Source: Polytrichum commune
Taxonomy: Eukaryota; Streptophyta; Polytrichopsida; Polytrichales; Polytrichaceae
DNA length: 64,000 nucleotides
Direction: 5' to 3'
NCBI GenBank assembly: GCA_950295325.1
Contig: OX485803.1
Location: forward strand, 33,159,554-33,223,553
The translations under genes and the position numbers were made by a program. Position 1 is the stretch's first letter. Each line of letters begins with the position of its first letter. Below, one piece after another: positions 1 through 64,000 of this stretch. The notes beneath the pieces are model-generated. The model made no database searches, was not told the DNA's origin, and saw only the letters and a list, made by a program, of their open reading frames with translations.

Positions 1-495
1 GGGATCATGAAGGTGGCCGTGTGGCTTTGCGCATCGTTACTAGTTGGACTTTAATCTAGCTTGGGTCTAATACTCAATTATGTTGTGTTGGTTATAGGCA
101 ATGAAGGTGAGGATCCTCATCATATGCAAGGTCGTCATACATAGGGGCTAGGGATTGGTTTAAGGAAGCTAGTGGTTTTGACTTTTAATATTTATCAAAT
201 ATTCATTTGAAGCTAAATTTGTTTTGTCTTTGAACCTATGTTTAGCCCAAAGGCTAATATGATTTTTTTTAATATCAACCACATAACAATATGTATGTGC
301 AATAGCTTAGAGTGTTGGTTTAAGCACCCTCTACGTTAGATGAACTGCATTTCAAGTGAACTTGAATATTTACATGCTAAGGTTGCATAGAATAGAAATG
401 TTCTAACCTAATCCTAATTTTGAGTGGTAGCTAGCACATGTGCATCCTAACCACTCAACTGAGAGAAGAGCGACATCATCAATTACATTGTCTAA
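1..495. other. Intergenic, no gene seen
   Basis: AT-rich sequence with many stops in all frames and no recognisable coding or structural RNA signal. Confidence 0.5.
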
Positions 496-1015
496 GGGCG
501 GGTTTAGACTTGGAGTCAGGGCTCAAAAATGGGTTGGGGTGCAAGAAATCCACTCCTCTCATTGGTAGAGAGGCTGGGACTCGCCTCTTCAAGTTTACAC
601 CATGAGTTGGGGCCAATTAACAAATAAATTATTTTATTCATCATGACAATGGCCTCAAGCCTTGGAAAAGAGAGCTCCCAACCTTGTGGACTCTTTCCCT
701 CTAGTTGAGGCCATTATCAAAGCTTTTATTTGCTTGTAGTAGTTTATTCTTTGAGCATTGAATAGGAGGGGAGAATTTCTAAATTTATTATACTTTAATC
801 ATTATCCATAGAATAGTTCATGAGTATCATGGATAAGCCTCTCATAATTGCAGCCTCCAAATGGCCCCAATCCCACCTAAATAGGTTTACACATGAAAGC
901 AATGAATGGAGTTAGGTTACTTTCTTATTAATGGCCTTGGGGGCCCATTTGCATGCCACATGGGACATATTGGCCTTCGTTCCCAATGGCCTTGGCCCCA
1001 AGTCTAAACATGCCC
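496..1015. mobile_element. Tourist-like MITE (PIF/Harbinger-type), about 520 bp
   Basis: The left end (GGGCGGGTTTAGACTTGG) and the reverse complement of the right end (GGGCATGTTTAGACTTGG) differ at two of 18 positions and stay similar for several more bases. The element is flanked on both sides by TAA (493-495 and 1016-1018), the 3-bp TTA/TAA target duplication typical of PIF/Harbinger and Tourist MITEs. There is no coding capacity inside. Boundaries and duplications are seen directly; the superfamily follows from them. It is not obviously a deletion product of the Harbinger element at 34480-39494, whose ends begin GAGC rather than GGGC. Confidence 0.75.
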
Positions 1016-1250
1016 TAAGACAACATAAGGTTGTCAATTGACTGCAACTAAATAATTACGAGGAGTGCATTATTAAGGCCGTTTTACATGTGACCAAGGT
1101 CTATGAGGAAAATGAACTAGGATTTTGCATTATCATGATCTACGGTATGAAGGCCACGACCAAGACAAATCCACGTTGCTTTCTAAAAGCCTTGGTCATG
1201 GGACATAGTGGAAAGATGACTTAGATCAAGATGTAGCATTTTTGAGGAAC

Positions 1251-1282
<32 letters not shown>
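1251..1282. repeat. ATCT tetranucleotide microsatellite
   Basis: About eight uninterrupted ATCT units. It lies in non-coding DNA and has no visible link to a gene. Confidence 0.9.
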
Positions 1283-2129
1283 GAGGATTTGTTGAGAACA
1301 TTCACTTTCTAACATGGTCACTTAATTTTTGTGACCTTGTGTAAAATGAAGTGGGATCATCACTCATTTCTCAAGCAACAAGAGAATTTAGAAAGTGGTG
1401 GGTCAATTGTCGTTGGTCACTAGTGTAAACATGCCCTTATCTTATGGCTACTCAAGTGAAGAGCATACTACTTATAGTGGCAAGGACCCATTGGAAGGGT
1501 ATCGACATGGACATAGCCATTTGATAATTTGAAAAGGATTTGGGTGTCCCCATTGAGCACATTTTACAAGGTTTCAAACTATCTAAGCTCAAGTGTAACA
1601 ATCCAAAAGGATTTTTGTCCCTTGTGATGTCTCCATCTATCACATTTAGAAGGATTTGGATGTTTTCACCAAGCACATTCTAAAAGGTTGTATTAGATTT
1701 AGGCTCAAAGGTATAAATGAAGTTGAAGGACATTAGCTACTCACTCTTGTCAACTCATTTGTAGAGAGCAATCTTGTTAATAATCTTTGCTCATGGATAT
1801 GAATCTTGTCATAAGTAAAACAACCTTGTGGTTCTCAAGACTATGTCAAATTTTAAATTCTAGTTGTTATTATCTTGATGGTGTCTATGAGACGTGCAAA
1901 GAGCTCTTTGTTTCAACATGAATATAAATGACAACTTCCAATAAATTTTCATTCCAAATAAATCTTACACGTGGGAATGCCCACTTGTCCACTTGCTTAC
2001 AATCTTTCTCCAATTTTTGTTTAATCTAGCTTAATAAACATACACTTGGTCCTTGCTATAAAAATTAAGATGACTTCATCGTATATGTCATGATGATCTC
2101 TTACAAATTCTTATAAAGGAATATATATG

Positions 2130-2640
2130 TGTGCATGTAGAACCATTTTTTGGGCTATCGCCTAGCTGAATGAGGCAATTTCCATTTTTCGATGAGATTC
2201 ATCCGGCTATTAGCCACTGTAGGCCAGTCAGTATGAAAAGGAAGGGCTATCGCCGTTGCAGAGGCGGTTACAAGGCTAACCGACTATCTCTCTCCCTCGG
2301 CACTATGAGGAGAGGACAACCTAGGTAGAAGGCATGCTATTTTCCAGATTAGAAATCAGGCATAGTCTCGTAGTGAAGGCAATAGGCTAGAGGATGCACC
2401 AACACTCAGAGATTGAGGTTGGGTGGCTAATAGGCAACCCCAAGTGAGATGCTTGTGGGCTTAGACATAGAAGTCTTAGAGCCGAGTGATTCGGACTCTG
2501 GTAGTTTTTGATATGTGACATTGAAGTGAAATATAATATCAGTGCTATAATCTTGATGAGTTCGGAGTGCAAGTAGTGTTGTGTGTATGTGCAATTGTCT
2601 TGGAATGGAATGTTGACATGAATATGTAAGAACTTGATAA
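2130..2640 (+). repeat. Dispersed repeat family A, copy 1
   Basis: This stretch is clearly related, in the same orientation, to 41875-42350. Both begin just after CATGTA with a block reading roughly ACCATTTTTTGGGCTAT, followed by shared blocks such as GCATGCTATTTTC, AATCAGG.ATAGTCTC and GAGTGATTCGG / GAGAGATTCGG. Downstream both copies run into similar purine-rich GAG/AAG text, but the alignment becomes unclear (copy 1 may reach about 3100). It could be an LTR or a large non-autonomous element starting with TG; I could not find a matching partner or end, so the class is left open. Confidence 0.6.
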
Positions 2641-3757
2641 TCGAATGTGAGTCAGGCAAGTGGTCCGGTGAGAAGTGTCCAACTGGGAGAGTAAAGTTGT
2701 TTTATTGACAAAGGAAGTGAAAGAAATATCAGGCGATAGGCTAGAGAGAAGAGAGGGTTGAGCGAGAGTTTGAGTAATGCCTGGGAAAACTAATGCTGAT
2801 AAGTATCAGGCCATAATCAGAACCCTTAAGGGCAATAGCCGAGGGCATACTGGGTGATCTAAGAGGCAAGATAAAGAGTGCAGGCTGTGAGAGCCTTAAT
2901 TAAGCCATTGTCGAGGAGGGATAACCAGGCTATAACCAAAGGGACAAAGAGGAAGAATTGAGGATGAGTCGCCAAATCATCTCACACTAATTTTGTGTTT
3001 CATAACCTACGAGAAGTGGATACATGAAGAAAACTGTAGGAGAAAGTTGTGAGTGAAGGGCTTTCTGCAATTTAAGGACATTTGGCTGAGAGCATGAGCC
3101 CGAGATCAAGTGTCCTTAAATTGCGGAAAGGCCTCCACACAAAGCCTTCTCTTGTTGTAGAAAGCTTGAAGATCAATGCATTCTAGTTGGTGGAATGCGC
3201 AGATTGTAGAATTGTACATTAACTGGGTTGGAATGCACTAATCTTGTGTATAGAGAAATTTTGTTTAGCACTAAAATGGGCGGAAAAAGACTACATATGG
3301 AAATCCACTTGACCCAACATAACATTATTTGGTAGAGTTTGGATGTCGGGTGGGATTGGGAATAAGCTAAATTCTATTTGGAATTGTACTTTGTTTATTC
3401 TCACAACAGAGCACTGCATTGACAAATTCAGGGTGGAAAACTAGGTGTACTGATTTTAGGTGTTAGAATGGAGCAGCTGATGGCAGCTGAATAATGTTAT
3501 GAAGTTCACTGATGGCAGTAGTTGTTCCGTGTGTGGAAAACACACCTCTGTAGCCTGAGATAGGTAATAGAGGTGAAACAGAGCATCTTGTCCAGCATGA
3601 AACATGGCGACGTTGTGCACATCGAGGCGCAGATAACTTGTTAGGTTAATAAGCTAGGCCCTCTTCAGCGACTCCCGGGGGGGGGGGGAGGGGGGACTCA
3701 ACAAAAGCAGGGACGGAATGTAAGTTAAGAAGCGGGGCCGCGAATGGCCATGCAGCA
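2641..3757. other. Intergenic and upstream region of the arogenate dehydrogenase gene
   Basis: No gene is recognised. The first part is purine-rich, perhaps the diverged tail of repeat family A. A 10-bp G run lies at about 3679-3688, shortly before the first exon. I see no convincing TATA box. Confidence 0.4.
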
Positions 3758-4054
3758 ATGAACGTAGGAGAAGCGCACGTGCGGTACATTGCAACAGCCG
3801 CCGCAGCAGCAACGACAACAAGAACAGAAGCAGACGAAGAACGCGCCCCCGCTGCATCGATTGACGGTGAGGCCGCGGACTCGGGCCAACATCGCATCGA
3901 GAACGAGAGCGACGGAGGAGAGGTTGTGGAGGGGCAACAAGGGGTTGGGGAGAAGTTGAGAGGGGAGGCTGGAGGGATTTTGATTTCGGATGGTGGAGGA
4001 GCAACGGAGTTCAGGGAGAGGGAGGGGGACAGGGACAGGGACAGGGAGGTGAGC

Positions 4055-7000
4055 ATGGAGCTGTTGCGACTCGCCCAAGCCACGGCCCATTCCACTGGTC
4101 TGTTGTTGCGGCCCCCGCCGTCGTCGTCATCGCTTGCGGAGCGTCGGTGCTCGTCGCTGCCCCTGCTCAGCACGCAAGCGCAGAGCTTGGTGGGGGGCTC
4201 CTCGTTCGCCATGCCCGCGCTCATCAACCACGGCCATGGGGCCAGTGGCTGTAGTGTGTGGGGGCGGGGGTGGAAGAGCGCGGTGGAAGTGAGCGCCATC
4301 GATGCTGCGCAGTCGTTCGATTACGAGTCCAAGAGATTGCAGGAGCTGGAGAAGCGGAACAAGCTCAAGGTGGGGATTGTGGGGTTTGGCAACTTCGGCC
4401 AGTTTCTGGCGGAGAGGATCATCAAGCAGGGTCACAGGGTGTTGGCTTACTCCCGAACAGACTACAGCGAAAAGGCTAAGAAACTGGGTGCCGCTTTCTT
4501 CAGGTCAGATTGCCATTGCACTCTCCGACCATGTGGTTGGTGCGTCAATTTGTCAACTCGCAATATCTGTATGGCAGATAGTTGACTCCGGCATACCCAA
4601 TACATTTTGAATTTGCGTTGCGGGGTTCTGAAGGTCAACTACTCACCAAATTCTCGGTTTTTCGACAATTTTTCTTTCTTTCTTTGTTGTCGGTCGTCAC
4701 ATTGTCCAAAGCCAGTGCGATTCGGAGTGTAAGTTGTGGAGTGAGATTTTTGACCTAAAAAGTAAGGGTTTTGAGGGTCATTCGAGGAGAACAGATCCAA
4801 GCTGCCAGGCGTTTGCATTGTGAATCTTGTGTCCAATGTGTTTGTTTCTACGCAGATAAAACATCGATTTGTGCAATTATGGTTACCTTTCAGTTGTCGC
4901 CGTGTTGAGAAGTCTGACTGGTAGTTCTCGAGGAGACAACAAAACAGTTGGCTCTGGTGTGTGTGTCTGAACTGAGTTGGCCTTGTTGACGTATTGAGAC
5001 AAACGAGCTCCAAATTAATGTATTGTGTCGATACGCACGACCAGATTTAGGGCTTTGGAATGAGTGTTATGTGCAATGCTATTTGCGAGTTAAAGATTGT
5101 TGTCTTTATTCTTGGCCTTTTATTCCTTGGGTACCCATATCTATAATTGTTGTCTTCACCATACTTGCAAGGCTATTTGTTACTAAGAGACAAAGGATGA
5201 GACGTTAGGCAGGGCAAATTGTTCCTGGGAACTTTTATTATTGGTCTTTGAGCTGGAGGTTTGGGTGGACTGCAGAGATGCAGATGACTTTTGTGAGGAG
5301 CATCCAGAGGTGGTCCTTCTTTGCACCTCCATCTTGTCAACAGAGGCTGTCCTACGCTCACTTCCTGTGCAACGTCTCAAACGTAACACTCTCTTTGTCG
5401 ATGTCCTCTCCGTGAAGGAGTTTCCAAAGAACCTCTTTCTGCAGGTAATACTAATCTTGACACAAGAAGATCTATGTTTAGTTGTGGTTAACAGCTCAGA
5501 GTTGGAAAGCATATGCCACTTAGCTTAGAGTATTGAACCTGCCACTCTTAACTGATGGCATAAAACTATGCAAAAGATTGGTTTGAGGTGCCCCAAACAC
5601 CTATGACTTATCTAACAGGATTAGTCTTGGTGGTACTTCAGTTGATTTTAAATGCACACATTGAATTGATGTTGGAATTTGTAACAGGTTTTGCCACCAG
5701 AGTTTGATGTACTTTGTACTCATCCCATGTTTGGGCCTGAGAGTGGGAAAAACAGTTGGACTGGACTACCCTTTGTGTACGACAAGGTTCGCATTACTGG
5801 AGGTCCACGATTGAGGCGTTGTGACAGGTTTTTGGACATCTTTGCTAGTGAGGTATTCTTTGTAATGGTCTCCCTTCTCAGCCTGTCTACCTTGAGGTAC
5901 ACAGGTGATTGATCTCAAGTTTCATGTTGAGCAAGATGCTCTTTGCAAATGGCTAGAGGTTAATCCAAAAGGCCCAGACTGGACCTATTCATGTACAAAA
6001 ACGTGTCTTTGAGCTACATACTTTCATTTTCAGTTAATTGTGTCAAAAGTGGCCCTATCTAAAATCAACTTATTTTTCAAGTGCACTTTCTCAAATTGGT
6101 TGAATACTTGATGTTTTGAAGATTCAAGTTCAAATATGCAGCCTGGGTGTCCTTGGATGTAAATACACACGTTGTATTTTGATCACCAATGCAAGTATGA
6201 GTATATTTTTATTTTCTCCTTGACATTAGACAATGTATAAAATAAGGTTTCAATCTTGAAATATATAAAATTTGAGTTCTGAACTTGGTGAGGCTTGTAT
6301 AAAGCGTGTTTATGGTAGTATATTGAGACGCTCTGTCCGTTGAGAGATAAGTTTTCAAGCACAGAAACCACCTCAAGTACTTGCTCCTGTGATGGTGTTT
6401 TTGGTTTTGTAAGACTTCAGCAAGGTTTTGTTTTTTGCTAGAGAATAAAGGAGACAATTTGACTATGACCTTCTCTAATGGCAAGCACAATTTGAATGAG
6501 CAGGGTTGTCGAATGGTGGAGATGTCGTGCTCTGAACACGACAGATATGCAGCTGGCAGCCAATTTATTACCCACACTGTTGGCAGGTTTGGCGGCATAT
6601 CTCTGGTTTTGCATTTGCTGGACATCTACAGCAACTATAGTTCATAATTCCTACATTGTCCTGACCTGCAAGTGTCTGTTAAAAGAATTTCCTTGTTAGA
6701 TGCTCCTTCACTGCTTGCATTTGCTCTGTATGTAACATGTGTGCTTGTTTATGTAATGAGGCATGTTAGGCTCATTCAAATGCATGTTTGCATGAAAACG
6801 CCTTGTAAGGGACATTAAATTGTTGTGGTGTTTCTTACAGGGTACTAGGCAAGCTTGGGCTAGAGTCTACCCCAATCAACACTAAGGGTTATGAAACCCT
6901 ACTGGGACTTGTAAGTTGGCATGTACTACAGGTTGACATTGGAGGGATGATGTTTGGGGAGCTTTCAATAAGTGAAAGAGAAGTTTATCAAGCATGTGAA

Positions 7001-8113
7001 CAGAGAGCGGGCTTTAGTTAACACTTAATATAGATTGATAAAAATGGAAGCAGTGTAGTGTCAAAAAATGTGTGCACATATTGTTTGTTGTGATTGAAAC
7101 TATGAAGATGAAAGTTGGTGATTTTGTGTTGAAAAAAATCTCATCTGGAGATTAGACCTGAAGAAAGTGGGGCTTGAGCAGGTGGAGAATACGTCAGGTG
7201 ATAGTTTTGAGCTCTACTATGGCCTCTTCATGTACAATCCCAATGCCACAGAGGAGGTAAAGTCATTGCATTCCTCACAAGGTCATTGGCAGAAATGTGT
7301 CGATTGATCTCTTGGAAAGTCTGTTACAATTGCACAATCAAGAGATTTCTATAAACGTTTATCACATCAGAGTAATGTTTTAACTCAATGGGATTGCTTG
7401 TGAGGAGTTGTTGCCATATGATTTTTCATTGGCTGTATTGCATATAATATTGATAATTTGTTTCCACTTCTGGTGCATGCTTTTTCGAGGAAGTGTTTAT
7501 ATTTTAATGAAGAGCAACCTATTTTTCTTTGATGAGGATCAATCTCATACCAGCACCTCTTGGCATATGAAGTGATATAGGCTGTTCTTCTTTCAAACTT
7601 TCACACTACCAATAAGCATGCACTAAACACTTTCCGAACATGGAAGGAATTGTATGCAAAACAACCGACTCCTGATCAAAAGTCATGATGACTTAGGGGA
7701 TAAGTCTATTGCCTCATTTTTTGGCCAAGAGTGCAAAAATCAACCAAGGTATATACGAACCCCTTCTTTCCAAAGTGAGCATTAAGTCGTGCCTATGTTT
7801 TTTTTGTGTGCAGCTTGAGCGGCTTGAGCTTGCATTTGACTCGATTAAAAGGCAGCTTTTTGGCCAACTGCATGATGTACTGAGGCAACAACTATTTGGT
7901 GGAGTCAATGCACAGAATGGGAAATTGCCCAAGCCTTCTAAAGAATTGGATTCCAGCAATGGAAATTCACCTCCCAGTCCAACTGCCAATGGTTCTCCAG
8001 AACTGGTATACAACACCCAGACTGGGCCTCCAGTTTATGAACCGGTTTTGGCCAAGATTGCAATGTTGGACAAGGACCCTGAATCTATATCAAAGAGCCT
8101 GAAGCAACAATGA
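4055..8113 (+). CDS. TYRAAT: Arogenate dehydrogenase, plastid, single-domain (7 exons, 436 aa)
   Basis: It oxidatively decarboxylates arogenate to tyrosine with NADP+ in plastids, the last step of plant tyrosine synthesis. Exons: 4055-4503, 5276-5444, 5688-5852, 6504-6586, 6841-6910, 7182-7256, 7814-8113; all introns are GT-AG and 1311 nt close in frame. Residues 1 to about 80 are rich in Ser, Leu and Pro with few acids, like a transit peptide. The Rossmann loop GFGNFG is at 110-115, the substrate-region motif THPMFGPESG at 217-226, and GSQFITH at 279-285. There is one catalytic unit only, as in the single-domain plant form rather than the tandem form. The C-terminal tail after about 365 is low-complexity. 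I chose the Met at 4055; the frame is open up to an ATG at 3758 (99 more residues), but that stretch is Glu/Arg-rich and unlike a transit peptide. No internal breaks. Confidence 0.93.
7556..7710. repeat. Half-copy of the hairpin foldback element, inside intron 6
   Basis: The segment from AGCACCTCTTGGCATA to TGTATGCAAAACAA and AAAGTC matches the loop and right arm of the foldback at about 63000-63290. The left arm is not recognisable here. It sits in the last intron of the arogenate dehydrogenase gene, about 100 bp before the final exon. Confidence 0.6.
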
Positions 8114-9099
8114 GGTTGTAGGGATGTATTATAGAGCATGTTTGTCCTGTGGTAACATCTTGCATGGTGTTGCTTGAACCCAAAAAGGGTGATTGGAGTT
8201 CAATGTTGCCCCTTGTTTTACATCACAGGTGCCTCATGGATACACACGAATTCCATGTGTACCAGTAGGATGGGATAGTTTTGAAGGTTGGTGGTGAATT
8301 GGAAGCCATTGTCATGACGATTTATTCAGTTTTGAAATAATAATGTGTCTTAGTAGGCTTGAGCAACCTTGGCCACTTCACATTTGGTGTAGTTTTTCTT
8401 ATCTCCACCTTCCCAGAAGGATACAATGTTCTTAAATGCCCGTTAGCTTCTTGAATTGCCATTTGGAATTACAGGACTTGATCTACCTCCTTGAGCATCA
8501 AATTTCTTTGATGTTGGAGGAAGCAAGGTTTCTTGTGGACAACAATGTCCATTCCAAAGTAGATTCACTGGCCAGGAGGGCATTCTGCAATTTATTTTCT
8601 TCAGCCTGCCTTTTTCCTGCAAATCCTAGTTGTTTCCTACATGGTAATCTGAACTGAGCAAGTTTTCACCATGTGGCTCTGTTGACACTTGAGATGTCAA
8701 CTCCAACACTGGACAATAATTTGCAGTTTCAAGATGACAGCGAGGTGAGGGCTTGAAAATGTTTGATGTTTATTAAAACCCCTGTTTTGGCTTAGAAATG
8801 AGGGTGTACACAAGGAAGATCCTTTCTGGTTTCATCATGCGTTGCTTATCAGGCTTGTGGATGTAGCAGTGGATAATGCGACTGCAAGCTCGTCCACAAC
8901 TTAAAAGGGGTTTGAGATTTTCTTAAATAAATAATTAGGTTAGTTGTAATGGACAAATGTCTCAATTGGCAAGAGTGTCTGTAAAAGTACAACCTGAGAA
9001 GCACCTCCAAAGACAAATGGTGTTGACAAATTCAGACTTCAATTGTCTGGGATTTGGTGGCACAATTTAAGTGAGGGACAAGCATGCCAGGGGTCCACT
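8114..9099. other. 3' untranslated/intergenic region after arogenate dehydrogenase
   Basis: Sequence after the stop codon contains AATAA-type polyadenylation signals (for example near 8335) but no gene. Confidence 0.4.
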
Positions 9100-9109
9100 C
9101 ACTCCACTC

Positions 9110-9350
9110 TATTGCACAGAATCAGTCTAGTGCACTACAGTGTTGGACTAGTATTTTTCTGATACCATTTGGGTATCTATTAGTGAGGATTTCAATTTTT
9201 TTGATACTAGTGGGCTATGGGAATTTGACAGTAATTCTGTTTTCGATACCATTTGGATATGTACACCATGCAAGATTCTTCATACCTAGGGAAAACCGTC
9301 CTAGTATCAACGTGGTTGAGAATGGTATTGATTCGTATGATAACTAGGGT
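9110..9350 (+). repeat. Dispersed repeat family B, copy 1
   Basis: About 240 bp are homologous to the reverse complement of 27330-27580 in intron 11 of the beta-adaptin gene. Shared blocks in order are GATACCA.T.GGGTAT, AGTGAGGATTT / AATGAGGATTT, TTTTTTTGATAC, CTTCATACCT.GGGAAAA and ATGGTATTGA. No clear terminal inverted repeats or target duplications were found. A weaker piece with TTTTGATAC and ATTTTTGATACCCATG blocks lies near 10606-10670 and may be a third remnant. Confidence 0.65.
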
Positions 9351-12300
9351 ATACAAAGATTCTCTCACCTTGACATACGGCTGGACCACCCCTTATTGTT
9401 TGTTTTAAAAAAAAAAACAGTAGGTTTTGATATCTGTTGAGTTCAGAAGTAGTCAAGGTGATGACCTTAAGATTTTTTGCGGAGTTTAAGGTGGCTACAT
9501 TTAGATGAATCAAAGGGAGTAATTGGCAAATGCACGTAGCTTATTTGTCAACTCGAGTGGCGACTTCTAATAGAACATGGTAGAACTCCAAGGCTACATG
9601 TATGGTTTGAAAGGTGAAGAATCGCCCCATGTATAAAATAATAGCCCCATATTTTTATTCAAAATCTACAAGTGGCTACATACACACCACAAAGTAAGGG
9701 GGAAATTGGCTATGTATTGAAATTGGCTACACAAAAACAAATTGCACTAGCCCCTTAAACTCTAGAGGCTTTTGAGATCCAACTAGTTTGCAAATGTATG
9801 AGAGGATCAACATACACATACTTTATACATTTCAAGCACTTAGCAACATCTAGGCCAACAAGTGTTGCACCGACCCTCTTAAATATCAACGTGCATCCAA
9901 GTGCGCCAATTTGTACACATATAAGATGATCAATGTTGAAACATCCTACACTTGAAGTGCCTTATGCATTTCTACACCCAAAAAGATTGGACCAATCCAC
10001 TTAAACAAGAGAATAGACCCAAAATAAACATCATTGCTTAAAAAGGCAACTCAAATAATCACATATACAAGTGCAAATATGTAGGGAGGAAGGTTGGCGC
10101 CTTCAAGCACCAATAGTGCTTTCCACTTTGAAACTTGAATTTTTGGTACTTGAAATTATTAAACTCCACTACAATCAAAAGGTGGCATCACTATTTGCCA
10201 CTACATGAATAAAGAAGGTACAAGGTACAAGCTAAGAGAGCAAGAGGGTAACGACCACAAGGGTGGAGAATGGAGGAGAAAGTGGAGACACCACTCTCCC
10301 CACCTCACTAAACTGTAGGTGTTGTGAGCCCTTGAATGGGAGGATGGGCTCCATCCATGGCTCACAGTGGAACTCATTGGCTACTCCTAAGAATGGAGCT
10401 TAGAGGTGGGTCCCAATTTTCAGGCTACTCCACTCCACCCATGTGAATCTAGTTGGTGCCACCTCTTCCTTGCAAAGAGTGGAGGTGACACCTTAGAAGG
10501 CCAAAATCTAATATTTTTCAACAAGTGTGTAAATCAATTCACTTCATCGTAGCAAAATGGCTACTAGTATTTGGGGAAAAAAGGGCTACGCATCACAAAA
10601 CGATATTTTGATACTTATGGGTAGGTTTTCTTATACCAATTTTGATGTTGATTTTTGATACCCATGCATTCATCTATATCCCGGTCCAACATTCATCTTG
10701 ACTTTTGTGTGTAGTTAATAATCAATTATGTTTCTAGTTGTTAACCCCTAATGTCCAAAGAGACAACATTGTGGGTGATGGGCACAAGGGCTAGGCTAAT
10801 AAGCCTTTGAGGAAGGGTTGGGGACCTCTTAGGGGTCTTGATTGTCCTCATGTTCCTCAAAACCTTCGACAAAAGTTCATGTCGAAACTGAATCAAAATG
10901 TGGTTGGAGTTCCAAATCCTTCATTCAAACATCAAAAATATTTTGTAAGACTTTTGATATGAGAAAGGAATTAATGAGGTGGTGCTCAATTCATAAAAAA
11001 ATTCACCTCCATATGCATATGATGTGCTAAATTGAGTAAATTGATAATGGTAAGTAGAATGGGCAATGTATAGTGTGACTTACCATGGGCAACCATATAG
11101 TGTGGCTCATAATAAGCACTATCAGGCTAGAAACTAAAGTGTAACCCTATTTACACTTGAATCTTCAAGTGCTCACCACGTTTTCATTCTATCACTTCTA
11201 CTTGTGGGTAAGGTATCAAATGAAAGATATTGAAATTTGAAATCTAAAGAGCCCGATCTCACTTCCTAAGCATAAGAATTTAAGGAGAAAATATCTAAAA
11301 ATAAACATTCAAACGTTTTGTTAATTGAATACACACTTTGCCCAAATGGTTAAGAATTAATAATCAATTTTAGGTTATTGTGGAAAGGGGCCAAGGAGCT
11401 CTACAAGATGAACTATTTGTTTGAAGAAAAGGAGCAAGTTTTGCAGGAAATATCATCATTTGAAACACTCGGTAGATTTTTGTGGTAGCACCACCTTTAC
11501 TATGCATGTGCTCACAGCAAGGATAGAAAGACACGTATTGTGTAGATAGCAATACATTGCACACTATTTCTAATCCGACTAAAAATATTATAGCCTACAA
11601 CGTGGACATTTGATGTGCACAAGTTTGGATTGTAAATAGTGTGCACCCCCAATGTCATCCCCAATGTTCTTTAGTATGGAAAAAAAATCAATTATGTGGC
11701 CCACAACATTTATCATAGCTAGTATAGCCCATAACGTTTGCTTGTAGAGTTATCATTTTAGGTTTTATTTTCACCTCATATTCTAAAATAGTCTGTAGTA
11801 CCTACCAACTTTTAAATCTGAAATCGATGAGTAGAAATAAGTAGATTCCAGGGGCTTGTGAGGCCTGCATTGAAGCAAGAATTGGGAAAAGCAAAAACAC
11901 TTCCACAATGACTGACTTTGGTCCAAAGTTTTGAAACTTTCAAGCATTACCATGACTGGCCATAAGTCATTGTCAAATGTATGGGTGAACTTGAAAAAAA
12001 TTCTTTGCCACCCCGGTGTAAGGGCTTGCTTGGCCCACTCAAAATGGCGACCAACATGTAATTAATGTTTGTCTCTTGTTCTTGGCAAATAGTGGCCATT
12101 TCAAATTGGTCATCATTGATTGAACTTTTTTGAATATGGAGGTGGCCACTTTGGAATGGTCAACATCCATCGAACACCAGGAAAAAAGAGTATGAATTGC
12201 ATGCTAGTCTTCACTTCAAGTTGGCAAGTTTTCATGTGGGAGGGGTGTATAATACACAGTACTTATTTGTAGACATCTAAGGCCCTGGTTTCATTGCCGG

Positions 12301-15300
12301 TAAGGGGGAATTAATACTAAGAAGTGCTAGGGAAAAGTATTCGCTTAACTATTGTAAACTTTTTTTTATGCGGTCACACTACCAATGAACTTACCTAGTG
12401 TTAAGTTTTACACTCTGGCATGGGTTGCCCAATACCCTACCCTCTCAATACTTGAGTACAAGACCCTACCAATATCAAGTCGAGCACATAACTAATTTAG
12501 TTAAGTTCAACTTCTCCCAAAAATGGTTAAGGAGAGAGCTAGAAGACGAGGCCAATTATCTTATCCTTAGCTAATGCTAGCTCTAGTTAAGCCTAGTGTG
12601 GCAACAAAGCATCTAGCTAACTTAACATAAACAACATATATATATAAGTAAGTTTGTACATATTTTCAAAATGTGATTTTTTTTTTAATAATATTGGTTG
12701 CTTCAATTCTATGGGCAAATTCCATGGATACACTTTCATGTACCTAAATTTTATGAGAAATATGTGATTTCTTTGTAATTGCTTAATGGTTATGCTACTA
12801 GAATATGATAGAAAAATGTTATATTTATTTTTTGATGTTAAATCTATATATGTAAATTTTGAATGGTGCTAACATAATCAAAACAATTGCTACAATACTA
12901 TCATACTCAACTTTGCATATTGTATAGGAGGATCTTGCCACTAAATCTTATCATAAAATCCTACAATAGACTTTAACATGTTATGATTTGGGACTTGGAT
13001 TACGTCCAATTTTACTTAAATATGAGTTAACTAGTTGTCCTTAACCGGTGATGCGGGTGGGGCCTAAGAAGGACAACATGGACGTCTCATATGGAGAAGC
13101 CAAAGTGACACTTCAGCATGCACTCTTGGAGTCAATGCATTCTATCATGCCAAATGGATTGGTACGCATGAACTTCCTCAGTTTCCTTATATTATGTTAA
13201 AAGTGCACTTGAGCCCGATTGTTGCTACATACGGCCAAGTGAGGAGCTCACCCCAATCAAATTTAGGTTCAAGAGTTGGATCTACTTTTGGACATTGGAT
13301 TCCAAGTCTTGATTCAATGCTAACATTCAAAATCATCCAAAGAACCTAACTTGACAATTACACTAAAATAAGAATACATATGTAAAAAAAAACCTAGCGT
13401 AATTCGTCAAAACTGTGCAAATAAGATGTGCACCCATGACACAGTTTGTTCCCAACCTTAGAACTTAATTGCCTAAATATTTGAAAACGAGACTCTCAAT
13501 TTCAAATGTTTGGATCTTGCTAAAAAAAAAAGATGAATGATGAGACCAACGTGCTCTCAACCTTCCACACCCTCAAATCGAGATCCGACTCCTCAATTAC
13601 ACAAAGTGCTTGATTAACCCTCAACTTCTTAGTGCGTATTGTGGGTTCATTAGATCATCTAAAATGTTCGCAATCTAAGGGTCATTTTTTTTAATTGTAC
13701 CCAAAAGAAACGTTGTTGCTAATGATTTTAAGATCACAACAACACAGTAGCAATATTTAGTAATTTTTGCAATTTGTTCATAATCAAATTAGAATCATTA
13801 AACTTCAAAAAATGTGATAAATATTTCCTTGTTCAAATTTCCTAGATTATATTAAGAATAGATATACACTTTGAGGCAAGAAAAAGAATCCATAGAAAAT
13901 TGACAATTTTCAATCCAAATAATGTGAAGTTACTTTGTATAATAATGTATCAACTAAGAGAAAAGATAGTTCATCCTTGACTTTAAAATCTCTTGTGGAT
14001 GACCATCTTTCCATATTGGAATGGGGTCATTGCCATTGACAAGAAAATTTCATGAGGAACACAACGATACCCATTGTGACCTTCCTAGCACCTTCCTTTG
14101 GGATGGATTTACCTTCAAGAGTCATTCATAAGCCCAAAACATGCTTCTCAGGAAGTTAAGGGTTAAGCTTGGATATGATTCTAGAGTTGGGTGAAATCCA
14201 ACCTACATATTTGTACGTATTTCCAAATGATCTTCTCTAGTTTTAGGAAAAGAATGCATAACACATTTATTTATTCCTCCCATATTTCTTTCGCTTACAT
14301 CTTAAACCTAAAATTAAAACATCCAGTAGTATATTGATTTATAACTTGAAAATTGTAGAATATCATGTACAAAAACCCTCTACATGATTGATTCTAAAGC
14401 TTTGGAGTTCAGTAGATGCACCATGTGTATTCAGGAGTGTAATACTTCTATTGTATTTTGGTCATATTAGAGAACCATAAAAAAAAGAGGACCATAAATG
14501 GGATTCCAAATTCTCAAAACTTTCAGCTCTTTGACTATGCATGGGAGGTCCGGGCCTCTTTATATGTGTCAACAAGAAGTGAGCGGTTGGGTCTTGGTTA
14601 TCCATATTGTCCGGCCACTCCCAACCCTTTTCTGAATATCCCAAAGTTCCATTTGATAAGCCCCCAATGATGCATGACGCTGGTCAGCCAGTAGAATAAT
14701 TCACATTTCCGTCAAACCTTTTCTATGGTACAATATAGGTTGATAGGCTAAGGCAAGAGGAAATCATCGCAAACAAACGTACCTCTCAGTTATCCAACCT
14801 AAAAATCCTCAAATCATATTAATCTAGCGATTACTATTCGAAGTTAAATTTTGACACGAAAATTGACTTCAAAGACTTAAATTACTCTAGTTAAAGTCAT
14901 TTGAGATGATAGCATAAATGACCTGTTTTCTTATTGAAGTTTTTATGTTGGATGGATGAGAGATACACTCATACGCGACAAGTACCTCTCAACGTATGGC
15001 TGACCTTGAATGGTTGGGAGTTGATCATTGTTTATTTCCACAATGTGCAACTTTTGGCCCCAGATTACTGGGTGTATAGTGGGCATCAGGTCACATGATG
15101 GTGGGTTGGATTTGGATTCGGCGGTAATAGAATCGGGATTCGGGTGAATGAATCCAACCCTGGAAATGTGAACCGTGTGTGCAACGGGCACAGGCCACAC
15201 TTGTTCCCATGACGGAATAAATTGTACGTCCCCATGCCTGGCTATGGCTATGGCCTTCCTTGCATTCCGGGATGTGGCTACGGCAACGGCTGCCCCTTCG

Positions 15301-15310
15301 CCCTTTTTAT
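9351..15310. other. Long gene-free intergenic region
   Basis: Nearly 6 kb with only short chance open frames, high AT content, oligo-A/T runs and scattered local duplications (for example GTATAGTGTGACTTACCATGG-like text at 11060-11110). I see no coding gene, tRNA or intact transposon end pair. Confidence 0.5.
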
Positions 15311-15573
15311 AATCCTGTCCTTTGCCCCATAAATAACCACACCTCCGTCAGATGTCCCTATCACTACTCCTCCCTCCACCCTTCCATTCAGTCATTCTTT
15401 CATGCCTGTGTCCTCAAGTCAATGTCCGCTCGTGTTTGATGTTGAATCTTGCTTCTTGTTACGCCCTGGAGTTTTTGCCTTCTTGTTAATTATGTTACTT
15501 TGAAGGGTTGATTTGGTGATAAAGGGCTGGGAGAATGAATGAGTGCTCTCGTTCTGTTGCTTGCCAGTAACAT

Positions 15574-15804
15574 TTGTTTCCATGTTTGAACCCCCTCATG
15601 GGATTCACAAATTTGTATTTTCACTCCAGTGACTCCTGCAAGAGGCCAGCCAAACTTGAAATTTTACCAGGCTCTGCTCGTGGTGGTGTCTTGATACGTG
15701 CAAGTCAAGGTGATACTGCAACATCCTCCTTGTGGTTATTTGAACAAAACCTTTTGTCAACAATGTTTTTCTTTGTAAACTCATGTTGCCACTCCATGGT
15801 CTAA
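15574..15804 (+). CDS. Possible orphan exon or small gene remnant
   Basis: Upstream DNA (15300-15450) looks promoter-like: TTTTTATAATC at about 15303 and CATAAATAA at about 15329, then a C/T-rich leader. A 76-codon frame follows. Its middle part, beginning at about 15630 with CKRPAKLEILPG, ends at a CAAG/GTGATA site (about 15710) that could be a splice donor, and its Arg/Ser/Ala-rich text resembles the end of a plastid transit peptide. I found no following exon in 15.8-16.6 kb and do not recognise the protein. It may be a decayed nuclear gene for a plastid protein, or chance. Confidence 0.2.
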   Translation: MFPCLNPLMGFTNLYFHSSDSCKRPAKLEILPGSARGGVLIRASQGDTATSSLWLFEQNLLSTMFFFVNSCCHSMV

Positions 15805-15810
15805 ATGAGA

Positions 15811-16701
15811 ATCTGAGATGGACGTGAAGTAGGGAAGTGTAGGGGGTTGCACTACAATCTCACAATATGTGAGCGGTGATTACCATATTCATTGATTGAC
15901 TGGCTTACCACATGCATGATGACTTGGAGGTTAAGATTGCAGTCCAGGCATCTTGGCCTTCTAGACTGCTCCACATAAGTTGTTGGACGTGTGACCAGCT
16001 ACTCAATGTGGGACAGCATAGAAGGCTTAGAAACCTAGATTGATTGATGAAATCGGGGGTTCACATATTGGAGACCAAGGTGAATAGATTATCGATGATG
16101 ACTCGAGGACTACAAGAATAATTTATTTTCTACTGTCAAATTTTCACAAAGCTTGGATCGCAGCCATTATAAACCTCTGTAAATTGCCCATGATTTTTCA
16201 TTGTAATCTTCACAAACATGACAATTATTCACTTCCAGTTGCACAAATGCTTTCAATATCAGGTGCCACGTCAGGTCACTATTTAAGAATTGTTAGCATG
16301 GATTGTGGTTGGAGGTGACATATTTTACTTTGTATGCAGTTGATCAGCATAGATAGCAAGGGTTGCATTCGTACTTTTGCAGCCTATCGGATCATTTGTT
16401 TGAAAGCAAAGATCTTTCAGAAACAAGCCCAGACTGGTAATGTTTTGTGAGTTCAAACAAGTCCACGCAATAAATCGACTGCTTACAAACCATAATACCC
16501 TTTGATAAAATCCAGGAAACACATGGTATTGTAACGAAATTGCCACATCAGCAATGCATATCACATTTAGACATCAACAACCATCAACAACCTTGATAGA
16601 GACTCATTCCCCACGGTTGGCAAATTAACAAAGCATGGAAGTTGACAAAAATATTTCATGCATTTATGGTACACAATGGATAAGTCTAAAACCAAATATG
16701 T
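15811..16701. other. Intergenic and 3' region of the PHIP1-like gene
   Basis: No gene is visible. The end next to 16702 is expected to hold the 3' untranslated region of the minus-strand PHIP1-like gene. Confidence 0.4.
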
Positions 16702-19679
16702 CTACACTAACGGCTTCTTGGGGCAATTATAGGACATATGACCACCCTCGCCACAAGTGAAACAGTTCTTCTTGGGCTCCCCAACAGCAGCTTCCAATTC
16801 ACTAGTTTCCTTTTTATTCCTCTTAGGGACCGAGTATGCTATCCTGATAGGCCTACCGAGAACCTCCATTTGATCAAGCTTTATGGCAGCTTCTAATGAG
16901 TCATCATCGGCGAAGTCTACATGCCCGAAACCTCTAAAACCTCCTGTTTCCTTATCTACAGCAAATCTAATTGCCTCTATTTTGCTACCTTGAAAAAACC
17001 TCCGCAATTCTTCTTCTGAAATATCCCATGCCAGGTTTCCTATGTAGGCAGACAGACACCCCTCATATTTTTTGGCTGGTTCCTGATACGCATCTTTCTT
17101 AGGAAGTTCTTTAGGTCTGATCTTGCAGACCTCAATCTTCAAAAACCGACCACCCCTGCAATATAATCACCACAATTGAGTTCACCAGAACACAGCATAG
17201 CGTAACTCACTGAATTCAACAAGCTTAATAAGCCAATCTTTAATGAGAAACTTACATGTCAGCACCATCCAATGCGAGTGCCCTCTTTGCTGCTTCCTCT
17301 GTCTGCACAAACCAGGATGTAAAGTAAGATTACAATGCAAAGATGGTAAATTGTCCCTGCTCATTTTGACGCTTGCGGTATGGGGGTGACATAAGGCAAG
17401 TAACACGATACAGAAGTTTCTCTAGCACATGCTTAGGGCCATTTCCTCATGTATCAGAACTGCCCGGGTAACATTGTGCATAACTAAGGGAATAGCACTG
17501 CCATTGACCAGATTAAATTGTGGACAAATCAGTCTGGACCTTCGTGGTCACACATCCATTCCCGGAGTGCGTGTTGCCATTTGACGAAACCAAGACAAAA
17601 AACTCTCCCGACGCATTGATAGGCTAAACAGTACATGGAAGTAGGAACACACAGAATCTGTCGAGGACTGATTCTCCGGTAATCATTGGATTACAACCGT
17701 CTACTTCCAAAAGAGACACAAAAGTCGACTTGAAAGGTATTATGTTGACCTGGCTTAATAACTTGAGAATACTCCCTAGAAGTAGTTGCTCTTTTCTATT
17801 TTAAGAGTCACCGTTAAATCTACTCGGTCAATGGTCAGCAGGCCTTAATATCGCCAAAGTTAGGAACACGGACAATCATTTTGAAACGGAGGGAGCATTG
17901 AATACCATGTGCCAAATCATACATCAGAGTCATGGAAGTGTGGAACACCCAGGTCTGTCTCATGAACAAACTCTGTTCTCTATAAATTTGATGAGTCATC
18001 CTTTGTATGACTGGACACACATTGGAAACACATCAGCCTGGCAGTCTACAATGACTCTACAATAACTTAAAATACATGACGTCCAAGAGGTACAAGCTCA
18101 AATGCATCAGCACTATTCGTATCAACAGCATGTGACTGGATTGCAGTCATCTGTTCTTCCTATATATAGAACATCATGTGCATTAGTCCCGATCTGTAAG
18201 AGAGGAAAACGGAAGCAATCTACAGCATGGTAACAGCTGGTCAGAGCGCGCGGATACTGATTTGCCAATCACAAGGTCAAATGCATTACTGCTGTTCATG
18301 TAAGTCATACGCATGCATCAGCATTTATCGTGATAACAGCATATGTTTGCAAAAGGCAAACATCTGTTCTTCCTATAAAATACCATCATTTGCACGCAGA
18401 ATCAGACATTACGCACAAGTGATCTTATTTAACAAATTCAATCATTTAAAACATTGATTAAATAAGCTTCAGAAGAGAGCGGACAGATATCGCCTCAGTA
18501 ACCTGATCACAAGCATAACTAGCATGAATAATAGACACTAGCAAAATGATGAAGGTAATGCAAGATAAGGAACTAACCCGGAAAGTGATGAATGCAATTC
18601 CCCTAAACCTTCCGGTATCGGGGAAAATCATACAGTCTAGCTCAGATATTGTGCCACAGTCTTGGAAAAATTCATGAATGTCATCCTCCGTGACGTAATA
18701 GGGCATGCCACCAACCATAACCTTCTTAGGGTCCACCTTCTCCTCATGTCTGCAGGAGAATACCATACATGTAAGGACCAATGGCAAAAGGGAACTCAGT
18801 AAGCCACAATCCAAACAATTGAGAAACGAAAGCTCAACATTACCTTGTCAAGCATTCGGGTGCAGGTTGGATTGAAGCTTCTTCATCTCCGACGGCGACT
18901 TCAATATTCCTCTTCACGATCTTCTTTTTGGACTTCTCTTTTTTTTTCTTCCTTCTACTCTCTAGCCAAGGCTCATTACCTTCCACAATAGGACCACCAT
19001 TCTGAACAACCACGTCCAGTACACCACGAGAGTCTCCATCTCCAGCTCCATCACTTGTAGGAACAACAGGACATGAATGAGCTTCGTCTACCACGGTGCC
19101 TGGTTTGATTCTCTTCCCATTCACTAATGGCCACCTTGGCTTCTGTCTAACTTTCCAATGCTTCACGGGCTCTTTCTGTAATTGACCCTCTGCAGGAACC
19201 CCATCACGCTCGCAGTTTGACACGCCTTCACATGGAGCTGCCATTATTTCTGGTGCGATATCTGTGGACATACAAGGTGCGTCCTTTCGAGACTCCTGGA
19301 CATTGACTTTACCCTCGCCACGAGACGCAGTTACAACAGATTCAGTCTTCTGACGCTTCATCGACTTCTCTTCCTCTCCTTGTGGGGTCACCTCGGCAAT
19401 AATAACTGCTATCTCAGAACTAGCGTTGCTTCCCTCCAGAAGCACGTCAACTTCCATTCCGGCAACTCCACCCGCATGTCCGTTACCATGTCTATCAGCA
19501 ACAGAGGTCTTAGATTTACGTCGCTTCTTTTTCGTCGCAGACATAACCACAGGTGGGCCTCCATTAGGGATGTCTTTGGAGGACGCAGTTGCGTTGCTGT
19601 CGGGTGGCGGAGCCGAAGAAGCAGCTGCAGCTGCCTCCTCCCGCTTCTTTCTCTTCAACTTCGTATTTGAGAGTACCAT
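16702..19679 (-). CDS. PHIP1: PHIP1-like RNA-binding protein, two RRMs and a CCHC knuckle (4 exons, 502 aa)
   Basis: The protein resembles plant phragmoplastin-interacting protein 1, an RNA-binding protein linked to the cell plate. Exons (minus strand, first to last): 18844-19679, 18578-18749, 17256-17302, 16702-17155; GT-AG junctions and phases give 1509 nt in frame. It begins MVLSNTKLK, as PHIP1 does, followed by a Lys-rich disordered region to about 285 with basic tracts (KKKRRK, RRKKKKEKSKKK). RRM1 is about 288-362, with RGIAFITF as RNP1. RRM2 is about 387-462, with YIGNLA and RGFGHVDF. One CCHC knuckle has C483, C486, H491 and C496, and the protein ends six residues later. From memory, Arabidopsis PHIP1 has a longer tail with several knuckles, so this form looks short at the C end. 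A nucleolar role is also possible given the basic N terminus and the promoter motif. Confidence 0.88.
18100..18400. repeat. Direct duplication inside intron 2 of the PHIP1-like gene
   Basis: Two diverged copies of about 85 bp (18102-18187 and about 18310-18400) share ATGCATCAGCA, AACAGCAT and CATCTGTTCTTCCTAT, spaced about 207 bp apart. This is a local intronic duplication with no visible function. Confidence 0.6.
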
Positions 19680-20177
19680 CGCAGTGGCGCGATTTGCAAC
19701 TCAAATACAACAAGCATATTACTTCCAAATACAGCACCCTGGACAGGATTTACAGGATAAATACTCGAGAATCCTAACCCTTACAGCCCCAAGGGCAAAC
19801 CTACAAACCTACAAACCTACACAATGTGTGTAGATAATAAATTCACATGGTCAATGACTACACCTAAAACACAAGTAACTGCAAAACAACATCTGGGTCC
19901 ACCGGGTTAATAATCCGATGGAACCTCCACCCAAACCTCTGTTAAAAATATGAGAATCTGCGAGAATAAAAGGCCTGTCCATGCACCTAGAGCTTACTCG
20001 GACCACAAAAGCAAAAGAACAGACGATGTGACATAGCAAATTTTGAGGCGATACAGGGAAGGATATGCACATACAGTGTGAGAGAGAGAGAAGATTACTG
20101 CTCAACGAGTGGACAAGGGAAGCTTATATGTGAGGAGCAGAGCAGCTAAGGGGCCGCAGACTGCGATCGACGAACCT

Positions 20178-20207
20178 AAACCCTAAACCCACAGTCGCTA
20201 GGGTTTA
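20178..20207. promoter_or_regulatory. Telobox motifs between divergent genes
   Basis: AAACCCTAAACCC at 20178-20190 and the inverted AGGGTTTAAGGG just after (from about 20200) are telobox-type elements. In plants such motifs are common in promoters of ribosome-biogenesis, translation and cell-cycle genes. They lie about 500 bp upstream of the PHIP1-like start codon (minus strand) and about 150 bp before the likely leader exon of the small gene on the plus strand, so they could serve both. Confidence 0.6.
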
Positions 20208-20239
20208 AGGGTTGGTGCTGGATGATGATGTATTTGTAT

Positions 20240-20360
20240 TCATCCAAATAGAGCTATGAGCATCCAGATGTTCGATGAAATAAAACTTCATTCATCCATA
20301 TCCTCCATCCCCACTAGGTCGTGCTCTCTATTTGCTTTCTTGTGTCTATTGTCTGCGGAG
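20240..20360 (+). other. Probable untranslated first exon of the 101-aa protein gene
   Basis: The sequence GTCTGCGGAG/GTACGC at 20351-20366 is a good splice donor, and TTTATGCAG/GAACATC ending at 21803 is a good acceptor 54 bases before the ATG. Joining them gives a leader with one intron of about 1.44 kb (20361-21803). This is inferred from splice-site quality only. Confidence 0.4.
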
Positions 20361-21857
20361 GTACGCTCTCGCTCTCTCTGCCTATGCTTTGTGAACTTTG
20401 GTGAATTGGTTGTGTATTTATGTGAAATTGTGGCTTTCTGTGAAGGCCTTGCTACAGGAATGTTTCGCGTGGTGGAGCTCCTTGTTAAACAGACTTAATG
20501 AATGTCAAGATGGAGTGCGTTCAGAGGAACCCTTGTCTGATCCTTCACTAATATCTAATGTAATCCGAGCGCGCATCAGATGCCTAAATTTTGCACTTGT
20601 ATAAGTCGACATTTCATTCGAATTCCATTATTCTGTTTTATGGTAGTGCGGGAACAAACTCCGTCTGGAGGTATTGGTGGTTCCGCTCTTTTGACTGGAG
20701 GATAACAGATCCCTTTTTCTAGAGACGTTCTCCCTGGAATCTATTGTATACGTGGTTCTGAAGGTCGATAGTTTTTGGCAGTATTTTTCTACTCAGCTTC
20801 AAACCACTTCAGCAACCGCAATTTGTCAAACAATTTCCCGGTTGCGCGTATTTTGAGGGAAGGTAGTGAACTCAGTTAACGGGAACCTAGTATTGGTTGT
20901 CAATCCGATCTCTGTGTTCACAGCCTGAAAAATGTTCCTAACCTGGACAAGGGATGGAAACATTTACTGAGTGTGAACAGCCTATAAACATATGAGAAAA
21001 TAGGAATCCATTGGTGAAATTCCGACCTTCTTCATGGCAGAGTATATCAATAACTTGCACAGGATTGCCATGTATTGAGTGCCCTCTTTTCTACATTTTC
21101 CAATGTTATTACTGAGCTGGTCTCCTTTCTTGATTGATAGTTACTAATGTTTACTGCTGCACGACGTATGTCTTAACACAGCACCTTGTGTGTGGTGCTT
21201 GTGATCAGTTGCAGACTTGAATATTGTGTTGTCCAATGCAACCTGCAATGTTCTCTACCATCATAGTTCAGTCGATACATGAATTTTGCCCGGTGTTTAT
21301 GGAAACATTCAACAAGTTGCCTATGAGTATCTTGTTGTCAGCTTTGCCTTTGTGAGAAGGGTGGCTTAAACCGAAGGACTTAACCTGGATCCCATGGGCA
21401 CTCTGAGGTTATGCCGTCAACTGTCCGGAATAGTACCGGACAGGTGACCCACTGTGATGCACTTGATTTCCTGTGGATCGTATCGGGGTTATCGGGGTTA
21501 TCGGGTGAACCGTTTACATTGAACCAACCGTGTGGGATTCCATGGGCTTGTCTTTGGGATAGATAGGTGCAAGCTGGCTTAAATGTTGCCAGTCACAGGT
21601 TTTCACCTTTGAAAGGAGGTGATAGTCTTAGAGGCCTCTAATTCTCGGGATGCTCGTTTCGGGATTACACATAGACTTAGACCAACTCGAAGATTTAGTA
21701 AGACCATATCCACGCCAGTGGCAACATCATAGTCATCTCCTCTTGCCGATCTCCTCTTGCCGTTCTCATACTGAGTACGTTTGGTATATATATATTTATG
21801 CAGGAACATCTTTGGAAGCGCTAAACATTTTGGAGAGCACAGAAGAAGTTCGTGCTA

Positions 21858-22163
21858 ATGGGGTTCTTTGGAGGCAAGAAGAAAGAAGCAGAGCAGAAGA
21901 AAGAGGAGGAAGCTGCCCCACCTCCTCCACAGCCAAGCAAACCTGCCCTGGAGTCACCTCCTGTGACCCAAGCACCCAAACCTGATGCCAACGCAGCGTT
22001 GAAAGCGGAGACAAGTGTGTTCGAATTTGGATCCGCGGCCAACAATGATGACAGTAAGACACTTGCTGGTTACTGCCCTGTCTCCGATGACATGGAGCCC
22101 TGTAGATGGGAGCTCCTCCCCGCAGGAGGAAATGAAGCCCCGCAGTTTCGCATCATCTTCTGA
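21858..22163 (+). CDS. Small conserved plant protein, 101 aa, unknown function
   Basis: A single coding exon of 102 codons including the stop. It starts MGFFGGKKKE, has a charged Lys/Glu segment (7-18), a Pro-rich linker (21-42), and a compact C terminus with YCPVSDDMEPCRWELLPAG and the end APQFRIIF. The Cys-Trp-rich tail resembles a small conserved plant protein family as I remember it, but I cannot name it. There is no signal peptide or membrane span; Gly2 after Met could allow N-myristoylation, which is speculative. The frame can be read two codons further upstream from a GTG, but the ATG is the sensible start. It is divergent from the PHIP1-like gene, with a telobox between them and a probable leader intron. 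Confidence 0.7.
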   Translation: MGFFGGKKKEAEQKKEEEAAPPPPQPSKPALESPPVTQAPKPDANAALKAETSVFEFGSAANNDDSKTLAGYCPVSDDMEPCRWELLPAGGNEAPQFRIIF

Positions 22164-22670
22164 GGGACTCTACTCAAACTGATTAGCTAGAAAGGGTTTC
22201 ATGATGTATACATAGCAATTTGTCTTTTGGAAGGATTCACGGCACATGCCCATGGTTCAATTTGGCATAGCTCATCGGCTGCTGCCACACTCCATCAATT
22301 TCAAATTAAACCAACAACGTCGGCAATCCTTAGTTCCCCATTTTATTATCCAGTCCCACAAAAGTGACTTGTTGTGTGAAATTTCAATCAGACTTTCTTT
22401 GAAAAAAAGGTTTGCAGAGTTCCAACCTGCTTCTGGTGTTGTGTCTCATCTCTTCTTAAATGTCACCTTGTGTTGTGGATGTTTCTATCACGGACCCAGA
22501 CATCCAAAGGCACTGGGCTTTACAGTAATTACATCACTTATCTCATGGTGTCCAAGCATCCAACGATCGCCTCACTTGTTTGAACATTGAATTGATGGTG
22601 TCTATGTTACAATTAACTCTTTTTTTAATCTACTATACTTTATGTGATAAGAACATTGCAGAAACGTGAA

Positions 22671-22744
22671 GTTTTCGTGGTGTAGTTGGTTATCACATCA
22701 GTCTAACACACTGAAGGTCTCCGGTTCGAACCCGGGCGAAAACA
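22671..22744 (+). tRNA. tRNA-Val (anticodon AAC)
   Basis: A 74-nt cloverleaf. The acceptor stem pairs GTTTTCG (22671-22677) with CGAAAAC (22737-22743), with A as discriminator. The D arm lies in GTGTAGTTGGTTATCAC. The anticodon loop CTAACAC (22703-22709) has AAC at 22705-22707. The T arm contains GGTTCGAACCC, the internal B box. No intron and no encoded CCA. The closed acceptor stem and intact boxes suggest a functional gene. Confidence 0.95.
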
Positions 22745-22752
22745 TGCGGACC

Positions 22753-22759
22753 TTTTTTT
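22753..22759 (+). terminator. RNA polymerase III terminator of tRNA-Val
   Basis: A run of seven T residues starts nine bases after the tRNA 3' end, a standard Pol III stop. Confidence 0.8.
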
Positions 22760-24529
22760 AATGTTTTATCGAACCGTTTCAAAGTATGACAAATATGCTA
22801 TATACGATATTTAGTGTTTGATTATATTTAATGTTGTTACCACCATACCCTGCTCAACACTAGTTTTCAGTGTTTTCAGTTCTTTGACAATTAGTGTTAG
22901 AAGATATGTTGATGACACTATTCCATGGTATACAATTAGTATTGAGCTGGACAATTAGAATTGGTGACACGAAATATCATATTTAGTGTACCTCCATGAG
23001 TCTCATGCTGCAGGTTTAGGGTTTTAGCCCAAGAGCATATACAACTTGGAGTTGGATTTCTACAACCTAAAGTATCATGGGAAAGTTTGCCATTCAATAT
23101 TCCCCTCTTTTCAGATAAATTTCACTCACATTCAACATTCTTATGTGGCATGCAACACAGATGCTAGGGTGTAGTAGCTGAGCACATATTAAAAAGACAT
23201 AAATTGACAAATTGATCAAAATGAATGAAAATGTGACATAAATAGTTGAATGAAGATAGTATAAGATGGTTTCTCCAGTGAGCGATCTAGAGGACTACTT
23301 CACACCACTGCAAGCTTGTACTTGAACTATTTGAAACTCCTCACATTCAAGAACACACAATAGAGTTTCTTTACTTCCAAGGATCCTACTCAGAGGTTTA
23401 AGTGCATGGGCTACATTAAATATGGGGATCCCTTGTATGCCTTATAGAGCCAAATTCTATGTCCAACCCTCTCCAACCCCATCATCATCAGTAGGCTTCA
23501 GGCAACTATCCCAACTTTTAAGTGAACACCAATTAGAGCTCACATAACTACCAGAAATTATGGAAACAAAAGGCAAGAAAACATTGTAGAATATTGCCAC
23601 TAGGTCTGGGTTTTCATGCTCCTGTGCAGGAAATCATGGGGGAGTGTCATCATCATATGTACCTGAAAATCCACAAGGATATCTCACCGGTTTGTATCCT
23701 TCCAACAATCAAGTTGATTTCTTAACTTGTATATTAGCTGTTCTAGTTTGCATCCGACTTATGTTCTATCCTGGACTACAATACATTGTTTCCTTGTTAT
23801 CTAAGAGTGGGTCAAATCTGAGCTGCTCTCAGATATTCATCTGCTCAGAATCTTAAATATAGTCCTCCCAATGTATTAGGTAACAATCAACCTTCTAAAG
23901 CTTGCTCAAAAGTCGTGATGTGTTCATATGTCTACATCCCATTTCTCAGTTTAGTAGAAACATAAAATATAACCATGTGCATCAACAACCTTCTTCATAT
24001 AACTCTTCATCCATGCACGCAGTTCAACACAAATTTCTGATGCCAACATTTGAAAGATAGTCGGAAGTTTATGTACAATACAAAAGCATAGGCAGCATGC
24101 ACTCTGTTTCATCTTTTATTGCACGTTTAGAGCATTGAGACAGGATGAGGACCATGTGCAAAAATTCACCTGACCTCCCAAGTGAACCAAAGATAACGAG
24201 TAACAATGGGTATAGGTGAGTCATACTTCTATTCAACAAGCCACAAGCCAAACAAGACTTGAAGGGTGAAACTTATTCTAAATCTAAAAAATGGATGATA
24301 AGCCACAGATACAACAGTCAAAACTTACATTTTACAGGCTGGCACTGCTCTAATGCTTGAAAGCAACAGGATGACAAATACTAGGTAAATGATGTGTTTT
24401 GCATTCCTCTTGCTTCTGATGACCCAAAACTCTGATGACTTCAAGTACGTAACTGACATAGCTGGACAAAGTTCCATTATCACCACGTGGCCAAGATTCA
24501 CAAAAAAAGACTAAATGCTATGGCCCAGC
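22760..24529. other. Intergenic, plus 3' region of beta-adaptin
   Basis: No gene is visible. The end next to 24530 should hold the 3' untranslated region of the minus-strand beta-adaptin gene. Confidence 0.4.
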
Positions 24530-27500
24530 TTACTTCAATAGTGCCTCAATTGCCTCAAAGAACAAAGGAGCCATCTCTGGAGTTGGTGTCTTCACAGCAC
24601 ACTTCACACCAGAATTGCCTACCTTGCATGTGAATTCTACTAAGAAGGGAATACTTGGAGGAACTTTGCCAGAGAAGTAGAGAACCTGCATAAAGAACAG
24701 TATGCACTTTAGTTGACTACATTCAGAACATCCGCATCCTCTGAGGTTCTTAAAATGTTTATAGAGATATCCCTAGTAGAGAAAAACAAGTTCCACTTAT
24801 ATTATAAAAATTGCACAAATTCCACATTTCGTTTAAGCAGCAGATGTTATTGACTGCAACACAATGGAACCCAAAAACAAACAGCTACAAAAATGGGAAA
24901 CTGCAACTACACAAAGGGTATTTGATTTCATTTTGTCCTGCCTGCACATGTTGACTTAACCTTGAATTATCATCACTAGGTCTTATTCTCCCACCTTCAA
25001 GGTGTGAGGGGCCAGTGTACAACCCATCTACACCATTACAACAAGTCCTACCAAGTCTTATAATCATGCTGTTTGCATTCATGAGTTTAAAAATTTATTT
25101 ACTACACTATTTAATGCCAAGACCTTCAAAAATGCTCATATGTGACATGATGATCAATATACTAAGTGTGTGTCTGCATCCAAGGGCACCCAAGTTGTGC
25201 ATTTGGAAGTATGTATCTTTAAACACATTAAAGGTATACATCCAATAAAAAAGGTGGACTTGATGAGGGTCTCCTTGGACACAATTAGCTTAAAATGGAA
25301 GTATGTAGCTTAAGTACCTGATAGGGCCTCTTAGATGCTTAGGGATTGTAATAGAAGCTAAGGACTTCTTGTAACAGATTGGTTTATGCACTTGTTGAGT
25401 TTTTCACATGATATACTCACAGAAAAAGGATTTGTAGATTCTGAATACATACCATAGGGCACTGAACCAAGATCATAAACCATCATGCTAAGAGATGATA
25501 CAGTACGATGTTGTACCTCTTGATTTGTGTCCTTTAGTGTACGCCGAGCAATAAAGAAAAGGTTAGAGGTGGCGAGCTTTTCCACAGTTGCATCAACATT
25601 TGTTATCAGTGCATTTGGCAGCTCCTTAGCAACCTCATGGGAATCAGGTAGGGCCTTCCAAGTCTGATCCAAAGATACATCACATTTTAGGAAAGTTTTC
25701 TCAGATACAAAGCTTGACGAAAGGAAAGATCCAGAAACAAATGTAACTGACCAAGCAACTTCAAAAACCTTTAAATAAATGAATTCTACATAGATTCTTC
25801 CAGAGTAGGTTGGAGGGTGATAGATCACCTCAAGAAATGTTCCCCGTTCCATGCGTCCATCTTCAACAAATAGTGCTTGTAGCGGAATCTTATCCTTAAA
25901 GTACACAATAGCCGGTTGGTTGTTCTTCACTGCTACTTGGAGGGCAGAATTAGGAGGACCCTCGGATACATTCTGGAACAATTTCATGGGGAGCAATGTG
26001 CTTGCAGATTCTGATGGTTGAAGAACAGGCAACTGCATAGATTAAATCCAACACTTTTAAATGCATCTTTCATGAGAAAGTTTCTCTGGAAACAGTCATG
26101 ATATTGCAGTAAGAGCCCAACTCCAGATCATCATTGCAGAATATTGAAGGAAACACACAGACTGATCATTGAATTGAAGGAGAATTATGCACAGTTATTC
26201 TTATCAAAGATGACCAGTTCAGTCCTGGTTTGCACAAAATCTAGATAGAAAACAGATCTATGCACCTCCAATGTCAACCAGGGAAGTGCTCAATGACCAA
26301 CATATGACCTTTTCTCGTCTGTTGAGTCCTACAGAAAATGTAGATAAGGTGCACAATATCAAACTGACACATGTACTTTCCTTCTAACAATAATTATAAA
26401 CATCTACAGAAGCATGAGGAATCCCACCTGAAGAGGCCCTCCTGCAGCCAGACCAAAAGTATTCTTGTTGAACTGTATCATAAATCCATCTAAAGGTGTT
26501 TGTGAATGATTCTCAAACTTAAGACTATAAAAGACATTCTTATCTTGTCGAATCAGCTGTCCACTAATTTGCAGACCCTTGCCAGATGCTGCTGAAAGAA
26601 GTAGAGGTAGAGGCGGCCTGCAAACACAACCAACAGTTATTCAGAACATTCAAATGTCAAATGTTTGTAATTGGGCATCATGACAGAATTTGCATGTATA
26701 GGTTCACAAATTCAAACCTAGACCAAAAAATTACCTTTCTGGCAATGAATGAAAGACTTCCTTACACAAATACGATTGCCTCTTAAAAAGTGCAGAACAC
26801 AGGAAGTACCAAAATCAACTGAAAAAAAAATGCTTGCTTACTCTGAAGAAAGCGCAGTAGTTGCTGGCTCAACAGGATCAATCCCTGAATCAAATCCCAT
26901 CAGGTCTCCTAATAAGTCAGGTACAGGAGCTGCCTTGAGTGCAGCAGGGTATGTGGGGCCTGAGGAACTAGAGGAACCTGCAGTGGCCATTTCAGGAACA
27001 AGAGCTGAGGAATGTCCAGAGTCCTGGCCCTCGCTGTACTCATCATCATCCTCTCTATGAGAAACTGCCCGTGCACGACTTACAAATGAATCAGCACGTC
27101 TATGGTAGACAGAAGCAAGCATAGAAATATTTGTCAATAGATCATCTAGGAGTGATGTCTCCAGATTGTTGGAGTCGTCACTGATGGTGGGTTTCTCAGA
27201 CAAAACAACATCTTTTGCTGCCTGCATGAGGTATGAACAATGTTGTCAGCAACTAATCATTTTGTAATGCAAGAATAAGAGAAACTAGAAGTCCTGACCA
27301 ATGTTAAACTGGTATATTGGTGAATGCATGGACTCAACACAATATTTTTTGGGTCAATACCATCCTAGTACCATATTGATTCTAAGGTAATTTTTCCCAG
27401 GTATGAAGGTTCTTGGATGGTATATAGACCCAAAAGTATCAAAAACAAAAATATCCTCAAATACCCATACTCTACCAATATCGTAAAGATGAAAATCCTC

Positions 27501-30500
27501 ATTATATATACCCGAGTGGTATCCAAAGAAAACAGGCCATATCAGTCCATCACTGGTCCTGAACCCTGACTAGTCAGTTGGCAAACATATTCCAGCCTTT
27601 GGCAGCAACAGAACTTAAAACCAGAAAGCAACATGTGCAACAGAAGTTCTGATTTTCCTATCAAATGGCTTACCTCAGGATCAGTGGAAAGGAGCCGCCA
27701 GTACACATAAGCACGGTCTCGCAAATCAGGGTTATCTGTCTCTTGTGTTGCATTGTTCAGCACCACCTAATCACCACAAAAAAGTGCAAAACAAAACACC
27801 AAGTAAAAGTCATTGAGGTCTGTTTGAAGTTCTTTTTGCAATTCCAAGTCCAACCACCTATTCTTAAATAAAACCTGAATGTTTCTGATCAGGGCTTATG
27901 ACCTACACAAAGATCTGTCAGAAGTCAAAATTAAACAATGTCAGAACCTATCCACACATAAGCAAAATCAAATAGGAAATTACTCCCTGGACAGAAGGAA
28001 GCATGTAGGAAAAAGGACCTTACTTGAATCATCTGCTGAGGACCCTCAGTGGGCTTCTTCAAGAAAAGCTTCACTGCAGCTGTTAGTAGCTGCAACTGTA
28101 CTTCAGCTGTCTCTTCTGTAAACGTTTCAAGAAAACCCTCCAGTAGCTCATCTGCATTCTCTATGCGTTCAGCATATTCACCAATAATCCATATCATGGA
28201 AGCCTGCATATAGAGTTTCAAGTAACAAGCTTCAGAATAGCACTGATCTACAGATGCATCTAAGATTCTCAGAGCTCATATCTAAAAGTCCAGTGCAAAT
28301 CTTTTTGAAAGCCAGGGTGGAACCTTTTTTTAAAAAGAATTCAAACAATTATGTAAATAAAACCATACCATACAGAGCTACAAGGACATACAAATTCTTA
28401 AACATAGAAATGGCTAAAGATAGCCAGAAATATGCAGGATCATTTAGTAGAGGAACAGGTACCAAATTCTTGACTTTAAATAAATGTTCAAGAAGTACCT
28501 TTGCCTCTGGTTCATCAAGAGTATCCAAACTTTCACAAAGTGTAGCAATGATCGACTCATACCTGCTCGTAAGGTCCATTGAGAAAATCATCAGTCGTGA
28601 AACCTTGACGACAACATGAATTTTGCCACATAAGAGATATGTTGAGTAATATCTTCACAACACTTAAGAAGACAAGGTAAACAATCTGAGATTTGATCTT
28701 CAAATATCGGAAATAATAAGTTTGGCCATCAGTTCCTGCAAGTAATTATTACCTACCACATAAATCTTAGTAACTGCAAGTTAACTTACGTGTTTGGATA
28801 ACGTCTGAATATGTCTTTGATCACGATAATTGCTTCTTGAACAACATAGTTGACCTTCATCTTAATTAGATCCAAGAGTACATTTATACAACGTTCAGCT
28901 GCTCGCTCCAACTTGATGGCACACCGCCCAATCGCCCGCACTGCTTTCCGTACAAAATCTACATCAACTTCTGTTGCATACTCCTTGAACTCCAAAAGGA
29001 CCTGAACATAAAGGAGACACAATATATGTCAGCTTAAGGTCCATCACAAAGAAGAGGGAAAAATGAATGTCTCAGAGTGGACCAATGAAACTGAATCATC
29101 AAGAAACACTTTACACATCACCTTTGTTCTTACAAAGAAGTAGAGATACCCATTCAGCAGATAAAATAAAACAAGCTTGCCTTCAAGAGTCTTTAATGCA
29201 CTTCTGGTGATGCAAAGAGATCTGAGAAAATAAATTCATGATCAGACAGAAATACTGTAATACCTGATCAATATTGCGGTCAGAAGCAAGCTTGATCATG
29301 ATTTCCAGCTTCTCCATCTTGACATAGATAGGGTCATTGTACTTGCAGAAAAACACCTGCAAATATGAAGGATAATTAGTTGAAAGATAGAACCTTGACT
29401 TCTGGCATTAACATGTTTGAAAGGTCCACCACAAGCCATTAAAAATTGCACGTGTTCCAAGTGTTTAGGTGTATACTAGCTTAGTGTCGACATCAATGAG
29501 GATGATAACTGCTGAAAATTTACTATCAGAGGCATAGTATCTGCTTTAATGTACTCACAATATAGACCCTTAAAAACATGACATCGTTTAAAAAAATACA
29601 TCAAAGATTTATATAACTTAGAAAATACAGGACCACAGATACTTTAATGAGGAAGTACAGAAGAGAAGGCTTTGAGACAACTTAATATGAGTCACAGAGC
29701 TGTTGCTGTGCACCTTAATTTCATGCGCAAGAATGCCTGGTCGTCGCTGCACAATAAGATTGATATTGCGAAGAGCCACATATTGGATCTCAGGCTCAGC
29801 AGAAAGCAAAGTAACCAAAGGTGGAGCCATTTTCTTGCACAAAGTTCGGACGACGTCGACGCTAGTAATCAGTTCCATTTGTTGAAGAATTACCTGTATT
29901 CAAGATCTCTATATTAAAAAACTAAATCTTTGTAATCTGTTAGGTCCAGCTTTATCCATAATAAATAAACACATCTACAAAAATTACAACCTTACTACAA
30001 GCAATGGGTACATTCATGCATTTCTCAAGCTTCATGCTAATAGCATATTCTGTGAGACCTTCACAGGTTTTGATGCAAAGACCACTCTCAAGATGTAACC
30101 CATTAGCAACAATAAGGCGGGGTGTTTGTCAAAGCTTCAATTTACTGGATCTAAGCAAAGTGGTAAATTCCTATGAATGAAGGGGTGTACCATGACAATG
30201 GGTGAGTGCTCACTACCTGTGAACAAAAATGTGAACTCTTGTCCAACATGTGGCAAGCATAACCACAAGAAAATTACAGCCACATAATAATATAAAGCAT
30301 CAGAACTTGCCAATATGAATGCCTCGTTTTACCTTGCAGGCAGAGAGAACTACAGCACAGTTGGCATGCTGCAGACGAGGGGTTATACGTTCTACAATAT
30401 TCTCAGCATCTCGAACGTCTTTTGCTTTGTATTTGGATAGTGCATCAAGTATGAAAACCTGGCCCCACCTGTCAACAATACAACAAAAGATTCCTAATTA

Positions 30501-33111
30501 CAATCTCAGCTTTAAGGGAGAACATGCATCCTCACCTGTGGAATTCTCACCTTATCATCATCTATTTTTTATATCATTAACAATTCCCTAGACAACTGAG
30601 CTTGTAAAATTGACAAAAGCAAGATGGAGCATACTCTGTGCATTCATTCAGAGCAGCCAAGAGCTTGAATAAAGTGTGATTTGTGATCTCAAACACATTC
30701 TTGCTGCTGCCCTCTTGAATCTCAGCCAGAGCTGCCACGGCATTTGCAACCACCATCGGATTGCTATCAGATATCATGTCCTTAAGAGCCTCCACAAATC
30801 CTCTCTCCTCTACCAACTCTGCATTGATGTCATGCAACTTGGCCACACAAACAGCTGCAGTCTTGCGAACATAAGGATCATCATCCTGCAGTCATATACA
30901 CCACCTTCTTAAGCAATCACACAGAGACAACCAACTTGACAAATCACCTGCATTCCCCTCCCACCCTCCCCCCCAAAAAAAAACAACACACAGGAAGTTA
31001 CCATTGCCAGTCTTCCTTTTCGGTAGAAATAAGTACAGTTGCACCATGTAGGAGAGAACGTGCCGGTTGATTCACTGGTACTTTGACAAAAAGCAGTCAT
31101 AGCCCCTTTAGCCTTAAGCCTTCATCTTCGCAACATTCTTGCACAGTAATGGGAGAGCAAGCATAAATAGGCCTGGATTAAATAAGAGCCTCACTTAAGT
31201 GAGGTTTCGAGAGAAGTTTGCACTAACCACAGAGCACTTCTTGGAGGTGAGGAATACATCATAGTATAAAACTGCTGAGACTCACCTTAAGACATCGTTG
31301 TAGTGGATCACACAAATACTCTGTAATCTTTTCCACTCTTATGCACCCCATTGTCCTGACAGCCAATGCTCGAATCAGAGGGTTTGGGTCTTGGGAATCC
31401 TGCAACACAAGTACCAAACTATTGAGAAAAAGATCGTATACACATGATGATCCCATCCTCCTCTCCAATTCCACACAGAGGAATTTTGTTAATTCTCCTT
31501 TAGTGCCTCACTCAAGAGACATACACATCAAATTGCTGACGCTATCTTTTCATTTGTACGCAGATCCTGCTACGGCAGGTACCTAGGGTGAAAATAGAAG
31601 CAGTTGACAAAGAAGACATCAACAGGAATGTTCAAATCAATATATTAAAGAAGGAGGTTATCAACCATGGTGAAATTTCCTAGACCCTGATCTCTACAGA
31701 ATCGTGTTTGGTCCCATTGAAATGGAAAGCCCTTGATGAGAAAAGGTGTACCACAGTCATTTCATGTCACTATGGTGGAATGGGAAAGGCATGGAATTAG
31801 AAATATTTATTTTCACCAGAAGTTACCAAAAGAAGCAAAAATAGGTCTATAGGGTTTCAAGGCGTACCTCTCATTAGGATTTTCTATGAAACAATGTCAA
31901 TTTCCTGAAGAAAATTATTATGAGAAAGGAGCTTTGTGACATGAGCTCCAATTTATTAAATGACATAGATATATTGTACCACAACACTAGAGATATATAG
32001 AGAGTTTAGTACAAACCTTCACAAAGGTGTTGACAGCAAGAATGGTGAGGTCAGGGTGACTCTTGGCATAATTGATAAGGTAGAGATAAACAAGTTTCTT
32101 AAGCTCCAGATTTTCAGTTTGCATGCAGTTCACCACATCCGTAAACAGCATTGACACGTCCTTCCCAACAGTCATTGCTGCAATCACCTTTTTCACCGCA
32201 TCTTTTCTCTTGTCCTACACATGCCATATCACCATTATGATCTCGTGGCCACATAAACTTTTGTATGTAATACCGTGAAAACATGTCATTCACACTAGAA
32301 GAAGCTGGACATAGCAAGACACCAGATCTCCCCAATTTCCTTGCCAGTGCTAGACCATCAGTTTTACATGCCGTACTCTGATGATCCCAAATTCCCAGCG
32401 TGGGGCAGGCAATGGAAGGTTTTCAAGGAGAAGTAAGATTCTATTCAGGAGAGTACACCATCTTCATCAATTCACGAGGCGATTCTACAGTGTGTCCAAT
32501 ATACTATCCGGTCAAGTGCCGATCAAAGCAGTTCAAAAACAAAGGAGATCGTGGTTCCTGGCTGCCTGTGAGAACTGCGAACAGATAATGCGTGAAACTC
32601 AACCTAGTGGTTACGCTAAGTTTACAGTTCACTGATGATAATTTTCCTATAATGTCGAATACTCTACAACCCCTGATCGGCAGAGGCAGAACGCCAGCAA
32701 TAGAACCACTGAAAACCGGTCCACAGTAGACAATGATCTTGATTTTTATTTTTTTTAAATACGAAGTACGTAACAACGAAGGTGAGAAATGGGTTGCTCA
32801 ATGTGACCACACAAGAGATGAGAGCCAGGGGTAAGATGCTAGAGGAGTGGGGATTTGCGTCCAGTCTAGACGGATCCCTAGCGCGACGCGCTTGCCAAAC
32901 CCATGTGGCAAAGCAATGCGGGCAGATAGCTGGCCAGCGTTCACAAATCAAGTCCCCAAATGCGCGGGATGACCTAAAAGTAGTGTTGGTGACAGAGAAG
33001 AGGGGGCAGGGCGAGGGAGGAGACCTTGTACTGCGAATGGAGCTCCTCCTTGAGCTCATGAATCTCGCCCTTCTTGGTGGTGGTGAAGTATTTGGCGTCA
33101 TGGCCGCTCAT
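24530..33111 (-). CDS. BETA-AD: Beta-adaptin, large subunit of AP-1/AP-2 clathrin adaptor (16 exons, 894 aa)
   Basis: Part of the heterotetrameric adaptor that links cargo and clathrin at the trans-Golgi network or plasma membrane. Exons (minus, first to last): 33025-33111, 32017-32214, 31286-31399, 30635-30885, 30333-30468, 29714-29893, 29264-29356, 28790-29001, 28499-28562, 28024-28203, 27674-27766, 26842-27221, 26428-26617, 25829-26032, 25517-25663, 24530-24685. All junctions are GT-AG, phases match, and 2685 nt close in frame. The start MSGHDAKYF and the helical-repeat trunk (1 to about 585) are strongly plant beta-adaptin-like. Exon 12 (537-663) carries the variable Ser/Gly/Pro-rich hinge with [13 protein letters not shown]. 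Exons 13-16 encode the appendage (about 665-894). Length matches the family (about 890-900). In plants one beta type can serve both AP-1 and AP-2; which applies here cannot be told. Confidence 0.96.
27330..27580 (-). repeat. Dispersed repeat family B, copy 2, in intron 11 of beta-adaptin
   Basis: In reverse complement this matches 9110-9350 over about 240 bp, with the same order of blocks (GGATACCACTCGGGTAT, AATGAGGATTT, TTTTTGATAC, CTTCATACCTGGGAAAA, ATGGTATTGA). It falls wholly within the intron between the exons ending at 27674 and starting at 27221, so it does not disturb the reading frame. Confidence 0.65.
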
Positions 33112-34476
33112 GGTGGTGGATGCTCATAAAACGGCAGCAACGGAGATGCGAAGGCAAGCAGATCGGTGAAGAAGGGAGGAAAGCAAAGACACGCAGCGCA
33201 GCGCAGTAGCGAAGGCTGGAAAGAAGGTCAGTCAATGCACCGCAAGCTAGTGAAGCAAGCCAAGTCAGTCTCTCGCTCTCGCTCTCGCCCTCTCGCTCGC
33301 TGGCTGGCTGGCTCCGTCTCCGACGATGCAACGCACTCTTGTTCGTGGGATGACGGGGCTCCTCTGCACTCACGCAGGCCTTTCTCCTTCTCATTTCGTG
33401 CTCCTTACCTCTCTCAGCATAACATTATACTCACCAGCTTTGACATGGCCACTTTATTCTCAAATAAAATTGAGTTTGTTATGGAATCTGGTGGGTTGGG
33501 TGAGAGGGAATTATCACATAACTTACAAGCATACCCTCATTCAGCCAACATAAAAAGTCCTTGACATACTACTATGCGATCCATGTGTTTCGATCACTCA
33601 ATTCATACACATAAAAACTAATCAAGCATAATTTAATGTACTTCAACGCAAGGCCTAAGCCACATTCAGTGCCTACTTTGTTATCTTGAATCTGGAGTGA
33701 ATCAATGAGGAGTTGTTTAATCTTGATTTTTAGATTAATTAATTGATTAAGTGTGTATGAATACTTGTGAAATGAAAGAAATTAATTAAACCAGCACAAA
33801 ATGAATTAGCTAAAATATTCACATTGCTTTCAGTTCAATTTTAAAATTACAAAGACCCTTTCAAATGGAAAGTTTAAAAAATGATCACCTCATTGCGAAA
33901 GAGTATTTTTCATATTTTTTACTTCCAAAAAATAATTTCATAGTGCTTTATTGACGATGTCACTTCAGGTTTTAAATCCCAGCCAATTCTTATTTACTAG
34001 TGAAAATGATGCATATATTGGATTTTTCGCCTTGAAATGTAGTGCACTCAATATGGGTTTTGTGGACAAGGCGGCCTTCAAGAATGCAAATGCAAGTTTA
34101 TTTGATGTTGGGCAAGGCAAACATCACTCTCTGGTCGAGTTCAAAAGAGTTTTTGTCAAGTTGCCCAAAGGTTGTGGGTTGTGGGTTGTGGGTCCCGGCC
34201 CTTATCCTACCAGAGACTCTTCCCCAAAAGCTCATTGGGGAAGGTCTAGTGTCCCAATGTTCATATTGTCGAGATTGAGACATTTTGTAAAATTTAATTA
34301 TAAATGTCTCCATTGAGACATTACCTAGAAGAGTCATATTTTGACTAGCTAATGAATGTAGCATGTCAAAGCTGACAATTAATACAAGAAATTGCTAAGG
34401 AAGGTTGTCAACTTGGTCATTGAATGTGACATTATTAAGACAATTGTGAGGACATTTTTGCCTTCCCACTAAGACA
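33112..34476. other. Beta-adaptin 5' leader/promoter and intergenic region
   Basis: The part next to the start codon (33112-33420) is GC-richer and holds a TCTCGC-type tract (33269-33300) followed by TGGC units (33301-33312), read as GAGA-type and CCAG repeats in the transcript. Beyond about 33430 the sequence is AT-rich and gene-free. Confidence 0.45.
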
Positions 34477-34718
34477 TTAGAGCGTCCCCACCAGGCTAGG
34501 TACCATGTAGGGGAACGACACTTCAGGTATCTAGCTGCCGGGGCCGCCAAGCCCAAATATCCACCAGGTTCCACTATCAGGTAAATGGGTCCAGGGCAGG
34601 CATTCCACATGAGTTGGCTGGGCATTTTTGCCTCGGGTACCGAGCTTCCTATGGTAACGCCATCGTCCAAATTTCTTTTATTTGGATTCATTCTACTATG
34701 TCAACAATGTGAGAAGAT

Positions 34719-36078
34719 GTGGTTGCAACGGGTGGGAGGACAAAGAATGGCAGGAACTTCTACCCGGAGGAGGAAGAGCAATGTTGCAAGAGCTTCATGC
34801 ACACTTCTACAGACTCTAAGAGAGTGATAGGGCAGAAGAATGTGACATTTTGGACATTTGTTGCTTTACACTATGCAAGGCACAAGCCCGAGGGAGGAAC
34901 AAATCGTCGTACTAAGTTTTTGGAGACAAAGTGGTGTGACATTAAGGTTGTTGTAGCTAGGTTCACCGGTTGTTATTGGACAATCAAAGATCTTGATGAG
35001 AGTGGAAAAATAGAAGATGATGTTGTCTTGAATGCTATGAACTTGTACAAACAAAAATGCGGGAAGGCCTTTGTTTTTAAACATTGCTAATTGTTGCTAA
35101 AAATTTATCATCATTTTGCAACAATCTTCACGGGCAAGTGGAAGGCTGGAGGGTATGACGTGCTTGTTTCAAACTATTTGCTGGTTGATAGACGTGATGT
35201 TGTCTACCCTAATGGTGATGTTCTCCTTTGATTCCTCACCTGCACAGATTTGACCTCGAGGAGCTAAGTCATCCAAGACTGATCACCTAAACATGAAGGT
35301 GAAGGAGCAAGCTGTGCTTGTTAATGCATAAGCTACCATCGATTTTGATTCTGCTACTCTAAAGAAAGTTGAGAAAATCGCTCAACTAAACACATTCAGT
35401 CTCATTACACTTGAGGATAAACTAATTACATGTGACATGGCTCGGCAATAGCTCCGCCTCTGCAAGACTCAAGAGCTCTCGAAGCTGAAGGCTAAAGTTG
35501 TTGCCGATGTTCTTGTTGTTCTCGCTGCCTCCACCGTGCCTGCCCCTCCCCCACCTGGAGTCCGTTTCTCCCCTAGCGAGGCGCCTCCGTCGTGCGCTCC
35601 TGCATCAAGGTTAGGGTTTGCATATTTGAACGCTAATGCAATTGTTGACGACAATGATTGTGCCGAGCTGGATTGTGATGATGCTAATGAATCATTCCAT
35701 AATGACCCTCGCCAAGAACATGCCGCAATTGACGTCCCCGGTGATTGTCGATATGATGTGGTGCCCCTTCAACCTTTGAGTTGCAGGCGGAGGGGAGCTA
35801 ATCTTAGAGACTTTGGGAACGACTTTGCCCAAGCAGCTTCAAATCAAGAGGAAGACACCAAACACTTCCTCGATACAAAACTAAGTGACTTCCAATTTAG
35901 CCCTCCCCCATCACAATGTCAACGCCTCTCTATAGATCCACATGAAATTTATTCTTCTCATGTCCAGTTTTGGAATTATGGAATTAGAGAAGATTATGCA
36001 AATAGGCATTTATTCTCTCAACAACCCCGCACCCCCTCTCCTCACCATTCAAACCATCTTCAATCCCCTTGGTTGTAG
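34719..36078 (+). pseudogene. Harbinger Myb/SANT-like DNA-binding ORF, broken
   Basis: The N-terminal 123 codons (34719-35090) give GRNFYPEEEEQ, then FWTFVALHYARHKPEGG, LETKWCDIK and FTGCYW. This is the trihelix/SANT-like domain of the accessory protein that escorts the Harbinger transposase and helps bind its DNA. A TAA interrupts the frame at 35088, where related proteins continue through the same text. The downstream part resumes after a shift of frame (from about 35281) with DHLNMKVKEQA and further stops. The last 180 codons (35536-36078) are open but Pro-rich and unrecognised; they may be the variable C terminus. Confidence 0.75.
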
Positions 36079-36434
36079 GGTGCAAGGGTGTAGGAATTAA
36101 GATCTCAATGCCCTGCAATTCAATCCACAATGATGATGACAAACATGGGCATTCTAAATTCCTCGCCTTGGATCCAACTTGATTTCGCATTTTTCCCCTA
36201 CTCACAAAGCTAAAACAGCCCTGATTAGTCTCACATAATTTGATTTCAAAACATAAGATGACATCAATGCATAAATACATTCCTTAAATTGCCACATAAT
36301 TTTTTGCAAGGTATATGCATTGGTCTCCACAAATTGTTGTGTGTTGATAGGAATCAATATTCATTGTTGAAACTAGTTGTGCATTCTACTAGACTTGTGT
36401 GATGTTTCATGCGCATGATTGTTGCATGTGACGT

Positions 36435-37215
36435 CTCCATTATGATTGCTAAACCCTCATATAGCATGATTCCTAGACACTCACACTGCCTATAACCCTC
36501 ACAATTTAATTGCTAAACCTCACACAACTTGCTTGTTAAACACTCACACAACCTGATTGCTAAACACTTTCAAAATCTGCTACCTAAACCCCTCACAATT
36601 TGATTGTTAAACCCTCATAATACCTAATTGCTAAACACTCACAAAATTTAAATGCTAAACAACCACAAAATATGTTGCCTAAACACTCACAACATCTGAT
36701 TGCTAAACATTCTCAGAATTTGAATGCTAAACACTCTCAAAATCTAAATACTAAACACTCACAACAACTAAATGTTAAACACTCTCAAAAATCTGCTACC
36801 TAAACACTCACAACGTCTGATTGCTAAACACTCTTAGAAATTGGTTGCCTAAACACTAATACAACTTGATATATAATCAATAGGACAACCTTAAAATACT
36901 ACAGTTTGATGTGATATCTTTGTTGTCAGCAATCTGCAATGTGATGTGACATATTTTCTGATTGCAGTTTGCCGCATGATGGTACTCATCTGCCTCATAA
37001 ATCATATTCAATCTAATTGCACACCCCAAACATAATTCCACAATTTGATCCCTAAACTAGCCCACAATCTGCATCCTAAACCCTCACAACCTGATTGCTA
37101 AACACTTTTGCAATATGATTGCCTAAACACTCACACAATTTGTTGCTCAAACCCTCGCAAAATTTGATTGCACACCCCATTTACAATTCCACAATGTATT
37201 TCCTAAACCCTCCCA
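36435..37215. repeat. Degenerate minisatellite, unit about 25 bp, inside the Harbinger element
   Basis: Many imperfect repeats of a unit like GATTGCTAAACACTCACAA, in a dense block to about 36870 and a looser one at 37040-37215. Units vary in length and in the CTAAACACTC / CTAAACCCTC core. It lies between the two convergent Harbinger ORFs. No spacer structure of the CRISPR kind is present. Confidence 0.8.
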
Positions 37216-37484
37216 CAATATGATTTGCACACCCCAATTTGTAATTCAAATACACTCAAAATACAACTAGAACTTGCAATCCTATTCATAGCATATGTAT
37301 TGAATAAGCATATAGTGTGCAATAAGGGGACGTCCAAAACGCCAAACATCATATATGTAGAATTTATAATAAGATGATCTCCAAAATACAAGAAGTGTCC
37401 CAAAAACACTATAGAGCATCCTATTGCTAATGTATGGAACTTAAAAATAATAGGTGGTTGCAAAAAAACAAAAAGTTTAAAAAT

Positions 37485-38848
37485 TTATTGATAATGAGAA
37501 GCTTTTTCATTCCACAAATGTTGAATCAAATCATCGCGCAAAGAGTAGTAAGAATATGAGTCTTGCAGGTCGTTAAAAGTGAAGCCCTTCCTCAATTTAG
37601 TGTGAGATGAGCTTGGAGCATGAAGGACAAGAAGATCTTCATCAGCCTCATCCTCAATGATCATATTATACATAATGATACATGCGTGCATGGCATCAAC
37701 CATATCGGTTGTACTCCACAATCTGCAGGGATGTGCAATTATGGACCATCTTGATTGCAACACACCAAAACACCTTTCAACATATTTTTGTGTAGATTCT
37801 TGAGAAGCAGAGAAGTTGTTTTCTTTTTAGTCTTTAGGAACTTGTAGACTTTGCACAAAACAACTCCATTTAGGATAAATTCCGTCAACAAGCAAATAAT
37901 ATTTATCATACCAGTCTACTAACCAAAAAGCATGCTCCATTCGCATGACCAATAAGTAGATTTCGCACCAGAGGGTTTCTATCGAGAACATTTAGATCTT
38001 TGTTTCCCCCTAGAATGACAAAGAATGCATGCCAAGTCCACAACCTATAATCACAAACAACCTCCAAGATGATGGACATGTTTTTGTTCTTGTCTTGATA
38101 GGACCATTACAAAGCAACATGACATAGTTTCCATTTCTAGTGCATGCAGTCAATGCTACCAAACATACTAGACCACCCCTATCTTGGTTCACAGTCATTT
38201 GTGTTACATTGTCTTGATGAATGGGTGGATGCAAGTATTCATGTTCAAACCACCTACGAACCCCCCTACACCAATGCAACATGGATTCTTGAGCAATTCT
38301 AGGTGCCATCCTTCAACTGCTTCATGCACCTTTGCCGGTGTACCAAGCGAGAGCATGCGCATGGCAGTTGTTGTTTTCTGCAAGGAAGACAAACCAATAG
38401 CACATGCACACTTTATTTTCTACTCAAAGTAAACATCATTTGGACAAACAAAATTATGCAATCGCAAAACAAAAAAAAACAAAAACAAAAACAAAAAAAA
38501 CTACGCATCTTGTAAACCTCGTGAAAAGAGGCAACATCAAAAACGGGTGTTTCGGAGAAATAATCATTAGTAAAGCAATTTTGCATGAAATAACGCAAAC
38601 CTATCTTTGTTTGGTATTCTACTTGGTCGGCTATCACCCCTTTGAACATGTTCATCATATGAGGAGTCTATATGGTTCATGTACACTAATTGGTTCATCA
38701 TGTATTCTTCTTCCTTGTCATCTTCGAGATTGTCCCTAATACTTTGGTTATAAGCCCTCCATTGTTCGCCCTCCAAAGTTCCTATCAACAAAGTTCCATC
38801 GTAAGAAAGAAAGAAAAACCTTAAAAGATCTAAAACATTTGAGAACAT
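37485..38848 (-). pseudogene. PIF/Harbinger DDE transposase, broken
   Basis: Read on the minus strand in several frames. The N-terminal part (38567-38848) contains the end PNKDRFALFHAKL. A middle part (about 38010-38392) has GTPAKVHEAVEGW and, in another frame, GSIDCMH followed by a stop (TAG) where Trp is expected. Then come LLVDGIYPKW (about 37870-37900), VERCFGVLQSRW, and the C-terminal 93 codons (37485-37763) with HACIIMYNMIIEDE and LIQHLWNEK. The catalytic D (GSID), D (LLVD) and E (VERCFG) can all still be seen. At least two stops (TAG after CMH, TAA near 37828) and frameshifts make it inactive. Confidence 0.82.
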
Positions 38849-39497
38849 TGGAAATAGAAATCAATGACGGACGATGAAAATATGTAGGGAAACCTTATAC
38901 ACGAAACCTCAAACCCCAAACAATAATTGAGGGACAATGATGCCTTCATAGTAGAGCTTTGATTGCATCTAATTATTCAAATGATATGTGGTCGTGTCAT
39001 TCATGTGCACGGTTCACTTAAAATAATTACACTAATTCCAATGGTAGCAATAACCCAATCGTGTGACCTTGACAATGTATGTAGGAATTTGTGGATTTTG
39101 TGGAATCTTCTTGATTGATTGCTCAAAGGGTCCAATACTTCCAACGTAGATATACATTCGTGCACTGACAATTGAGTGGTATGTGGATAAGCATAAGAAT
39201 AATAAGGATATAAGACCAACCATCCAAAAAACAATAATGCTAACATGGATTGGATTTGCTAATCATCTCATACTAGTGTGGTGTTTTAATTCATTTCCGG
39301 GCAAGGCATGTGGGTAGGACATCAACATCCGGGCAGGGTGTAAGCCGGGCGGGGGTTGGCCTCAAGCCGGGTCCAACGGTACACACAACCAAGACTGGTG
39401 AGCCTCGGGCTACGAGCCGGGCATCCCCCATTATGTTGGGGCTGCTAGTTGGGGCATCTAGCCTTTGGCAATGCCTAGGCTAGTGGGGATGCTCTTA

Positions 39498-40300
39498 CAT
39501 GAGTGACAATAATAATTGAGACAGTAAGTTATAAATATTCCACTAGACTGTGTTCTTTGGATGTGCTTATGAAAGAATGTTTTGGACGAACCCAACCTCA
39601 TACACTCATGCAATCATCATGCTCACTCAACCCATTATGCCTTCTATGGCCATGCATACATGCCATATACATGTATGTTCATGCTCATGCTCATAAGCCC
39701 CCACATTCCATCATTGTGTCCCCATGAGCATTTTAAGAAGAAGAAAATGAAACTTCTTTTCTTTTTAATCGGATTATCCTACTTTGTCTTATTGCACATG
39801 TCATGTCACCACCTTGGCTCCATGCCCGTCACTTCCCCTAAGTTCTCCCATTATTATTACCCACCTTGTGAATTCATAGTCCCCTACCTTTCCACATTTG
39901 TTTTCTCTTTCTCTAGTCACATGTTTGCTTTGGGGAGGAGTCTTCGGCACGTGGCCCTTTTTCTTTGGGATTTTTTTATGGTTTTTATTCATTGGCAAAA
40001 TCGGTGGGGTGACAACCTCACCATTACTACATCTTTCCATTATATATAAGGTTACTCGTCTTGACAATATTACTCTATAAAAAAGAGATCCCTCCCTACT
40101 ACTCAACCATAGACTTATAGCACTTGCTAACATTATATACAATTTTTTTACCATCACTTTAACATCCATACTTTCATCATATGGAGAAAAATACGAAATA
40201 CTACAAGATAGCCAAAAAAGGATTTAAAGCAAAAAAATGCACATCAAAACAAATACTAATACTAATAGCATCACTAGAAGATTAATTTCTAAATTACCAA
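39498..40300. other. Intergenic between Harbinger element and LINE
   Basis: Only short open frames are seen and no gene. The last 100 bases probably already belong to the decayed LINE. Confidence 0.4.
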
Positions 40301-40304
40301 CAAA

Positions 40305-40903
40305 GACACCTATTTACTTTACATTGATTTCAAAAACGCATTTGGATCAATAAATCATGCATGTCTATTAGCTATCATGAAAGACTTAGGATACCCAAAA
40401 GATGTAGTCAAACTGGTAGGTAACATATACTCACATTCCAACACCATATTTACTGGAGAATACTTTGGCCAAACAAAAGAATTACCAATACAAAGAGGTA
40501 TTATACAAGAGACACCCTTAGCCTATACCTCTTCATTATATTTTTGGAACCACTACTAAGATGGTTACAAAAAGGAAACTATGGATACACATGTGGAACA
40601 TCTAAATCCACAATTAGCTTTGTAGCATACGTAGATGATCTAGTAGCAATCACCAACAAACTCACATCACTACAATCACAACTAAACAAATTAAATAAAT
40701 ATTGTGAATGGGCATATATGGACCTTGTAATATCAAAATGTGCAACCACAAGGTGCCCAAATAAATCCAAAATGAACCAAATAACATTCAACATACAAAG
40801 CCAAACCATCAATATCACATATAGAAACCAACCCGTCCGAGTACTACATCAAAACGAACCATACATGTACCTAGGAATCCAACTCGTCTCATCCCTCAAA
40901 TGA
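40305..40903 (+). pseudogene. LINE reverse transcriptase fragment
   Basis: The stretch at 40305-40557 reads LLYIDFKNAFGSINH (motif A with the first catalytic Asp at about 40326) and LPIQRGIIQ (motif B region). After a frameshift, 40544-40903 reads PLLRWLQ, then FVAYVDDLVAI (motif C; Tyr-Val-Asp-Asp at 40628-40639), and YMYLGIQL. The frame stops at a TGA right after SLK; weaker related text continues to about 41500 with many stops. The palm motifs identify a non-LTR reverse transcriptase; the clade cannot be settled by eye. Confidence 0.82.
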
Positions 40904-41874
40904 AAAATATAAATACACATCACAAGGTCCACCAAAGTTACCAGCCTATGCAGTCAATTAGCAAATTGTCCAGCAACAATCAAACACAAAATCAGTATGG
41001 TAGATATCGTAATCAGAGCAAAAATTGCATACAACTTTTATGTAGTACCATACTCACAACTTGAAATCATAGAACTAAATTAAAAAATAATAGCAATTCA
41101 AAAGAAAATATGTGGATTCCCTAAATTGCTCATCAAACATGGTCACCCAACTACCCCATGAGTTGTTTGGAATAGAAGCATTCTCATTTAAAACACCTAC
41201 CTTAGATGGATCGGGGAACAACTCATAAATGCAATAAATGATAAAGACAAACTTCAAACAATATTCAGGGGTTTTACACATTATATACTAGCTAAACATG
41301 GGATGCAAAAAAATTATCTAGAATCAAACACCATAACTGTAACTGATCACCCACCACTAGAACAATATATCTTATCAAAGTAGCAGGTGAGGCCAATCTC
41401 AAAAGCAATATAGACAAATTCCCTTGGAAGCAACATCACTTGGAAAAAAATGGCATAACCTATCCACAACACCATCCCGCAAAAAAATTCTACTCAAAAC
41501 CTAAAATACATACATAAATTACTCCTAGAAAACATATACGACATAAAACAACTCACTTTACAAAATGGCACACACTTGATGTCTCATACTACGTATACAA
41601 AATATTACAAAAAACCAACACACCTGATAAAACAAGCACTAAAAACAACATAACAACCACCCAAAAACTATTCAACCATCCACAATGCAAAAAAAAAAAT
41701 TGTCAAGAGCCATCCAAAACCATTACCCATCACGTACATTGAAACAATAATACATTCTAATGGAACATAATATAGAACCACTAAACAGAGAAATCCTCAC
41801 ACATCCACTAACCCCATCACATATAATACATCTGACTACACCTGCACACATAAAAAAACAACCCAATAAGATAC

Positions 41875-43845
41875 ATGTAAGACCAATTTTTGGCTATAAC
41901 CTAGCCGAGTCATGCAATTCTTGACATCCGGCATTCATCCGGCAAATGGGCTTCGGATGACGTCTGGAGTCGCAGTTAGGGGCCATTATCATTAGGATTC
42001 AATTACGGTCCCAACTAACTCCTCCTCCTTCGTCACCATAAAGAGGAGGCGAGGCAGAAAGCAAGCATGCTATTTTCACATGTAGAATCAGGTATAGTCT
42101 CAGCGTAGAGCAATAGGTAGATAGTGGCATCAACTCTTAGTGATTAAGGTTGAGTGCAATAGGCATCCTCCGAGTGTGATACTTGAGAGAAACATAGCAA
42201 TAGGCAGATGAAGAACCGAGAGATTCGGTGTCTTGTGACAAAGAACATTGATATTTGGAATATAGTATTTTGTTGAGCAATAGTCTTGCAAGTGTGTGCA
42301 ATGCAATTCTGACGGTGGTAATTGTTTGAATGAGAGTAAGTTGTCTTGAATGGAACTATGTCTTGAGTAATGACTGGAAGAGTGACATAAGTTAGTCTTA
42401 GTCTGAAATCAATGTCGAGAAGGCAAGTTGAGCAGTGAAGCATATGGGCGATAGCCGTGAGCGTTGGAATAGACAAATAATTTGCCAAGAGGGCGAAGTA
42501 GATTGAGAGTAAAGTCTGAAAATCAACAATGGTCGTAGTCAAAATATAGCCAAAAACATGAGAGATATCTTGCTTATTCCGAGATAGACTTTGAAGGCTA
42601 AATTACCAAGAGAGAAAAAGAAGTTTGAGAGTGAAACCTAGAGAGCAATGTCTAAAGAGGCAATAAGCTGTGAAGTTATTGAGTGGATGTGTTAAGCCGG
42701 TGAGTGGTTGCATATTGTGAGAGTTCAAGTCCTTTGGTGAGAGGCCACAAAGAAAGCATCTGAATGAGAGTTAGAGAGAAGGAGAATCAAGACATGAGTG
42801 GAAGAGATATCAACATGCTATAATCATGCGAGTTAAGTCACTTACCCTGTGAGAGAGAGTGAAGACTAATTACCAGCAGAGAAGCAATAATCTGAAGCCG
42901 TTGGTGAAGAGGCATGACTAGTAGAAGGTCAAGTCGTAAATAACTTCCTAATGGGAGATGAAAGGGCAATAGCATGGGTGCAGACTAGAGGCCATAAGCG
43001 GAGAAGCCAAGGCTTGGGCTATGTGCAGAGAAAACGAATAGCCAGAGTGTGAGCAGTAAAGACTGAGAAGCATGGGATGGGCAAAGTCATAATTGAAAGA
43101 GTGTGATAGGCCATAGCCGTGTCCAGGGGCTTGAGCCGCTAGAGACATTACCCTATGGTAATTACCTGAGACAGGGTATGGCATGGGCAGGTGTGCCGCA
43201 TATCACCAGCCAATATAAAAGAGACTAGGCATGCCGAGTAAGGGCTAACGTGGGCATTGACTACATAGTCGGAAGAAGAAGACTTTACCGTGTGAGATAA
43301 GATTGACTTTCATGCAAATTCCTTGGATGGTAAAAATTAATCAATCAAGGGATATAGCTTGATCAATATATACATACTTGATGTATTAACAAGATGGATG
43401 TTCTTTGAGATGAATTTCCAGGTCTACCAGAAGACAAAGGAGGTTACAGTTTCCGAAGACTTGCCCGATGGTTGTAAGTAAACTAAATGTAATTAATTTG
43501 AGATTATTGCCAGTATAACTCATCACAAATAAAGACAAAGATGGATACTAAAAAGACGTTACCCCATATGTGTTGTCCTGACTATGAGTAATGACAACTT
43601 GCCAAGCTATTGTGCTTTACAACTGAAATAGGTCAAGACATAGAGCGATAGAGGATTCCTTAAAAATAGGACGGAAACACTCACAACATTTAAAACACAA
43701 ATGAATCATAAGAGTGGAGAAAAAATATAATGAAGAAGGAATGAGAAAGGAAGAGTCTTAGATTGTTATTATAATCCTTAAACCAATGTGACATTAACCC
43801 TTACAGAGACTATCTTAATCTTCCTGGAGACTTGGTTCCCTGGGT
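41875..43845 (+). repeat. Dispersed repeat family A, copy 2, inserted in the LINE
   Basis: The first 475 bases match 2130-2640. The insert begins TGTAAGACC after GATACA, and LINE-like coding text seems to resume at about 43850, giving an insert of about 1.9 kb. The interior is purine-rich (GAGAG, AAGAGG) with no coding capacity. A TATAAAA lies at about 43215. The 3' boundary and any target duplication are not resolved. A large retrotransposon derivative is the best guess. Confidence 0.55.
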
Positions 43846-45129
43846 CATAGCAAAAGCCAAACTACAATACCCTATACACTCAATAAAGAACATTACATAA
43901 AACCAACCAAATATAAATACAAAATTATAAACAAAAACAACACACATACCTATGCCAATGGATACTACCCAATGATACAATCTACAACAAAAAAAACTCT
44001 CACAAAGAGAATTATTTCCCTATAATCTCCCAAGCGGCATACAACACAACACAAATACAATAATCACATACTTAACCAAAAAACAACATACAATATCCAA
44101 AAATATCATATAAGAAAATGATTCTTTTACCCAAAACAAAGATCCAAGACACGTATCTCCACCCTTAAACATCCCCCTCATAAAAATTTCAACACATGAA
44201 TGCAACCTTGAAAAATATATCAATGCTAATACAAAAAAAAAACCAAGTACAAGATGAAATTGCCCACATATATGACGAAACATGCAAACATCTTATAATC
44301 ATTCCTTATAGCAGACTTGTATGGTTGTGAAACCAATACAATAGAATGTTACACCAACCACCGACTTAATATCCCCCACCCAATTGTTTGAAATAGCAAT
44401 AACATAGCTATATCAAAGATATAATCTTATAATCCCATAAAATGACCCACTCAAAAACTCACACCAAGCCCTACCCAAAGCACTACCTAGACTACATCAC
44501 AAAATCCTTTAATATTACACACTCCTACTTCTCTTTACCAATCACATGCTCCACTCGTCTAACAAAATTCTTCTCGCCATTTCCTGCATACAAAAAAATT
44601 GGATTTGTTGGTAACACATTCTCACATAGATGGCAAGGAATATGTTATGATTACCCAATGAAATTAGAGCCCAAGCAACCATCCATTGGGCCATACTAAC
44701 AACTAAATACGATCCAAATACCACCATAATTTTTACCATCCCAGATATAAACTGATATCAAAACTTCACCCCATATTTAGTCCCCTTCCCATACACACAT
44801 GTAATTACTCACATACCAGCAGATACCACTAAGTACAAGGAACCAACTAAACCATCGGAACTCAGCGAGCCATGTATAAAACCACTTGCCATGAAAATTC
44901 TCTACATACATCACTAGAATAATAACATAACAAATAGACACAACTAAAAAAAATGTAATAACCTTAACATAACCCACATAATCACACAAATTGCCCTCTT
45001 ACCCCGCAAAAATTAGAAGTTAACAAAAATAAAACATGGAATGCTCGCACTTACTCAATCCCAAATACACACCCCAATAACACAATCCCACCAATCCCAA
45101 ACTACGAGAATGAAACACCCCTTAAATTC

Positions 45130-45480
45130 TCCCCCCAATATTGCTTTTATACGGATGAATCCTTCAACCCTCCAAAAAGAAAAATGAGATATCTAGCTAC
45201 ATGAAGAAGCTAAATACAATGTATATAAGCACGAAAAAAATATTAAACTTGCAATACGATTACCACACCTACAAAACATACTTAGAGTAGAATTAATGGA
45301 CATACATCACACCCTTACAATAATAAATAAAGACTTCCCAAATGACCCGTACATATCTTCACAAATTGCCTAAATGATTTATATGTGATCAAAAACCAAA
45401 TAAAACACCCTACACTACACAACAACCACCCAGATAAAACCATTATGCAAGAAATAGTTAATTTCTATATACATAGAACT
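45130..45480 (+). pseudogene. RNase H-like domain remnant of the LINE
   Basis: Short in-frame pieces read FYTDESFNPPKR (about 45142), VELMDIHHTL (about 45289) and TNCLNDLYVIKNQIK (about 45358). This order of Asp, Glu and a TDxxN-like block is the usual RNase H active-site order, with Asn where the third acid is expected. Stops and shifts lie between the pieces. The assignment rests on these three motifs only. Confidence 0.5.
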
Positions 45481-45814
45481 CAACCCACAATACTATACAA
45501 AGTAAGAGTACATTAAAAGAACACTACAATGCCTCACAACCACATGAATTTGCCCACTCAACATTGTACTACTACCAACGAGACTATTGGTCGTCAATGG
45601 GAACAACCCCTAACAAAGGACTTATTAGATTCCTTGAAAAACATCTCACGAAATATGATAAGAATATAAAGCTAAAATTGATCCCCGTATTATATCCCAA
45701 CATAGATAAATGAATAGCCAATGAGAAAATAGATAATGAGCTATCAAATAAATTTGGACAAACAAAACATAATTGACTCTCAAAAAACATGTCTACTAAA
45801 CTAAGACATAATAC

Positions 45815-46544
45815 ATGGGGGATGCCAAGAAACAATTATTCTTTAGCAAGGAAGTCTTCCCATCAATTACATGCCCCAAATGTAACTCTCTAGACCCTGA
45901 TACACGGCTACATGTACTTCTAATGTGCAAACAATACCACATACATGCCCTCCAAGCCAAAAGACATAATAAAAGAATATGGGAATTAAGAAAACTTATA
46001 GTGGCATCAAAAAAAGTCAAGGTGCTATGTTCTCATGAATGCATGCACATTCAATAATGACCCCCAAGAAAACAATGTCCCCCCATGGCTACTATATTGC
46101 ACGTGTGGCCAACAAAGATGTCACTGCAATGCCAAATTCAAACCAGACCTTCTATGTGTGCAAGGACTACCATATGAATCTTCACCACCAACAAAACCTA
46201 ATGATAACCTAACAATACAATTCATTAAATTCACATGTTGTAATGATAGAATACCATATGAAACTATAATAAATAAAAAAATAAAAAAACCACTAATAGA
46301 CAATATTATCAATAGATGATGGAAGATAGATCCACTAATAGTTATCATGGCCAATGCTAGGGCAACCACACACACACCTTCTATGAAGGGTATTGAAACA
46401 ACATCTAAAATCCCTAAGCTAAGCCTCAAATACACATTTGAGGAAATCAACGTCATTGCCATACAATATGCTATGTCCATAATTCTACACAAAAGGAGGA
46501 TAGAAAACAACAAACCACTACCAATAAACACACAACCATCATAA
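45815..46544 (+). pseudogene. LINE C terminus: CCHC motif plus restriction-like-endonuclease-like region
   Basis: The first fragment (45815-46057) contains CPKC, then nine residues, His, four residues and Cys, the CCHC spacing that precedes the endonuclease of RLE-type LINEs. A second frame (46035-46319) has KFKPDLLCV and, about 18 residues on, LTIQFIKFTCCNDR, consistent with a PD-(D/E)xK core whose second acid may be lost. After a TGA at 46317 the same frame resumes with WKIDPLIVIMANARATTH and ends at 46544. L1-like plant LINEs lack such a tail. Confidence 0.55.
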
Positions 46545-46619
46545 CAACCCTAAGTACCCACCAACCAATAAATAATTAGGATTACAAAAGAATAAATGCC
46601 AACACTGGCTAAGGAATTG

Positions 46620-46790
46620 TCATAACTTATGGTAGGGGTTGGTGGCCATACTTTCCTGCCAAGTCACTTACGTCACAATACAATACTCGTACGGAGGCCA
46701 TCATGAATCGAACCCGAACGGCGAAACATGTGATACTAACCCTCTCATACGATGAACCACTTCGAAGTCCCATGACTCAGTGGCCACCTC
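46620..46790 (-). repeat. Possible tRNA-derived SINE
   Basis: The minus strand holds AGTGGTTCATCG (box A-like) and, about 45 bases on, CGGGTTCGATTC (a good box B), with no cloverleaf. This is the layout of a tRNA-derived SINE head, and the following body would run toward 46550. It abuts the 3' end of the LINE in opposite orientation. No tail or target duplication was identified. Confidence 0.35.
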
Positions 46791-46799
46791 ACAAAGAAA

Positions 46800-48015
46800 A
46801 GTGATCATATATCCCTACAACATCATAACCACACTAACCCCACCAATACAAAGATCATCCAATCACTAAGTTCCCAAAGACACTTTGGTTACCTTGGTTA
46901 CTATAGTGCCCACCCCGAGAGGGGTTCGTAGTCCTGCACCAATGATATTATGTCTAATGAACATAACACCAAGGGTGGGTCGAACGGGCATTTCAATCGC
47001 AATGATCCCACTAAGGTCAACGTTTCTTCTCTCCCCTCCTCTCTCTCTCTCTGTATATAAGGTCAAGGCATGTGTAATTGATAAAATAAGACATTTTGCA
47101 TATGTTTGGGAGGAGTATTAGTGGTGAAATATTTTTCTTGCTTAGAGAAACATATTCCAGGGAGAATGCAATTTTATAAATAAATAATTCATGAATATGG
47201 AAATTGTTACAAATTTCAAAGCAATAAAGTCTAAGGTAACACACAATCGATCTATAGGTTAACCCATAACTGCTCATCTAAATGCTAATTTTGGGCATAA
47301 CAATTGTCAAAACTCTTATGAGGGTAATCAATCACAAGCCGCCACCACATAAGGCTTAACTCCCTTCACCTAATAGAAATAGATCTCATCCATGTTAGCG
47401 GTACATGACCCTAGTGAGTAGTTAAATGGACATGGTTGACTACAGATGCCTCGACCTTCGATAATGTACTGAAATATTACATATTGTAGCATATTTAATC
47501 ACTCTACCTGAATTATACATGCAACTTGCCCCAACTCTATCTATAGATTAGAGACAAAATGAATAGTGGAGATAGCCTCTTGCCATATGCATCAAGCTTA
47601 TATGTGCATTTGGTGGAGCCTGTCATGGATTCATTGAAGACATTTGTGCAGTGAGACAATGGGTGTTGTTGTATGATGTATTATGCATGGTGGTTTCCTG
47701 TCATAGTCCACTTGCATTTCTTCCTTTGTTCCTAATTCAATTGTATTCTTTTCCTTTGTCTTGACACTCTTATCGAAATTTGGCTTCACCAGTGGTCAAA
47801 TCCTCCTCCTCCGACACCAAATACTTGCATTCAAGAGGTTGCAAGCTCATTGGGTAAGCTTTTAGTGCTTACTCGCAAATTGTATTTAGGTGATTCTTGA
47901 TGGTAATTTGGGGCTCATTCCCTAACATATGTCCATTTTATTTTTTTATTTTTTTTAATGTGTAAGGCACCCTTTCATAAGTCCATCAACTTTCCCACCA
48001 CAACAATATGTCGGC
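46800..48015. other. Intergenic, no gene seen
   Basis: AT-rich, with a short TCTC run at 47035-47055 (CTCCTCTCTCTCTCT) and no recognisable coding sequence. Confidence 0.4.
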
Positions 48016-48019
48016 CCTA

Positions 48020-48300
48020 GAGTTTGGATTTTTCTTATCACATACAAACTAATGCAAGTGTAGAAAGAGGTATTATTTGAGGCATTAATATACATTATAT
48101 ACATAAGGGGGATGCATTGTTTTCTCTCTAGTGGGTACATCTAAATAGGCTATTAAGAATTATGAAGTAAAGGTAGATGTATAACAAGGGCCCTCAGGTT
48201 TGGAGAAGTTGGCGATAGATGTGCTTGTTTCATCCAATTTACATTTTCATCGATTATTGTCATATGGTAATCTTCTCCAATGACTACTGTGTTCATTTTT
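48020..48300 (+). repeat. Dispersed repeat family C, copy 1
   Basis: This matches the reverse complement of 55020-55260. Shared blocks in order: GTATTATTTGAGGCATTA, ATACATAAG.GGG, TCTCTAGTG.GTACAT, GAAGTAAAGGTAGATGTA, GTTTCATCCAATTT and ATTGTCATATGGTAAT. It is non-coding; the element class is unknown. Confidence 0.75.
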
Positions 48301-50931
48301 GTCATAAAAAAACCAAGCTTTGCATTTAAACTCTTGGTTTTCCCAAGTGGGTCAAAGTGGATTTATGATTTAATTGATCATATGATGATGAATTCAAAGG
48401 ACATAATTGCCTTAGCTTCAATAGCATGTGCTATAGGGTCTATTATTACAACTTACATCTTATGAATGTAAGTGTCTTCAATAATGTTCTCATTGGAATG
48501 TGCAAGTTGATTGTATATATAATAAAGGCCTATTTATTTCATGATTTATATTTTGTTATGTAGTGGAGGCATTAATCGCAAACTGAGAAGCTTATAAATA
48601 TAAATACATGAGACCGTTTTCTAACCTACGATCAGTATATGCACATTTTCTCTCCATAATACTTTTGTATACAGGGGATTTTATTTCATAATCACCCTCA
48701 CCACCTACGTAGTCGGCCTAGGGAGTGGTGAGTTCAACTTGTTGTTAGCACAATTGCTTGTTCTACAACAGTTCATGTTGGCGAATTTTCCTAAACTTAT
48801 TTTGCCTATGGATTCTCACAATATTAATATTGGCACATGTAGAAGGTCATGGGACAAAGATGACGATGAGAGTGTCATGATTTCAACTTTTTGGGGCATT
48901 TTTCAATGGTTGTATGTTGCTACACAATTTAAGACAAAAGCAAATATTAGATTAGGATGTATGTGTTGGACAAATCCCAAGCTTGGTTTGGAGGTTTTTT
49001 GTTCAGATGACGTTGGCTAACAATCATAAAAATGTCTCCCAAATGTCTTCGGGCACCTTCAATTGGTTTTGCAACATTCTCAGACCTACCAAGGAGAAGC
49101 ATGATACAAAGTTTTAGAGTTGCCATCTTGTGCCTATGAGAATTGGACGAGAGTTGGAGCTGTGTTTTCAAATTGATATGGGAAACTACAACCATGAAGT
49201 TATTTGAAGTCCTTGGACTTGGCATATCAACAATATGTATGTTTTTATGCACAAGGTAATCCCAACAATCCTAAGTTTACAGAGACATCATTTGCAATAG
49301 CAAGGCGAATAAACACTTCAAAATTCTCTATTGATCAATGAGAGGAGATTGTGAAAACCCAATGTTGTTGGAGCACTTGAATGCACACAAATAAGGAGAC
49401 TACAACCTACCAATGATATCAAGTTTGACTACAACAACAGGTGAAGTCACGGTGCTTCTTTCATCTTCAATGTGCTTGTATTGGTGTTGAAAGCTCAATT
49501 TGAGAAATTGCTTCATTCACAGTTTTAACAATGATGTTCAACTATATGAACATGAAGTCTTATTACTCTATTGTTTTCCAAGTAGTGGTGGGTCTTGATT
49601 GTAAATTCCTTGAAATCTATGTTGGTGAACATGATTGCATGAATGAAGGCCATGTGTTTCAAAGTTTCCCCCCTTTTTTAATGCAAAGTCACGAGGCAAA
49701 ATACTTTGTGGTGAGAGTGTTCTCCATCCTAACGTGTAGTTACTTCCATCTATTCTTGTTGGCAATGTAGTTTATTATGTTTTTCTTTGGCTTGTCCTTA
49801 GCAACAAGAGGACACCCGTGTTCAACCCAATTCTTTCAAGAGGAAAACTTGGGGAAGGCACTTCTATAGAAATTTGGCATACCCGTGCAAGAACCAAGTA
49901 TTTGTTTAGGGGCTAATTATCTTAGTCTTTGAATTGTTTCGGGCCTTGTATTTATTAAGAATCCTACAAGTTATCACCATTTTCCTCCACCGTATAGGGA
50001 ATTAAAAATTGCAATAAATTTCACCCTACTTATTTAAAAGGAATAGGTGATATTGGAGTGGAGTTCTTTGTTTGTTGATGTATGTCATGTCAAGAGACAT
50101 ACCAAAATGACAAAATATACGAACAATATGGCGTGATTATGTGGCTGAGGGAGTTAAGGAAAATGACAATGGAAAGAGAAAAACTATCTCAAATTCGTGG
50201 TTCTAACCCTTTTGTGTTTCATCCATAGCGAACCAAAGTTTATTCATATCGGACCATACTTCATCCATAGTAAACTGAATCTCATATGTAGTGATTGAAT
50301 TTTATTTATGTTTCCAACGAACCCCCGCTATTCTTTTTAACATAACTTAACTTACCTCTAAATGTACTCATCCTAAAAAAAAATTATTCATTCCAAATGT
50401 TTTAGGCTATTTCTCAAAAATTAGAAGTATACTAACACAAATTGTAGTAATGCATATTATATAAAAATTACTTATGGGCATTTAATAAAGCCTAATGTAC
50501 ATCTAAGAAAACAAAAATTTATGTCTTATGAATATATTCCACCCTACCTTTCTAGTACATTGTTTCTACGTGAATCACTACAGTAGTGAACTCCCCTAGG
50601 AGGAAATACAACACTCCATCAACTTTCAAAAGTAAATATTTCTCATAAATGACATTTGGAAGGATGCAAGGAAGGTATCAGAGAGGTTAGGTGGGAAAGT
50701 TACATAGACATTTCCTTTCTCCCAAAGGTTACTCATAAGTGTTGCATCCTATACGATGTATTGGTTGACTTCTAGGAGCTAGATATTGCAAGAATCTCTA
50801 GTGAGATGGATGCTAGACAATCTATATTGGAGAGAGCAATTGAAACAATCTCAATAGTCATGTGTAGATTGGCGTCGAGTCAATGTTGTGGATTCAAGAA
50901 AGAAATGCACTCTGCTAGGATATGCCCAATG
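48301..50931. other. Intergenic, no gene recognised
   Basis: Several short open frames occur (for example 93 codons at 48739-49020), but none shows a recognisable motif or clear codon bias. The area may be old transposon debris. Confidence 0.4.
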
Positions 50932-50936
50932 AGTAA

Positions 50937-51206
50937 TGTTGAAGGTAGAACATTTGGTTCCTTTGTAGTCACAAGATTGTGAATGTAAGAGGTATGGAAA
51001 TGAATACGATTTGAATAAACCCATATGGTTTGTGAGAAAATGAGAGTTGAGATTCCCATATACATTTCATGAACCAAAGAAGAAAAATGCAATAAAAACA
51101 AGGCAAAGTATGAGGGTGACCATCTCACTCCAAACATTGTTCATATGCTTTTGTATATGTGTATTTGCTTGTGCAATATGATCTCTAGTTTTATTATACT
51201 TCAATA
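50937..51206 (+). repeat. 5' LTR of the copia element
   Basis: About 270 bp, similar throughout to 54513-54783 (shared GTTGAAGGTAGAACAT, AAAAATGCAATAAA, CATTGTTCATATGC), with many substitutions and small indels, so the insertion is not recent. The bases after it do not give a clean primer-binding site. Confidence 0.85.
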
Positions 51207-51239
51207 AATTATGGGCCCACTCGCGCACATTTTAGATTT

Positions 51240-51840
51240 AGAGATTTGATTACTAGTTGGTTAGGGAGTGGATCTTGAGATGTTGTAGTGCTCGGAAGAG
51301 CTTTTGGGTGCTTCATGTTGGAGGTACATTGGTGCACATTTGGGGCATCTATTGGTGCTTGGAGGCTTGGAGGTTTGAAGATTAGAACATTGGAGGTGTA
51401 CAAGTACACATTTAGAGGTTATAAGTGTTGATTTGATTGTTTGTAATGCTTGAATACATATTTGATACAATTGAAAGCTGCTTTGAGTTGGTTGAACGCA
51501 ATTGTGTACATTCAAGTATATTAAGGTCATTTGAGTTTTATACAACATGATTTAAGGTTGTTGAATGCATATTTGAGAGCAAGAAGGCTCATTTAAGTTC
51601 ATAAGGACCTCATTTGAATGGATTTAGAATTTAAGAGCACAATTGAGAATAAACTACCTCATTTGAATAGGATTGAGGTGGATGGACATATTTTCGAGCA
51701 AAATGGTAGGGTTTGAGTGGATTGAAGTGCAAGGGCACATTTGGGTCCAAGAGGGACTCATTTAGTTTAAAACATGTTGATTGGTGTTTGTCAAGTCATT
51801 GAGTGTATATAATCATTAAGAAAACATTGATTTGAATGAT
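51240..51840. repeat. Degenerate repeats in the copia leader
   Basis: Between the 5' LTR and gag, motifs like CTCATTTGAATGGATT and GCACATTTGAG recur at irregular spacing, suggesting an old tandem array or a slippage-prone leader. No coding sense is visible. Confidence 0.4.
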
Positions 51841-52297
51841 TAAAAATTTACTCCCAAATCTTTCAGCATAACATGGCATTGCTTGAGGAACACAATGTTA
51901 GAGTTATTGACAAGTTCAATGGAGAGACCTTCAACCTTTGAAACCCCAAATTGGAGATGCAGTTGGCATCTATGGACCTTTGGAATATTGTGGACAAATC
52001 TGAGGAAATTCCACCTTCCAACAATGACCCCAAAGTGAAGAAAGAATATCAAAGGCGTGTGAAGAATCCAATATTATGCTCAACTTGGCAAACAATTAAC
52101 TTGCACACGTTAGGGGTTTCAGAAGACTAGCGGATGTATGGAGGGCTTTTTGCAACATCCATGTGACGAGGAGTTTGTCGAACGTTCTCTTCATTATCCA
52201 CAAATTCTTCACATGTAAGATACAAAAAAATGATGACTTGTTGGACGATATTAACAAAGCCAAGGCATTTGCAGATAAGTTGGATTGTTTAGAGGTA

Positions 52298-52951
52298 CAA
52301 TAACCTCCTGCTTAAGTACGCAACTTGAACATGCGCAATTTGTGCGTACTTAGCTGGTAGGTGTGTACTTTAGGATTTAGGGTTTCCCAAATCGCTATCG
52401 CTTGTGTTTCGCTATAGCCGGTAGGTGTGTACTTTAGGGTTTAAGGTTTCCCAAATCGCTTGTGTTTTGCTACAATGTTGAAGAAACCAAACGGAAAGCG
52501 TCTCAATGAGCATCAACGTTGCGGAATCATCTTGAAGCTTAGCAGAATGAATACTCCGAGTAAAAGGGCTCTAGCCTGAGAGTACATCGTTAGTGAAGGC
52601 GATGTTAACACTCATAAACAAAATGTCAGTTTAGAAAACGGAGTTATATTCTAGGGTTTTAACTCTCTTTATAAGTAGGTTCTTGACATCGAGGATTAGC
52701 TGCTCTGCCTTGAAGTTCAAACAGAAGCAGAGGAATTTTTGATGGCCTTAAGAAATCGTTTGAATCATTACATAGCAAGATCCGAGTGGTCGGCCTCAAA
52801 GCCAAACGCAAAAAACTTCAAAACTTACGCCAAATGACGATTCACGACATGTTCAATTAAGAAATGTTGAACCCTAATTTTTTTGCCAAAAAATGCGTAC
52901 TTAATCGGGATGCGTACTTAAACGGGTGAGTACTTAAGAGGGAGGTTACTA
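52298..52951 (+). mobile_element. Pogo/Tc1-mariner-like element, 654 bp, inside copia gag
   Basis: Flanked by TA on both sides (52296-52297 and 52952-52953). The ends CAATAACCTCCTGCTTAAGTAC and, as reverse complement of the right side, TAGTAACCTCCCTCTTAAGTAC form an inverted repeat. Deleting the element and one TA leaves gag in one uninterrupted frame across the junction (LEV then HVRNK), so the boundaries are well supported. Inside, 52474-52620 encodes the start of a CENP-B/pogo-type helix-turn-helix. GTACTTAA-type motifs recur near both ends. No DDE domain remains, so this is an internally deleted copy. Confidence 0.85.
52474..52620 (+). pseudogene. N-terminal HTH fragment of a pogo-type transposase
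   Basis: From ATG at 52474 the reading is KRLNEHQRCGIILKL, then TPSKRALA, a stop (TGA, about 52576), and in the same frame YIVSEGDV. The pattern R-L-(T/N)-x-x-Q, I-I-x-x-L, (P)SK-x-x-LA, (V)SEG is that of the CENP-B N-terminal / pogo helix-turn-helix that binds transposon ends. The rest of the transposase is missing. Confidence 0.65.
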
Positions 52952-54512
52952 TACATGTGAGAAACAAAGATGTTGTTATGACTTTACTCGAAAGCTTGCT
53001 ACCTTCATATGGACACTTAATTATTATGTTTGAGACGATGCTCATGAAAAAATTGACTATGAAGTACATGACAACATGTTTGATGCATGAGATGCCTAAG
53101 AAGAATGAGAATGAAGTTGAAGGTGATAATGCCGCAATGGTGTCGCATCAAGGCAAAGGGGGTAATTTATCTTGATACAAAGACGTTAAGATGTGCTACT
53201 ATTGTGGCAAATTGGGCCATATTGCTCATGTTTGTTATAAAACTATTAACACCAAAACATGTTAATGACTACACATTTGTTAATCTAGATAATGTAGACA
53301 ACACCGAAATTGATAATGACTACACATTTGCGATGCAACATGAAACACAATCGGATATCATTTGTAAGTGGATCATGGATTTGGGAACAATGAAACACAT
53401 GACTTTCTGGAGGGTGGCATTTGACACATATAAGCTAATTGCTCCATGCAATGTCTATTTGGGTGATGATAGCGCTTTAAAAACACTTTGAATATGATCC
53501 ATTGTAGTTGAGGTGATTGTGAAATACAACATCATATGAATTTGTATTAAGATTTCCTCCATGTACCTAAGTTGCAAACAAATTTATTATCGGTGAGCTA
53601 ACTTTTGTCAAATGGGTTGAGAATGCAATTTAACTTAAAATGAATGTATTGTAAGAGGTTTGGATGGAACATAATTACAATGAGACTACATAAAGGCAAC
53701 TACAAAATAAAGTTTATTGAGTTGTATGGGACAAATGCGACCAATTTGGCACAATTAGTGAAGAAGAACGGTGCATGTGAATTTGGACATTGTTGGCTTG
53801 GGCATTTGAATGTGAAGGGTGCTCATGTATTTTGAAGTATGGTGAGTGACATTAACATTCCTAAAATTCTTTGTCCCACATTTTTATCGTTGCATGAAGT
53901 ATATGATGAAGGGCAACAACTTATGGCAATGTTTTCCAATGATAGGGGAATGTGAGCAAATAAACATGTGGAGATAGCACATTCGGATGTGTTCAACCAT
54001 ATGAGAAATGTTGTGTTCATAGATGATAGTACGAGTAGTGAGAGTAATCTGAAAATGCATCTAAGTGGGAGAAATGAGGCTCCTATGGTGGTTAAGATGG
54101 ACAAATCTTTCAAATCACCGTCATTTGATCTTGGTGAAGATATTGAGGAGCAAGTGAGACATAATGAATACAATTCAAAAAGCAAGAAAATGACCAAAAA
54201 ACAAATGGTGTTCTTCAACACCTCCACCCCACAACAATTGTATTGAGGGAATGCAATTAAGATTAGGCATTCATGGAGAGGGACAACCTTTAATAGAATG
54301 AAAATAGCTCATAAATTAGCACCTAGAGAATGGTTGAAGAACCACAGATTGTCCCAACATGATGAAGTAAGGGCCAAGGTAGTATATTTTGATGATTTAT
54401 TGAAATTGTGTAAAGCCATGGTCATTGGAAACCATGGCACTTACAAATGAGAGGCAACAATCATTATCAAAAGCAAAGAAATCGCAAATTTTGACTATTT
54501 GCGAAGTGAGAG

Positions 54513-54783
54513 TGTTGAAGGTAGAACATCAGGTTGTTCGTAGTTATAGGATGGTGACTGTTAGAGGTATAAAAATAAATAAGATTTGAATAAATCCATA
54601 TGATTTATTAGAAATGAGAAATGAGATATCCCATATACATATAGTATGATCCAAGGAGGAAAAATGCAATAAAGAGCAAGGCAAGGAATGAATGCGACCA
54701 ATTCATTTCAAGCATTGTTCATATGCCTTTGTGTATGTGTGTTTGTTGTGCAAATTTATCTCTTGTTCTATTGTGCTTCAACA
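54513..54783 (+). repeat. 3' LTR of the copia element
   Basis: Pairs with 50937-51206. It starts TGTTGAAGG and ends GCTTCAACA, so the termini form an inverted TGTTGAAG / CTTCAACA pair. It contains GGTATAAAAAT, a plausible LTR TATA box (about 54567), and AATGCAATAAAG, a plausible polyadenylation signal (about 54664). Confidence 0.85.
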
Positions 54784-55019
54784 AATAATATGATTATGAA
54801 AATGTTGGTGAGTTTGCGTGAGGGATAGTATTTGGTGTGAAGGAAAAAAATTTCACCAAATAAACAAAGACAAGAGCACAATAACTTAGTCATAATCCGG
54901 AGCAAACTCAAGGGAGCCCATGAGTGCTCCAAGAGTCTCTAGTTTGTAAAAAATCAAAACCAAAATGCAAACCTTAACAAAATATTGGACAGGGTAGTCA
55001 TTGACACAACTTTCCGGAC

Positions 55020-55260
55020 TTTAAAATCAATTTCATTTCATTGCAGATTATTACCATATGACAATATGAAATTGGATGAAACTAACAAGTTTATTGTTAG
55101 AACCTTAGGGCCCATTTGTACATCTACCTTTACTTCAAAGAATATAATAGCCATGTAAAATGTACACACTAGAGAAATATAATACCCCTCTTATGTATAC
55201 TATGCACGCTAATGCCTCAAATAATACTCCTTACACTCACGTTAGTTCGTACATGGTATG
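55020..55260 (-). repeat. Dispersed repeat family C, copy 2
   Basis: In reverse complement this matches 48020-48300 (see that entry for the shared blocks). The two copies face each other about 7 kb apart, with the copia element between them. Confidence 0.75.
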
Positions 55261-56419
55261 AAGATCCCTCTTGACTAAAGTCAATACCATGGGATACCTA
55301 GTTTAAGTTACTCAATTAACACTTACTCACAATCCACCTATGAAAATAGGCATTAAACCACCCCCTCCCCAGTGTTTTGGCAGACACTCGGGAGTGGTGG
55401 TGAACAGACATTGCAGGCCAAAGTATCAAAACGCATTGATGTTACTTTTATTTTATTTACAGAAACTGATGCTACTAGAAAATGTCAATATTTGGCATCA
55501 ACAGAATTTCATAAACTGACATTGCTCTTCGAAATGGGCTAGGTCTCATCTCAAGTGATAATTGCTGGTTCCAAGTGTGCTGCAATCCAGGCCTTCCTGT
55601 CTAGTGGGATTCCTGCATGAGATGCACATGAGAGGATATAGTACACAAATGATAGTGATGTTTGATCTACAAATTTGTTGTGTATCATACAATTTTGGAG
55701 TGAATGCATTTCGGACTCAACCCAATCCTTTAGACACGAGGAACTGCAGTCAAGTGTGGAAGAAATGGAGGACAAGTATGCCCATATGCAACAGCCCGAA
55801 CATACACAAATTTGCACAGTGAGCATATTAATTTTAAATGAGAGGGGGCTCCCTATCTGCTGCCACTTCAGGTTTGCAAGGATTATTGTGCAACATTCAT
55901 TAATATACAAAATTTGCTTACTTGACAATGAGCTACATATAGTAATATTACTGCAGTAGATTTGTCACTAGGGGATGGTATCGAACACAAAATACTTGTG
56001 TCAAACTGAAGCAGGTAGTCTTGATCGACTTCCCAACCGCAATGCACCATCCATATCTTTGAAATACCATCTCAGATGGTTGTAACATGCTACAAAATTG
56101 CCCCTTAGCAATGCAGATGTATAATTTCATGTAGACTTGCTAGGAAGTAAGCACGCCCACATGGGGTTTCCTGATCTTTCAGCTAGCTGTACAGGTTGCA
56201 ACAGACACCCTCTACCATAATTTTGTTGCAGAAAATGTAAGATATTTGTCAATGCATGATCATAACTTTCTTATTCTAGTTTGGCTTTGGGGATGCTAAA
56301 GTCTTCTGGTGCACAGCTCAAGGTCTTTACGAACAAAAAAAATTACAAATTTTATACTCAATGTTGACATGATATAAAATTTGAGGGGGTTGTGGCGCAG
56401 GCTCTGCTGGGTGTTCTTT
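55261..56419. other. Intergenic and 3' region of the auxin carrier gene
   Basis: No convincing gene is seen. Open frames on both strands around 55551-55959 overlap each other and show no motif. The end next to 56420 is expected to be 3' untranslated sequence of the minus-strand gene. Confidence 0.4.
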
Positions 56420-59400
56420 CTAAGTGCGGTGAACAACTGGTTGTTTAGGTGGGCATTGGTAACAAGGAGCGAAGACACCAAAAGTGTAGACCTGCTGTGC
56501 AAAATTTGTCACGCTTGCCCATCCTCCCCAACCAATACCAATAACTACTGTCCACATGACAATAGCGAAGTTGAGCAGATACACCCCAGTCCAACTTGGC
56601 AAGAACAGAGGTGGCTTTTCAATGGCATTCTGCAAAACCAATACAGATGCAACCGATATCATCGAATACAAATAGCAGAATCTCCAAGTATGATCTCAAA
56701 ATTAGAACTTACTTTTAACTTTCCTAAGCAAGCCCTTCAGATGTACACGGTCATAGAAACAAGGCAATCTTGGAACCATTTTAAGTGACTTCAAAGAAGC
56801 ATTCAAGCCTCAGTAGACCTTTAACCAGTCGCTCCCACATGAGGAATTTCAGAAAGGAGAAAAAGAATGTGAGTTTAGAATCGAGTACCTGGCGGGCAGT
56901 TGCAGAGCGGAATGTCCACATGTGTGCAGCACAGGGAATGATGTAGACAGTGAAAGTAACAAGTAAGGCACCCACAGTGGAATTGATGGGGCCAAAAAAT
57001 GGAAATGCAATGGCAAAAAACCAGACGGGGAGCATCACTGGCACACGACAAATTGCCCGAAGCAGCAAACTCTTTGTCTTGTGCACTCCAATCAGTTTCT
57101 CCCACATGAAAAAGAGTGGTGTAACTGCAAATCCAACTGTAATGAACTGCACAAATCAAGCCACTTGACTTGGGTCAATCCATGGATAACCTCACCCTGT
57201 AAAGTCTTAGAGGACAGTGAATGATGAGTAAGAGAAAGGTGTGCTCAACTCTGTATGTCTCACACCAGGATTGTATATGACTGACCTGATGAATGAGCAT
57301 GAGAACTACAGCAACATCCCGGGCACGCGTCCGGGGGAGCAATGATAGTGCATTGGCATGCTTGAGAAGCGAGTCACCAAAGGCCCAGTACACAGCAACG
57401 GCTGAGGGTATGGTCAACGTGAACACATAGAGAGTGGCAAAGACGTAGACGAACTTGAACTTGGCGGGCTTGTACATAGCATGCATAATCTCTCTGCATC
57501 AACCCAACCAAGTTTCATGAACACCAAAAGCGTTACCTTGTAAAGTTTATGCTTATCTGGTGTGGGAAAAAGACCCCTCAAAAACCACAACGTTGGACCA
57601 TTAAGCTCTCTTTGGCACCGTATAAACTTTATATCAATAGCAGTAGCATATGTTAGGCTGGCCCAAGAAGCTTTTGACTTTGCACAGTTGTGGTGCACAA
57701 GAGGGATATGGTGTTTCCAAGAATATATGCAATAAACTACATTCTGGTGTGACAGTGACTTACACAGTCACAGCATGCCCTCCAAATGTGTACAAGATGT
57801 TTGTGGCGCCTGTGAAGTATAACACCCTGGTTGTAGGTGCACTGTGTGTAACATTTGCTACCTGAAAAAAAGCTTTGACACGCCAATTTAGCTATATGTA
57901 CATGTATGAACAAAACATCAAACTGCACTGCAAAAGTGGTCCTTTTTGCTTTTTTGCACCATACTCCCATGAATTACATTCTTATATTTCAACACGTGGG
58001 GTGACAAGACACATGGAAACCCTGAACCGTCATCATTTTAATAAAACTTGCAAATAGAATTCAAGGATTAGTTGAACAAGTGATGGAAACAGGATTCCAG
58101 TGGATCAGGATACCTTCTCATATACTTTTTGAATCCACAATAAAATGGAAATCTACAAGTCAGGAAACAAAAATTACTCCCAACTCATTGTATAATATTA
58201 TCAGGTAAAGGCTCTGGTTTCTTGAGCTCCGGGAAAAGATAGATCACCTGGCCGTGAACGAGAGCCCCAATGGTCATATACCAGGCAGTATACGAAATCA
58301 TGACCAGACCAAAAAACGACCAAAGTCGGTAATTCCGGAAGGATGGCACAAGTGTGGTGAGAAGACACAATGACCCAAAGATATACGTCCACTCCCGCTT
58401 ATTCATGCTGTCATTAATTAAGAAAATGTTGCTGCAAAGCCATAAAATATCAACACGCCGTTGTCAATCAGCTTCCCATTGTCATGTCACAGATAAATGT
58501 GGCAGCAAATTTTGAACAAGCGTATTGATAGATAATTCGCAATCCTAATCCCAGCTGCACTTTTACTGTGTAGCAGGATTAATGACTTGAAAGCTCCCAC
58601 CTTGCAGAGCATTCCACCAGCTTTTCTCACAATCGTACATACGACTGGTTCTTTCTTAGCCGAACGTAGCCATTTAGATAAATGATACATTTCTAAATAC
58701 AGAATGTCCAGAGAGGGTTTTTTAGGATACTGAATTCCCAATCCGATTGTTCCAATCTGTTGGCTTATGTATACACAGTTACAGATTTACATCACACAAA
58801 TAATAGTACTACACATGAATGCTATCACAATGTGTAGCATGCATCCACTATAATAGAGCTGCCTGACATTTCCTTACCTGGCACAGGCAATGAGCTGGAT
58901 GACTGCACCAAAGAGCAAGTAGGTGCAACTGAAGAAAAGGCCCACTAATTTCCAATACTTTCCCAACAAGCCATCCAGTACCTCGTACCACTGCAAGCAT
59001 CGTCCGCCAACACACACCCTATAAGCAAATCATCCAACGAGGACTATTCAAGCGTTAACATATTCAACAACACAATCGTGTACAATCTTCCGTATACACC
59101 CCGCATGGATATATTTGTACTTTCATGCTGCTGAATCAGAAACATGTTTTTGTGATAATCACCTTACTACATATATAGGGTTCAAATTTTCTCAACAAAC
59201 TGTGCAAGAATTCTGATGGTAGTGCAAATGTGGGAAGGAGTCTGGTCAGCAGCGATGAAATTTGAGTAGAGCAAGCGAAAGGTACAATGTACCTGAATAA
59301 CATGGTTCTTGAAGATGACTCCTTCTCTTTCCTTCCGAGTTCGGTACTCAACATATAAGCTGGTGATCATATAGCATGACCAGCAGCCCACGACACCATA

Positions 59401-60380
59401 GAAGATTTGAAAGACAACGCCGGATACGAAACCAAGCTGCGCGAATGAATATGGTAGCGTCAACAGCACTTGGGCAACCTGCAGGGTGCAGGTCACAGCC
59501 ATAGCAACCACACTTTCAACTCTTCCTGTACGCTAAAGGGATGGGCATGGACACTATGTATATCATCCACCTTTACTAAATTCCAACAGTGCTAAATTTA
59601 CCCTTGTGAGCTTCTGACACCCGCATCTACGCTGGATAAGCCAAGTACGAGGTGACCATAGGGCAGACCACAAATGTATCGTAGAAACAGAGTCTACAGT
59701 CATTGAGGGTGTAGATGCTGGAGTATGAAGGAATTCTCATGCAGACCTGTCCTCGAGGATAGCAACATTAACGCGTCCCTCACTCCAATACAGCTCAGCG
59801 TTAAACTATGAGGCAGTCACAAAGTCAGTCCATGCTCCTGATGCGGTGTACAGAGCAGCTAGTAGCTGACTTTTTACCCACATTCTAAGCGATCCTGATG
59901 AATAGCCAATGACACAGATCCATTCTCTAGACTTTGGATGGACAGTCAAAGACAACTTGGCCGCAGGAGCTGAAGGAGATCGCTCGCTCGTTCGCTAAAT
60001 TCAGAAAATGTTGACGAGCATCACCCTTACCGCATTGAGCAGGCAAATGCAGCACATGACTCGCCCTGAAACTTTTGTGAGAAAGAGTGGCGTCTGACAA
60101 TCTGGAGCTTCCGGCAACAGGAGGAGGAGAATCGTACCAAAAAGAATGTAAGTAAAGGTGGTATGTGCAAGAGGAGAAAGCGAAGGTGCACCTGGTTGGA
60201 AGCGGCACTGAACCAGGCATCGTAGACAGAGCCGCCGTGCCATAGCAGCCGCTTCACCCTCCCGTTCACGCTCACATCATCGTAGGTCCCTTGCAATTCC
60301 TCCAGCTTCTGATTCTGCTCCTCCATCTCCCCATAGCTCCCCACAGGCGCCTGCTGCTCACCATCATTCTCCCTCAACAT
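56420..60380 (-). CDS. LAX: AUX1/LAX auxin influx carrier (8 exons, 481 aa)
   Basis: A proton-coupled importer of indole-3-acetic acid in the plasma membrane, of the amino acid/auxin permease family. Exons (minus, first to last): 60192-60380, 59293-59478, 58878-58990, 58248-58431, 57764-57861, 57286-57493, 56889-57146, 56420-56629; GT-AG, phases match, 1446 nt. After a charged N terminus (about 45 residues, cytosolic) come LLWHGGSVYDAWFSAASNQ, VAQVLLTLPYSFAQLG, FKNHVIQ, TYIFGS, NILYTFGGHAVTVEIMHAM, KPAKFKFVYVFATLYVF, FPFFGPINS and GGWASVTNF, all family hallmarks, with about 11 hydrophobic segments. Length is near Arabidopsis AUX1 (485). The start is the ATG at 60380; a GTG two codons upstream was not used. 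There are no breaks. Orthology to AUX1 or a particular LAX cannot be decided. Confidence 0.96.
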
Positions 60381-61060
60381 CTTCACACTCCTCCGTCACA
60401 CTTAACACACTTACTTCCTTCCTGCTTCCCTTCCTACCCACCCACCCAACAGGCCCCAGCTAGCAGCCTCCCAAGCTCGCAGGCAGTTGCTCAATCTGGG
60501 CCCATGCTCCCCTCACACCAACCTCATCATCCCTACCTGCTGCTGCTGCTGCAATGTGGGCTCTCTCTCTGTCTCTGTCTCTCTCTCTCTCGCGCGCGCG
60601 CACACACACGCTGAGGTCGGAGTGGAGATTGGGCACGGAGGCCAAAGGGGATGCCTTGAGGGGTGGGTCGAGGCCCGAGGTTTGCTAAATCTTTGAGGAG
60701 CTGGGTGCGGCAGGAGGCAGCCTGGTGCTTGTCATTCCCAGTGTAAGTAAGTTAAGTAAGTTAAGTATATCAAGTGGCATGCAGATGCAGCAGCAGCAGG
60801 GCTATGGTAGTGCTGATGATGACATTCGGAGTTTACAACTGGCGTTGGTTTTGGGGAGCGGTGGGAGGGAGGGAGCCTGCCTGGGACTCCGGCTGTATGT
60901 AACTTAAAGTACCGAGGTGTATGACTGGAGATGATAGCTGCTGGGCTGGCTGAGCCTGACAGAATGCGGCTCCTGCGCAAGTTTCAAGAACTTATATCTC
61001 CTCCGCCACCAGGCTCTGACGCAGGAGGCCCACATAAATAACAAGGGATGGAGCTCCTGA
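60381..61060 (-). promoter_or_regulatory. Leader and proximal promoter of the auxin carrier, with microsatellites
   Basis: Just upstream of the start codon lies a GCT triplet run (about 60538-60552) and a CT / CG / CA composite microsatellite (60561-60609), read as GAGA-type repeats in the transcript; such tracts are frequent in plant leaders. The transcription start is not visible; TTATTTATG on the minus strand at about 61036 is a weak TATA candidate. Confidence 0.45.
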
Positions 61061-61068
61061 CACCCCCC

Positions 61069-61140
61069 ACCCCTCCCCTCCCCTCCCCTCCCCTCCCCTC
61101 CCCTTCCCCCTGGCCGGCCTGCCTGCCTGCCTGCCTGCCT
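61069..61140. repeat. CCCTC and GCCT tandem repeats
   Basis: About eight CCCTC units (61070-61108) followed by about six GCCT units (61117-61140). The complementary strand is a G-run array (GGGAGGGGAGGGG) able in principle to form a quadruplex, about 700 bp upstream of the auxin carrier start. Confidence 0.85.
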
Positions 61141-62985
61141 TTCTTCCTTTCCGCCTGCGCCTCAGTGACTGAACGAACTCCAGGGGGTCAAGTTTACTTC
61201 AGTGTAAGCCTAAGCAAGTATTGAGACCTCTGAACCTCACTAAGCTTAACCAAAGTCTACCTTACGAGGTGGGCAAGCCACCTCCAAATGGTTGCAATAT
61301 TGAGGTGAGTTGTGGATAGGAAGATTCGTGTCCCGCACAATGATTGACCTTCTTGCGGTGTTGTAATAGGCCCGCTACGCTTTTTTGTTGGCCCAACAAC
61401 AATCATTGTCCACACGGCAACTAGAATTTCCAAGAGCTAATACGTTGCCCAACTTGTATAAGGTAGTAGTGTAAGGAGATGAGAAGAATAATATATATTA
61501 TATTCCAAAGCCTTTTTCCCCATGCTGGAGGTTGATGCGGCCCCTTGAGGTCCCCTTCTAAGTACACATAATTCTGCTAAGTTGTACGCATCCAACTCTG
61601 TCAATGACCGGATTCCCGATGCCTGCTTTTCTGCCTCAAACTTTCAAAGTGGGTAAGCATTGCTTTAAAATGAATGTTGAAGATATTATTTCAAGGATTA
61701 TCGGTTGAGCGAGACTTAAAGTCAACACTCAACACTATCCATTGGGAGGAGGGGGAAGGGGTGAAGGTATGCAATCAATTCATGTTGTAAAGAAAACCTT
61801 GACTTTTATTAATCATATTTAGAACACACAATGTCAAAATTTTACGAGCTCAATTGCATAAGCCTCCTTCTATACATGTTGATTTCATTTTTGGGTGAAT
61901 TGTTTTGAGCACATTGAGGGTCGCAACTTCTCAAATTGCGCATTGTTAAATGTGCTTCTAATTCACACAATTGAAGCGTATCAGTAAGCAATAAAAAATG
62001 TGAGCGAACTAAAGTGCACCCCACTACATCATTTTTTGGGATGTGCATGACATGTGGTAACTATGAAAGACCACACTAATTCTTATTTCTCATCTAAAAA
62101 CAATGTGACGAACATCGTTATGTGTGTGTGTTCTTGTGACTTTGAAGAACTTTGACTTCTAATTCTTGAGTCTCCTTCTATTTGATGATTGAACACGTGG
62201 TGGAAAGAACAGAGTGCATGTGCCCAGGTATAATAAGCGGGAAAGAAATTGCTGAGTTGTTCAGATATATAAAGATACATTATGCTGACACAAAGAACTG
62301 CAAGAGGCTGCTACATGACTTTTCCACTAACTTGCACTTCAAAATGATGGCTTTCTACAGCAGTGGGGACTACAATTATGGTTGAAACTAGCGTAGGAAG
62401 TGAATTCATTTCTCCCCCTTGTCAATCAACAATTATGTGATCGAGAGGATTGAAAACCACCATTTGAGAGCAACACTGAGGTTTGTGGTTCAAGCCTGTC
62501 ACTCTCTATTGTACATGGTGTAGCTGCCCAGTGAGTTGTATACTAATAACTCTATACTACCCTCAGAAATTTGAAATATGGAAATCTTTCCACAGTACCG
62601 CCGGAGTGATAATATTTCTGATTTTTTATTTTTTATTTTTCAAAAAGGTTTGTGCCTGATTTGTGCTAGTGCAATGTTTCGTAACTTCAATATTTGTTTT
62701 CTGCAATGTTGGTGGAATCTCCCAAAACTAATTCGTGAAGTGTTGGCCTCTTTTGCACAACAATGATGCAGATGTTGAAGATTGATTTCCTAAAGGGACC
62801 TTTGAAAACAAAAGGTGAGTTGTCCAATTTTGAATTAGTTGGAGTGAAAACAGTTATTCTCAAAACACATAACAACTCAAACACTAACTTCAAGCATGCA
62901 CCTCACAAGTGCATTATTATCTTCGTATGCAAAACAACCAATGGAAATCACATTTAGAGTTATCGTCTAAATCAACATGATGATG
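61141..62985. other. Intergenic, no gene seen
   Basis: AT-rich, with short chance frames only. I found no coding motif, structural RNA or paired transposon ends. Confidence 0.4.
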
Positions 62986-63000
62986 CTGATTTATCATGAT

Positions 63001-63285
63001 GAGTTGATTCTTTCGCGTGCAACATTTTCATGTTTGGTAAGCTTTTGGTGCATGCTCAGAGTTGGTGTGGGGGTTTGAACAAAGAACACTCTACATCAGT
63101 TCATTGAGGGCCAAACTTGTTTTTAGCACCTCTTGGCATACAAATATGAGTTTTGCCCTCAATGAACTAATATAAGATTTTTTATGTTGAAAACCCCACA
63201 CCAACTCCAAGAATCCACCAAATTTTTATCAAACACAGAAAGCATTGTATGCAAAACAATCAACTCCCAACCAAAAGTCCCATTA
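63001..63285. mobile_element. Hairpin foldback element (MITE-like), about 285 bp
   Basis: Two arms of about 125 bases are imperfect reverse complements across almost the whole unit. Left-arm blocks GAGTTGATTCTTTCG, GTTTGGTAAGC, GAGTTGGTGTGGGGG and AGTTCATTGAGGGC meet their complements at 63253-63275, 63223-63233, 63187-63206 and 63154-63168. The loop (about 63115-63150) carries AGCACCTCTTGGCATA. A half-copy lies in intron 6 of the arogenate dehydrogenase gene. Target duplications are not clear. Confidence 0.75.
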
Positions 63286-63289
63286 TATC

Positions 63290-64000
63290 AAAGAATAACT
63301 TTAACAACTCATTTTTTAAGATAAAAATATGCTTAAGTGATGATATTCATTACCTTTTTTTCCCATTGGGGACAGTGAAAGGGGACTGTTGCATGAGAGC
63401 CTCTTATCAATCCATGTTTGTGGTTGTTTCATTTCAAATGTATCTCACTAGACTAATGCGGGGGTCTTTGAAGTTAATTTTGATACCAATTTATCTCCTA
63501 GAATTAAATTATGACCTACAAACTAATTGAGGGCATTTGCATTGGATAAATGAAAGGTTCATACATGTGCAATAAGGCCCTTCTACTCTTGGGATTTTGC
63601 AAAATGAATTGTCAACACAGGGGGTCGCTCCATTGTCAAGTTGAACACCACGTGCAAACAAAGTTCGCTACCCCTATATTACATGCCATAGATAATTTTA
63701 AATTTTATGATATTTTTTCAACATATATATAACTATTTATAGTATCTTTTGCATATATTTTTTGAAATTTTTGGTCATCTTTATATTTTGTAGTAATTGT
63801 TTTAGTTCAATTTTGCATCATTCTAGTTAGAAACGGTATGTCTTATTTTTTTTAAATAAACAAATCAACAAATTTGGTTACCATTTTCTATTATGTAATA
63901 GATACCGTGTATATCTACTCTTGAAAAAAAATTGATTAAATTTTGACCCATTTTGGTGATGCTTTATGTAAAAAGTAGATTGTTTTTGTTCGCATGCGGT
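63290..64000. other. Intergenic, no gene seen
   Basis: Very AT-rich toward the window edge, with only short open frames and nothing recognisable. Confidence 0.4.

Follow-up and report, generated by a model that had tools for sequence, protein, structure and literature searches.

A broken LINE copy in a 64,000-nucleotide stretch of the Polytrichum commune genome (the window) led us to a non-LTR retrotransposon family that very probably encodes two endonucleases, is Dualen/RandI-like by architecture, and is abundant and recently active in this land plant. As far as our searches reach, what is new here is a PCIF1-like domain, a chromodomain-like module, a 2A motif and the occurrence in a land plant. 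The titles and abstract openings covered by our literature search, which took in few subscription papers, reported no Dualen-like element from land plants and no retrotransposon with a PCIF1 domain.

The window copy lies on the + strand at about 40061-47026, as defined by collinear tblastn and blastn matches to a related genomic copy, L028, and by a shared 3' UTR block. Residues 1114-2624 of L028 ORF2 align collinearly with the window in four pieces (tblastn, best E 5.8e-110). The first-pass annotation had placed the element at 40300-46550; it begins instead near 40061 and extends, with its 3' UTR, to about 47026. The first piece, at 40061-41728, covers the reverse transcriptase (RT) and its thumb/linker (ORF2 residues 1114-1679) at 40% identity by tblastn, with the motifs DFKNAFGS at 40326 and YVDD at 40628 and an RVT_1 match above the Pfam cut-off at 40427-40900 (E 8.8e-9). 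The collinear pieces are then separated by about 2.1 kb of foreign DNA at 41729-43864, which has no match to the L028 element and by inference is a later insertion into the LINE copy; an inverted-repeat scan of this segment found short or imperfect arms only, none of them at either end. Beyond it lie a remnant of the chromodomain-like module at approximately 43865-44020, located by its position in the collinear match (tblastn from ORF2 residue 1709), and remnants of the PCIF1-like domain at 44069-44929 (tblastn, 34% identity) and of RNase H at 45100-45513 (36% identity). One fragment of the PCIF1-like remnant matches PCIF1_WW at E 0.009, below the cut-off. A CCHC zinc knuckle, C-X2-C-X9-H-X4-C, occupies 45872-45928 and is followed by RHNK at 45962-45973. 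The remnant of a restriction-like endonuclease (RLE) at 46098-46541 was recognised by its motifs and by a profile match of the family rows to the R2 RLE; it contains KPD at 46140, IKFT at 46224, KKIKK at 46275 and ARATTH at 46356, of which IKFT corresponds to EFT and KKIKK to K-X2-K-Y as read in the family alignment. The copy closes with a structured RNA block in the 3' UTR at 46896-47026, delimited by alignment with six other copies and by covariation. The RT, knuckle, KPD and IKFT motifs, reported earlier as ordered on one strand, were all confirmed on the + strand in that order. Stop codons interrupt every aligned piece (RT 10, PCIF1-like 13, RNase H 7, RLE 3), and the window RT is about 70% identical to L028 in DNA. 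Since the copy starts within the RT, the part for an upstream endonuclease is absent, and tblastn of L028 ORF2 against the window gave no match to an apurinic-type endonuclease (APE). The window copy is an old, dead, 5'-truncated and frame-broken relic.

To follow the family beyond this relic we searched 408 Mb of genome in 64 contigs. All six LEAFY exon candidates of this genome match C_LFY_FLO, which indicates a land plant; one exon scores highest, among five solved LEAFY sequences, with 4bhk from the moss Physcomitrella (202 bits, against 182 for 2vy1 from Arabidopsis), in line with a bryophyte. The window RT piece has at least 150 matches (150 scored of 1249 candidates) and the RLE piece likewise at least 150 (150 scored of 3196 candidates), both counts being rough lower bounds. 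ORF2 spans 2,372-2,924 amino acids in relatives with long ORFs, and measures 2,625, 2,625, 2,924 and 2,663 amino acids in four such copies. Two pairs are nearly identical, L028 and L029 at 99.0% over 10.7 kb and L030 and L031 at 99.7% over 12.9 kb, and the 3' end of L030 recurs at 99-100% in at least four further places, L031 among them (40 scored of 1604 candidates). These pairs and 3'-end matches indicate recent movement, so the term fossil used by the first-pass annotation holds for the window copy and not for the family. A second subfamily, represented by L074 and L075, is 43% and 40% identical to L028 and keeps the same domain order. The 5' UTR extends past our first-guess 5' end, which leaves target-site duplications not definable. 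Viral contigs searched with the RT, PCIF1-like and RLE alignments yielded no relatives.

ORF2 is arranged as a leader, a 2A-type motif, APE, RT, the chromodomain-like module, the PCIF1-like domain, RNase H, the CCHC knuckle and RLE. In the 2,625-residue ORF2 of L028, the 2A motif is at residue 277, APE at 505-765, the chromodomain-like module at about 1711-1758 and the knuckle at 2402, with RLE extending to the end. RVT_1, RNase_H and PCIF1_WW exceed their Pfam cut-offs in both L028 (E 2.6e-29, 4.6e-13 and 3e-10, respectively) and L030, and RNase_H does so in L074 as well. The 2A/StopGo motif, D(V/I)ExNPGP, is canonical in six of ten copies and has its glutamate replaced in the other four. Such motifs are described from trypanosome and sea-urchin LINEs (PMC4981915), and plant viruses are almost devoid of them according to a 2026 study (PMC12846837). 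ORF1, upstream of ORF2, is 747 amino acids long from stop to stop in L028 and at least 1,259 in L030; its core in L028 shares 27% identity with that of L030 and 28% with that of L074, and it matches no Pfam family above cut-off. Pfam scans of four ORF2s showed no protease family at E values up to 1.

The two candidate nucleases differ in how they are recognised. For APE, Exo_endo_phos_2 was detected in all five cut-out rows (best E 5.8e-10), above the Pfam cut-off in L074 and below it in L028 (22.5 vs 27.4); full-length Pfam scans of L028 and L030 showed no APE family at E 1. The catalytic motifs are conserved in 5/5 rows, and the best match of the APE profile among solved structures, a weak one, is exonuclease III (E 0.027). 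The RLE of LINEs is defined by a CCHC knuckle, an RH pair, PD, D/E, a displaced catalytic lysine in KX2KY, and GXW, and the knuckle-then-RH order seen in the window is the one described for RLE LINEs (PMC5678591). The ordered motif with GXW omitted is present in all 11 family rows and in none of 20,000 shuffled versions of a single row, a descriptive result and not a blind test, as the pattern was built from the published criteria and R2 after the rows had been seen. PD, E and K-X2-K-Y are kept in 11/11 rows across two subfamilies; GXW is not evident in the family rows, and the knuckle spacing is 9 as against the published 7-8. Alignment of the 11-row profile with two R2 RLE pieces by hhalign scored 21.8 (E 0.0081, probability 4.9%), which none of 200 column shuffles reached; with the nine close rows alone, 9/200 shuffles equalled the R2 comparison, an unconvincing result. 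The RLE region gave one irrelevant match among solved structures and nothing relevant in Pfam, and a single-sequence structure model of the window piece was unusable (mean pLDDT 33.6). Judged by motif order and profile comparison, a PD-(D/E)xK RLE appears to be present at the C terminus after the CCHC knuckle, in agreement with the RLE-type tail proposed by the first-pass annotation and against its stated alternative of a C terminus with no such fold.

Selection on the two nucleases was compared in L028 and L030, the single unsaturated pair. NG86 dN/dS was 0.078 for APE, 0.054 for RT, 0.040 for the chromodomain-like module, 0.118 for the PCIF1-like domain, 0.058 for RNase H and 0.079 for RLE; two linker stretches gave 0.108 and 0.149. 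At the sequence level, each named ORF2 domain thus appears to be under purifying selection in this pair, and neither nuclease looks relaxed. An element that uses APE alone, its RLE-like tail being a mere DNA- or RNA-binding relic, would fit the conserved APE catalytic motifs, the missing GXW and the absence of an RLE from the Pfam and solved-structure matches; the retention of PD, E and K-X2-K-Y in every row of two subfamilies, and a dN/dS for RLE practically equal to that for APE, make this unlikely. With both nuclease regions under similar purifying selection in a recently active family, the question of why an element has two nucleases becomes testable.

PCIF1/CAPAM has the fold of a cap-adjacent m6A methyltransferase, with NPPF as its catalytic motif. 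PCIF1_WW was found in all six rows of the family domain scanned (best E 1.2e-13), although in L074 (27.4; E 3e-6) and L075 (26.1; E 7.2e-6) it stayed below the cut-off of 31.1. Across the genome there are at least 150 PCIF1_WW matches over the cut-off (150 scored of 697 candidates, all passing). We looked among these for a host PCIF1 gene; the RNase H pieces of the best three of the 150 scored from 697 candidates, L032-L034, identify them as LINE copies. Among solved structures, the PCIF1-like profile matched two sequences, both PCIF1; six rows gave E 0.017 and 0.036, eight rows 0.0044 and 0.098. In these alignments, NPPF of the solved PCIF1 chain falls on A-[HF]-P-[HPTK] in 8/8 family rows, the variants being AHPH, AHPP, AFPT and AHPK, with the asparagine kept in 0/8. 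Replacement of the motif in every row predicts loss of adenine methylation. That the domain instead methylates adenine by means of an unusual motif, marking the element's own RNA or DNA, would agree with its retention in two subfamilies and with its dN/dS of 0.118, and is rendered quite improbable by the same replacement and the absence of the asparagine from all rows. We thus predict a PCIF1-like domain without adenine methylation.

The chromodomain-like module is fainter. Chromo was detected in four of seven rows (best E 0.0026) and was below the cut-off in every row, with a best score of 18.1 bits against 25.1. Of 15 structure matches to E 10 obtained with the module's profile, the top eight are chromodomain proteins (best E 0.064); six of these are named CDYL or CDYL2 and the remaining two are presumably CBX4. 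Its dN/dS was 0.45 against L039 and 0.68 against L074, values at the upper end of the wider comparisons and obtained with synonymous sites near saturation.

The RT phylogeny proposed in the first-pass annotation was built for its L1 and R2 part, from 16 rows (six of the family, three R2 and seven L1, with no Dualen or RTE rows); six L1-type RTs of the same genome were among those examined for the L1 group. The family, R2 and L1 each formed one group, on branches of 100/100, 94/94 and 100/98, respectively. The family RT is placed by these sequences outside both L1 and R2, and a three-group tree shows no more than that. In a profile search of solved RTs the best three were R2 chains, at 115-107 bits; in the same search human L1 (75.2 bits) scored above silkworm R2 (70.8 bits). 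The earlier proposal had taken an APE-type endonuclease combined with L1 or RTE placement as evidence against an RLE-type lineage; of these, the APE is indeed present by Pfam and the L1 placement is contradicted by the tree. An ordinary plant L1-type LINE with a chance resemblance to RLE can be set aside almost entirely, as the 100/98 branch sets the seven L1 rows apart from the family, the top-scoring solved RTs are R2 chains and there are additional C-terminal RLE motifs, even though L1-type RTs occur in the same genome (six rows examined) and plant L1 elements too have APE, RT and RNase H (PMC9033089, PMC4640811). Identity with R2 was rejected on the presence of APE and on 3' flanks that look unrelated by eye.

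Among known elements, the family resembles the Dualen/RandI elements of green algae in combining APE, RLE and RNase H, and differs from them as described by its land-plant host, its chromodomain-like and PCIF1-like domains and its 2A motif. A cysteine protease occurs in the Chlamydomonas Dualen element and is not known to be defining; none was found in the four ORF2s scanned, the algal elements being compared by description. Those descriptions give Dualen/RandI both APE and RLE (PMC3636483), together with RNase H (PMC4640811), and report it from Chlamydomonas and relatives (PMC8226300). With APE, RT, RNase H, the CCHC knuckle and RLE in the relatives of the window copy and an RT outside L1, the suggestion of a possibly Dualen-like lineage among land plants is supported at the level of architecture. 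The position of Dualen has been taken as evidence that APE-type LINEs arose by APE replacing RLE (PMC4640811). The R2 elements of silkworm and zebra finch, the best-scoring solved RT relatives, share the C terminus of CCHC and RLE; the family differs from them by its APE, its added domains and its mutually unrelated 3' flanks, as judged by eye. R2 itself is located in rDNA and is not known to carry an APE, a chromodomain or a PCIF1 domain. The plant LINE superfamilies given in a 2022 review are L1 and RTE only (PMC9033089). Like these LINEs, which often have RNase H, the family has APE and RT; unlike plant L1, it has an RLE, an RT outside the L1 group and a tail of short repeats where (A)n is given for L1. 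With PCIF1/CAPAM it shares PCIF1_WW, over the cut-off in the L028 subfamily, whereas its own domain has NPPF replaced and lies inside a retrotransposon polyprotein.

These features suggest how a dual-endonuclease element of this kind might work. The 2A motif would free the enzyme polyprotein from its leader, and the chromodomain-like module may aid the choice of chromatin. The RT would recognise the 3' RNA fold and initiate target-primed reverse transcription where one nuclease has nicked the DNA; RNase H would remove the RNA, and the other nuclease would cut the second strand. The PCIF1-like domain, its catalytic motif lost, probably acts by binding, either to the capped 5' end or to other RNA, without methylation. 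We tentatively propose, as a possibility more doubtful than the architecture itself, that two ancestral nucleases have been kept for opposite strands and joined by a captured chromodomain for chromatin targeting and by a PCIF1-derived pseudo-methyltransferase that reads the element's own capped 5' end. The PCIF1-like and chromodomain-like modules are, as far as our searches reach, a new combination for non-LTR elements, and if the cap-reading role is true, this would be a mobile element equipped with a cap-enzyme fold.

Of 12 newly fetched 3' regions, 11 show the element terminating in GGACCGGAGTT followed by a single base and 2-6 CTAT units, after which the flanks look unrelated; the twelfth region did not reach the element end. 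L028-L031 end alike, with 4-5 CTAT units; the tail of other subfamilies consists of another short repeat. The last ~130 bases form a stem around a short and a long hairpin, followed by a final hairpin. Rfam gave no family at the gathering threshold in eight loci. Across seven rows including the window, 14 of 38 pairs of this fold have changed at both positions. Covariation scored 0.327 vs 0.199 in shuffles, with 0/500 as high, a control that relatedness of the rows may inflate; slid controls reached at most 0.155. Among copies folded singly, L030 was less striking (z -2.8; 3/200 shuffles equally stable). L042 showed the same layout at z -7.0, and L074 and L075, different in sequence, had the common layout as well, at z -5.9 and -6.6.

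At the 5' ends of 10 copies of the LINE family, a short purine-rich block, AGAAAAGA, was common to nine and lies immediately 5' of our first-guess 5' end, with the sequence preceding the block differing between copies. The combination of a common block upstream of the first-guess end and variable DNA before it indicates that the 5' UTR is longer than this end would imply, and its organization seems to be modular.

By-eye comparison of ORF1 from two long-ORF copies identified ~190 additional N-terminal residues in the L028 copy (L035/L028) that were not observed in the L030 version. To the eye, this extra N-terminus resembles a signal peptide with a cysteine-containing segment after it; a Pfam search with ORF1 of the L028 copy returned no family over the cut-off. 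In ORF2, the second-subfamily copy L075 (956-7348) harbors both GDIELNPGP and GDIEINPGP; this pair of 2A-type motifs gives the impression of a duplicated leader. The ORF2 coding strand of L028, L030 and their neighbours contains strikingly little G (5-16% per kb), whereas A and C are abundant.

The LINE copy in the window is split by ~2.1 kb of foreign DNA (41729-43864), and an inverted-repeat scan of this insert detected no clean terminal inverted repeats. The short repeats terminating the element vary by subfamily: a comparison that included the 3' ends of L042, L043, L074 and L075 showed units of CTAT, units of CTT, or T-rich units containing C.
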